This document shows, piece by piece, positions 1 to 64,000 of a DNA stretch of 64,000 bases (positions are counted from its first letter, which is position 1; each line of letters opens with the position of its first letter). This DNA comes from Oidiodendron maius Zn (lineage: Eukaryota; Ascomycota; Leotiomycetes; Myxotrichaceae): assembly GCA_000827325.1 (NCBI GenBank), contig KN832878.1:496001-560000 (forward strand). The letters run 5' to 3'. Under the pieces are notes generated by a model, which was not told the DNA's origin, made no database searches, and saw nothing but the letters and a program-made list of their open reading frames with translations. Made by a program: the position numbers and the translations under genes.

Positions 1-303
1 AGAGCTACCTGTGTCAAACGCAACAGTAACACTCTGAGGTGGGGTACCAATTGTAATATTCATGTTGTAACTGAGTCCACCCTATAATAGTTTGTTAGAG
101 GAGACTGCTTAGGCTGAAAAGAAACAACTCACCAAAAATTGCGTGGCCGGAGCCACCACGACGTCGCTCGAGGCATGCTGGGTTGTAGCTGTACGAAATA
201 AATCATAAGAAATCACCCCAGGCATTCCCGGGGTCGTGCTAAAGGTGCTGGCACTGCAGACGCTAACCAGCGCCCCAAGGGCGGCTACGAAAGAGAATGT
301 CAT
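1..303 (-). CDS. Pepsin-type aspartic protease, 5' part only
   Basis: This is the N-terminal part of a secreted family A1 aspartic endopeptidase; the rest lies outside the window. The ATG at 303 opens a hydrophobic signal peptide of about 18 residues. A short pro-region follows, and then an intron (82-132, GTGAGT...ATAG) joins exon 133-303 to exon 1-81 in frame. After the junction the protein reads GGLSYNMNITIGTPPQ and reaches the first catalytic motif FDTGSS at the window edge. The flap tyrosine and second DTG motif cannot be seen. An extracellular or vacuolar acid protease role is inferred from the family and the signal peptide. The stretch upstream of the ATG has no competing in-frame start. 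Confidence 0.85.
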
Positions 304-1379
304 ACCGTGATAGGATTTTGATGAAGGCAGGTTGTCAAAGAAAGTCCAAGAAAACCAAGAACTTGGGATTGAGGAGGAACAGAAGGGAAACCGAAAAGGA
401 GTTTGAAACTATAAGAGGAATTACTTCTCGAAAATAAACAGTATGAAGGGTAAGAATATAGAGGAATACAACATTTGCGCCACCTATGTTTCCAATCCTC
501 CTCGTCTTGGCAGTAACAAAATAGTGCACGCGGGCCGCTTCAGTCGAGCGCAAAAGAGTGTCCTATTGCCCGGAAAAGTGAAAAGCACCGACCGGGTCAG
601 TGTTAGATGCTTACCTTCAAGTAGTTATGGTAGTAGTGCAGGATGCGATATATTTATCCTCGAGAGGCTGAGAGGCGGCGCGGGAGGGCTGTGTGTCACT
701 ACGAAACGAGACAGGACAGAACTGTGCTGACAGCTCGAGTAAGACAGTTGGTCAATTTTAGCGATATTCGATCAAACTCGCGAGCTTAGTAGTGGTCCAA
801 AATCAAGAAATCAAGTGAGACCTGGCAAGAGAACCATTGTGCAAGCGGTGTCGCGGGCCTTGTCATCTGTGCGACACGGTGTGCTATTCTAGATTCTAGA
901 GTGTGTGCTTCAGTGGAGAATGTTCCGATAACTGTCAAAGAAGGGGAAAGGAGAGTTTAGCAATAGTTACAAATATAAATTATACTATATCTAAGCAGAT
1001 CTCTATTTAATTCCGAAGTTACAGACTGATTATCTTGCACGTTCTCCCACGTCGCTTGATTCCTTATGCTTAATCCCCATCTGACCTACTGACCTATATA
1101 GAAAACATAGCTTTAACTTCCCCCCCCCCTCCAAAAAATTATATCCTAAAACATATTAGATATACCGTCACTACTCTCGTTAGAAGTGCAAAGCGGTATG
1201 CATTCTTGGAGTAGAATATTCAGGCGGTGTCAAATGCCTTCAGGCTCTTGCGAGAGAAGGTTCGGATCAGTCGTGAGCGATTTGTATGGAGCCGCACCCA
1301 GTCACTCGAAGGGAAATTACACAACCATCTACGAGAATTTTATTTTGTTTCTGGTGTAGACAGATACTTTCCTCATTAG
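304..1379. other. Intergenic region, no gene seen
   Basis: Region between the start of the aspartic protease and the stop of the GH20 gene, both transcribed leftward. It therefore holds the protease promoter and the GH20 3' region. An open frame of 95 codons on the plus strand (443-730) has no recognisable domain and opposes the transcription of its neighbours, so I do not call it a gene. A short poly-C tract followed by CCAAAAAATT lies near 1121-1140. Confidence 0.4.
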
Positions 1380-3685
1380 CTACAGATGGCCTATCACCAA
1401 CGGCTCATAAAAGGCCATGTACTTCTCATCGGCTCCATCCTTCAACTCCACATTTCTCAGATAGCCTTCAAATCCACCCCCGCCAATAGTTTGCAAAGGC
1501 ACTTCAATTCCCATCGGATTATTCCAGACATAAGCATTCGAGTCTGTCCCTATAGTAGCAGTGAATTCATGCACTTCCTCTTTCTTTCCCTCCCCTGTGA
1601 CGGAGAAATATGTCGCGTTGTTCAGACCGATGACTTTCACTGCGTTCCAAACGTTGACAGGAAGAGTATAGTTCAAGACGTAGGCATTTCCACCAGTGAC
1701 GAATGTCACGTTTGGCAAAGAGTCATTCCCAGAGAGCAGGAAGGTAGTAGGAGCGGAGAAAAGCGGGCCAGGAGTGTCGGACAGAGGCTTGATGTTAAAG
1801 GACAAAGAGTAATTCCTACCTTTGCTGATCAGAGGAGTGTGGACTGCAACTCCATTCTCCAACTTCAGTCCATCCGAAGATATTGAAGGTTTCCCTGATA
1901 TGATTCCATCATATCGATTTCCGGACGTGTCAGAGACATGACCTCTGTTCGCGTGAGTGAAGTCATAAGAGAGGATTGTAGATGACCTGGAAGGGATAGC
2001 AAGATCGAGATTCTGAGCTGGTATTGCGGCATGCAGAGTTTCAAATATATTGTAGTACTCTGACATCAAGAGATCGCCACCCCATTGCTTGTCTCCTAGG
2101 GCCGGGAGACCCTCCCGATAAGAGAAGTATGCTTCATGAACTGTCGAGGCATTGGGGCCGAAGTCATTCCATAGTGCAGGCAGATGCCCTAGGATATTTG
2201 GATTGTCTCTCAGTGGGTTGTTACTTGAGTTCTTTGTGTCAAAGATGTATGGCGCGTACTGTCCACCATCTGGAGCCCCGTGGAAGATGCGTGTGAGGTT
2301 GAGCTTTTGTGGATATGAGCCAGACCACTTAGAGACCATGTACATAGCATCGTCTGAGTTCAAAACATTATACCCTCCCTTGATATACTGTTGATATGGA
2401 TTTCCTTCATAGAACTCCCAATGCTGGATTGAGACGTTTGTGTTGATATTGTCCTCATCTGGGATAGAGTTGGGTGGGAATGTGCCCCAGATCCTAACAT
2501 TCTTGGAGTACCGCTCGCCGATATACGAATGCATCGTGTTGACGTAGAGATTGTATTCTGAAATTGCGTCGCTGCTGTATTCGTCTGCACCCAGATGGAC
2601 TGTCTTGGAGTGGAACCACGGGATGGCAACATCCCATATATTCTTCATCGTTGGAATGGTCTCTGGATGAGAGATATTCAGCAAACTCCAGTCGCCCGTC
2701 GGTTCCAAAGCTAGTTCGGGCTTCCATTGAGTTATCACCAGAGCGTGTCCTGGCGCCTCAATCTCGGGGATGATGGTCACACCTCTGCTTGCGCAGCTTT
2801 GTTGGATTTCCTCGAATTCGACCCGAGTATATGACTCATTGAGGCGCTTGTTAAGTCCGTCAAGTCGCGGGTCTCCCGTGTTCAGTCGAAAGGCTGAATA
2901 TAGCTCGTCCTTCCGCTCAGAAGAAAGGTTCACATTGACATTTAGATTATCACTCAAATGGATGTGAAATGTGTTCTGCTTGAAGTACGAAAGATATGAA
3001 CACATCTCCATCAGGAATTCTGGTGGATAATAGTGTCGGCCACAGTCGAGCTACCGAGTCCTGTTAGTATCGTTAATACATATGAGAACAGTGACATACA
3101 AATGCTCCTCGGATTCCCCAGCCAGGAGCATCTACTGCAGTCCCCAAGCTCAACGCCTGATTCTTGCTTAAGACTCCTTGCTGGAGAATAGATCTGGTTC
3201 CCCACCATGCACCCAAGGGACTAGCTCCTATAATAGAAATGCCATTTTTGGTCACCTGGATCTCGTACGCCTCTGCAGTTGGTCTCCCAGCAGCATCAAC
3301 AAATGCCCTTGAGTCTCCTAGAGTGATGAAAATGGACTGTGACCCCACGGATTTCCCCGTGACTACCGGGGCTTTCAAATTGAGAGTTGAGAGCAAGTCC
3401 GCAGAAAATGTCTCGGAAAACTCTAAGAGTGTTGGGGGGATCAACGTCTCTCCAAGATTGTTGACGGAATTCTGATACTGCTCATCCACAATAATGGAGT
3501 TGATGTGCTTCAGAGCGAAAGTTCCTCCTCCGGGTGACTGTGTAAAGGGGACAGTGGGAATCCCGAGCCATCTTGCCGCTGTAGATATTTAGGCAGGTAG
3601 CATTTAAAATTTAAAGTTTGTACTTACAGCACTGCAATTGCACCAATGAGTTCAAAGACAGGAGGGTTGCAGTTGACAATCTCAT
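1380..3685 (-). CDS. Secreted GH20 beta-N-acetylhexosaminidase with C-terminal LamG-like region
   Basis: Glycoside hydrolase family 20 enzyme, expected to remove terminal N-acetylhexosamine from chitin fragments or glycans outside the cell. My model has three exons (3628-3685, 3100-3578, 1380-3050) separated by two 49-bp introns and encodes 735 residues. Starting at 3685 gives a good signal peptide (MRLSTATLLSLNSL) and keeps phase across intron 1. An earlier ATG in another frame does not. Family landmarks are the strand LDCGRHYYPPEF just after intron 2, HIHLSDN, the PEIEAPGH loop, and the catalytic Asp-Glu pair in HLGADEY near residues 335-336. The last 200 or so residues look like a concanavalin/laminin-G type beta-sandwich, which is unusual for classical hexosaminidases and suggests binding to a particular polymer. 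Precise substrate is unknown. Confidence 0.88.
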
Positions 3686-4347
3686 GATTGCTGGAGACAG
3701 CTCTTCGCGATATCCAGGTATGGCTGCTGTGCTGGACTCGACGGAATTTATTCATTGCTGTAGATAGCGGCTTTATACTCCACAAAGAAAAAAAAGATAG
3801 ACACAAAAAACCAGCCTTATTATGCTGAGTCTGGCTACCTGCTTAGTAGGTAACGTTGCTCGTGTCGATCATCATCGGAAGAAACAAGTACGAAGTGCAG
3901 CGGGGATGCAAGAACGGGATTAATATATAGCGAAAGTGGGGAGCTCAACAACCCCAAGTCTGTATCCGAAACCTTGACAATTGGCACATGGGAGCAGGAA
4001 AGGAAGACAGTGGGATAGTGGAGATCTTCGCATAAACATAATATGGGTGAAGAGCGACTTGCTACGTTACTAAGTAGTATATGCCCATCGCGAATGTACC
4101 GGGAGGTCCATTAGTTCAAGCTGGAAGACCATTGTCTCACAAAACGCAGTAGATGAGACAGATGTGATTTAGATAAGGAAAGCCGAAGGCGAGGTCGGCT
4201 ATTAGGGCCATACGACAGATCACGGAAACATGGGATAAATTCACATGTGTCTCCATTAAACTTTAGTTACTGATGAGACAAATGATAGAGCCAGACCAGA
4301 ATGCTTGCAACCCTGTAACAATCACCTTATTTACCCATTCCACTCCT
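3686..4347. other. Intergenic region between ADE6 stop and GH20 start
   Basis: Promoter side of the GH20 gene and 3' region of the FGAM synthase gene; both are read leftward. I see no further gene. A-rich tracts near 3780-3800 lie about 100 bp upstream of the GH20 ATG. Confidence 0.4.
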
Positions 4348-7300
4348 CTAACCAACCCATCTCCTTGCACTCCTAAACATGCGAACCCAAGGCCCAAACT
4401 CTCCCCACTCCTCCTGCTTTCCAGGCGGGATATAACTCCCCACGTCGGCCATGATGGTCCGCTCTGGGTGGGGCATCATCGCCAAGACTCTACCGTCCAT
4501 ACTTCGCACAGCAGCAACACCTTCAGGGCTGCCGTTGGGGTTGAACGGGTAGCGAGTCGTGACGCTTCCTCTGTTCTCTGTGTACCTGATGGGAATGAGC
4601 CCGTCAGCATTCATGGTCTCCAGATCCTGTTGGTTGCGGAAAGCGGCTCGACCCTCGCCATGTGAGACAACGATGGGGAGCGCGGAGCCGTTCATGCCAT
4701 GCAGGAACACCGAAGGGGTTTTGCTATTATCTTGAATGCGGACCATAGAAACGCGACCTTCAAATTGCTGGGACTTGTTCTCGAGGAATAGTGGCCAGTG
4801 TCGGGTGCCAGGGATCAGTTCAGCAATGCGGGTGAACATCTGACAGCCGTTGCAGACTCCCAAAGCGAATGTATCAGGTCGGGCGAAGAAGCGTTGGAAT
4901 TCAGGTCTTGCATTCTCCTCATGCATCAGAATTGACTTGGCCCAACCTTGACCTGCTCCAAGGACGTCACCATAGGAGAAGCCGCCACAAGCTGCGATAC
5001 CGACGAAATCTGATAGGGTACGCCCTCCGATAATGTCACTCATGTGTATGTCAATAGGATTGAATCCTGCTGCTTTGAATGCAAATGCCATTTCAGCGTG
5101 GCCATTTACTCCTTGTTCACGCAAGATCGCAACTCGGGGTGCTTTGATGAAAGAGCTAGTGAGCGAGCTAACGAATGGGAGTATAGTATCCTTGGGGTCA
5201 TAGGTTAGTTTAAAGTGCAGTCCAGGGTCGTGGTTGTCAAGAATGTTCTCAAACTCCGCATCTGCGCACCCCATATTGTCTCTCAGTCGTTGCATTTGAT
5301 GCGATGTCCTCGACCACAGTTGCTGTAATTCTGCTCGATCCATTCGTAAGGCTGTGTTCTGGAAATAGCGGACAGAAAGCTGTTGCTTGGCTGTTGCAGG
5401 AACGCGACCTATTTTGCGAATTAGACCTGGTGGTGGTCCACAGGTCGCAAAGCAGCGAATAAAGTTGGTCTCATCAGCTTTGCGTACTTGGAAAATAGCC
5501 CCAAGCTCTTCGTTGAAAAGAGCCTCTGTGATATGCGACAGGGAGGAGCTTTTGGAGAAGCCATCAACTATGATCTCCGCTCCGCATCGTCCAGCAAACA
5601 TCATCTCCGCGATAGCAGTAATGAGACCACCATCTGAGATGTCGTGGTAAGCGAGGACGATACCAGACTGATGTAACTGTAGAATGGCATCGTAGTAATC
5701 AATCAAAAGACTTGCATCTCTCACATCAGGAGATTCGTTTCCAAGTTTCCCAAATGCCTGAGCGAGTGCTGAACCTCCCATGGCCTGTTTTCCTAGTGCA
5801 AGATCAACATACATTAGAATAGTCTCTCCCACATCTTCGATCCGGCGAAGAGTTGGTGTCCATGTACTGCGGACATTAGCAACAGGAGCGAAGGCTGATA
5901 TAACCACCGTCATAGGAGCAGTGACGGCTTTTGCCTCTCCAGATTTCCGATCTTTCCATGTTGCCTTCATTGACGTTGAGTCTTTACCAACAGGAATACT
6001 GACTCCAAGCTTTGGGCATAGCTCCATACCAATTGCCTGGACAGCATCATACAAAGCCGCGCCTTCACCAGGGTGATTCACTGCTGCCATCCAGTTGGCA
6101 GATAGGCGGACACGGGGGAGGTCTCCGAGGACATAAGCAGCCGCCAAGTTCATCAAGCTCTCAGCTACAGCCATCCTCGCAGAAGCGGCTGGTGAAATAA
6201 GAGCCAATGTCGGTTTCTCGCCCATGCTCATAGCCTCGCCGGTCTTGAGCTTGTCTCCAATATTCAAGGCCGTTGCGGTTACTGCTACATCAGCAACAGG
6301 AGTCTGCCATGGACCAACCATCTGATCTCGAACAGTCAGCCCTCCAACGGTACGATCTGCAATGGTAATGAGGAAAGATTTCGAGCCAACCGCCGGAAGC
6401 GTTAAAACTCTCTCAACAGCCATTCGCAGTAAGTCATGATCCGGAATATGAGGATACGTCTCACTCAAGGTTTGAAAGGCTTCAAAAGGCTTAAGGTTGA
6501 GCTTCCTAGACTTGACTATCCGGTCCAATTTGCGGTCCTTGGGGAATAGTGTTGACATGGGAAGGTCAATAGGAACTGGGTACTCTTTGGATTCTCGATC
6601 AGTTAAAATGAGCCTGGACATGCCATCCTGCGTTTTCGCAATGACAGATCCAACATCAGAAAATCCGCATCGCTCGCGGTCTACGTTTTATCAGCAGAGA
6701 AATATCTAAAAGGTCGATGGAACATACTTGCGATGCTGACGAACTTGTTCAACCCGTCTTGGTTAATAATCAAGACATACCGTTCTTGAGCTTCACAGCA
6801 CCATATCTGCAATGGACTCATGCTGCTGTCAGCACTCTCGATCTGCCTGAGTTCGAACCTTCCACCATATCCTGCGTCTTTCACGAGCTCAGGAAGAGCA
6901 TTAGAAAGCCCACCAGCTCCCACGTCATGGATGAAGGCAATAGGATTGCTTTCACCCAAGGCAACGCAAGCGTTGATAACCATCTGAGCTCTTCGTTCCA
7001 TTTCAGGGTTACCTCTCTGAACGCTATCGAAGTCTAACTCCACAGATCCTTCACCAGACGCATTACTAGACGCGGCGCCACCACCAAGCCCAATCAGCAT
7101 CGCAGGTCCTCCGAGGACAATGACATGTGCTCCTTCTTTGACATCCCGCCCATCTTTAATGGCGTGTTGAGGTCTGACAGTCCCGATACCACCTGCAATC
7201 ATGATCGGCTTGTGATATCCTCGTACTTCGTGTCCATCGGCTCCAGCATCAGTATCAGTGAGGAGCGTCCTAAAGCAGCCAGTTAAGCAAGGTCGGCCGA

Positions 7301-8600
7301 ACTCATTGTTGAATCTGGCACTGCCGATGGGAGCTTCGAGCATGATATCTAAACTACTCGCGTAGTGTGCCGGCTTGCCTACGTCAATTTCCCACGGCAT
7401 AGGATGATCCGGAATCAGTAGATCCGAGACCCAGAAACCGCAAAGACCGGCTTTGGGAGTTGACCCCCGCCCAACAGCGCCCTCGTCTCTTATTTCTCCT
7501 CCAGAGCCAGTTGCAGCTCCTGGAAATGGAGAAATAGCAGTCGGGTGATTATGGGTTTCCACTTTCGCGAGGAAATGGACTCTCTCTTTAATCTGCTTCC
7601 AACTTCCGGTGGAATAATCGGGGGCCCAGAAACTGGCCATCTCACCTTGGAGGACTGCGGCATTGTCGCTGTAGGCGGAAACGGTGAACTCCGGGTTTTG
7701 TTTGTGGGTATTTCGAATCATCTCGAATAAACTAGATCCCATGCCCATGCCATCAATGGTCCAGTTGGCGTTAAATTGCTTGTGTCGGCAGTGCTCTGAA
7801 TTGACTTGCGCAAACATGAACAATTCGATGTCGTAAGGGGGTCTACCCAATTGGGTGTACGCTTGGATAAGATATTCCATCTCAAGATGATCTAACGCAA
7901 GGCCCCGCTTGGAGTTGTAAGCCTTCAAGACCTCAAGAGGTGTGGTTCCCCTGGCCCATAAGTCAATAGCTTCTAAAGGGAAGGGACTGCCCGTGGCAAA
8001 CATCTCTTCTGGAACAGGTTCAGTGGTGCTGATATTTTCAGTCATTCGATCATAAATTACATCTTTTAGGTCGCCATCCGAGTCATCCAGCGATTCAGAA
8101 AAGCTGATTAGAATAGCACGACCTCTCTCAATTCGATCGACTCGCTCTTTCAGGCCGCAAACGTGGGCGATGCTGGTGGCTTTGGAGCTCCATGGCGAGA
8201 TGTTCCGAGGGGTAATGTAATAGATACGGGTGAGAGTTCCTGGCTTTGCTGTTAAGATAGTCGATGCCTCTGAATCCAGAACTCCAGGAAGGATTTGGTT
8301 GATTTTCTGTTCTGTGCTCTTTAGGCGTTGTCAGCAAGCTTCCTGGGCTTTGCCGTCATGTTTCAACGGATCGCCCAAAATCCATTGATCTCATGGCTTA
8401 TTCTACAACGAAATACAAAAGCAAGAGGAGGTCGTGCTCACTTCCGCTGTATACTGATCTGATAGTTTCAGATGAGTATAATGAATCCATACGCCACGAA
8501 TGTCATTGACCCTGTAGCCAAGTCTGTTGATGCGGCCAGCCAGCTTCCTTGCCTCTGGAGCCGTAAAACAGGGTTCACCAGGGGAAACGAGGTACTCCAT
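4348..8600 (-). CDS. ADE6: Phosphoribosylformylglycinamidine synthase (FGAM synthase)
   Basis: Fourth step of de novo purine synthesis: ATP- and glutamine-dependent conversion of FGAR to FGAM in the cytosol. Three exons (8442-8600, 6728-8318, 4348-6680) with introns of 123 and 47 bp give 1360 residues, practically the length of the yeast enzyme. The N-terminal PurS-like part starts MEYLVSPGEP. The AIRS-type synthetase half carries VETHNHPTAISPFPGAATGSGG and later HDISDGG. The C-terminal glutamine amidotransferase has its nucleophile in GVCNGCQM (Cys about 1193) and the His-Glu of HPE about 1321-1323. The first intron ends at an unusual TAAAG acceptor, so that boundary is less certain. The gene diverges from the PQ-loop gene. 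It is intact and shows no oddities. Confidence 0.96.
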
Positions 8601-9147
8601 GGTATCTTTATACAGCTATCTTTGTCGTTCAGTAGTCTCCAGGAGCTATGTTGACGCTTCGCTGAAAGGGATTCGCGTTTCAGACTGAATAATGCTGCCC
8701 TGTGTTACCTTCTCGAATTCAATTCAACCAGCAACCAATTAAGGAGCTGGAGGCAAGGCAATGAGGGCTTGAATCCAGTGAGATCGCTCTCAGCGACTCT
8801 CAGTGCAGTAAGCAGCAGACGTTGTTTGGAAATGTGAACTCACCAACTATGAAGTTAGTAGATCATGGTGGGGGAAAACTGCAGATAAATTTTGGTCACC
8901 CCGCGACACCAGCCACAAGCGCCACAGTTCCGGATTAATTAAATTCCTAGTCCGGTATTTCAGCTTCTGGATCTCACCCAACGGAAATTGAGATGACCAA
9001 GGGTCATTCAGCGTTGTTTTCCTTGGTTGCAACAGTTTCACATATCCATTTGTTTTTTGTCTAAATTTGCTGCACATAGATGGACACATTATAGACCTCT
9101 CTTACTCGTTCCGATCGCGATCCGCCCATTCCATTCAACCCGACAAG
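8601..9147. promoter_or_regulatory. Divergent promoter region between ADE6 and the PQ-loop gene
   Basis: 547 bp separate two divergently transcribed start codons, so both promoters must lie here. Shared control is possible but nothing in the sequence proves it. No uORF of note and no recognised operator was found by eye. Confidence 0.4.
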
Positions 9148-10161
9148 ATGGGAATTATATCCTTTGTGTCGGGCTACATCGCTCCCCTTTTTATTATCCT
9201 CTCCCCAATCACATCCTATGGCGATCAGATATACTCGATACACCGGAACAAGACCAGTGCGGGGTTCTCACTGGATATCCCCTTGATCATGCTGGTGGCG
9301 TCAATGTTTCGGTAAGGCCTTCTTCTCGCCCTGGCAGTATCATCGGTCGCCAAGGGATAGGTTGATGCAGAATTGACGGACAGCTGCAGTGTATTCTACT
9401 ATCCTGGTGCAAAATATGATACGTCGCTCCTTATACAATCTCTCATAATGATTGTTATGCAGCTTATGCTGCTCAAAGTCGCCCTCGACCATCGACCATC
9501 GACTTCAAGAGGTGGAGAGGCCTCAACGCCCTTCGCGGCACATAAAGATGGGGACTGGGGGTTCCAGAGGCCGTACAACTTCTGGCAATGGCGATCTCAC
9601 AAGCCGTACGTCCCTCCTGTTATTTCAGTCATGTCCGGCTTCAGCTTGCTGATAGAATGTGATACCAGATATTGGCACTTCCTCCTCTACCTGTTCATAA
9701 CCCTCATTGCCCTCGAACTTACTATCAGTCCCATGCACGGTCTGTACAAGCCATACTCAGAGCTGGTAGGCTATATCGGGCTCTCTGTCGAGGCCACTCT
9801 GCCCCTTCCTCAGATATTCGCCAACGCTCGCTCCCGCTCCTGCAAAGGCTTCCGTGTTTCAGTCCTAGCGAGCTGGCTTGGTGGTGATCTGATGAAGATG
9901 TTTTGGTTCTTCACAGCAACCACTGAGATTCCCCTTGCTTTCAAGATGTGCGGTATATTTCAGATGTTCTGCGACATCTTCCTCGGGGGGCAGTACCTTA
10001 TGTTTGGAAACGCACCCCCAGCCGGCACACTGTCGATGAAAGAGCACATGAGCCCGGCAGTTGAGGTGGGCCTAGTGAAAGGTGATGGAGGCGCTTTCGG
10101 ATACGCGAATGGACTTGCTATGGGGAGACGGACGCCTGGGTTAGAGATGGATGGAAGGTAG
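9148..10161 (+). CDS. PQ-loop repeat membrane protein (SLC66A2/ANY1-like)
   Basis: Multi-pass membrane protein of the PQ-loop superfamily, whose relatives (human PQLC1/SLC66A2, yeast ANY1) act in Golgi/endosomal lipid scrambling. Three exons (9148-9311, 9390-9605, 9669-10161) encode 290 residues. The first loop begins SPITSYGDQIYSIHRNKTSAGFS; the second contains the Pro-Gln pair in LPLPQIFANARSR followed by KGFRVSVLASWLGGD. The segment RPYNFWQWRSHKPYWHFLLY, formed across the second intron, is typical of this subfamily. An in-frame ATG 81 bp upstream exists, but the chosen start directly precedes the first membrane helix. The C-terminal tail is hydrophilic. The second intron is 63 bp without stop codons, so its retention would insert 21 residues. 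The function assignment rests on family similarity. Confidence 0.85.
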
Positions 10162-10239
10162 GGCTTTGACCAGCACAGGAAAAGATATATTTGCCCATGT
10201 CAGCGGGTATGATTGGGCATGTCGAGAGGTTTCAGCTCG

Positions 10240-10560
10240 TCATTGGATATAGGAGGGGGGAGCGAAGGAGAGACCGATTCGAGAGTTTGGATGGGCTCTT
10301 ACATGCACCACATTGGTCGATTTAAGTTCATTGATAAGGTAGATGAACTCTTCCCATGCAATTCCCTGCATGTTCATCCATAATGGGACGATTGCAGCGT
10401 CAAGCACAATATTAAGGTGGTGAATTACCTCTTGACAGATCTCACGCAGAGTTCCAAGAGCATTGTGCAACTCTGCAGCTGTGGGAATTCAAGCCTTGCG
10501 CTGATCGTCCGAGATATGTAGTGATGAACAGTCAGCAAGCAGATGTGTCGCGCCATTTAG
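10240..10560 (-). pseudogene. Possible decayed coding fragment with an in-frame stop
   Basis: Reading leftward there is protein-like sequence from about 10553 to 10240 in one frame, interrupted by a TGA in front of IPTAAELHNALGTLREICQ. The downstream part (AWEEFIYLINELKSTN) looks like ordinary alpha-helical coding sequence rather than chance. I do not recognise the family. No start, no upstream exon and no convincing splice sites were found. It may be a gene remnant or an exon of an undetected gene. Confidence 0.25.
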
Positions 10561-11039
10561 GAGTAAGGCTAGAGTAGAACAAAACGTAGCAAAATATCTG
10601 AAAGTGATCCTCGATCCACAGCACTAGGACAATATAGAGAGAAGAGTACAATATTGCCGACGGGCCTTGCAGCAGGGACTTGGCAGGATCAGCACGGAAG
10701 GCGCTCGCTTAGAATCGAGTGGCGGGGTGTGGATAGTTGTGAACGACGACGATGGAGTCAGATCAATACAACGAGGTAGTCGAGACGGTCAGCAAAAATA
10801 TATCTGCGGGAAAAGAGAGTTACTGGGAATATGAAAAGAAGACACAGATTGAGAAACTTTCCAGGCTGAAAAGCGGCGGGGATCGATGGTGTAGTGCCCG
10901 ATCTAAGTGAACCCAGGTATCAAAGACCTCACACGTCAGTCACAAGAAATAACAGATATTCACTACAGCTCCGAGTACTTCTTTCACATAAATAAATTGC
11001 TTCTCTCGAGTATCGCGTATCCTCGCTCGAAACTGCTTG

Positions 11040-11700
11040 CCTATCCTCGTGCTTCTATTTAACGAGTCCTCGTCCAGCTTCTCTCTCATTTTCTCTCTTC
11101 CTCCCCACTTCAATCTCGACTTCGCGCTCACTCAACAAACAAAGCTGCCCTCTCTCTAAACCTCTCTAGTTCCTCGAAAGGTATATCTTCTCTCCGATTT
11201 TTTCTTCCTTCAAACTCCTCGTTAATATTCATTCTCCAGCATCCCACAATCCAAACACTCCTCAGCCCAAAACCTAATTCAGCACGATGTGCGTAATCCA
11301 TCCCTTTCATTGTCTTCATCCTTCTCAACTACATCTACCTTCCTACCTCCACCTCTTCCTCGTCTAAAATCTCAAATCAAGCCCCTCCCATATCCACCCA
11401 GAGACCAGAGTGTCTCCGATCCGTCCCTCTCACCCGTCTACAGTCATTCACCTTGTCCCACTACTCTTCCTTCAACATTTCAACACATTCTCTTCTAATA
11501 TTCTGCCCACCGCCTCGAGGACAAATTTCCTTACATACGCTTCCATTTAAGGCCCGTCTTCTACCTTCAGCTAGCTAGGAACTCCTAGAATCTGGAACTT
11601 CAACGCGCACACTAATGCTCTCATCTCAACTCTCCTTCTGGTCTGATATGGCGAGCCTAGTCGATCTTAGAAGTTTGTACTGACAAACATCTTGCTGCAG
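11040..11700 (+). promoter_or_regulatory. Pyrimidine-rich leader with likely 5'-UTR intron end
   Basis: The 650 bp before the repeat-exon gene are strongly C/T-rich on the plus strand (clearest at 11290-11500), as is common around transcription starts of well-expressed fungal genes. Just before the ATG there is a textbook intron end: branch-like TACTGAC at 11678-11684 and acceptor CTGCAG ending at 11700. A 5'-UTR intron is therefore likely. Its donor may be the GTGCGT at about 11289, but this is not certain. The rest of 10561-11040 shows no gene. Confidence 0.4.
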
Positions 11701-11717
11701 AACCAACATTAGTCACC

Positions 11718-14700
11718 ATGCCCAACTGGAAGACCTACGAATCCTCTGTCCGCCTCCTGTCGGCTATCATCGCTGCTCATCCCGACCTGAAGCTTAACTA
11801 TGATGGTAAGCAAATTACTTTTCTTTTCTCTCTGCTTTCTGTCATCTACACAACACTAGCACCTTCTTTGCTCTGCGTCAGTTTACCTTTTGCTCAAATC
11901 TCAATCCTGTCAATCCTGCGATATTCCTGATGCACTCGCAGAAGTGGGCAAGAAGTATGGTGGCGGAACGAAATACAAGGCGATATGGGGTCGCATGGCC
12001 CAGATCAAAGAGAATGCCAGGTTGATTAACGAGGCTATCGCACATGGCATCGACCCCATTAGCGTTGAGTTGGCCGATGCCCCTTCTCGAAATTCAAAGG
12101 AAGGACAAGGTAGCTATGTCGCCGTCCTGATTCAATCACTCCTTGCACAGCACGACTACTCTGCATCTCCTCAATTTGACCCTTTCACAATTGATTTTGA
12201 TGTTTATTTTAAATCAGAAACAGCCAAGCTCTTCGGTGGCGGAGTCAAGTACTTTGCGGTCTGGTCCGTCATGGCTCAGATCAATGGTCACGCCTCCGCT
12301 TTAAGGGAGGCATATGATGGTGGCATTGACCCCTTCACCGTGGAGCTCAATAACGAGACTGCTGCACGAGGCAAGAAGAAGACCCAAGGTAACCATGGTC
12401 GCTGTCTCGAGTGGAGTTTCTTTTGTCTATTAGTATACAGCATTTGCCTCTTCGCCCTCTTTTCAGATTTCCTATTGATTCCTTCTAGTTCTTTCCCAGA
12501 AGATGGGTTCGGACTGCTCCGCAAGTGCCTTGGAAAACAGGTTTCGACGCATTAAGCAGGATAGCAAACGCATCAATGATGCCATATCTCGCGGCGTAGA
12601 TCCTTTAACTCTTGGCATTGGTAGCTGCGAAGGTATCAATTCGGGAACCCCTTGAAGCGCCTGTCCCCTCCTACAAAGCACTGCACAAGTTTTCTTTGTT
12701 ACCTGCTTTTATTGATACTTAGAAGAGACCGCTCATTTCTACGGTGAAGGCCTACATCCAAAAGCTCTTGAGACCCACATGTACCGTCATGTCAAACCCG
12801 TGGTTGCCCAGCTTCGTAGTGAGGTCGCACCTCCTGGAGATAGGCGGATTCAAGGGGGCGGGAGCAATAATGGTCAGGTTATTCCCTACACAGCGCGTTT
12901 TTGTTGATGATTTGAGAGTTCTTAAAAGTTCACACACATGTTGATGTTTCTGCGATAGCCCTGCATCGGCATTTAGGAAGTGACACAACGCCGGGGGCTC
13001 TTCGAGTTTACTTCACCCGTCACATCACGCCGAAGGTTCAGCTTATCCGAGACTCTGTCAATAATGGCGTCGATCCGAAAGACCTCAATCTTGAAAGCGT
13101 GTCCAAACTTAGTGGTACTGGCAAACGATATTTCTCGAATACATGTTTTCTTCACATTCTAGAGCCCAGCGCATATTGACCCTCGTCTACAGAAGTCCAG
13201 CAGTTCTTTGGCTCTGATGCTACGGCCAGCGGCATCAAATTCCAATTTGCTACTCGTATTAAGGAACATGTCAAGCTCTTGAAGCAGGCCCGAAGTGAAG
13301 GAAAGGACTGCAAGGACGTTGCCCTAAGTAGTGGCGGTAATGATAAGGGTCAGATCGCCGTTGATTTTAATTATGTTTATTATTTCTCTGTTACTGTACT
13401 TTCCACTTGGTGCTTGGGGTCACGAAGTTAATTTCCTCTCAGCTGTCGCTCGCACCATGGGCAGTGATGTCACTTCCAAGGCCATTCAGCATCAAATAGC
13501 TCGACTTAAGGTTTTTAGCAAGGCACAGTTAGAGGCTCTAGAGAGTGGAACTGATCCAAAGGATGTGACTCCTAGCGCTGGCAAGGACAATCAGGGTCAG
13601 AAGCTTGACACCTGTTTACCCCAATGCATCAAATATCCCTTGCCCATTTCTTTCCTGCACTCAGTCATGCCTTTTCCATTTGAAACCCCCTATTAATGCT
13701 TCGGCAGACATTTCCAAGTACTTCGGGAAAGACAGCACACCCGGTGGCATTGGCTTCCAATTCCGCCAGATCAAGCTTTATGCCAAGAGCCAGAAGCAAT
13801 GCGCCAATTCAGGCGGGGATCCTCAGACTCTTGGTATTGGGGCTGGTAAAGGCGAGGAGGCTAATGGCAAGGGTGACCAAAGTAGTGCTTTCCCTTGATG
13901 CGCCGCATATTGTTTCCTTTAGATCCATTTGAACCAAGGACCAGCAAATTGATGTTGATGCAGCTATTGCAGCCTACTACCCAGACGGAAGTCGAGACTC
14001 TTTGCAGCATCGGTTTTGAACAATTCTTGCTGAGGGCCATCGTCTGAGACATGGAGGATGTGAGGCTTCCGCAGTGCGGATCTTCGTTCGTTGCAAGGCC
14101 CTTCATGCCAATTACACAATGTTTCTGCCACTGAGGATCATGTTAACCAGGTTATAGCAATCGCACTGCATCTAAATAATGATACTACGGTCACTGCTCT
14201 AGAGCATCGCTTCCGTCCTATCAAAAGAGATGCTATCGCCATGCGAGCCGGTACTGGGTCCTCAACGGAAGAAACTTGTGCCCTTCCATGTTTCCATCTC
14301 CTTACATTGAATCTCCTTTAGTCTTCGCATGCCCCAAGTCACCCATATCTTTTGTTGATCATTAGCTAACTTCTCACAGCCGTAGCCAATAACTTTGGTC
14401 AAGGCATCACAGGTAAGGCTGTCAGCGAGCGCATGCTTCGCATGAAGAAGGAAGACGCATGGAATCTGAACATTAACCGCGAAATAGCTTCGACCCCTCG
14501 TGGTAAGAAGGCCACTCCTAAGAAGAAGGTTGAGGACGATGCTCAGTTCGTCGATGATGATGAGGAGGACCTGACCACCCCGTCAAAGAAGAAAGGTCCG
14601 CTTAACAAGGTCAACAATGGCCGCATTACAAAGAAGAAGGGTGGTGCCGGTGCGAGTGCCGGTAGTTCCTTCAATGACAACATTATCAAGGACGAATACG

Positions 14701-14828
14701 CGGCCGGCTTCAACACTCCTGAGAATGCTTACGGGTATAATCCTGCCAACTATGACATTCAGGAGTTTGCTCGTGAGCAAGTAGAAGAAAACGCTGTCTA
14801 CTATGACAATGACGACACTGAGGCTTAG
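11718..14828 (+). CDS. Tandem repeat-exon protein with Myb/SANT-like half-repeats, probably nuclear
   Basis: Not a family I can name. My model has 11 exons and 630 residues: 11718-11805, 11942-12109, 12218-12388, 12489-12632, 12723-12872, 12959-13114, 13193-13348, 13443-13595, 13708-13872, 14158-14250, 14380-14828. The first repeat (exons 1 and 2) is preceded by a helix starting WKTYESSVRLLSAI, so it resembles a whole Myb/SANT-type domain. Each later exon encodes one half-repeat of the form FG-x-[DG]-x-T-x-x-A-[IL]-x-x-R-[FM]-x-x-IK, often followed by a G-x-DP spacer. All internal exons are multiples of three and start in phase 1. The C-terminus is Lys-rich with acidic runs (GKKATPKKK, DDDEED), fitting a chromatin-associated protein. 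DNA binding is inferred. The exon 10 donor is ambiguous (14250 or 14277). Intron 9 (13873-14157) contains a decayed repeat. Confidence 0.75.
13923..14080 (+). pseudogene. Decayed repeat exon inside intron 9 of the repeat-exon gene
   Basis: Between exons 9 and 10 the sequence still encodes a recognisable repeat: DVDAAIAAYYPDGSRDSLQHRF, then a TGA stop at 14017-14019 where the other repeats have Arg or similar, then TILAEGHRLR. A usable acceptor (TTTAG ending 13922) remains, but splicing there in phase 1 enters the wrong frame by one base. The unit thus carries both a frameshift and a nonsense codon and is probably skipped. It occupies the position expected for a ninth repeat. Confidence 0.65.
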
Positions 14829-15989
14829 ATTGGTTATGATTCGAGAATTGGCTTCCGTACGTACTCCGCCCGTCCCCCTTCCTGACTTCAAAGCCCCTAA
14901 TGTACCAAAGCTATGATTTCCTATCTCTCGGCAAGTTCTGAAGCCACTTCTCAATCACAGCCATCTCTCGGTCTGGCTTCTCTTGTCACTCTTCACGGCG
15001 CACATAAGGAATCCATAACTGGTGGCGTTGACGGACGATAAATGCTTGCGTTGATTTCCTCTCTATTTGCTCTTTTCTCTGAACGATACCAGGCGCGACG
15101 TTTCATTCCAGATTTTTTTTCTACTGACCCAGCACATTATACATTTGTCCTAGGAGAGTATCCCGAATATTACCTACACTTCGAATTGACAAGTAAAATA
15201 AAGAAATGGCCATGTGAGAAGCAGACATCTCTCGGCTCTTTCTCGACGATTCGACTTGTTAATCGACATTCGAAATCCTTGCACTTGTTTCGCCCTTATT
15301 TTTCCCGCTGACGCCTTGCTGCCGCACCTTTTGCTTCGTCTTTTCCATGGCGATGAACGCCGATGAACTAGAGATTTGTTAAGCAAAGCCGTCTTGGTGA
15401 GAAGACACACGACTTGGCTTTCCGCTCTTGCTAGTTCGGGTTTGGGAGGATGGGATAGATGAATAAGGGGATTGGCCGGCTGGATAGATGAATGGGGATG
15501 GATTGGAGGGAAATGGATAGGGGGGTTGATGGATGCTTGGGATTTGCTTCGATCATGCGCGCGCTGCTACACAAAAGGTGCATTCCCGTTCTAGGGCATA
15601 TATCTGCACTTTTAAGAAGTGAAATAAATGGGATCGGATTCCTCTCTTTAAGTTTCCAGTTTGAATAGATGTGGATGTGATTGGCTTTGGTAAGATAGGT
15701 CGTAACCCAATGTCCTTCATCTCGTCTTAATCCAACTCCATTCCATCCAACCCCTTCGGCAGTCCATGCAGCACAGAAAACACAATTACTTTTCCTCCTC
15801 GATTTATTATTATAAAATTTTTTTTTAGAAATTTTTTTTTTTTTGGCGCGCATACATTCATTAAGAGAGTTGTCTGAAGCGACACACATTAGTGTTTGGC
15901 AGATATTATGTTATATTTAAATTCTTTCGCAAATTCGTCATTTCACGTATCCCAGATCATTCCGTATCTCAGTTATCCGTCGTAGAAAC
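14829..15989. other. Convergent intergenic region, no gene seen
   Basis: The repeat-exon gene and the aminotransferase gene converge here. Only short open frames of no recognisable content are present. T/A homopolymer runs lie at about 15805-15842, and imperfect GGATNGAT-like tracts at 15450-15540. Confidence 0.4.
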
Positions 15990-17918
15990 CTAACATCCCA
16001 TCGCAGGCCCGAGATTGAACATTTCCACACCCTCTCCCATTTCAAGCGCCTCCTCACCGTCATTTATATCCTCCAACTCCTTCTTGCTCTTAATCGTCCA
16101 GAATGTCGCCACTGCGTGAGCAAAACGTTCCGAGCACAGTTCCACGTCCTTCTCCTCCACGGCCGCGAAGCACAACCGGAAGAACTTCCACCCTTCCTCC
16201 GCAGCGATCTCGGGTGTAGGGCAGAAGGTCTGGCCGGGGGCGACGAGTAAGAGGTTCGGCTCCTGAGTTAGGTAGACCCAGAAGGTGCTTGAGATCTCAG
16301 GACCGGGGACCTGGGAGGCCAGCGGGTGCGAGTCGAAGCACATGCGCACCCAGACAAACATGCCGCCACGCGGCCAGTCGAAATTGTACATCTCTGTTTT
16401 GGAGATCACAGCCCAGTCGCTCTCAGAGGGTTTCAGTGTGTGCCTTGCTTGAGCTGGAAGCGCCCGTCCTCGAGGATGTTGCACATGCGCGTCATGCGGC
16501 GCTCATACGAGCCGCGCAGCCCTTCGATCCAGCGCACCCAGCCGTCGACTTTCCACCCTCTGAAAGCCTTTTGCTCTGCCCTGTTCTTCCGCATGAACTC
16601 CACTTTTGCAGGCTGATCGCCGATAAGAAGCTCGGCGACCATGGCCTGCACGAATCCGGAAGGCTGGGCCGTAGATGCTTCCGTGATGCGGAGGATACGC
16701 TCAATGATTGCTGGCTGGGCAGTGATCCAGCCTAGCCTGCAACCTGGAGCAATTGTCTTCGAAAATGTATCTAGGCGAATCACACGACCGTCGGTATCGA
16801 TTTGCAGATAAGATGGCACGAGGCTATCAATGAATGGAAATCCCGACTTCTTTGGTAAGGTGTGCACCTCTGGGTCTCTTGGGAGGGGGACACCGCGAGC
16901 TGCCGCTTCCAAATTTGGAACAGATGGGTACTGCAGGCAGAAGTACGGGTCATCCTCGATAATGAGAACGTCGTATTTACTACAGATAGCATAGAGTTCT
17001 TTCCGACGCTGAAGAGGGAGTAAGCTTCCAGTTGGATTTTGGCCAATTCTTCAACACGTCAGTATAGAACAATCCGAGAAACGGGATACCCACGTTACGG
17101 TATACATCAGATGTGGGCGTTTGCCCGTCCTCTCATCCCAATTCGCCAAGATGTCTTCCAATCCCCCAGGTCCCGAAGGCAGCATACCTTGGGTATCAAT
17201 TTTCACAGGAACGACTTGCAGACCCTTTGGTTGTGAGGCTTGTATGCCGGACAGGTACGCAAACTCCTCGCACAAGATGCTCTCCCTCTCCCGAACCCAG
17301 TCTCGGCCTGGAGTCCATTCATTGGTAAAAGCCTGTATGACCTTAGAGTACCCATCCGTATTTCCGCACGAGAGGATAACCTCCGGGCCGTTTAGATAAG
17401 GAACGTTCGGGTGAAGAGTCTCGCGGGCGAACTGGCGCACGAAGCTGAAGAGAGGAGGATAGCCCTCTACAAGTCCGTATTGCAGGAACGTCGTCAGATC
17501 AATCTTCTGGAGGGGATCTGTCACGGCGGCAAGATGAGGCACCGTTATATGGGAGGCAGCACTTGTGTCTGGAGTCTCTAAGCTAGTGGAGTCTAGTTTT
17601 CTCGTGATATTGCTAGGTTCATTGGGAGAGGGCTGCCAACGATCTGGGCGTGCGGTCTGGGCCTCAAGAGTGTCGTATGGGAAGAATGTGGCATTCGGCA
17701 GTCCTGGGATCTAAGTCAGATGAATTGTGCTAATAATTGAAGGGTTCAAGCGCACCGCCTGCCAGATTCCCAATTCCTGGAATAGCGAAGAACCTATAGA
17801 ACTTTTTGAGACTGTTGGCTTGCCGGCCCTTCGTCACTCTGGAGAAGTGGTGGCTGAAATCTAGTGGGGGTTGGGGAGAAGTGGGAGCAGCCATGGATTC
17901 GGGGTGCATGTCTGCCAT
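15990..17918 (-). pseudogene. ARO8-like class I/II aminotransferase, single frameshift
   Basis: PLP-dependent aminotransferase of the ARO8/2-aminoadipate type (transamination of aromatic amino acids or aminoadipate). Exons 17756-17918, 17094-17703 and 15990-17048 (introns 52 and 45 bp) cover the whole protein. Family landmarks are GNLAGGLPN near the start, the substrate loop TIGQNPTG, EDDPYF, the PLP lysine in LDTFSKTIAPGCRLGW (about residue 355) and the C-terminal PRGGMFVW. Between LKQGT and ESDWAVISK the frame changes: the summed exon length is 1832 nt, one short of a multiple of three, and no intron fits there. The break lies at about 16433-16446. Everything else is well preserved over its full length, so a very recent mutation or a sequence error is more likely than an old pseudogene. 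Confidence 0.82.
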
Positions 17919-18331
17919 TCTAAATGAGGCAAGAAGAACTGATCGTGGTGCTGGATAGACAGGTGAAACACAATCTAGGACAGAGAGAAAGGTCGATGAC
18001 TAGACATCTCTAAAGAACAAGAGCGGAAGTCTGACACGGGATCTATTTTGATAAATGGGGTTCTCCAGGGATTCCACAACAGGAATGAGATACCATCCTG
18101 ATAAGAATTCGTAATCAGGCCGATTGGGTTTGACTAAGCAAGGCTGCATCTCTCGACCGCCAGCCTTGTTCGTGGAGATGGAGATGGCCTCTGGTAAGAT
18201 ATTTCGAATCGGAAAATATCATCATAGCTATCCCATTTGGGTACTATCCACTAGGGTATGGTTCCAGATCAAGGTATTTATTGGGTATCTACATTCATAA
18301 TCTATTCCTTTGGACAATTCCATCAGCTTTC
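17919..18331. other. Intergenic region, no gene seen
   Basis: Promoter side of the aminotransferase and 3' side of the gamma-tubulin complex gene, both read leftward. Nothing further was recognised. Confidence 0.4.
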
Positions 18332-21180
18332 CTATGCCCATCCCCTCTCCCCCATCCCTCCTCCAGGTACACCTCCCTCCAGCATCTCCGCGAGTACATC
18401 CCAGCGCCGCGCCTGCGCTGCCTCGCCTGCTCTTGCAACTCCCCTCAATCCCCTCGTCACGAAACGAAGCTGTGTTTCAAGATCCATCTTCAGTCGCTTC
18501 AATCTATCGAGATAGTGCTCATCGAGTTCCTCCCCGGCGTAACTTGACGACAGCATCGACAGGTCAACCGTGATTTCTCCCACTTCATCATCTGACGATG
18601 ATTCCTCCTCTCTTTCATGAGCGAGGGGATTTTGCTCTCTCTTGTTCGGACGACTAAATGCAGAGGACAGTTGACGCCCGGAAGACAGGCCAAGCGACGC
18701 AAGACCCGACTCTCTCCGCACCTCCTCTTCTCGCTCTCGAGCTGTATTCGCGGCTAGGGCATCCTCGAGTTTGATCCCTAGATTGAGGATCCGGAGGATG
18801 CTCTTGTGGATGAGTTCGAGCTTGCTCCCGAGTAGGGATTGAGAGATGACAGATTTGATATACGATGCGTGCACGTCGATCATGCTGTCAACGTCCGTCG
18901 CTTCCTCTAGCTGAGCAAGCATTCTCTGCGTATTTGGGCCAATGATGAGGGACGTGAGGTAGTGTTGTAGAGTAGATGTGAACCAGAGGAGACGAGCGCG
19001 GAGAGAGAAATACAGTGCATTCTCACTGGTTAAGGTGGATCTGAGCAGAAAGGAGCGTGGCGGGTCTCGAGACAAGATGTGCGATGTTCGCTGCAGTTGT
19101 AGCAGGAAAGTGAAGACCCTGCGGTAAGAGGCCACTGTATCTGGGGTTAGGATTATTTGAATGGGCCAGGAGAGGTGATAGTTTATCTGAATGGCGGCCA
19201 AGGTCTTGACAGATCGCCGGCAGGTTGACACCTCTTGATACTTGCGCGGAATGGACAGGACCGTTGTTCGGAGACGGTCCGGGTTGACAAACGTAAAAGC
19301 ACCAAAAGAGCTCTGTGCCAGCTCGGTAACTGTAAAATGGTCATTCCAAGACTCATCTAGCGTATCCAGCTTGTCAAAGAGGGAGTTCGTGAATATCGAT
19401 GCCGTCGCTCCGTCCTTCATAAAATAGATATTTTGGAGAGCTTCAAGAGAAGTATGTAGGCCGCAGCCGTCGAATAACGTTCTCCGCAGCTTAGAGGAAG
19501 CATATTGATGTTTACTCTGAATCCAGTTATCAAATGCAACGTCGAAAAGCTCTGAAAACGGCGCGAGCTGGAGCTCGGAATGGTTGCAGACGGTATCGAA
19601 ATCTAATCTAGGCTCCTTGTTACTTCGAGAAGATTGCAGCGAGTCGAATTGGTTCAGGTATTTCAAGACCACAACGCTTTTGCCAGTAGTGAAGACCTTG
19701 TTGGCCGCTGCACAGAGGAACCGAGGAGCATGAAGGCTATCATCGAAAGTCCTGCGGATTCTGAAGCGGGTCTGCCACACCAACGCTGGTTCAACTTCAG
19801 CGGCCGTTTCAGAAACAAAGAAAATAGTATCTGATTTTTCCAGCTCCCCCTCCTCCATCCAAGTCCTGATCGGTCGAAGATATACAGCAAAGCACTCGAA
19901 GAAGAGATCGCCCATGAAGGCGTATATTTCGTCGTCTCCTGCCATCTGAGATGTGCAGGTCTCGTCGTACAGCAGCTCTAGATATCGGAAGGGGTGTGCG
20001 TATGGCTCCGCTTCCAGTCGTTCGATAATCGAGGATAGCCGGTTGAGTGGCCGAAGACAAGTACTAATCTCCATCTTAACCCTGAGGAGACTGACAATAA
20101 CATCATCAGTTGGCGCTACAAAATTTCGCTGGATATTTGCCAAAACCTCATCCAACCTCTTAATCCTCTCGGCAATAGCGTTTTGTAGAACCTGTAACAG
20201 TGGGACGGTCTGGTTCCTCTTCAACCAAAACCGCAAAGTGATGATCGCAGATCCCATCTCTGCAATATTGCCCATCAGGGTCTGGTAAGCCTCCGTAGAT
20301 AGATGTTTCAGCGCATATTCTTTCGAAGCCGTAACGATCGTAACTTTACCCTCCTCGATCCTAAACAGTGATGTCGGGAACCCATTGAACATAGAAAGGA
20401 CCTCCCGCACAGCCTGCAACTCCGTAACAGGCCTCTTCACCGTCTCCAGCTTCATCCCATTCACACTCGGAATCTTCCTCCAGAACTGCGCAGCCAGGAC
20501 CTCCTCCAGCATATCATCATCCGCAGTGTCGACAACAAGTTTATCCGCACGCCTCCCCACATCCTCCTCCACACTAGATCTCCCCGTCGAGTCTGTCAAG
20601 CCCACAGAAATCTCACTCTTCCCATCCTCAAACCCCTCCTCCTCGCCCGAACTCTCGTCTCCGAAATCCACATTCCTCCACACATTCTTGTCTCTCAGCA
20701 ACGGATCCTCTCCAACCAGGTCCTCCCACATTAAAGCTGGGGTGCTTTCCCCCTCCGGCTCCTTCAACAGCTCTAAATCGCTTAATCTCGTCTTTGACAG
20801 CGGTTTTTTCGATAATTCAAGAATTAGATGGAGCACTTCAGGCGTCCATTTCCCACCTATCTTCCTCACTTCCTGGACTCGTTCTCGCAAGGCATCCGCA
20901 AGAGGATCTTCATTATACACACGGAACTTCTCCTCGAGCCCGTCGAGGCGGTTGCGGATGTCGAACTGGTCGGTGCGGGCGTGGTTCGTGTGTCGAACGG
21001 CACGCAGGGTTGTCTCGCGGTGGAGGTAGAATCGAGCAGGGTTGGTCTGGTATGGTTAGCTTTTAGAGAATGCGCAAAGGGAAGGAAGGAACGATGAGCC
21101 TGCCCTACCTCTGGAGATGTGGATGTGAGTAAGGCAACTAATTCTTCTGTCAATGCTCCGATTTTGGCAATGTGCGCCAT
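18332..21180 (-). CDS. Gamma-tubulin complex component, GCP5-like (Spc97/Spc98 family)
   Basis: Subunit of the gamma-tubulin ring complex that nucleates microtubules at spindle pole bodies. Exons 21109-21180 and 18332-21046 (62-bp intron, phase 0) encode 928 residues. The start at 21180 adds a short helix (MAHIAKIGALTEELVALL) and joins to RFYLHRETTLRAVRHTNHA, extending the long open frame. The GCP N-terminal grip region includes VREVLSMFNGFPTSLF, and AFMGDLFFECFAVYLRP follows further on; the C-terminal grip extends to FVTRGLRGVARAGEAAQ. An acidic linker (DESSGEEEGFED) separates the first helices from the grip, as in GCP5/6-type subunits. GCP5 rather than GCP4 or GCP6 is my best reading and should be confirmed by phylogeny. 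Confidence 0.85.
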
Positions 21181-21757
21181 GAGGAGGGGTTTGTAGGCTC
21201 TTGATATGCCAGGAGGAATGTTGACGTTGGTGATATATTGACGCGCCGTGGTTGACGCGCCAAATCGAGAGCGGAATTGATAAATCTATGGAAATGTGTC
21301 TTAGCGGAATCAGAATTGCCAACTCCAGCTTCTCAATTTTACGACAAATTGATCTTAGCGGGCGGAGATAATTTGTATTTGACCCTTGAGCTCTGTAGCT
21401 TGATATAATGATACATTCTTACGCTTATTCTTGTTCGTCTGATATAACTGCATACAAAACTCTAATTCCGAAAAGCCATCCGATCTCTGTGCAAAGCAAT
21501 CCACCATCACTTCGAAGGCTACATACACAGAATATACAGGGCTGCCGTAGTATTTACTATTGTAATCTTATCTAATAACAGAATATCACCTGGCCGCATC
21601 GCCGAGTGCAACGTCCCACCTGTCGATTCTCCTTTTCCGGCTCCTCGGGTCCGTTGATATACAGTCCCCCATCCTTGAACGCCTCTGCAATGCTTTCAAT
21701 GGTTCACAGAATACACATTAATATAACAACGGGGTAGCAGAGCCGCGGCAGCGCAGC
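21181..21757. other. Intergenic region, no gene seen
   Basis: Upstream of the GCP-like gene and downstream of the mannosyltransferase gene, both transcribed leftward. Only short shadow frames are present. Confidence 0.4.
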
Positions 21758-23111
21758 CTAGCCCATGCCTACATACTTGAACCAGTTCGCCCGGCAGTCC
21801 TCCTTCAGCAGGAACGCCTCGCCATCCGTGAATCTGCCCGCCATGCATCCCTTGCACTTGGGCGAGTTGGGGCAGTTGAAGTAGGGGATGTGTTGGTAGC
21901 CAATGTCACGGAACCTATAATTCCACGTCAGTCACGGGTCATAGATTTTGCTACTAATAGGAAGTGCTTACCAGTGGATCTTGCTCGCATCCTCGAACAG
22001 CCCCAACGCAATACTATGCACCGGAGCATCACCCCATCTCTCATAGAAGAATCCACCAGCGCGGTCCAAATGGTTGAAGTAATCCTCATACGCTTGGCTG
22101 CGGAAGAAATTCATATCCCCTATCTCGAAGTTGCTCCAGAAGTGGCAAGTGCTGTATCCTTGTGCCTTGATATTATGCTCCGGCCGCCTGACGCTGTCGG
22201 ACAACCAGTTCATCGCGTTATTCTCATGCAGGTATTCCGAGTGCTGTGCTACGAATTTCATCGTCTGGGGCCACAATGTGGGGATGGACTCCGGATCATC
22301 GTACAGGTTGATGGTAAAGCCGTAAGTCTTGTTATAATCCTGCATATATCGAAAGACATCGTAGTCGACGTCGCAGAAGAAGTGCACCTTGGGCTCCACT
22401 CGCCAATAATACTGCGTATTCTCAAGCGCCGGGTGCTTGTAGAAGAGTCCGCTGTTCCATCGACACATTTGGTGGTATGACACCATGCCGCTGTACTGGA
22501 TATTCTTCTCCTCGAGAATCTTGAGAGACTCTTTGAAGAGCCCGTCGTCGATCCAAGAAGGAACATCCCAATGTTCTTTCGGTATCAGTTCTAGAGTGCG
22601 CGTTAGCTGCGTTCTATCATTCGCGCCGACATCCACTCTTCCATACCATATGAACACTTCGCTTTGGTCTCGGCTTGCGTCCTGGTCTTGAACTCTTCCG
22701 TGAACTCTTCGTCATTGAAGAATGTCCATGGGTAGTTGAACTTCGAATTCCAAGTCTGCTCGAGATCCCTCATCGCCTGTACCATTCCATCCACCTCGGA
22801 GTTGCGAACTACGGACAGGATGGTCGCATTGATTCGCGCTGTCCCAGCCTCGCCCGGCTCATATCCTTCATCCTTCCTATGCAACGAGTCCTCTGGTTCT
22901 CCCGTTACTGTCAGGCGGTCAGCAGACAATCCTCCTAGCGGTGGACAAGGAACGCACGATCTAAGTTTGGATCTCTGTCCATATTCTTCAGCGTCACCCG
23001 GTCCCCCGGCCCTTTAGGATACCTCGTTGGCCCAAAGATCTGGTAGAGGAAGAAGACCCAGAGCACGACGGCCGCCATGGCCAGAACTCGAATGGGTCGC
23101 GCGATGGCCAT
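21758..23111 (-). CDS. Alpha-1,2-mannosyltransferase, KRE2/MNT1/KTR family (GT15)
   Basis: Golgi type II membrane glycosyltransferase that adds alpha-1,2-mannose to O- and N-linked glycans of cell-wall proteins. Four exons (22958-23111, 22647-22907, 21972-22590, 21758-21914) with 50-57 bp introns encode 396 residues. The start gives a short cytosolic tail and a signal anchor (VLAMAAVVLWVFFLYQIFG). GT15 landmarks follow in order: NATILSVVRNSEVDGMV, FNYPWTFFNDEEFTEEF, KCSYELIPKEHWDVP formed across intron 2, the catalytic VEPKVHFFCDVDYD, and FWSNFEIGDMNFFRS. The last exon supplies FRDIGYQHIPYFNCPNSP and ends with a cysteine-rich segment as in the family. Length and motifs are normal for GT15. 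Confidence 0.95.
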
Positions 23112-25200
23112 CTTGGCAGATTGAAGTTGTGCTTTACTCTCCCTGCAAGAGGAGAAGAGACGCGCTCCAAGCCGTTTGGTGGTGATTTCCCCCTAATCGA
23201 CTCGGAGAGTTTGATCAGGGACTTGGCGGCAGCCTGGCTTTCGCGCCTGAGGCATTCACGATGACATCTCGGCATTTACCTTGGCAAAGAGACGCACATG
23301 AAAACCTGCCCTGCTCTCGGGCATTGAACCATGATGCGGCGACTGCATTACTGCATTCCACATCGTAATGGGACACTTGCGTAAGGCAATTGAAGTTCCT
23401 ACGTGTGTTTCCTGGCACCGTAATCAGAACGGTCGAGAGTGAACCCCCAACTTCCGCCCCGATACTGCATTGTTTCAACTGTGTCGCACCCGAGCTGCCG
23501 TACACTCTGCAGGGCTTTTCAAGCCAAGACATTTTGATCTGACTAATCCAGCTCACCCAGACATGAGAGACGTAAATATTATCAAATAAGTCGCGACAAA
23601 CTGCATCAATTATCTGCATCCATCACGAACGCCCCAAGAATTATCACCTGACAAAATAAAATATAAAAGAAGTCATTCTAACTCCTCTTGTGTGCCCCAT
23701 TCACAACTTGAGCATGATCCTCCTAATTGTAGCTTCGTCACCTTGCGCATACGAAGCGACCAGATCCAAAGCCTTTCTGCGCGGATTTCTCATCCGGCGC
23801 CGGTGCCGGCAATAGTCCAGTAGCCAAGAGTGGAAGCAAGCATGATTTTGTAGAGAGGAGAAATGTACATGATGTACCTTGGCTCGGCCAGCCATTATAT
23901 TTCATATGCGAATGTCAACGATTGGCTATGCAGGCCAACGATGAGTAAGTGACCAACGCTGTAAATGGCAAAAGCAAGCTGGACGTGTGCTCGAGAGAGA
24001 AATTGGAATTGAAGAGGAGAATCAAAGCTCCGGTCGATCAGGAAGATATAGACGGCGAATGGGGCGGCTACAAAAGAAGTTCCTACAGCGTCACAGTCCC
24101 GCTTCTTCGAGCCTTTGCGCGACGTGGGCCCAGTTGAAATCATCTAAAGTGAGCCCACCTCGATCCTATCACTCTGTGTTGTAAATTTCCTGTTCAGCAA
24201 ACAGTCCAAAGGCCAATGCAAAAGAACATTGAGCATCAAAGAAAATCGTCACACAGACGACATTTTATGTCGAGATTTCCGCCACGCCTCCAGACGGATA
24301 GGAAACTGAAGCCAAGATCCACTATGCATAAGAGGAAGAAGATCATCCCAGTCGTATAAGACAAATTTGTCCATATCATTCAAGCGATCTCCGGCCTCAA
24401 GTTCGTCAATATTGAACGGCCCGTGATCAAGGGGGTCTACAAGTCGAACAACGCTATCCAGAGAACAATCACAATAAAATAGGACAAGTACGCTTTGTCT
24501 AGAAGTTAGCCTTCATTGTTCGGATAACGCTAATATCATCAGAGGAGAATAGCATTTCCTCACAGTACGAGGCATGGAAAGGAGATTTTCTTTCATATGA
24601 AAGGACGTTGGACGGGGTCATCCTCACGCTGCGGGCAGGAGTAGAAGCTACCAATCCACTGAGCTCCCAATAGTCCAACGAGAGGGCCTAAGGACGAGAT
24701 AGACCATCCTGTAGTTCTTGTGCTTCATCCATGGTCGCAATGGAGAGAAAAGAGCTCAGTGTTTGTGTTGCAATAAATTTGTGTGGGAGCATTCAGGCAG
24801 ATGATAAAACATACTTATGTGTTGTCGTCGAGGTGTGCCTCCTCCTCCCCGCCTCTTCTATGCCCAATAAATAGGCTTAGCTCATGCCAAGACATCGCAT
24901 GGCCACCTCGTAATCATAGAAATAGTAACCACTGGTAAACTCAAGCCAACCCAACGCTCTTCACCGATGGCCGTGTCACGAAGAAACTCATGGAGCGGAT
25001 TGTTATGCTTGTTGTGGTCTGGCGAGGAAATAAATAGAGGAACCAACACTAGGCGAGTTGGATATCCGGACACTGAAATCAGACCATGAACCAGCAGATA
25101 TGCGGTCTTTCGGAGCTGGGCCGACATGTCTAGCCTCTAAAAATGTCCAACAACAAGTTTTGGGACCAATAGAATAGTGTAATAAAATAACATTAATGGA
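23112..25200. other. Gene-poor intergenic DNA
   Basis: About 2 kb without a gene I can support. Open frames are short and without recognised domains. One leftward frame at 24882-25127 (81 codons) has coding-like composition but no family resemblance and no plausible partner exons. Confidence 0.4.
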
Positions 25201-25495
25201 ATGAAAGGAAAGGGAAAGGGAAAAGGAAAGGGAAGGAAAGGAAGGAAGGAAGGAAGGAAGGAAGGNNNNNNNNNNNNNNNNNNNNNNNNNNNNNNNNNNN
25301 NNNNNNNNNNNNNNNNNNNNNNNNNNNNNNNNNNNNNNNNNNNNNNNNNNNNNNNNNNNNNNNNNNNNNNNNNNNNNNNNNNNNNNNNNNNNNNNNNNNN
25401 NNNNNNNNNNNNNNNNGGGAAAGGGAAAAGGAAAGGGAAAGGGAAAGGGAAAGGGAAAGGGAAAGGGAAAGGGAAAGGGAAAGGGAGAAGGAAAA
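25201..25495. repeat. Purine-strand microsatellite (GGGAAA/GGAA) around an assembly gap
   Basis: The plus strand is nearly all G and A here: GGGAAA units and GGAA units on the left side, GGGAAA units on the right side. The assembly breaks in the middle with 151 N. The true repeat length is unknown. Apparent Lys-Gly, Ser-Leu or Phe-Pro open frames through this tract are artefacts of low complexity. Confidence 0.95.
25266..25416. other. Assembly gap (run of N)
   Basis: A run of 151 N inside the purine repeat. The size may be a placeholder rather than a measurement. Confidence 0.99.
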
Positions 25496-27028
25496 GAAAC
25501 GGAAAACAAGATGAGGAAGACGTAAAGCATTATAGCGCAACTATCACCTGGCTTCGAGAAAGAACAATGGACAAAAAGCCTTGGCGACGAACATGAAAGT
25601 TCCATGAGGAGAACCCAAAATCAGACCTATGGATAGGAGTTACTGTTGGCAAGGGGGAGAGAATGCTGTAGGAGCTCACCATGTTGCTGGCCTGCAAGGT
25701 GAAGTTTGGATCGCAGAGCAGGTGTAAACAAACCTTCGACATTGAAGGTCAAAGAGTTAGACAAATTCGGACTTTGTAGAAGCTGCATGCACATGTTAAA
25801 TCACGTGAAATAGCCCACGTGCAGGTGGGCTTTCCCGAAATGGGTATCAGAGGGGGGTTTTCAAGCAGCACCTCAATGTAAGCGGTATTGGCCTATCGGT
25901 TTCCAGTGAAGTATGGAACAGAACTCTCCGGTGAGATATTTACACTTCGAAGTAGTTAAAGAGGGTAAACAGCACTGTGGTACTTTCGCACATCCCTGGA
26001 TCCCTTAATATCTAGGTACCTTTAATACACTCTTTCAAAATAGAGCTAATCCCATGTGAACAGCTGGAAGGGGTCTATCCCTTAGCCCAAATGTGCGGCA
26101 AGGTCGTTGCTCTACTGGGTGCCATCCTTAAGTCCGTGTTCCAACTGTTGCCGGTGGTGCCGGACGAGTAAGTTTCTGAATCGGTGGCCAGCAGCCATGA
26201 AGTCAGTATCTCCAAATCGCGTGACCTGGCTGAATCATTCTTCCCGCAGATCTTCGGATTCCAGAATTCCAAATTGCATATCGGGAACCAGGCTGGCAAT
26301 TCCTTAAAGCTGATACTGATGGCCCTGGCTGGGCAACACGAACAGGCCGTCCCCTCTTCCAATCCGACATTCAGAGTGTATGATTTCATCGTCAGTTCAG
26401 ACCCATCACTGGCGTCTCCAAACTCAAATCCTTTCTCCCCGTGTCATGGCGGGGTCAAGTTCTGGACATGCCTCGAGGTATATATATCTTTTTAAATAAA
26501 CGAGGCCCACGGTACCACCAACCCCTTCAAGCCAGCTTCCGTACGGCATCTCGCTGCCTGGTTGCCTTGCTGCCTTAGGCCACATTAATCATTCTCTTCC
26601 CGTCACCCATCCACTTCCCCCATCGGTAGATCAAGCCGATATCAGCGCTATCCAGAGCATCAGATGCAGCAGATCCCACGCCCCACCGTACTGTCTCTCC
26701 TTACTCAAGATCTAAGCTCACGTCGGCTCTCCTGAATCAATCAAACGCCTCTCAATGTCGCTCCCTCTACACATCCCTCCGTCCCGCCCAAACTCCCTCA
26801 GAACTTCACCAACAAAACTTTCCGCCCCGCCCCGCCCCACGTTCCCGCTAGCAGGGTAAAGGCTCTTTGGGACGGCAGTTGCACAAACTCGGCACTTTGG
26901 TACCATTCCATCCTCTGGCCCTCTCGTCTCTTCCGGTCTTGCTGCTGCCCTTCGGATCATGTATTATCCAGCTATTCTCTCTCCTCTCTTTTCCCCGTTG
27001 ATCGCCACCGGACCCTCGAATTCCCACC
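25496..27028. other. Gene-poor region with two CACGTG boxes
   Basis: No gene supported. At 25801-25831 there are two CACGTG hexamers, the first as TCACGTGA and the second at the start of an inverted repeat AGCCCAC-GTGCAG-GTGGGCT. The stretch from about 26520 is GC-richer and pyrimidine-rich, resembling a promoter or leader. Confidence 0.4.
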
Positions 27029-27220
27029 ATGGGACTCAACCCGTCCTCAATTTCCCAAGCAGCATTCGACCTTTTCCCATTCCCGTCCAAGAAAAACGAC
27101 ATCCCAGACCCATGGAAAGTCGAGGCCCCCTCCCGGAAACTGCCGCCAAGGACGGCTCGCTGGTGCTGCCAGTTTTGCTGGCTGTTCTGCACGAATGGCG
27201 CAAACACGAGAGCTCAGTGA
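27029..27220 (+). CDS. Possible small protein, 63 residues, unknown
   Basis: Weak candidate. The ATG sits in a strong start context (CCACCATGG) after a pyrimidine-rich stretch, and the frame runs 63 codons ending in a Cys/Trp-rich tail (WCCQFCWLFC). Overlapping frames on both strands are of similar length. No signal peptide, no recognised domain and no intron support were found. It is as likely to be chance as real. Confidence 0.18.
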   Translation: MGLNPSSISQAAFDLFPFPSKKNDIPDPWKVEAPSRKLPPRTARWCCQFCWLFCTNGANTRAQ

Positions 27221-28152
27221 TGGACTCGGGAAAAGGAGGAATCAGTCATTACTAACCCACCTAAGGGGGCTGACTGACTCTTGCGCATGCCGCCTCGACT
27301 TAAGCTAACCTAGACTCTTTCGACGCTTACCACGTACTTTCATGCCGTACATGGTAGTTGCCTCCCTAGCCAGATAAGCTGTCCGAGGTGCTTGCCCGGG
27401 CTCCGCCTCGCTATCTCTCTTCTCCCACTTGTGTAGATCACATCGCAGACCCGCCGCCGCGTGGGAAACGGGGGGCGCGGGATCTTCGGTGCCATGAGTT
27501 GTGCCGATGTCTCAGGGGTGTTTAGCCGGGGTTCTACCGCGGATGTTCTTGGCAGTCCCGCCGGGGAGATCGAGATGGAGTAGAGAGGGGAAGAGAGGAG
27601 ATGCGGAGGCAGTGCCTGCGTGTGTGTGAAAATGCATGTACGTTCTGCAGATTGGGGGTATGAATATGGGTAAATGCGTGCAGCATGGACGGGATGATAG
27701 GAGGTCCATGTGAGAAGCGAGAGCGAGGGAAAGCGAGGTCGATGGCGAGATTCGGCAAGGAGTGGCAACGGGAGCGAGATGTTATTGTAAGCCTAATGGG
27801 AATCAAGTGAGAGGGATAGGCGAGGGCGGAATGGGAGGGAACCAGGAGAGATATTCACGATATCACCCATTTTGAGCAAAGAATGAAGGTTCAGGAGTTG
27901 TCATATCCATACATGTATCATCCGCTCATCATGCTTTTAGTTTTACACCCAAGATTACTCCAAGTGATAGATACAGACGGAAAAAGTAGAAGAGAACTCA
28001 TGACCCGCTGACGCACCCAAATGCCCTATTCCACATTCCATTTCCTGCAATCCGATCCAGAGAGCAAGTAAAACACCAGTAAACCCCAATATCGCTAAGT
28101 CATGTATACGCCCCCATGATCCTCAGTGGTCCAGATATAGAGTAAAACAAAT
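27221..28152. other. Intergenic region downstream of the Zn2Cys6 gene
   Basis: 3' region of the leftward regulator gene. I see no other gene; the open frames are low-content shadows. Confidence 0.35.
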
Positions 28153-31126
28153 TCACGAATACACAACATCCAGCTCCCTCGGGAGCGACTGGTCAATCGG
28201 ATCTCTCATCTCCAGATATCCGTCGGCCGACTCTCTCGCCGTGCTCCCATCTGTCAACTCACGGATGCGCTGGAGCGCCAGCGCCTGCTCGCGCTTGACA
28301 GGGGCCCAGAAGACTGCCAGCTCGGCGAGCGTGGACTTCACGCGCTCGAAGGACTCCATCAGGTGGGCGAGCCCCGCGGGGGGCACGCGATGGGTGAGGA
28401 TGTCGACGGCTACGACAGTGGCGTGGCCAGCGAATGGCGAGGACAGTTCACGGGGGAGGTACAGGTCGGTGTGGTTGGCCTCCGGGCTGGGCATCGAGGG
28501 CTGGCGCGCGGCGACGGTCGCAATGATCATGAGCATCTCCTCAGCATGGTGGTTGGCTAGCGCGACGTGGTGAGCGCGCTGCGCGGGAGTCAGGACAGCA
28601 GTGGGAACGTAGCGGTTGAGCTTCATCGCCGTAGCTTGATAGACGGTGTGCATGGCGATGTACGTGCCCAGCTTGCCGCTGGTCGTCGCCTTCTTCAGGT
28701 TCTCTGCCGAGAAGACGAAGCACGAGAGGAGGGAGTCCTTCCACTCCCGAAGTCGCCGGGACGCCTCATCGTAGAACGCCACGAACTCCGCGTTGCTCGA
28801 CAGCTGCGTACGCCTTTGTGACATGCGATAAAGATGTCCCATCACATCACCCCAGATAGTCGTTATGTCAATCAGCGCCGCCAGACAGCCGATAGATGAG
28901 GTGTGATCTCGGACGGTCGTTCGCGCTGGATCGTAGAATGGGTTCAGGGTCTCGACCTGTGTTTCGAACGACATTGTGTCGCACGGCAGTCGCAAGAACA
29001 CATCTTGTGAGTGACCCCAGCTGGGATGGAGAGCGCCAAGTCCACTCATGCGATCGAGGAGGAAGCAGCTCCAGTAGGTTCGTCGTCGGCACTCCGCGAA
29101 TCCATGTCGGTTGAGTCCGTATGGGAACGTAGTCAACAAGGCGTCGTCGGTCTTGTCCATCTCTACGTTCAACTTTAAGAATGCTGCCGCTCTCATTCCC
29201 TCCCCACAGAAGTCCCAGGAATCATTCGGCTTGTCCTGAGATAAGTAGTAAACGGCGAGGATCAGGCGGGCCTGCACCAGTTGAAGGCTGTATCGTCGCA
29301 CGTCACAGGCGTATCGACTGATTGCAGCGTATTGGATGCCAAGTGACCTATTTTCTGGCTTGTGGGAGAAGGCGGATCCAGATGCAAGGATGGCATACAG
29401 TAACATGTGGTCGTCGAGAGACTTCTCGCTAGTAGACAGAGCCCACGACTTGAACGCCGATTCTGGTAGCATGCAGGACACTGTCTCCGTCACATGCTTG
29501 AAGAAGTTGGAGAGGAGCTCGCTGGTGCGGCTAGCATTGACCTTGTAAGGGTTCACCCTCAGTTGCTCAAAGAGGGAACTCTCGTCGGTTGTGCTCACGG
29601 CATCGAGCCAAGGAGCCGGTGGGGAGCGCGCCTCCTGATGAGATAGAGGAGGAGAGATTTCCGAGGCCACTGGAGTGAAGTTGCTGTAGTCAGTTCGCTG
29701 GCGCTTCGCCTGATGGGCGTCTAGATCCGGCGTGGCATGCATGGCCTGTCGTGGCGACACAGACTGGCTGATCTCACGCTTCTCCAGCTTGATCGACTCC
29801 CTATCAGTACGGGACGACGTGGGTCGTGTTGTGCCTTCCTCTCCATTAGCAGATGGCGCTTCCGGAGAGCCTTGGCTCCCGCGAGGACTGTTCGAGAGGT
29901 GTTAGCTATCCATCAACAGCCTCAGAAACGCTTTGAACAGGCGAATCTTGTCGTTCAAACTGAGTATATCGTACTTACGCATTCTTGAACTTGCACACTC
30001 TCCCAAACTTCTCACACTGGACGCATCGCGGGAAGTCCGGGTCACACTTGATTTTCTTCTCGCGGCAAGTAATGCAAGCGATTGCCAGTCTCTTCCTTGG
30101 TTTTCCGGCCTTGGTTACTCCCCAGTGCGCGTTGACAGCTTCTCCATCGATTACCGTCTTGCAGTGCGTCCCGTCATCGTAGAAGTAGCAGAGACCTTCC
30201 CCAGGGACCTCAGCCTGCCGAACAAAGCGAGGGAAGAACTGGGTACCGCTCCAGATCTTTGGTCCGAGGGTATCCTTCGTCCCCTGCTCTCCGTTTACTG
30301 CATTTGGCGATGATTGAGAGTAATTCCCTACTCCGTGAGAATCCCCATATGCTGGCTTGGGCTCAACATCGTTTCTCTGGAGCGGGGGTTGCGGTTGGCG
30401 GGGTTGCTCCGTGTGAGTTCTGAAAGACGAAGACGTATCCCGCGAAAAATACTCCGGTCGAGCCTGGGACTGGGGAGACCAGCCGTTCACAGTGGGTGGT
30501 TGCGGAGGCCTCGGGGCCTCCGTGGGAGCATAGCGTTGGTCATATCGAGGAGATTCAGGTCTCCGGCCTGCCGGGGAAGGTAGCGAGGGTCCTTGAGGAC
30601 CAGGCCGTCCATTCTGTTCAGGTTTTGACATGTACGGATAAGGATGGGAGGCAGAGGGCCTCTGGTAATATGACGAGTCGTATGACCGGTCTGGGTGAAT
30701 TGGGGTTGCTAGATGTCTGGCATCGTGAGGAGAGCCGGATGGGAATACAGGACTATGTCGATCTGAATAAGGTGACTGGGCAGGCCTGCTCTGGTGAGCG
30801 GGCGTATCAAATATGCTGCTCAGAGGTGGTAGTTGCTCTCTTGGAGCGTTCTGGGAGAGAGTTGGCCGCGTCTGATACATTTCGTCGGGTTTCGCTGAAT
30901 GGACCGCAGTGAAGCCTCGCTGGATATCAGACATTCTTTGACGAGGCTCTGAAAACTTCCAGTCACTCCCGTCGCCTTTGAAGTCTGAATGGGGGTGCGA
31001 TGGATACGTGTAGGCCTTCTGAGACTCTGGAGAGATATATGATACCTCCTGAGCGGCTCTACGTTGGTAGGGAGAAGAGTGTATACGAAGAGGCGAGGCG
31101 ACTGGCGGGGTGTATATCTGGGTCAT
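28153..31126 (-). CDS. Zn(II)2Cys6 transcription factor, possibly RosA/NosA-like
   Basis: Fungal binuclear-cluster DNA-binding regulator. Exons 29979-31126 and 28153-29887 (91-bp intron) encode 960 residues. The cluster is unusually far from the N-terminus, at residues about 351-378, with spacing CX2CX6CX6CX2CX6C. It is preceded by a long Pro/Ser/Gln-rich region (about 280 residues) and by a conserved-looking block (GLCYFYDDGTHCKTVIDGE, then WGVTKAGKPRKRLA). The splice joins CKFKNA to PRGSQGSPE in phase. The C-terminal half is a fungal_trans-type helical domain. The block before the cluster resembles, from memory, the RosA/NosA group of sexual-development regulators; this is tentative. The gene is preceded by some 8.5 kb without convincing genes, fitting a developmentally controlled locus with a long leader. 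Confidence 0.87.
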
Positions 31127-34100
31127 CTTTGGGCAGGGACTCGGCCCCGAGGATGGGTACGTATCTCGGTGGCACGGGTGTCACTCTTGGCTGATTGGGA
31201 GTCAGCTATTTGGGGAGCCAGATGAAATTTGCCGGCTTCGATAATGCTAGCGAGGCTGCTGATTTGCTCCCGGGGCGGTAGTAGGAGAGAAGTGGCGTGG
31301 GCCCGGACGTACAGCGCTGTTTCCAAGAGAAGGTGCGTCTGTAGCCTTCGTGGATGTAACAGCGGCACGCGGGAAGCCTGCACGGAGGGGAGTTAGAATA
31401 GGTAAGGCCGGCCGGAGGAGACCAGGCAGATGGAGTGGAAAATAGTTGGTCAGTTGAGGCCTGACTTGTGTGAAGGTGTGGCTCATGCGCTGCTGCTGAC
31501 GAGTGCGGCCAAACCCATACTTCTGGAAGCGGCAGCTTGCACCCAGGTCCACTGGTCCAGTACAGTATTGACGGCGGTACCGTGACAGGCTGCCCTGGGC
31601 CTTGTCCTCACGTTCTGCAGGCGTCAGGACACGATGTCTCCCTGGCTCATGCAGGATGGTGCAGTGACGAGCTGTGGCCCGTTCAAAGTAACTCCGTCCG
31701 GGACAGTTGTGCAAGAGTCGGGAACCAGGGGATGTTTGGGATGGGAGGGGACACTATTGAGACCGTGCTGGCGGGCAGCGGGGAGATGAAGAGAAACTAG
31801 ATGATAGTGAAGGGGGGGATTCTCGAACGGTCGGTATGGGGTTGTTTGAAGATAGTGTTGAGGAAGAGCAGAATCATGGTCTGAAGGATAGTTAAGCAAG
31901 AGAATCTGCCTCGGAGCCGACTGCCTGGCACTGGCACTGGCACTGGCAGTCAAGACGGGATCTTGCCTCATCAACACAGCCTTACCCAGCAGTCTGACTT
32001 CTCCCATACGTCGACTAAGCCAAAAGGGGGACGACTCTGAGTCGCAGGCGAGGGAGGGCAGACGACGCGAAGGATAGGACAGCCGTGCCTGCCACGACAT
32101 ACCGTGCTACCACGTCCCGCTAGACACTGTCCTTCGTGCCCGTAGGTGGCACTAGACAGCGGCAGGCGATGATGGGACATGGCCCGGCCAGGATCAGGGA
32201 CCAGCCTCAGTCCTCAGCACGCGGGCCACCGCTCCCTCGAACTTGTGGGGTAAGCAGTAACCGACGAGAAAAGGCCCAGCTAAGGGCCGACATTTGGCCT
32301 TCCTGCTTGGGGCTCTAAGCCGGACTGGGCAGTATCCGTGGGACTTGACAAGTCCCCGGGCACTGGCACCCTCGCGGCCAGGGTCAATGCACGAGGGTTA
32401 CCGGTGAGGAGGAACGCTATGCGCAACCCTCAAGGGTAGTCGGAGTTAAGAGATATTGCTGCCGTCATGAGAGGCTGGATCGGTCATGGCTAGGCGAGTG
32501 GCAAGGAGGCAGAGCCGGAGTGCGTAAGTCCCCGCAGCGCTGATACCAGGCGGGTTGACCATTCAGATCGCCATCTCACTGCCAATGCCGCGCAATGCCG
32601 CGTGATGGCAGCAGGCGAGCGGAGGATCATCATGTCGTATATCAACAAGAGGCGCGGCTGAACTTCTGAGGGGGTGTAACTGTTAGCGTGTGTGTGAGTG
32701 GTACTGTGCTGGACCTGTCTCTCTCCACACCCGTGATGATTCCATTCTTCGGCCAAGCCACGGAAGGAGCTAAATGTTGGCGGTTGTGCGTGTCGTACAG
32801 TGCCAATGCCCTTCACAGAATGTCCCTCGCAACTTCAACCTCCTGTCTGGTACCTGGTCCACCGGCCCACCGCGGGCGAGCTCGAGGCTGTTGAACAACC
32901 TCTCGTTCACCAACCCGGCGGCAGACGGGCGAGCGGAACCGACGGCTCTGGTTGGAGAGGCTGGAAAGCCTTGTATCATTCTATTTCAGGACCAGGCTGA
33001 TCCCGAGGGAGTTCCCACTACCTGAACCTAGAGCCATTGGAAAATCTCCGACAGGATGACACTGGCTGCCACAGGTTTCCCGGCGGCCTCCCGCCCAGAC
33101 GACAATTGCCCGATTCGGGAATAATAAGCGCAGCGCTTGAGAGATGGCGTCTCTCGCCCGTCATGTCCCGTCTTCGAGTGAGAAGAATGGGATATGGATC
33201 TGGCGTTTCACAGTATCATTCGTCCCGTTTGCCTGTCACATCGATGCTGCTTCGATTGAGGTGCGATAGCCCCAGATTCTACAGTCTCGCATTCGCTTCG
33301 CCATCCTGACACCCGAATTCCGACTCCGGATCGAGCTCCGATCCCGGATCCAACCCCGGATCTGCCTGAGAAATCACTAATCTACTCGTAGAGATCATTT
33401 TGACGGTGAACATACGAGGATGAGAGGCGCTATATTACATGATTATTACATGATGATTCTGTATAGAGAATCCAGGACAGACTCCATCAGGTAAGTCCCA
33501 ACGTTGGCAGACACGCAGCCTTCTCCTAACCTCCTAACGAAGACGCGCCCGCCTACCCTCATACCGCGCACAGAAATGTAGATGGTGGAACCCAAGGGAT
33601 GCAGCGTAACGTTTCCTGACCTGCGATCCAGGAAGAGCGAAGGTACCTCTCTTCCCATCACCAGCACAGGAATACCTACCCACACAGCCGTCCTGATGCC
33701 GTGCCCGCATTCGGCGCAGCTGGGTTGTACGCCCTATTCTACGTGCCACCAGTGGTTGTACAGTCTTGGACATTTTGGTGCAGTATTGCCCAAGCTGAGG
33801 CTGCCCGGAAAGCATGCTGTTTAGAATGTACACAATAAACGAGAGTGCTGTGACGAAAACACCTTTCCACTTCTTTTACGACAGACGCCTAATCTGCCAG
33901 AAAGTGTCCCTCTCACCATCTCGCAAGCCTAGCTCCAAGAGGAACAGCCGAGTACACGGCAGCTGATGTCTGGAGCGCCTCTTCACGACCCACCGTGCCC
34001 CAGGCCCGCAGTGACAAGCGCACGGCGCGTATTGCTTGGGAAGGAGGTCCGTCGATGCTGGACGGCACTGTCAGACCGGATCCTCCGTAGTTCACAGTAC

Positions 34101-37100
34101 TGTCTCCAGACGGACGGGAGTATATGGGGGGATTACTGTAGACAACAGTCAATATTGTAGGAGGACTAACCTTCTTCTGCCTGCCGAACTGCCCGTCTGG
34201 GCAGGCTCGTCGGCTGTCAGGGCCTGATACGGTGCAAGCCCCGGATGCCAAAGCATTGGCATACGTACACCTCGCGACCATCTTCTTCTACAGTTCAAGC
34301 CAAGCAAATGGGCGGGCTGGATCGGTACCGTCTACAGTACTACAGTTAAACTGCTGGCTTCATATGGACAGTCCTCTGCTTGGCGCCGCACCGGCCGTAG
34401 TAAGAATGCCAAGCTCTCGATAATGAATGGGTACTGGTGCTGGCGGAGCATCGCGGGAGGAAGATTAACAGTGGCAGACGATCAGTGACAGCTGCGCCGG
34501 CAATCGACCCTTCAGCCGGTCTGGGATGTCCTGGCCCTTGTCTGGCAACCTGGCAAATGGCGCACCACGGGGAGTTATCAACAGCCCGGAGGCGATACCC
34601 GGGCCCAGCAATCTCGCGAGGACCCAGGGACGTACGGCACCTACAGAAGGAGGAGGGGCAGATGGTGCATCACATGAGTCTGGGATAGTACCGACGCCCA
34701 TGTTGTGGTACTGTAGCACAAACTCCCGGCAACACAGGACGGTGAATTTCCACGCGCCGCCGATGGCTGCAGGGCAGGAGGAAGCCTGCTGGGAACGGGA
34801 ATGATTGGCGCACATACGACCGGGAGGATATTTATAACCACCGACCGTGTTTATTTCCCGCGCTGGGCGTGCAGGGCCATTATTTACCCGTCCGCGCGAG
34901 AGCTGTTGCGGCCATCCGTGGGAACCAACATCGGTGGCATCCCATTCGAGAAGGTTCTTATCCCCTCGTCTGGGCGAGACGCTTCAATTTGTTAGGTACG
35001 AGAACCAACCGACTCCCCGTCACCAACAACAGTCGACCCTGGGGGCTCCAAGAGATGTACGCTGTACGTACTGTCGTGCATGAGACACAGGGCCGAATAT
35101 ACGACAGGTGGACAAAAATAATACCTCCCCGTGCGCCTCCTCTGCCGTGACAGGAGCAAGCGAGGGCTAACCCCCTACCGATATGTTCCATCCCAACGTC
35201 TGGGGTTGCGGATGCTACGGTATGTGACACCTCGTTAATTATTCCCCGATGAGGCAGTGATCCTCACACCACGTGCCATTTTCCCATGTGTACAGTACAC
35301 GCGGCTGGCGGAGCCCTACAGTAGTGCTGGGACAGTACCGGCGGAGGGTTCGGATATGCCGTGATTGGTGGCAGCGTTTGCCTAAAGAATGACGAGCTGC
35401 CGCCTGCTGGCCCGGCCAGAGGTGTCTTCGTGCTTATGCGCCTTCGTACTGGCGGTACGCTAATACCGTGACCAGCAAAAGGCTCGCGACGGAGAGGGAT
35501 ATGGCCGGGGAGATTGGGCAACACTCAGGGGAGCAGGAATCAAGGCAACGCAAGACATGGAAAATGTAACTTTGAATGAGGCCCAATGCAAAACACAGAA
35601 TACTACACAGTACCCCCCAGCCCCTGAAGCCGTCCCAAGAAGCAACAAGTGTTTTCCTATCCCGTCCACGGCTCACACCACCCAAGCGATTGCGATCTCG
35701 AAAGGCTGACGGGCAGCGACCCCAGCGCAGCGGTTCGCCAACTCTGGATTCCTCGGACTCTTGCGATTCAGCAGCTCAGACCCCCGCTTCCGAGCGGCCG
35801 AGGACGGCCAGGCTAAACATCGCTGGGTGATGACCCTCAACGTTCCCGACACACTGGATAGGAGCCACTGCAGCGCTGCAGCGCTGCAAAAGCCCTAAGG
35901 TTGTGCGTAGGCTCAAAGGGATTGGCTCCCTATTCGGTCCATACGGCGAAACCCCCCTACCCCTCACAGCGCCGTTGCAGATATCAGAAGAGAATGGGCC
36001 ATGATTGCCCAGCGCGCCGGGTAAGAGATTAATACAGTGGCATTGCAGAGGACCAACACCTTCCCATAACTTGTTTCTGTAGAAACAAACGCAATCTCGG
36101 GGTCCTGTGGAGGGAGCAGGCGCTTGGGAAGCCGCATCCTGGCACTATACACCGCACTGCATAATACTGTACAAAAAAGAGTCTCTTCCATGTCCGGTCA
36201 ACCCAGAATATGCCGCTTCGGCAGCCAGGACACCTGGAACCGCTGTGCCAGCGATCTGTACGTACAATCCACACCGGGGGCCTGGTCCATGTGCATGCCA
36301 CATGGCCCTCATGAGGGCCGGGGAGGCGACCCCTTACTCCACAAGTGCTGACCAGAACTTGGGAGCTCCCTGAATAGTTAACAATGGCTAGCCGGCGCAA
36401 TCCTTTCACGACGCACCGTAGCGGCGCCAGAGAAGGGAATCCGAGCCCCCCTCTTCATCCAAGGGCGCTTGGGATGAAGAATCCCAGAGGCACAGAGAGT
36501 AAATGCTAGCTTGCTAAGCTAGAAAACCACCCGTACCCGCCTGTCTGTCCTTGTGGCGGTCGGAGATAGGTTTCTTGCGCATGCCGTGCCGTCCTTTGCT
36601 GCAACTCTGCGTCCAGCATTCCTCATGGCGACTTGGCTGGAGCGCAGTACATGCGGTGTGTACAAGTACCTCCTGATAAACGATTGTCGCTGCTTCTTCG
36701 CCGCCGCCACTGACCCTCTGTGTCGGCGCCCGGAAGAGAATTCTCCGTACATGCATTCGGATAAAAAAAACGCACTGATGGTATATCCTGTGGTATATAG
36801 GCCTGGGAATGGGATATCCAACAACCGGCCGGCAATCTCTCCGTGCTTCCCCATAACCCCCTTTACAGTACCCAGATCCCTGTCCCCGAGGCATTCCACC
36901 GTCTCCTTATCCAAAACGCTCATACTGGATCCAGGGATTCATGTACTGTAATCAAAACTCCCAATCGCAACGAGAGCCTACTGAAGTATGGATTGCTGCT
37001 GTTGTCGAAGGGTTGCTGTCTGAGGCGCGGAGTATCTGAATTAAGGTAGCATGGTTTGGGGATGAAATCCTGTGGTTTTATGCAATGCATAGTGTCATTG

Positions 37101-39605
37101 CAGGAGGGCAACTGTCAAAATCTATGATGTGCCGCTCGTTAGTGAAGACACTGTGCAATGACACAAATAGCACCCCCACAGCGCTGCTGATTAGCGATTC
37201 CCATCGCTGGAACTTGCCGGCCCATGGTTTATCATCATTTATTTAATTTTTTTTAATTCTCTTTTCTTTTTTGCTTTTCAAATAACAATAGCCTTGAATC
37301 TCTTTCCTTTTTCGGTTTAGGCACTCTACTGCTGATTCTACTGCCCGTGCTATTACCTTGATTTCCAACCTTCTCCCCGCAGACACTTTGCGTTATTCCC
37401 GTCTCAGGTTCCAAGCGTGAAGATAGGGATGCTCAAGGTCAAAGCTCACCGGCTTGAAACCGGCGTTGGGTCCCTTTCTCTCACGGTCTCCGGCATGACC
37501 TTACTATTGCTTACCAGTGTGCCAGTCATCGCACTGGAAATCTTAACCCTGGTCCAGGATGGCGAGGCGAGTGTGTACAGTGGAGAAGATTGCATTCCTC
37601 TCCGATTAAGGAGCTTTGCCCCTCCTTGCCCAGCCATCTTGGCTATGCTCCCGCGATTCTCTATCACCTCGCCGACCTCGCTCCTGATACGGTCGTTATT
37701 GCGATCAGATACAGCGCCGCCAGGCCCACAGTCAGCACTTCGTATAGGGATATGAATGTACCTCACTGAGGGGACCCTTAACTTCCCCACCCCCCTTGCG
37801 GATCTGATATGTCGCATGCAATGCAGCTACTTCTTTTCTCGGCCCCTTATGCAGCATAATCGGGCTTGGCTATGATCCATACTGATCCGCCTGGCCTCAT
37901 TGGCAAGGCGGCCAGGCGCTTCGAGGGCAGGCAGATTAAGAAATGGCATGAGCGAGACAGAGGGCCTGGATGCTGGATCAGCGCGCGGCGAAGTTAGTTA
38001 TTTCCTTCATTCGGAAAACATACAGCTGTCAAGGCTGTCCCATTCCCTGTGCCCGCTTGAGTCGCGTTTCTGCCCTACTCTTTTATCTTGCGAGTCAGTG
38101 ACGCCAGTAAGACTTATGTCTCTCGTTTACAAAAGTACCCTGAGCCACGGATGACGCTGGCTTGACGCCCGTTACAGAGCCTTCTCTCGGCCTGTGCTTA
38201 GTAGTAGTTACAGTGGGTGTGCCCTGCGTTTTGCCCGCCGAAGCTGAGCGTAAAGTTTTTCGTAGCTGCCCGTCGCCTATGCTGCTCTGTCTTGGGCTTA
38301 GAGAACTCCGCTGTCAGCTACAGTTGCAGCTCCCTCTCGCCATAGCACTGCCCGCTCCGGCGGTCACATTGGCCAGGGGCCTCAGAGCCGTGCCGCCGTG
38401 GACTGACGGCAGAGCAAGCCATCACGAGCTGAGTGGTTTGCCGGGACGTGCTGAGACTGTAGCTGCTCGGACGATCGGGCGTAGTGAGACGGGACGATAG
38501 TGAGGGGTCAGAGCTGATGTGCCATGGGACGAACTCTTGCAAAAGTGCCAGACGGATAGGGCGGGAGCGGGATGATCGCGGAATTGGGACGGGTCGGTTG
38601 ATAGTTTGCGCCTGACCACTACGAGGGGTCGAACTCTATGAAGGATGGCTTTGCTACCGTCAGATACCGTAGCCTGCAATACTGGCAATTGGTTTCCCGC
38701 CTGTTGATGGGCCATGCAAAGTTTCCCACACAGGGAGGATGTTTTTGCAGAGTTGTAGGGGAGGCCGTTGAGCAAGTACTTGCCACCAGAGGAGGGGTGT
38801 AGAGCAAGTCGAATGCAAGAATCCTTTCAACGATGGGTTATACAAGTAGAGTCAAATACTATGATGCGAATGTGTGAGGCTCGTTGTCTATTCTTGGCTT
38901 CTAGATTGATAGAGTACATATACGTTTGTGAATATGTCTACAAGTTCTTTTCGAGTATTGCAGCGTCGTTTGGTAACCATTCAAGCGCATATGAAGGATA
39001 GCCACCTAATGAATGTATCCATTTTCCTTGTGAACGAAACTATATTTTAAGTAGAAAGGCTATTTTAAATGCGTAACAGTTCATTTTCCGTATTTGCTCT
39101 CTTCTACTTGTTTCAGAAATTTCCTAGAATTTTGAATCTATAACCCCCCCCCTTTCGTCGTCTTCCAGCTTTCTTCACCTATCACCTACTCTCTCCTCCA
39201 GAAGAGCTTCTCAAAATGATCATCTTCTGGATAAACAACATAAATCTTACAATGCGAGACGTCTCTCCCACGGTAAAATACTTATTTTCCTTAGTCCTAA
39301 ACCTTACAAGATGCGCTGTGATCTTGTTTCTGCTTCGAATTTGGGTCCTTCACAACATGCTCCTGCATGCAAACATCACTAAAATGACAGTCTGTACGAG
39401 TAATCCTATGACGTACAAGACGACAAGCTACACTAAGTGGATACGAGATGAGAGAAATATTGCTTATTGATTCATAATTTTAGTACATCGAGCACACGAT
39501 TAAAAGAGCGCCATGACCTCCTCTAGAGAATCTATTACAACCGACAGGATAGATCTACTATCGTGAAACAAGATGAAAACGCATACAACGACGCTTTACA
39601 GCTCA
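31127..39605. other. 8.5 kb gene-free, mostly GC-rich region
   Basis: No open frame here shows a domain, signal peptide with partner exons, or splice pattern I can support. Frames up to about 158 codons occur on both strands, as expected in GC-rich DNA with few stops. The part from about 31130 to 38700 is visibly richer in G and C than the neighbouring gene-poor stretches; from about 38850 it becomes AT-rich. Small repeats include four CTGGCA units at 31925-31948 and three CCGGATC copies at about 33326-33361. The heptamer TACAGTA/TACTGTA recurs (see findings). It could hold a long leader of the 31 kb regulator, non-coding RNA, or nothing. Confidence 0.5.
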
Positions 39606-40809
39606 TTATAACAACCAAGCGAGCACTCCCATGAAGGCCGCAACGGACGCTGCGACACCGCTCTTGGCATTCATCTGTGGGGCACCAGCACCGGTGAATG
39701 GGAGGAGAGAAGTGGTCTGGCTGACCAAGAATCCACTGCTCGCCACAGACGTATACGTTGATCCAGGAGGAGCAGTGACGCCAGCAACCGTTAGAGTCGT
39801 GAATGCCTGCTGGGTGATGGTGGAGGCACTCTCGCTCGTCGTCTCGATTTCGATGGAGATGACTTCGGTTGTCCACATAGACTGGTGGATTATCAGAATA
39901 AGAAACTGGGGAATGGGGTAGCAGGATACTTACATATTCAGAAACGGTGTAGACAGTCTGCACTGATTCCCAAACGATGGTGGTGTATGACAGATCGGAA
40001 GTGTATGTTACAGTGTCGACCATTGTCACAGTTACGTCGGACATGACAGTTTGTAAATCGGTAACTGTGGTTTCCGAATCATAGGTCACCGTTACAGTAG
40101 AGTTGGACTCGTATGGTGGTGGAGTCATGTAGGACCCGTATGACGAAGTGGTGGTGGTGTGGTAGCCTCCATTATATGTTTGGGTCGTCGTATCATGGTT
40201 GTTGTATGTCTTGGTCGTGTGGTGGTTGTACTCGTACGTGGTGGTGGTGTCATGGTTGTATTCATAAGACTGAGTAGTATGGTGGTTGTCTTCGTATGTC
40301 GTCGTAGTATCGTAGCCATAGCCTTTGGACGTGTCGTGGCCGTATTCATATGCTTTGGTAGTGTGGTGACCATTATCATAAGCCGTTGTGGTATCATAGC
40401 CGTGTCCATAAGCTTTGGTGGTGTCGTGGCCATTGTCATAAGCTGTGGTGGTGTCGTGGCCATTGCCATAACCATTGCCGTATGCCTTGGTGGTATAATC
40501 GTTGCTGACTGAAGTTGACTTTGAATTGCCATAGTCCCCACCATTATTAGAGCCTCCATACCCCGAGTTCCCATATGACGAGTCGGAGCCAGAGGATGAC
40601 CCAGAGTTATACGACGAATCCCCAGAAGATGAGCCAGAATCATAGGAGGAGCCAGAGCCATAGGACGAATCAGAGCTATACGAGTCCTTTGCTGTAGATC
40701 TTTCAGCGATTGAAAGGGATGCATCTTCCGGCATCGGAGATGCAGCGCCCAGATATCCCATAGTAGAAAGGGCAAGCCATGCCAAGGTGGTTAGTTGTGC
40801 GTGAAGCAT
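39606..40809 (-). CDS. GPI-anchored cell-wall protein with His/Thr/Tyr-rich tandem repeats
   Basis: Exons 39934-40809 and 39606-39881 (52-bp intron) encode 383 residues. The N-terminus is a signal peptide (LTTLAWLALSTMGYLGAAS). A Ser/Gly/Tyr/Asp-rich region follows, and then about eleven imperfect units of roughly ten residues with the pattern [AT]Y-x-x-[GN]-H-[DH]-T-T-[TK]. After these comes a Thr/Val-rich beta-prone region typical of heavily O-glycosylated wall proteins. The C-terminus (about NAKSG followed by a hydrophobic tail ending VLAWLL) is a standard GPI-anchor signal, available only if the intron is removed. Without splicing the frame continues into an unrelated tail and loses the anchor. 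Function is unknown; regularly spaced histidines could bind metal ions or make adhesion pH-dependent. No close family recognised. Confidence 0.82.
40125..40500. repeat. Imperfect 30-bp tandem repeats in the GPI-protein gene
   Basis: DNA underlying the ten-residue units of the GPI-anchored protein. Units share cores such as GTGTCGTGGCC and GGTGGT but have diverged, with some shorter units. Confidence 0.7.
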
Positions 40810-42094
40810 TTTGTGTGAAGAGCTGTCTCCAGTACAGTTAAGACGAATCGAAGCGGACGCAAAAGTTGAAAATGCACAGGTGATTAATAGAACACCTGAT
40901 TATTACTAGTAAAAAGAATGAATACTAGCAGATTAAAAGAGAGTGGAATGTTTGGAAAGAAGACTCCGACCAAGAAAGAAGACACATTGGCGAAGCTGCA
41001 GTGGAGGAGCTGGTTATAAGGAAGTCACTTCGGATGAGCCCAAACTTTGACCGTTCCAGAGGCCAACCTTAATCTCCAGATTTGCAAACTGTAAACTATG
41101 CAAACTTTCTCTGTGCGAGCATACTAGAACACACGAGCGAGGGGTTTAACCTTGAATGGGATGCGACGCGCACTTGCACCAGATCTGATACAGGAGAACA
41201 ACTCTTCTGCCGTTTTGCGGGAGCTGACATCGGTGCCGCGGATAGGGGGGAATGCCCAAATCAAATATACAGAAGGCGATGATATGTATGTCTCTCCCAG
41301 TGGATTCGACGTTGGATTATTTGGAGAACAAGAAATAAATGTAACTTCGCAGTTTTCGAAATTTGGATCTCACAGATATTGACCTGTCCGCAGGCCGAGG
41401 ACCTGGTCCAGAGCCGGTCACGCCCTATGAATGGGGTGAACAGGCATGTCTCCACGTAGGATAGTTGTTCAGGGTAGAAGAAGGCATATGGGGTTGTCTC
41501 TAATCGTAGTCGGTTTGACGATGAAAATAGAAGCAGGTTGCGATAGCGAGCAGCTTCGTGAGTGGTCGACGGGATTCTGATACTCGGAGATCGGACAAAG
41601 TCAAACACTTACAGCCTCAGAATTGCAGTCCCCAAACAAGCACAGAGGGGCGACGACGACGTGAGCAAAGCATCAGACGGGCGGCCGAGCTCCTCGGAGT
41701 GCTTCATGATTCCGTCCTGAGTGTTTGTTCAGATCGCAAGACCGTCTCAACTCTTGTTAGATGCTCCTAGAAGGTGGGTTGCGATGAACGGGTGATGTTT
41801 CGCTCCAGAGATAAAGCTTAACAAAACCGGTGGAGATCGGCCACGTGATACGCATCGCGGTCAACGCACGAGTTTCTGAAACATCTGGAATTCCGGTTCT
41901 GTATAATCCAACGTGAGTTTGCCTCGAGATATGTAGGTGAATACCGACTTTTTGAGCTGGAGTGAGACGGGCATATCACATGATCGCGCTTGTGTATACC
42001 GTGACGGAGGGATATCTGAGATGTTGGTGAAGCGAGATCTTCTTGTACTACGATCGATCGATTTATCTTAGAAGGATGAACTGCCGAGTTAAGA
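40810..42094. other. Intergenic promoter region, no gene seen
   Basis: Divergent interval between the leftward GPI-protein gene and the rightward P450 gene, so it holds both promoters. Short open frames on both strands carry no recognised content. Confidence 0.4.
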
Positions 42095-43864
42095 ATGGCC
42101 TTAGTGGTAATTATATATGTGTTACTTTTATTGCTACTATGTAACTGCTTTATTTATCCAGCTTTCCTCTCTCCTCTGGCAAAAATTCCTAATGCTCATT
42201 TCACAAGTCCATTCTCAAACTTCTGGATCCAGTGGCAGCGATATCGCAGCAGTGAGAATAAAGCCATCCATGAAGCGCATAAACGCCTGGGACCCATTGT
42301 CAGACTGGGGGCAACAGAACTCAGCGTGAGTTCTCTCGACAGTGTTAGAACCGTATACGGGGATGGTTTTGACAGGCACGAATGGTATTGTAGGGCTTTC
42401 GAGAACTATGGGTTTGTAGTCCACTTTTTATCGAGAGCAGTATTAACAGATTCAGCGTACCAAATATGTTCTCGATGGTCCATAGACAACCGCACAAAGA
42501 ACGAAAGCGTATAATATCAAGTGCCTACAGTAAAACGACGCTTTTTGCTTCGCCGGAAATAGAAAAAATCTCTCAGGTGCTTCTTCTCGAGAGACTCCTC
42601 CCCACTATTGAGGCCGCTACCCGGCAACAAAATCCCCTCGATGCACTGGAGCACAGTCTTGCTTTCTCTATTGACTTCATCACGGCATATCTGTTTGGCC
42701 TTCACAGCAGCACGAACTTTTTGCAGGATGTCGCAACCCGGAAACGTTGGCTGGATGCTCATGATCGCACGAAAGGGCATCAATTCTGGCCTATGGAGTT
42801 TCCTAGCCTAAACGCGTTTATGAGAATATTTGGCATCGATATCATGCCTTCAGAGGTTGTCCTATTGACCAAGGAAGTCCAAGGCTTGTGTCTCCAGCTG
42901 ATGGCGATGGTCGAAAATTCTTCACCTTCTACGACTAACGAAGCCAAGGACGAAAGCACAAATTGGACCAAACCTATCGTCTACGAACACCTACTCCGAC
43001 AGCTCGGTCAATTATCTGACAACAAAGCTCCTCCTTCAGTGCCAGGCCAGTCCTCACAGGCACAGCTCACCATTGCATCCGAACTCATGGACCACATCAT
43101 AGCAGGCACCGAAACCAGTGGCTGGACATTAACATACATTTTGTATGAGCTTTCTCTACAACCTCAACTTCAAATAGCCCTACGCTCTGAACTTTGCACG
43201 CTCTCTTCCTCGATGGTGTATACTGAAAGATCGTTTCCCCAACCGAGCGCTCTCGCAAGCGCAGATCTTCCCTCACCCCACGAGCTTGACTCTCTCCCGC
43301 TGCTCGATGCCATAGTTCTCGAGACACTCCGACGATACCCCGCCGTTCCCGGGGCTCAGCCCCGGGTGAGTCGCGGTCAGACTTCCCTAGGTCGCTTCGT
43401 GGATATACCCCCTGGCATCCGGGTCAGTGCTCAGGCATACTCTCTGCACCGCAACGAGAATGCATTTCCAGATCCGGAAAGCTGGATTCCGATGCGTTGG
43501 TTGGACTGCGATAAGGAGTCGAGGGAGAATATGATGCGCTGGTTCTGGCCGTTTGGAAGTGGTGGCCGCATGTGCATTGGAAACCACTTCGCTATGTTAG
43601 GTTAGTGAGAGACTTTCCTCAGATTCCAACTTTACTTGCCGTATAGCGTTGCCGCGTGCAATTTCACCCGTCGAACAGCTCCACCTCCTCCCGGAGATGC
43701 ATTCATATGCACTACTGACTCTCGCAGAGCTGAAGCTTATCGTAGGGGCCATTTATACAAATTATATGACCAAAATTGTCGACGCTGAGGGAATCGAGCA
43801 GATGGATGCGTATACCTCTGGGCCAAAAGGAAATAAACTGATCTTAGAGTTCCAGAGGGCATGA
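42095..43864 (+). CDS. Cytochrome P450 monooxygenase
   Basis: Membrane-anchored microsomal P450. Three exons (42095-42411, 42456-43600, 43728-43864; introns 44 and 127 bp) encode 532 residues. Diagnostic elements in order: N-terminal anchor (VVIIYVLLLLLLCNCFIY), helix C region HKERKRIISSAYSK formed after intron 1, I-helix oxygen-activation motif AGTETSG, K-helix ETLR, PMRW region and heme-binding loop FGSGGRMCIG with the cysteine ligand at about residue 479. The last exon gives ELKLIVGAIYTNY, as in many fungal P450s. The substrate is unknown and I cannot assign a CYP family reliably. Its stop codon lies only 44 bp from that of the convergent 7TM gene. No polyketide or peptide synthase gene lies in the window, so a metabolite cluster is not shown. 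Confidence 0.93.
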
Positions 43865-43908
43865 TATAATGAATTCGGTAGCGACTGAATAGCTCCAAAA
43901 TGTCTTCA

Positions 43909-45137
43909 TCATAATTGTGCTACACTGGGTGGGTTGATAGGCTCGTTACTTTGCGATCGAGGCATATCCTCCCAGAAAGCACTCTCTCTGTCTTCGTCAA
44001 GCATCTCGAGATCGCCATCAGAGCTATGATTGTGCCCGATGTGCGATGGCTTGGCCCTCTTGTTGCCAGGTGCGTCGCTATAAGCCCGTGACGAATATCC
44101 CCAGTTCTTGACAGCTGGAAAGATGTCACGCACTAGCGCCCACAATGCAGGTAGGTTAGTGACATAGAGAGAGACGGAGGCTTCGCGGAAGTACCAGTTT
44201 AGGTAAGAGTAGGAAGTCAAGGACGGGACGAGCGAGTATATCTTCGTTAGAAGGGCAGCGACAATGACGAATGTGCCCATGCCGAAGACGCCCAGCAAGA
44301 TTATTTTTTGCTGGATGGGAATGGACAGTTTTATGAGCAGTGGAAGTGCGACAACTAGAACCGCAAGGTCTGCGCTGACATTGAAGGTCCCTTCGACTAT
44401 CTCGAAATCAAAATATGACCAGCATTGATCTAGATTGCAGACTCTGATTAACATATACACTCAGGCTATAAAGTCAATGCGGCACTCACTGTTTGGAGCT
44501 CGGACAGCCCAATATCCGGGAAAGGGTCGACAGGTCGTAAAAAGGGCAACCTGACACGCGACGAAGCCGATAGCAACGTACGTGAAAACGCAGTTAATGA
44601 TCCTCTCCTGGACCAATCCTTGCCTGTTGAGCTTTCTGTTAGCTACCCTATTCTTTTCGAACTGGCTCGACGGGTCTGGCAGGTGTATTTCGAGAGGGAG
44701 ATCATACATCAAGCGCTTGTACATCAACAACATGCAGATCTTGCACGTCCACACCGTGAGGACCATGACTTCTTCAGACAGCAACACCCATTTACTTCCA
44801 ATCTCCCGCTGATGTTTGGTCTCCGGTGTCAACGCCAATATATCTTCCTGCGTCATGTAATTCGACCCGCCACCGAAGATGATCTTGTTTAGCGACACGG
44901 CCAGAAGCGTGTACCAAGGAATAGCACTGATGACGACCCAGTCGTCAGTTCGAAGATTTCTAGGTCCTAGCCTACGGGCTTGCGATGCTCTTGTATTATC
45001 AGCGTCTCTGAACTGGATCTCAAAATTCACAGTTCATAATTAACTCACAGTCGGGTCAGAACTAGGAACATCCCGACACTGTAGAGCGTCCAGGTCTCCG
45101 TGCGGAACTCGGCATTGAATTCCAGCGAGGTAGACAT
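43909..45137 (-). CDS. Rhodopsin-like 7TM integral membrane protein (fungal PTH11-related type)
   Basis: Seven-helix plasma-membrane protein of the fungal rhodopsin-domain family common in filamentous ascomycetes. Three exons (45049-45137, 44490-44989, 43909-44429; introns 59 and 60 bp) encode 369 residues. The N-terminus enters the first helix directly (YSVGMFLVLTRL). Family features are RRLGPRNLRTDDW before helix 2, a conserved cysteine in TTCRPFPGYW, the N-x-x-A-D of FNVSADLAVLVVALPL in helix 5, and YFREASVSLYVTNLPALWALVRDIFP near the end. A CFEM domain is absent. The cytosolic tail is hydrophilic and acidic. The first intron ends at a CAAG acceptor, which is usable but slightly less typical. 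Ligand unknown; signalling or sensing is inferred from the family. Confidence 0.87.
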
Positions 45138-45679
45138 CTTTCATTCAGAATTACGAGTCTGGACCAGGCGCCAAGATTCTCGAATGAAAAGGGATTCTTT
45201 GCGCTGGGAGAGATATATTATTGTCGCGATACATCATTGTTTGAGTTGTAGGACTCGACGTGTCCAGGCAACTCCTAAGCTCTATGAAGACAAACCGAGC
45301 GAGGGTTTTGATGACTTTCAACACCGTTCAAGCCATCGTGGGTCCGAGCTATCTATACACACCGTACAACATGCTCGTAGCGAAAGCCACCCGGACGTAG
45401 CGCGGCAGTAGGGGATGTGATTTAGGGTTGATCCGCACATCTTTGCTGGATATCGCCTTGTGGGCGTCCCCACTGAGGAAAGCAGCGGATTTATGCCTCC
45501 ATCCAGCAACGATCTCCACGAGAAAGTGGAAGGCTGGGCTCTGGTCCCATCTGCACTTGGGACCTCTTAGAAGCCCTTTTCCTTCATTTTTGCTTTTCTC
45601 TATTCGATTAGTTCCAGAAACTTCCCCCTTCTGTCCCAATCGCAATTTCTGACGCCTTCAAATTTCCGACAGTTGGACA
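45138..45679. promoter_or_regulatory. Divergent promoter region of the 7TM protein and permease genes
   Basis: 542 bp between two divergent start codons. Co-regulation of the receptor-like protein and the permease is possible. The permease side has a pyrimidine-rich leader at about 45560-45630. Confidence 0.4.
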
Positions 45680-47588
45680 ATGGAGAAGGATCACGACCTC
45701 GAAGCTACTGTCGGTGGTGCAGGAGATCGGGCAGAACCCCCCATCAACCCCTCTGGCCACCGTCAGGAGCTCGACCGCAATTTCCACCTGATAAACATAT
45801 GTGGCTTAGGCCTCACGAGCGGAAACACCTGGATTGCGATAGGTGGTAGCATTGTTGGTTTCCCTCTCTCTGCCTTGTGCTCTCCCGATTGCCTTGCTCA
45901 CATGCAACTCTACAGGTGGTGGCAATCTATAATGGCGGACCACCAGGCGTCATATACGAACTGTACGTACGTCCCATTCTGGACAGCTGCTACATGTACT
46001 ACTGCAGGAGAATGCGCTGACTTGGTAACAAATAGGATCGCGTCGTCCGTGTTTTACTGGCTCATAGCAGCTTCACTGGCTGAGCTTGCTTCAGCCATGC
46101 CATCGTCTGGCGGAGGTGCGTATTGTCTCGCTTTATGCGATTCTATTTCTGCATGGTGTGCACAAGCCCTGTTCCTGGTATCTCGTTTCTCGTCCCGTCC
46201 CTCCCGCTGTTGACATATATCCTCTATTTTCAGCCCGTCATGGCAAATCATATGGTAGCATCAACTAATTCTCCATGGATAGTTTATCACTGGGCGTCGG
46301 TGACGGGAGGTCGCTATGGTCGCATCTGTGGTTTCTTCGCTGGCTGGTGGAATTTCCTGGCCTGGGTCCTGGGAATCGCCGCTACTGCTCAGATCATTGG
46401 CGCACAGGCCGTGTCCATGTATGCTCTTTTCCATCCTGACTTTGAGACCCAGCGATGGCAGGTGTTCGTGGCCTATCTGATATGTATCTGGGGTTGCTGC
46501 TTAATTGTTCTATTTGCGAACAAAGCACTCCCTGCTATCGAAGCCTTAGGAGGCTTTCTTGTCTTGGCTGGGCTGGTCATCACCGTCATTATTTGCGCAA
46601 CTCTGCCTCACACAAAGGGTAACGGCTATGCCTCGTCTGACTTCGTATGGAGAGATTGGCAGAATGATGCTGGATATTCGAGTAATGGGTTTGTCTTCTG
46701 CCTTGGGATGCTGAATGGTGCGTTCGCTGTTGGCACCCCTGATGTGATCACCCATCTTGCGGAAGAAGTTCCTAGGTAAGTACCATGCTTCAGGAACGGA
46801 CGTATAAAATCGACTGACACTTGAACAGACCTGGTCGAAATATCCCCAAAGCAATGCTGGCCCAATACGTCATTGGATTCATTACTGCTTTCACATACCT
46901 CATCACCATCTTCTACAGCATCTCGGATCTAGATGAAGTCCTCGAGAGCAACTTCCTCTTTCCCCTCGCCGAGATCTACTTGCAAGCATCAAGCTCCGCC
47001 GGCGGAGCCCTCGGTCTTCTAATCCTAGCCTTGCTTCCATCTATTGTTGCTGTGATCGGCTGCTACTTAACTGCGAGCCGAGTTTTCTGGACTCTTGCGC
47101 GGGATAACGCTACCCTCTTCCCTTCCTATTACTCCCAAGTTCATCCCAAGCACCGCAATCCCTTCAACTCCATCCTACTGTGCGGCATCATCTGCACGCT
47201 TCTGGGATGCATCTACGTTGGCAATCAAACGGCCTTCTCCGCCTTTGTCAGCTCCTTTGTCGTCCTCTCTACGCTCTCCTACCTCGCTGCCGTACTGCCG
47301 CACCTGCTTAGTTGCCGTTCTCTCATCACGCCAGGTTGGTTCTGGATGCCCGGCGCTATTGGGTTTGCGGTCAATGGCCTTACTTGTTTGTACATTGCCG
47401 CTTTCGTGGTGATTTTCTGTTTCCCTTTCGCTCTGCCAGTAGATGCGCAAACCATGAACTACACGAGTCTTATCACTGGTGGTTTGACCGTATTCGTTGG
47501 ATGTTTTTGGTTCTGGAAGCAAAAGGACTACGAAGGTCCCCACTTTGTACCGCTGGAAAGCGCCTTTTTGGCAAAAGATGCCGTTTAA
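45680..47588 (+). CDS. APC-family amino acid/choline/GABA permease
   Basis: Plasma-membrane secondary transporter of the amino acid-polyamine-organocation family, close in type to fungal HNM1/UGA4-like permeases. Five exons (45680-45853, 45916-45962, 46036-46115, 46283-46775, 46829-47588) encode 517 residues with about 12 membrane helices. Landmarks: FHLINICGLGLTSGNTWIAIGGSIVVAIYNGGPPGV across intron 1, ELASAMPSSGGVYHWASV across intron 3, the helix 3-5 block GFFAGWWNFLAWVLG, and TPDVITHLAEEVPRPGRNIPKAM across intron 4. The first donor (GTTGGT) is weak, but the join restores a highly typical family sequence. The real substrate is not predictable from sequence alone. Confidence 0.93.
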
Positions 47589-48231
47589 GCACCGCTCTCT
47601 TGTGTGTGATCCACTGATCTTGTCTTTGTGAGCAGGTGGTTTGAAGTCTGCATATTGCGTGGACTATGAATTGAATGATGAGATGGGAGTTATGATGTTA
47701 TGCTGTTGGATGTCATCATAATGTTATTATGCCTCTGGAAATCATTTTGACTCGATACTACTAGACTTCCTATGTATATAATGCTAGATGGTAATGATAA
47801 TCATGGCAAGATGAATGAAAACAATGACATTCATGAATTACGCTTTCCACTGAATTGGAAGTCACTGGGAAACGAAGGTTCAAACGAAACGATGCTTCTA
47901 CGATACGTTAGATTTGACATAGCCTTTCTTAAGTTCTTAGGGCTGTCTTATACTCTTCTTACTGCATTCCTTGTACTGAGGCTTAGCTATTGTATTGTTA
48001 TTGTTCATTTGGTATGTTTGATAATGAAGTGCCTCTGAAAATGCAATATGGCTGTCCTGTTACAAGTGGTTTGAAAGTTATATTGACTAAGTCACTGAAG
48101 CCCAAAAATTTCCAGACAAGAAACGAATGTGTCTCAATCGCAGCCTCCTATCAATTCGGTTCCTTTCCTTATGCCCAGCGTTATGCTGTCAGCTTGGTAC
48201 CTGATCAATTATAATCTCTGTCAGGTTTGAC
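47589..48231. other. Convergent intergenic region, no gene seen
   Basis: AT-rich 3' side shared by the permease gene and the small secreted repeat gene. Frames here are short and carry nothing recognised. Confidence 0.4.
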
Positions 48232-48504
48232 TTAGGAATCTCTTCCAGTAACTCGGGTTCCATCTGGGTCGTCATCCGAATCCCTGACGGTGACCCGTGG
48301 CCCATCTACCCTCCTCTTCGCCTCACGGGCATCTTCAACTGCCAATAAAGAGTCCCTGACAGTGACCCGTGGCCCATCTACCCTCCTCTTTGCCTCACGG
48401 GCATCTTCAACTGCCCATGAAGAGTCCCTGACCGTCACCCGAGCTCCTGGAACAGGAACCGCAGCTGCTAGACCAACGAGCATAAGGAGATAGATAACGC
48501 GCAT
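48232..48504 (-). CDS. Small secreted repeat precursor with Lys-Arg-Arg sites (candidate Kex2-processed peptide precursor)
   Basis: A 90-residue protein from one exon. It starts with a signal peptide (MRVIYLLMLVGLAAAVPVPG). Two copies of a 24-residue unit follow, with pattern RVTVRDS-xx-AVEDAREAKRRVDGP, and a partial third copy ends in an acidic tail. The xx is SW in one unit and LL in the other. Each full unit ends its helical part with Lys-Arg-Arg (residues 39-41 and 63-65), a Kex2-type dibasic site. Signal peptide, internal repeats and dibasic sites are the hallmarks of fungal Kex2-processed repeat precursors (alpha-pheromone and ribosomal-peptide precursors); this group assignment is inference. 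No UstYa-type oxidase or other maturation gene was recognised nearby, though a P450 lies 4.4 kb away. A structural repeat protein is the alternative. Confidence 0.6.
   Translation of the reverse strand: MRVIYLLMLVGLAAAVPVPGARVTVRDSSWAVEDAREAKRRVDGPRVTVRDSLLAVEDAREAKRRVDGPRVTVRDSDDDPDGTRVTGRDS
48281..48440. repeat. 72-bp tandem direct repeat
   Basis: Two full copies (48281-48352 and 48353-48424) and the start of a third (from 48425). Copies one and two differ at 4 of 72 positions by my count. It lies within the small secreted precursor gene. Confidence 0.9.
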
Positions 48505-49578
48505 GGTAGCTGGTGAACCTGAAAATCAGTATCTAATATTTTGTCTTTCTGCTAGATATAACTATAAAATATCTCATACCTTATATATATACTTTCGACT
48601 TTCGTTGAGAGTAGTAGAAGTGACTTAAGATGAGCCTTGGTTAAAGAGCACTAGCAAAATGAATTTCAACAGCAGCGACCGTGTATAAATGGAAAACCTG
48701 TTGCGCACACGCCCCTTGATGGTCGTGGTAATTCTGCGAGTATTCGGACAGGTCTGGCCAATGTATGTCCGTAGATGAGGAATGATGTAGCTCATCGGCT
48801 ACTGGCCCAGCCCATCTTCCTCCCGTTTTCATATATATAGAGACCTCTTCCGCTGCGCCGTCACAGCCTCCCAATTATACTCCTTTCCGACCACACCCTG
48901 CGATACAGTGCTTGCTTCCAAATACTTGCGAGCTGAACAAGAGAGTAACGTATTTGGGCTATAAGGGGCTATGTTGCGCCTTTTCATTCCTTTTACGAGC
49001 CGGTCATAACGGAGTCTAAATATAAAGTCGTTCCGGCGGCAGGACGTGTCTTGTAGCCTTGTTTAGGAGGACTGCCTACAGTATTATGTAAATTAGAGAT
49101 AAGGAATAGAATTTGTACTAAAACTTCTAGTTCATGGTCTCGTATAGCCTGCGCGTGCTTAAGTCTTAGTTATTTAAGCTAGGAAGGGCAGGGGAATATT
49201 GAGTGGAGAGCTAGTGGTCTGTATTGTAATTTCTGGATATCCTCTGGTTAACGGAATAACCCCTGAGCTGATAGTCGCGGGGGAGCAACGGCTGAAACAC
49301 ACTAAACCTAGTTATGCTCATCAAAAGTGGCCTATCCTATGTCTGTCTTGCTTGTTTTTCAGTGTACTGCACGTGCAAAGTACTGTACAATTAAGCTACA
49401 CTTAGTTACAGTTTAGGCAGACGGAAATAAATGTCTCGGACATATACATCAGTCTTGATTACAAATAGAGCACATCAACGCGGCTAGAAATACCTCCGAG
49501 TAACGTATTTTAAGGACGTTTTGACAGTGCGAATAAGTGTTTTCCCAACCCTCTATACAGATAGGTATTGCAGAGACT
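48505..49578. other. Intergenic region, no gene seen
   Basis: Divergent interval before the beta-lactamase-like gene. It is AT-rich; only short frames without recognisable content are present. TACAGTA/TACTGTA heptamers occur at about 49077 and 49380. Confidence 0.4.
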
Positions 49579-51082
49579 ATGGCGTCGCTTGAAGAAGTAT
49601 TCGACGCAGTCATCGCTCAAGGGAAAATCCCGGGGTGGTGTTAATGGCAGCAGATAAGACAGGGAGCTTCCACTATTCCAGGGCATTTTGGCCCGACCTC
49701 GCTCAATGGAGCACAAGAACTGGTCAAGATCGATGCACTTATGGCCTTTGCCAGCTACACAAAGCTGATAAATAGCATCGCAGCCATGCAGTTAGTTGAG
49801 AGTGGAAAATGGAAGCTAGATAATCCTGTCTTCAATATTCTGCCGGAGCTTGAGGGTATACCAATTTTGACGCAGACGAAGGATGGAAAAGCTGTGGTAA
49901 CAAAGCGAGAAAGCGCGAACACCTTGCGGTATAGCCCGATCCGCGATAGATGGCAGTTCGCATAGGTCTAAATAATCCTTAGGCAATTGCTTACCCACTC
50001 CTCCGACATTGCGTACGGCTTCAATCCAGAGCTTATTAAAGAATATCAAGCTTCCCTGGGCTTAACTCCTGGAGTCTCATCTTCAACAGTCGCAGGTCTC
50101 TATAGCAACCCACTTCTATTTGAGCCCGGAAGCTCCTGGGAATACGGCGCTGGGATTGACTGGGTTGGATTAGGTATTTCCCGAATCACAAATACCTCTC
50201 TAGATGACTACTGCCAGCAGAATATCTTCAAGCCTCTGGGCATTACGGACATCACCTTTTGGCCCGAGAGAAGACCAGAACTCAATGCTCGCCGCGCTGG
50301 AATGTCAATCCGGGATCCAGATGCACAAAAATTGCTTCCGTATACAGGAGGAAAGATATTTGGCGATTATGAAGAGGAATTTGGTGGAGAAGGAGGCTAT
50401 GGCACTATGCCGGACTACCTGAAGATGCTGCAAAGCTTACTCGCGGATGATGAAAAGATATTGAAGAGAGAGACAACTAAGATGATGTTCTCTCCCCAAC
50501 TAACCCCTGAAAGTCAGAAGGCCCTACAAGAAGTTTTCAACACCACCAATAAGAGTGCATTGTATGTTGGGGTATTTCCAGAGAACAGTCGATACGACTG
50601 GGGACTTGGTGGCTTATTGACGATGGAAGACGTCGCAGTGAACGGAGCGCCGTGGCGAAGGAAGGGCTGCATGGTCTGGAGTGGATTGCCAAATCTATTC
50701 TGGGTAGGTTGGACATTAGCCATTGATGATGATGTTGTCATCCGGACTTGATGCTGACTGGCAAATCTCGTAGTTCGTTGATCGTGCAGCTGGGATCTGC
50801 GGGGTGTACGGGACGCAACTCTTGCCTGCTGGAGATGGTGTAACTCGTGAGATGATCGGACTGCTTGATAAGGCGATGTACAAGAAATATACCAATTTCA
50901 AAGCAGAACAAAATAAGGCACTTGGTGATACGGAGGATTGGGTAAGGGTTGATGCATTTGTATCGGGGAACAGAGTCTATATTCAATGCACGCCCCACGC
51001 CCCACGACCCAAAAATCCACAGTTGAACAGTCTATCTGCAGTGACTTGCTTCCAGAAACCTGTTAGGATGATACCTTGCTGA
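49579..51082 (+). pseudogene. Serine beta-lactamase/EstB-like esterase with two frameshifts
   Basis: Penicillin-binding-protein-fold serine hydrolase (class C beta-lactamase, EstB and LovD-type transesterases). Catalytic Ser-x-x-Lys is seen as SYTK just after LMAFA; the Tyr motif reads YGAG. Two introns are supported (49929-49982, restoring TLRQLLTHSSDIAYGF, and 50704-50773). Near the start the frame breaks twice. After GKIPG one G is missing from a GGGG run (49632-49635), putting VVLMAADKTGS in another frame. Then an extra T in a TTTT run (49686-49689) returns to the main frame before GPTSLNGAQELVKID. The two shifts compensate and flank 54 bp. The remaining 400-odd codons are open with normal motifs, so either sequence error at homopolymers or a very young lesion explains it. 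The end is taken as the first stop, giving a long C-terminal tail. Confidence 0.78.
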
Positions 51083-51268
51083 ATATACCTATATCTCTAA
51101 CTGCAAGTATTATCAAGTGTAGACCTTAATATCTCGGTTACACGCCTGGGATTGGGTGCAGTGGCTGGCTGGTGCGGGGTGGGAAATGGTGGCTGACGCA
51201 ACTGTGTGCGTCCAGCTTTCATTCGGAGGTGCAACATCCTGGAGCAGACAGACGGCGAGCCTGAATCT

Positions 51269-53034
51269 ATGGCTGGTGCGCACAGTAATGCAGGAAAAGA
51301 TGGTAAGATGCCGAGTAGTTGCATTCTCATCTCTGGCAAGGCTAATTATATCCCGACAGAGGAAAGTGGAGTAGCATCGACGGGACAATCGCTGCATGAC
51401 GTCGGAGTCATGGATTTGATCAGACAGGATCCTAGGCCAACCTTCATTTTGGACTTACAGTCTTCTGCCGATATTCTGCCATCTATAGAACTTGAGTTTT
51501 GCAATCAGCCATTGCGGAAAATCGACGTCTTACGAGATCTCTTTCCTGCTCCATCTGCAGCTTTAGTCTCCTTTGAAAATGAAAACGAGGCTCTTACAGA
51601 TTTAGCAGGCTTCAGAGAATGGGTAGCAGGTAGTGAAGATTCTTGCCCGCCAAGAAACAGCGACTACTATTTCCGTGGAATGTTGTGGACATCTATCACT
51701 TTGCGAGGACGGTGGAGAGTTGTCGCTGTGAACAGCATTTTAACCCAGCCTCCACCACTTGCTCTGACAAATGACTCCCTTTTAGAATGTTCGGATGATA
51801 GTGATACTAAATCAATTGCTCAACCTAGAAGCAGACTTGAAAACTTTAAAGAATACGCGGACGTTATGCCATTTGGCATGTGCATTCTTTCCGTAGACGG
51901 CGGCATTTTATATGCGAATGAGGCTTGTTAGTGGGTGTCTAACTGTTTGCCCAGAGAGAAATCTAATTGATGTAGGGTATGAGATTACTGGTTGCGAGAT
52001 AGATCTTGAGTATCCGAGGCAAGTGAGAGGTTTTAAAAAAAGAACGTAAATGTTTAACTTGTCGTAGGTCTTTCCTAGATGTTGTCGCAGAAAATGACCA
52101 TTCGAAATTCAAGAGTGAATGGAAGACATTGATGGCACAGAAGAGCAAACGAACATTTGAATACCAATTGAAAGATTCGTCTCTTGATGCTGCTCAGAAA
52201 AGGATCTTGGCTGCATTTGATCTCGAATATGATGAAGAGGCTAAGATGAAGAATGCAATTTGTTGCATGTATGACTGCCCCTTTAATAATACAGACCGGA
52301 CTAATGACATAGACAGAATGCCTATCAGTGAGCGGAGTGAAAGTAATCCAAGTGGGAGCGAACAGAAGACTTGGGTCAGTCCTACATCACTCCAACGAAA
52401 TCAAGAGACTGCAAAACTCATCCCCAAGACGGAGAATCTCCCCACTGGTCAGCACTTCCTCACTATTACCCCTTATAATAAACACGTTAATGGAAAAGAT
52501 CTAGGCATGCCTTACTCTATCAAGGCGACAGTCAAAGGTCTTTCGAGCCCAGCGCCTCCAAAGATCCCGCTACAATACTCACCAGCGAAAGAGTCAAGTG
52601 ATAGAAACGTAAACGAAGCGCCAAATGATATCATCGCTCCAAAGCACTCCATAAAGCCGCATAAGCTCCAAATTCTCCTAGTCGAGGATAACATTGTCAA
52701 CCAAAAGGTATACAGTAAAATGCTGGAGAAGAGCGGTGGCACTGTCTACATTGCCAGCAATGGTGTCGAAACTCTAAACTTCCTCCCTAACTCCACCTTT
52801 TGGCATGAAAGACGCGGAGATGGCCAAGGAATCGATATATCTATCATTTTAATGGATATCATAATGCCGCTGATGGATGGTTTCACATGCACGCGACGGA
52901 TTCGGGAGCTGCAGCAGGAAGGCAAGATTATAGGGCACGTACCTATTATAGGACTAACGATGACCGCATTCAAGGCCGATAAGGAAAAGGCGATGGAGGC
53001 TGGCCTGGTAGAAATTCATCTCTCCGAATTCTGA
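51269..53034 (+). CDS. PAS-receiver protein related to hybrid histidine kinases but lacking the kinase core
   Basis: Three exons (51269-51926, 51976-52018, 52068-53034) encode 555 residues. The N-terminal half resembles fungal hybrid histidine kinases: a sensor region (DPRPTFILDL, EFREW-like segment, RGRWRVVAVNS) and a PAS domain (MPFGMCILSVDGGILYANEAWYEITG). The C-terminal 130 residues are a response-regulator receiver (ILLVEDNIVNQK, phospho-acceptor Asp in ILMDIIMPLMDGF, LTMTAF). Between them, where the His-box dimerisation and ATPase domains belong, there are only about 170 low-complexity residues with no H-box or N/G boxes. The receiver also stops at HLSEF, where the family has the conserved Lys of L-S-K-P. 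The second intron needs a GC donor (AG|GCAAGT). It is probably a degenerate or regulatory kinase derivative without kinase activity. Confidence 0.75.
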
Positions 53035-53433
53035 ATATTTCTAATGTGTATACAGGATGATACGATAGTGAAATTGGCTTTAAGTCATATAAAACTTCTG
53101 CACGTAATTACTCGACTACTGGCGAGATTGAACCCCAGCACTGCAAAACTGTGAAGAGATATTAACCTTGAATTCTAATTTCTGATCCTATCATTCTATT
53201 AAAGGAGTCGAATTGATACCGGCGACATGGTAGCTACAGCATCAGACAGCATTTTAGCTTATGAATAGGAAAAATTGAAATCGGGATCCCCTCTCTGCTC
53301 GAATGATGATTACAGTGGCGTAACGTTGTGCTTGCTCGCAGTAACTGCCAGATGATTTACTGTGTTTCTGGTTACGGCTCGTGTATGGCAAAAATTATAA
53401 TAAACCAATCATCAATATCAAGAAGCTGGAAAC
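53035..53433. other. Convergent intergenic region, no gene seen
   Basis: 3' regions of the PAS-receiver gene and the Asl1-like hydrolase. AT-rich, nothing recognised. Confidence 0.4.
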
Positions 53434-54236
53434 TTAGAGACCCGTCATTGGTTGCTCCTCCATGAGCTTCTTCATCAAGTACCTCATTGTCCCATCAGAA
53501 TTCATCAACTGCGCCTCAGGGCTAACGAAATCGTCTGCACGCTCTCGCATGCAGCCGAAGAAAGAGTACTCAAACACCCATGGACATTGATCCATCCAGT
53601 TTGCGAGCTCGGCTGTAAATGCAAACACTTCTCTTTTGTTCCTTGATATTGATGCAATCTCGGAAACCACCACTGGATACTGTGGGTATTTGAGGTGCCT
53701 ATTATATGTTAAATGACATCCAGTAAAAGTGAGTTTGGGTAATACATCTTCTCAATATACTGAATCGCTGCTGGGCCATCTGGACCATAGTAATGAACAC
53801 CAAGATAATCCGGTGGCTCTCCCATAGCTTCTACTCTGCTCATAAAATCATGCAGCCAAGCTTCACCAGCAGCATCACTCGCACATCCTGGGCCGATGAT
53901 CTTCTTTCTCTGTCCTTTTCTTAGTGGTACCATCTTCTCCCCCCACATTGTAGCTGCCTTCTCAGGTGATATACCAGCCCGCTCGGGCTCGTTAAAGTAA
54001 TGCAGGATGGCGTGTTCATTATTCGATATCATGGCCCACTCGTTCGGGTCTGTGAGTTGCTCCATACCGCGCACTGTTGGGCGGAATGGAAGCCTACCCT
54101 TGAGCTCTGGAGGTGCCCAGGCATTCCAGTTGGAGCAGGATGCAAGAGGTCCGCTAAATTTAATTCGCTCCATGGCTTCTGGAATATGGGCGGTATTTGT
54201 CCAGTCCCAGAGGAGACAGCGTTTTTTGACCACCAT
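53434..54236 (-). CDS. Asl1-like glycosyl hydrolase (GH128 type)
   Basis: Probable beta-1,3-glucan-acting hydrolase of the Asl1/GH128 group. Exons 53746-54236 and 53434-53698 (47-bp intron) encode 251 residues. The TIM-barrel features are KRCLLWDWTNTAH at the start, ILHYFNEPE with a candidate acid/base Glu, GPGCASDAAGEAWL, DYLGVHYYG, and VVVSEIASI with the second candidate Glu. No signal peptide is visible at the chosen start, although many relatives are secreted; the first exon may be missing. It neighbours genes of unrelated function and may be regulated alone. Confidence 0.85.
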
Positions 54237-54645
54237 TGTATGGTCTCTGAGAGGATTCTTGATTATAAACCAGATGTTTTGATGTTGTTAAGACTGATTG
54301 CAGCCAATTTGTGTTATAATGCTCAGTACCAGATGTGCGCGAGATGCTGCACCTTCCTTGTGTAGATCACTTCATCGTGCTAAGATCTTAATCGCTACTA
54401 AATATGTACCTACAGATAGGTATTTAAAGGGGCTTTCTGCGTGGGAATAATTTCCTGCCCGGACACGCTACACACATTCATGAGAATAACCACCCCTTCT
54501 TTGTCTTTCGTGGTGCAAATGTCCCACAACTCCTGTCTAGTAGCGCATTCACCCAGTTATTGGTGGTGCCTCGGCTCTGACGTCGTTCTTCGCCTGTTTT
54601 GACAACTCTCCTCGCCAACGTCCACGCATCCAACCAGCAGAAGAA
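54237..54645. other. Divergent intergenic region, no gene seen
   Basis: Promoter DNA of the Asl1-like hydrolase and the DUF3716 gene, transcribed away from each other. Confidence 0.4.
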
Positions 54646-56015
54646 ATGCCACCCAGCATCCAGAGCGAGGAATTCATCGTGGTCAGTAGTGACATCTCTG
54701 AATATGCGCAGAATAAAACCAGCCTCCCACCCTTAGCCGCTGCCATCGATCTCCGTGGGCCTATTGGTCGCGATGGCAAACGAACATCTGCCGGCCGCCG
54801 CAGTGCGCGACAGGATCCCTTGGACAGATTGCGCGCCCTCCCCGAGATCAGACCCATTCCCTGGTACTCGGGGAAGGAGCTTCCTCCAGAGAAATCCATC
54901 CTGAGCGATCGTGTGCAGACAAGGAGCGCGTGTCTCATGGCGTCGCGGGGCAGAATAAACGATCCGCCGTGTACGCATTGTGCGACTGGCCTTGGCCGGT
55001 TTTCCATATGCATTTCTTTGGACGAATTCCTTTCGGGCGCGTGTAGCACCTGTCACCTGGCTGCTAGAGGGAATTCATGTAGCATCAGGTTGAAGGTGGC
55101 ATCTAGTACTGCCCTCCATGCTGATCGCGTGCCGCTCTGTACTGACCGCATCCAGGTCTCAAATCCAGAGGAGAACAACAAGAAGATAGACAACCTACCG
55201 AAACCAATACTAGTACGCATCGAACATCTCTTCCTTCCAGTGCGCAGCCCGAATCTGTATCCCCAGCGCCGCCAGAACCACATAATCCACATCAAACCCG
55301 ACGCGCCAAGGAACAACGACGTTCATCGCCAACAGCTTCAACATTGTGGACACCAGTCGAGCACTCGAATTCGAATCTCAAGCGCAAGAGAGAAACTCTA
55401 CAAGGAACCGACGTTTGGAAGCCATACGTGTCCCCGTATAGGCCCATTGATCCAAGTCCCCGTGCCACGCCTACCATGTCCAGGTCGCCGAATAGCTTCA
55501 CACCAGCAAACGCTGTGCGCGAAGAGGCACCATTGCTGAACTATATATATCGCAAAGATGCCCCGGTGAACGGTGCCAGCCAATCCCAGGATACAACGAG
55601 AGCACCGAACCCGGCAAGCTCGCGACCGGCTATATCCGCAACCCAGAATCTCAGCAGTGCATCATTTTCAAATGAGCATGCGAATCACTCTGTGCGAAGG
55701 GATGCATCGGTATCCATGTCGCCTAGCGAACAACTCCTCGACCAGCAGCACGTACGACCGCCCGAGCTTGGAGGGCCACACAATAGCAGACGCAGTGACA
55801 GAAGCGGTGCATCTAGACTACCTGCACGCGAGGTTGCACTTATTGACTCTCTTCCACGAAAGAAACAGAGAGAGATATACGGCATAATAGATGGCCTTCA
55901 GAGCGGAATTAAGAGCTGCCTGAACCAAGCGGAGACCATGCAGAAGGAACTAGATACGCTCCGTAATATATTGGGCCTGGATACGGATGACAATAGTGGC
56001 CAAAGAACTTCATGA
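54646..56015 (+). CDS. DUF3716-domain protein with C-terminal coiled coil
   Basis: Fungal protein of unknown function. Exons 54646-55088 and 55241-56015 give 405 residues. The cysteine-rich module has Cys at residues 109, 112, 122, 133, 136 and 145 (PPCTHCATGLGRFS...GACSTCHLAA...NSCS), the pattern of DUF3716, likely a small zinc-binding fold. A Ser/Pro-rich, probably disordered region follows, and then a helical segment (REIYGIIDGLQSGIKSCLNQ) likely to form a coiled coil. The intron is chosen because CAG|GTTGAA to TTCCTTCCAG preserves phase and has the best acceptor. Other in-phase choices (donors at 55095 or 55155 with acceptor 55247) cannot be excluded. Nuclear function is a guess. Confidence 0.65.
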
Positions 56016-58295
56016 AACTGTGACAGAAATTCATGATTTCAATACCCGAACATACTCATACTTCGGGGAAATGACCTTTGAGGTTGTAATATTAGTTCAT
56101 ACTTGGTGGAATCAAGCCGCATGAAACGGCATGATCTGTTGACCTCTATATGATCTGCCTTTGGCATCACCTCCCATCAGGTCAGTGGGTAATACTGCTC
56201 CCGAGGCGTCGAGGACGTATTGCATGAACTTGGAGCATTGACGACTGGCATATACTGAGAACGGAAGCAGTGATGCCCTAATGCGTCGTGCTGAGTGGCA
56301 TTGCTGATTGGCGCTTGTGCTCAATCTTGTACTGTACATATATTATACGAAAATATGCATATGCAGTTGTAAAATTAATTTTTGTGCTTCGAGCTGTGTG
56401 CTTCGTTGGACGTCCTCTGCCTACGTTGCACAAGGATAACCATTACTGCTGTGCGTCAATGATTTACAAGCAGGGGAAGTGCTTCCAGACACTGCAATCC
56501 CTTCTGGGAGTGCATTTCACTTCACTGTTCTCCTTAATTTGGACAGATGTACGTCGAGCCCCGTCTAGAGAAGAGTCTTCTTTTGAATTGACAATATAAC
56601 ACCGGTGCTTCGGTAAATCAAAATGTCAGTTGAATATATCTCGCTGTGCCGACATATTCCATATGCTAGAGCTCCAAGACCCAAATCGACGTGCCGTGCA
56701 TATCCTTCATCTATCTCTATACCCTTTTCCATCCTCGTCATTTGCACTGTATGATTCATCGCTTTAGGCTCTTATACCGCCAGAGTTTGACAAAACAAGT
56801 AACTCCATCGTTGAATCAGCTATGCAGCGTGCTCAATGTGCTCGGTGTATTCTTCGCGATAGTGGCTGTCGGTCTTGGGTTTTTGGGTCTTCAATCGAGG
56901 TCCATTGCGCATTACTTGAGCGGGTAGCGCTGAGGACGCTTCAGCTTGCTTCAAAATATGCAAAAACAAGGACCTTTGATAGGAGTGTAAATCAGAAGGT
57001 GGATCGTGGACGAAGTAAGGTGGATCACGGACGAAGTAGGGAGACTCGGATTGAGGAGGCCCGGAGACGGGGGCAAAGCGGCATGCGTAACGGGGAGCCA
57101 TTTTGCTTGAGTTACTCGGGAGGAAGGAGAAGGAAATGATTGAAAGTAGAGTTTATGGAAACTGACGGGTTAATAATCGTGAAGATGAGTAGGGCAATCG
57201 AAGCACCTACTTGCATCCGCAGGTTTAGTGGAAGACAAGGGGGGTGGAAGGGGTGGTTCATGTCGAGCTTATAACTAGTCACACTTGCCAGCGACTCATA
57301 CACTCTCGCCCTCCATGGAGACCTGTCCAAAATCCGCCCATCGCCCCAATGCGTCTCGCTGACTTGCGTCACAGTGCGCCGATGCACCCCGCCTGCTGGT
57401 GGTAATGATGAAAGGAGGCAACGCCGCGCGCTGATCATGACATGGAGGCGCTGGACTAGCGATGTCATGCCGCTTTAGATTCGTAACATCCCCTACTAGA
57501 CTGGCCGGCTTCTGGAGAGTCTTAAACGCATGAAAGGGGAATGCATTCTGGTCAAGCACGACGGGAGGCGCCGATGGCGGAAAGGTACAATATGAGTAGG
57601 AAACTCAGATGGACTCCACGACATCGCTATATCCAAGGACCATGTCTGTCGACTTCGACAGTGTTTTCCGTACCTGAGCAAGGCATAGGAGGGAAGAGGA
57701 ATCCTCGAGCGGCGGCCTGACATCATAGATGGCCAGCCGCCAGGAGGCGAAAGGGCTGTGGCGATCGTCAACCCGATGCAGTTATGTAGATGAGTCTCTT
57801 CCGCATCTTCTTCGTCTCTGCAGTAAGCCAAATCCTGCCAATTCGCGTGAGATGAGTTTATAACATTATGCTCAGATTGAAAATGTACCTGATTCTATGC
57901 AATCGGGAATGTCGTTAGACGAAGCCTGAGGCAGAGCTGAGGCTGAAACTCCAGCGATGAGATCATTGTGTACTGCGGCGTGTCTCAGCCCCCAGCTCTG
58001 AGATATGGTCCTGTAAGCCTGCAAATGTCCGACTTGCCACACAGTCCCTGTTTTCGAGGCATTAGAGAGTGCTTTACTCTACAGAAGCTCTAGATAATCT
58101 TGAACCGCTCTTTCCTTCCATAATATTGCAGGGTGACCACGTGACTTTGATATGCTTAGTCATAGACTCGATCTCGTTAACCCCTTTTACCTCTTCTTCT
58201 CCCTTAAGAGTTGGTGGCTTCAACTTTAATCCAAACATAGCGTACTGCATCTGAGTTGTAGCTCGATTTCTGATGTAAGTTCATAGATAGGGATC
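56016..58295. other. 2.3 kb intergenic region, no gene supported
   Basis: No recognised domain on either strand. Leftward frames at 57112-57831 have somewhat coding-like composition and one hydrophobic stretch (MQVGASIALLIFTIINP), but no coherent splice model emerged. A small direct repeat is described separately. Confidence 0.35.
56999..57041. repeat. Short tandem repeat, about 21 bp x 2
   Basis: Two adjacent copies of GGTGGATCnnGGACGAAGTA with small differences. No role evident. Confidence 0.7.
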
Positions 58296-60927
58296 ATGTC
58301 CGCTTTGTTCCCAGCAATATCCCCAGACAGCGGCGTTTCGACAGCCAGTCTGCCTTCTGGGCATCTACTCCCGAAACGGAACCGCACGCAGCTGAGTTGC
58401 ACTCACTGCCGCCATGCAAAGTTAAAATGTGATCGAAAATTACCATGCTCGCCTTGTGTGAAGAAAGGAAGATCTGGGCAGTGCACGTTTCCACCTCCTG
58501 CAACCCGCAAGAAGCCCACTGAGAGCATGCAAAACCGACTCCGGCATCTTGAAAATCTTGTGAAGGATGTTATGAATGCCCAAGCCCCGGTTAATAATAC
58601 CGGATCTTCTGACTGTGCACCATTAAATGGCATAGAAAATAACAATACTGGGTTCAAACTAGATCTGCAAGGTCAAGCTCAAGTCCAGGGCCAAACTCCA
58701 GGCACTGTCACTGGTTCACCGATGACGACCATGAATGCGGTGGCTTCAGGACCTTCAGGTCAGCTTATCCAGAGTGCCAAAGAGACAACTTACGTCGGAG
58801 CCACACACTGGGCAGCAATTCTTGAAGATGTAAGTTTGCCTCATTTCCGTCAACAGAGTTCCGTCAGCAGAGATTCTTGGCTTATAAACTCAGATCGAGG
58901 AAGTCAAAAGCTACTTCAATGAAACAGAACCAGAAGACTATCATACCCACAAGGGTGTAGAACCTAATATATCCATGCTCTTCAATTTTGAGCCACATTC
59001 AAACAAAGGTGAACTTTTGGGCTCCTTGCCTCCACGATGGGTTGTCGACAAACTCGTGTTTCAAGTATTTGACTCAAGTAGCTCGACACGCTGTGAGTGT
59101 CTGGCGACGTGCACTTATACTGGCTGCATTATTAATGTTTACTAGACCTCATTCACAAGCCGACCTTTCAAAAAGAGGTACATATTCCAATGATACAGAT
59201 TACGAGTCAACTTGAACTTGCCTAATTGCATTTGTAGTACGATGGATTTTGGGCCGATCCGAGTGGAGTCTCCCTTAGTTGGCTGGCTCAGCTCTACGCA
59301 TTAATGACCCTTGGTTCAATGGTATATTTTTGGTCTGGGCAACAAAGCCCAGAAACAGGTCGCACACCTTTTGAAATGATTCGCACCTATCGAAGTTGTT
59401 GTGCGCAATGTCTAGTACTTTCGAATTATACGCAACCTGGGCCGCACACCATCGAAGCGTTCATAATATTTATGGAAAGCGAATTTCTACTCAGTAATGA
59501 CGAAAAGGTCAACTGTTTTCTCCTGGTGGGCTCTGTAGTGCGTCTCTCGCTCCGAATAGGTCTCCATCGTGACCCATCCAAGATGGGAGGAGTATTTACT
59601 CCATTCCAGGCAGAAATTAGGCGTCGTATATGGCATGTGCTACTTCAAATCGATCTTCTTGCAGGGTTTCATTTAGGACTCCCTTCGATGATTGCGGCTG
59701 TCGAAAGCGACACTGAAAGTCCTCGAAATCTTAAGGACGAGGATTTTTATGAAGATATCCCCGAACTACCTCTTGGTAGACCCGAGACCGAGCCGACGCC
59801 TATATTATATCTCATTGTCAAATCAAGAATATGCGACGTCTTCGGCAAGATTGCAGCTCAAGCGAATCGCCTATCGCTGCCTCCCTATGACGAAGTCCTG
59901 AAAGTGGATGAGCTGCTCAATGGGGCTTTTGCCAAAGTGCCCACGCATCTTCGTTCCACACCCCTAGGACTTTCAGTCACAGATTCGTCGGGTCTTATCA
60001 TGCAGCGTTTCAACATTTCGTTACTCTATAACAAAAGCCGTTGTGTTCTTCATCGCAAATATCTGATAAGGCAGAGAGAGAATTATAAATATGCATACTC
60101 GAAAAAGGTTGGATTGGATGCCTCGATGGAAATACTTGCTTTCCAGTTAGCTATATTTGAAGCCATCCAGTTAGGAGGACCATTGGCCCACGAAAAATGG
60201 TACATTACTTCCTTACCCATGCATGACTTCCTTCTTGCTGCTACTATAGTGTTCATTTTTGTCATGCAAATGGTCGAGGATAATCCACCGAGTCAATATT
60301 GCGGATATTCACCACATAGAACTCGAAAAGATTTGATCTCTGCCCTTCAAAAGTCGTACGATATTTGGAAGAAAACACAAGACATATCACTAGACACGAA
60401 ACGGGCATTTATTTTTGTCGGATTTATGCTTGAGAAGATCAAAGCCGCTACATTACAAGACACGAGTCTTGAAGATACCCGAGATGTTATCAATTCAAGT
60501 ACTAATAACATCAAGCCTAACTTGAACTTGATGTCAGAGTTGTCAATGGACGGTGCGTACTCTCTATATAAAATTTGGATAAATCCATGTTTATCCCTCA
60601 TATGGATCAATACCTGACGCATGCAAGATTATATGCCAGCTGCTGTACCCCAAAATACCACTAGCATCTGCGCCTTGTCCTCTGACTTGCCTAATATGCT
60701 GCCTTTTACAGCAATCTCCCACCTTGGGTCTGAGGTGATACCCAGTCCAATGGAGAATTTTGGCTCGATGTTGGATATGACAACAGATTTTGACTGGGTA
60801 GGTTGCGTATTATCACCTGAAACGAACATCTCGAGTCTAATATCCTCAATAGGATGCTTTCGATTCTCACATCCGATTACAACACCAAGCGTTAGACCAG
60901 CCTTGGCCTGACTCCATGCTTGATTAG
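58296..60927 (+). CDS. Zn(II)2Cys6 transcription factor with fungal_trans domain
   Basis: DNA-binding regulator of 774 residues in six exons (58296-58829, 58894-59092, 59146-59177, 59238-60552, 60628-60797, 60853-60927). The cluster begins at Cys35 with spacing CX2CX6CX5CX2CX8C (CTHCRHAKLKCDRKLPCSPC), and a short coiled linker QNRLRHLENLVKDV follows. The middle homology domain is restored by splicing: LPPRWVVDKLV, then RYLIHKPTFQKEYDGFWADPS across introns 2 and 3, then EAEIRRRIWHVLLQIDLLAGF-like sequence. The last exon gives DWDAFDSHIRLQHQALDQPW, a C-terminal pattern frequent in this family and absent if the last intron is retained. Neighbours are a convergent dehydrogenase 80 bp away and a GH3 gene; a target gene is not evident. 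Confidence 0.9.
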
Positions 60928-61007
60928 GTTTAAAGTTTGACGCAGCATATATTAGAGTATATTGTACAGTACATGGACGGAAATGCAGGCCCACCATCCA
61001 TCCACCA

Positions 61008-62181
61008 TTATAAAAAGCCTTTAACCTCATGGTCGCAATACTTCATGAATCTCGCGGCATTCCCTGTTCCTCCTTCAGCTTTGCTCTTTAGTCCCTTGGC
61101 CACATCCTCCTGCATCTCTCCGATCCGGCCCCACGCTAAAAGATAACCGCCATTGTGCTTTTCCTCGAGCTCTGGTGACAAGGCTGCATAAAGTTCGGAG
61201 TATGCTCCATATATCGGAGGCTTGAACATACGCTGAGACATGAATATTAGCTTTAAAGGCTTTCATAGCATATTAGTGGGTCGTCAGTATAATACCATCA
61301 GAAGGCGCATGGGCAACGGCATATGCCTCTGCAGCTCCGTTTTCATAAATCCAGGATGTAAACTCTATTTTAGCAATCAGCATCTTCATTGCCTATAGTA
61401 CACTGGCCTTATTAACTTACGACACTCAGAATATTGTCATCTGCCAGGCGCTTAGCAAATTCGGCGGCAATCCAAGATGCCCCGACTTTGCTCTGGATGT
61501 AATTTAGCATGGGTTTGGAGAGGACTTTCGGCACGCCATCTTCCGCAAAGATCATTCCTCCGTCTATTGTATCGAAATGCATCATGGTGACAACCCATAC
61601 TATCCGTACGCTGAATGCAGGCGAAGACTCTGCTGTTTTCCGAAGTATTGGCTCGAGAAGCAATGTGAGGAGATATGGCGCTAGACAGTGAACGCTAACT
61701 TCAAGATCATGACCCTGTTGTCATCGTCAGCTTTCTTCTTGCTAGGGCAAAGCCCATCAGAGGGCGTTTTTCTCACCAGCACATCCTTGCTACCGGCCGG
61801 TGGCATCATGACTCCAGCATTATGTATCAACCCATCTAGCCTCCTCTCGCACTGCAGAAACTGCTCCACAGCGCCCTTGACGGCTGACAGGTCCGCCAAA
61901 TCGACAACTATGCTCCCCAACTTACCCTCAGTCTGGCGGTCTTCAGTCTTCTTCTCTACAGGAGCAGATGACCTGATCTTTTCAATAGCATCGGAACATC
62001 GCGTTGTTGACCTAGCGCCGACATAGACGGTCCCACCTGCACTATACAAGATCTTGGCAAGTTCGAATCCTACCCCGGAAGCGGCTCCAGTGATGATGTA
62101 TACCTTTCCTACTAGCGATGGAACGTCTTTCGGCAAGAAGGTAGGAGCAGGAGGGAACATTTGGGATAAAATGGCCGGCAT
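61008..62181 (-). CDS. Short-chain dehydrogenase/reductase
   Basis: NAD(P)-dependent oxidoreductase with a Rossmann fold. Four exons (61777-62181, 61421-61714, 61296-61364, 61008-61232; introns 62, 56 and 63 bp) encode 330 residues. Cofactor motif TGAASGVG is at residues 31-38, the structural NAG (HNAGVM) at 121-123, and the catalytic Tyr-x-x-x-Lys as YIQSK at 207-211. After the active site SLHPGFMKTEL restores the usual P-G motif across intron 2. The usual catalytic Ser upstream of the Tyr is not evident: the segment reads IVWVVTMMHF, so Thr may stand in or activity may be altered. The layout resembles the retinol-dehydrogenase/WWOX-like group of fungal SDRs. Substrate unknown. Confidence 0.88.
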
Positions 62182-62818
62182 AATTGCGTTATCTGTGTAA
62201 AATTGTTCTAGAGGGAAGATGACCTCAACTCCGAATGCGTTAAAAACTGGTGCCTGTTTATATTATTGGGAATTTTAGGGTATCGTGTCTGACCTGGTCT
62301 CATCATGTGTGCATCCGACTGCCTCTTATACCTTGGGTCTATATAGAGAAGGTCATCATTCCAACAGGACAGGTAATTACATTTGGAATCAATGACGGGG
62401 AAGTCTCTCTACAACTACTAACTCCATGCCTATCTCCGGCTCATCATCGCCATTAGAACAATGGTATGGATATGTCTGCAAAAAGATCAGCAATTACGCC
62501 TACGATATCAACGGACTCAGGAGTTCCTTGTAATTCCAGCCAATCGCAGAGTGAGATAATTCCGTTTCGGAAAATCGTTTTCCCAGAGTCCATCCGATAT
62601 CATGTGACTAGTCCTTGTCCTGCGCTTCGATGCTGGACCAAGAGTATTTGTACATTTGTGGAGTCATTTAAAAAGCGAAATATAAATATTTCAAGGCAAG
62701 GATGCTATGTACAATCTCAAATTGAAAATATATACGGTCAAGAATACCTAACAGCCGTTGTTATCATACGCTGCCTTCTCAATGCCTTCTCACCACTTCA
62801 AATGGGACAGAGGGTTGA
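62182..62818. other. Intergenic region, no gene seen
   Basis: Promoter side of the dehydrogenase and 3' side of the GH3 gene (both leftward). AT-rich, nothing else recognised. Confidence 0.4.
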
Positions 62819-64000
62819 TCAAGTGGACAATGACCCGGTCAGCCTGATATCCCGCGAGCTACTCCCGACGTAGATGTTAAATGTCCCAGTGGGCATCACC
62901 CATGCCCCTGCAGCCGAATTCCAATAACTGAGGTCCTTTGCCCTCAAAGGGAACCTCACAGTTCCACCAGCGCCTGCTTCAAGGGAGAGCTTGTCGAAGC
63001 CTCTTAGTTGCTTCGGTGGGGAAGCAGGTGCAGATGATGGGAGTCCTATATATAGCTGTGCGACCTCCGCGGCTGCTACTGTCCCGTTGTTGGTCACCGT
63101 CGCAGTGACGGTGGCCACCACGTCCCAGAGATTGGAAACTCCGCCAGGGGCTGAACTTCCGCTACCTGGGCTGGTAATGGAACCGGTGACAAGATTTGAA
63201 TAGGAAAATGTGGTATAACTCAAGCCAAATCCAAATTCATACCGAGGCTCAATATTTGCGTGATCGAAGTTTCGATAGTCGATATAAAGACCCTCGGAAT
63301 AATTATCGTCACCGCTAGCAATCGCCGTCCCATAGTCAGATTGCTGCTTTGCGATTGTGTATGGAAGTTTGCCACTCGGTGATGTGGATCCGTATATGAC
63401 ATCTACAAGTCCGTTGCCGCTCTCCTGACCAGGAATTCCAGCCCAAACTACAGCAACGACGTTGTCAAGCGCGAGAATAGTTTCAAGGATCAATGGCCCA
63501 ACGCTATGGATCACGACGATGGTTTTTTTATTCACATTGGCGACGGCTGTGACCAAAGCGTTTCCACTATGCCACGGGTTCAGATTTAGACGATCACCTG
63601 CCGCACCCTCGACCTAACACATGTTAGAGGGATCACATAATAAGATAAGAGAAAATACCGTAATGTAACCCTCGCCAGAATCGGAGTTGATAAACACAAT
63701 AGCCGTTGCTGCAGCACCTGCTGCTGATGCACCGGCGGATGTGCTGTCTGTATTCGACAATGTTACAGTTGTTCCATCGGTTGCTGCTTTGCTCTTAATA
63801 GCATCGTACGGAGCTGTAAGATACTAGACATAGTTAGCCATGAATATAGGAAAAGAAAATTTGGAGTAGCTTACAGGGAATTGGCAAGTCCCCGATCCCC
63901 ATCCCTATAAAAATATTAGCTCTTACATTGTCAAAGATTCAAGTTCTGCGCACCATGGCCAAAGTACCAGTATCACAACCACGATCTGTGCAAGCGTTGG
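62819..64000 (-). CDS. GH3 beta-glucosidase, 3' part
   Basis: C-terminal part of a secreted family 3 beta-glucosidase; the 5' end is outside the window. Visible exons are 63954-64000, 63875-63904, 63659-63823 and 62819-63613, with introns of 45 to 51 bp. They splice to NACTDRGCDTGTLAMGWGSGTCQFPYLTAPYDAI, the highly characteristic segment following the catalytic domain, and then to the second GH3 domain (VIHSVGPLILE, WAGIPGQESGNGLVDVIYG, PSGKLPYTIAK, EPRYEFGFGLSYTTF). A fibronectin-III-like domain completes the protein (VTNNGTVAAAEVAQLYIGLP). Expected role is extracellular cleavage of cellobiose and other beta-glucosides. The nucleophile Asp lies beyond the window edge. Confidence 0.95.

Follow-up and report, generated by a model that had tools for sequence, protein, structure and literature searches.

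The question raised by this locus is whether a row of eleven exons, most of them short and alike, records the repeated duplication of one exon within a fungal gene and, if it does, what the duplicated unit encodes and how it is used. The window is the whole stretch of 64,000 nucleotides that was analysed (G000:C9:496001-560000), from a genome of 45.9 Mb in 58 contigs that displays fungal-specific transcription factor domains, a KRE2-type mannosyltransferase family and short introns, all fungal traits. (Note that window positions 25003-25620 hold a simple repeat containing a masked run of N.) Splicing of the eleven exons given in the table below yielded a coding sequence of 1893 nt, or 630 aa, with a single stop, at its end, and with phase 1 at all ten exon joins. 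This reproduces the lengths that an earlier note had given for exons 2 to 10, its phase-1 joins and its gene end at 14828. The same note had assigned one repeat to each exon after exon 2; homology bears out the repeats themselves, and their count is ten, because the last exon also opens with one. The array of related half-domain exons is thus confirmed as real, and ten consecutive exons with the same Myb-like half, the other half being encoded once, represent an unusual exon multiplication.

Table. Features of the repeat-exon gene, in window coordinates (repeat scores are those of the leave-one-out analysis).
Feature	Position	Strand	Description
Exon 1	11718..11805	+	Start codon and predicted helix 1 of the Myb-like domain, 29 aa + 1 nt; donor GTAAGC; raises paralogue-profile score of helix 2-3 exons
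Exon 2	11942..12109	+	168 nt, putative helix 2-3 repeat; held-out 50.1 bits
Intron 2	12110..12217	+	108 nt, open in frame; candidate retained intron
Exon 3	12218..12388	+	171 nt, putative helix 2-3 repeat; 45% identity with exon 2; held-out 35.4 bits
Exon 4	12489..12632	+	144 nt, putative helix 2-3 repeat; held-out 49.2 bits
Exon 5	12723..12872	+	150 nt, divergent repeat without G-x-DP spacer; held-out 12.5 bits
Exon 6	12959..13114	+	156 nt, putative helix 2-3 repeat; held-out 40.5 bits
Exon 7	13193..13348	+	156 nt, putative helix 2-3 repeat; held-out 47.2 bits
Exon 8	13443..13595	+	153 nt, putative helix 2-3 repeat; its join to exon 1 ranks second; held-out 39.9 bits
Exon 9	13708..13872	+	165 nt, putative helix 2-3 repeat; held-out 37.9 bits
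Possible decayed repeat exon in intron 9	13964..14060	+	In-frame TGA; suggestive only
Exon 10	14158..14250	+	93 nt, short repeat without spacer; held-out 15.1 bits
Exon 11	14380..14828	+	Opens with the repeat nearest the Pfam family; a Lys-rich acidic tail and the stop follow; held-out 14.0 bits

A leave-one-out analysis shows that the ten repeats are homologous. In particular, the profile built from the other nine found the held-out repeat in every case (10 of 10, 12.5-50.1 bits), and for each repeat the score was reached by none of 1000 shuffles of that repeat and by none of the 1509-1650 six-frame window pieces scored outside the gene. Exons 2 and 3 hold the closest pair of repeats, the remaining pairs being 12-37% identical; identity was 0.27 for adjacent repeats and 0.24 for other pairs. 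The G-x-DP spacer described in the earlier note is absent from exon 10 and has been lost from exon 5.

The repeat exons also carry the marks of coding sequence. When codon use was modelled on 28 long ORFs from outside the target gene, all 11 exons scored positive and highest in the frame of the gene model (in exon 5 a second frame was also just positive, at 0.2 versus 4.0), and introns read in frame scored lower than exons, intron 2 excepted (+2.3). The 489 aligned repeat codons include no stop, an outcome with a chance of ~5e-11 at the local base composition, but one to be read with the fact that the frames had been chosen as open. Between repeats, identity at codon positions 1, 2 and 3 was 0.462, 0.484 and 0.302, respectively, as against 0.290, 0.261 and 0.265 expected from composition (1970 codon pairs). 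The conservation of positions 1 and 2, together with a third position near expectation, argues that silent sites are near saturation and that protein-changing sites have been kept. This pattern shows that the repeat exons are old copies maintained for their protein sequence, and together with the phases and the leave-one-out homology it gives good support to the earlier proposal that a symmetric phase-1 exon was duplicated repeatedly.

The repeats had been said to match no family, and for single frames this holds: the Pfam search returned no match at E 1 for any of ten frames. It does not hold for exon 1 joined to exon 11, which matches Pfam Myb_DNA-bind_8 (PF22980) at E 0.0019 and 17.9 bits, below the curated cut-off of 27. 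This match, the best among the ten exon 1 joins tried, spans residues 10-53 and crosses the join at residue 29. Only one other of the ten joins touched PF22980 (exon 8, 12.6 bits, E 0.085), the full model scored 12.3 bits, and neither any of the ten joins nor the whole protein reached the cut-off for membership. (Matches of exon 1 joins to KH_PARP14_3, MqsA_antitoxin and NamZ_C, with Pfam E values of 0.11-0.23, were taken as chance; NCBIfam gave no match.)

A profile of six PF22980 members of the same genome, each checked piece by piece, gave a clearer view of which part of the domain lies where. Against this profile, exon 1 joined to exon 11 scored 18.1 bits, more than exon 1 alone (1.2) and exon 11 alone (9.2) combined, and none of 1000 shuffles of either half reached that score; the pattern of helix 1 followed by helices 2-3 resembles that of the same-genome members. 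Joins of exon 1 to exons 8, 10, 4 and 2 scored 10.9, 9.1, 8.2 and 7.1 bits, respectively (reached by 0-7 of 1000 shuffles of either half), and joins to exons 3, 5, 6, 7 and 9 scored -0.4 to 2.4 bits and could not be separated at 1% from joins to shuffled repeats. When consecutive repeats were joined, the upstream repeat contributed no score in any of nine cases. Since exon 1 raises the score and upstream repeats add none, this comparison shows a helix 1, as predicted by the profile, in exon 1 only, with the repeat exons carrying putative helices 2-3. The term half-repeat used in the earlier note would thus be right in a stronger sense than was meant, the location of helix 1 having been missed. 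Against this assignment, when the repeats and the paralogues were compared profile to profile (hhalign), the probability was only 2.9%, although one alignment involved contained two residues typed wrongly and, in one row, a surplus residue at a junction. A search of solved structures with the repeat profile gave as its best match 6ahx_A, a 'putative cytosolic protein' (weak, E 0.0095, 29 residues), and for exon 1 joined to exon 11 the best structural match was a ribosomal protein (E 0.07).

PF22980 occurs at seven places in the genome (10 matches), and those paralogues that were read by eye set the target gene in context. As across the join of exons 1 and 11, helix 1 is usually separated from helices 2-3 by an intron, except at L009, where the domain is uninterrupted. 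The differences are that each of these paralogues has one domain whereas the target has ten half-domains and a match below the cut-off, and that the paralogue intron usually lies just before helix 2, at [IV]-D-[WF], about four codons ahead of the target's intron position, which also differs in phase from the one paralogue whose phase was read. (On another contig, the locus L021, at G000:C10:583500-593400, contains a small cluster of three Myb_DNA-bind_8-type genes within ~7 kb, at ~2249-2983, 4000-4834 and 8243-9036.) Genome protein searches revealed no second copy of the gene or of its repeats, all matches listed (2 of 2 and 10 of 10, counts that are lower bounds) falling at this locus. With exon 11 as the best fit to the family, a two-exon, single-domain gene whose phase-1 intron came to be occupied by helix 2-3 exons would be the simplest origin, and we infer that half-domain exons were multiplied inside that one intron.

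We therefore favour, with slightly more confidence than doubt, a history in which an ancestral gene for a single Myb_DNA-bind_8-like domain gained and multiplied helix 2-3 exons within a phase-1 intron, with most or all of the resulting ten half-domain units now spliced into a basic protein of ~630 aa. The ancestor would have encoded helix 1 in exon 1 and helices 2-3 plus the tail in the last exon. The predicted product would begin with one complete Myb-like unit, continue with nine further two-helix units strung together by G-x-DP linkers and end in a Lys-rich acidic tail, and its units would most likely make many weak contacts with DNA or chromatin. By computed charge, exons 2 to 10 are neutral to basic (+0.2 to +2.8), exon 11 is acidic overall (-4.2) and the whole protein has a pI of 9.1. 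Two considerations lead us to favour a transcript with most exons included: constraint on the inner exons, and the reported rarity of exon skipping and mutual exclusion in fungi. According to the accessible text of PMC6176087, exon skipping accounts for <1% of events in the fungi covered there, and mutually exclusive exons for <0.2%. For S. commune, that of PMC5034255 gives skipping a 1% share in coding regions and also reports many mutually exclusive exons, mainly in UTRs.

The exon anatomy would also allow a choice among recognition halves, exon 1 being spliced to one or a few repeat exons and then to exon 11, such that isoforms would differ in a swappable helix 2-3. Since helix 1 is predicted only once and every helix 2-3 unit is preceded by an intron in the same position, phase would permit any splice, and exon 1 yields a family-like domain with exons 2, 4, 8, 10 and 11. 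The outer splice sites, moreover, are stronger than many inner ones. In an ab initio splice model built on 49 predicted introns from the window and nine loci (a noisy training set, from which the target gene was excluded), the donor of intron 1 is the best of the gene's ten, the acceptor of intron 10 is the best in the gene, and this acceptor, GCTAAC...CACAG before exon 11, lies at the 94th percentile. However, exon 11 already contributes a helix 2-3, which means that selection would not be limited to a single unit, and half of the ten partners do not resemble a domain with exon 1. Skipping would require introns of up to ~2.5 kb, compared with the 46-140 nt of the ab initio introns, a range that was itself the set limit of the search, and it would call on the kinds of splicing that are rare in the fungi cited above. 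Exact matches of intron 1 or intron 10 to the complements of other introns, as expected of docking sites, included no shared 7- or 8-mer beyond shuffles, though a 6-mer complement, AAGAAA with T tracts, did exceed them. (The word ATGTTT is common to six of the ten introns, P 0.01 against shuffles.) We regard this use of the array as unlikely, and a fungal combinatorial array comparable to those of animals, with one locus giving a set of Myb-like proteins that differ in their recognition helices, as less likely still; the inclusion of all repeats in one protein is our preference.

No more probable than such a combinatorial array, in our estimate, is that the array was once used and its inner exons are today spliced inefficiently or left out, the working protein being approximately exon 1 plus exon 11, the best fit to the family. 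The donors of introns 5, 6, 7, 8 and 10 score below those of all 49 ab initio introns, exon 10 is short and exon 5 is altered, and intron 9, the longest at 285 nt, may hold a dead repeat. In ten comparisons by protein alignment, the candidate segment showed similarity to exon 10 (P 0.005) and to exon 4 (P 0.016); with the repeat profile it scored -0.6 bits while shuffles reached 6.8, and in DNA alignments with the ten exons none was significant (lowest P 0.105). These results are suggestive of a repeat that is possibly dying. Against decay of the array as a whole, the nine inner exons have remained without stop or frameshift despite nearly saturated third positions, their codon scores are positive, and a branch-like [CT]T[AG]A[CT] is kept in the last 30 nt of all ten introns (shuffle mean 2.1; none of 2000 shuffles reached 10), a motif that was chosen after looking. 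The donor weakness itself is uneven in a stricter set of 36 introns: G at +5 occurs in 4 of the gene's 10 introns and in 23 of the 36, a deficit that is not significant (P 0.28), although C at +3, in 3 of 10 and 0 of 36, is significantly in excess (P 0.008). (By eye, there is also a putative 5' UTR intron at window positions 11289-11701, GTGCGT ... TACTGACA ... CTGCAG, directly before the start codon.)

The least likely of the readings that we weighed is that the gene model is partly wrong, with intron 2 coding and some boundaries (exons 6, 9 and 10) different, giving fewer or longer units among which the repeats would remain: intron 2 may be retained, since it is open in frame with a positive codon score, its acceptor is the weakest of the ten and below all 49 ab initio introns, and alternative phase-1 donors were seen by eye at 13112 (exon 6) and 13882 (exon 9), but intron 2 is rich in T (0.36) and poor in G (0.14), as introns are, contains a TTGAT site, and has a translation not convincingly like helix 1. 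(A helix 1 hidden in intron 2 was rejected as a candidate, the similarity of the translation to exon 1 being not significant, P 0.077.) A point against the favoured reading is that the ab initio finder, in which the cost of each intron is about the score of one short exon, did not recover the full chain; it returned only 11718-12555, with intron 1, and, separately, 14433-14828.

If its exons are used, the gene would clearly exemplify a fungal protein built up by repeated duplication of whole exons. Because the duplicated unit would be half a domain, it raises the question of whether helices 2-3 function without helix 1 or are paired with the single helix 1 by splicing. Among the literature matches listed, judged by title and the start of the abstract, none described a fungal tandem-exon array and none concerned Myb_DNA-bind_8, which does not prove absence from print but agrees with the rarity in fungi suggested by the earlier note. 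In the accessible text of PMC9013439, CadN, MHC and 14-3-3zeta are named for animal tandemly duplicated exons, and the words 'fungi' and 'fungal' occur zero times. Homologous adjacent exons of equal symmetric phase, by which tandem exon duplication is recognized, are what we find in the present gene. Like the animal arrays, of which Dscam is an example, it has a row of homologous symmetric exons within one gene. It differs from them in being fungal, in having exons that each correspond to a putative half of a DNA-binding-type domain, in holding a further repeat in the last constitutive exon, and in that, being known from DNA alone, it offers no evidence of mutually exclusive choice. Multi-repeat Myb proteins of the R1R2R3 type likewise consist of repeated helix-turn-helix units; in those proteins, however, three helices are present in every repeat, whereas here helix 1 appears to be encoded once.
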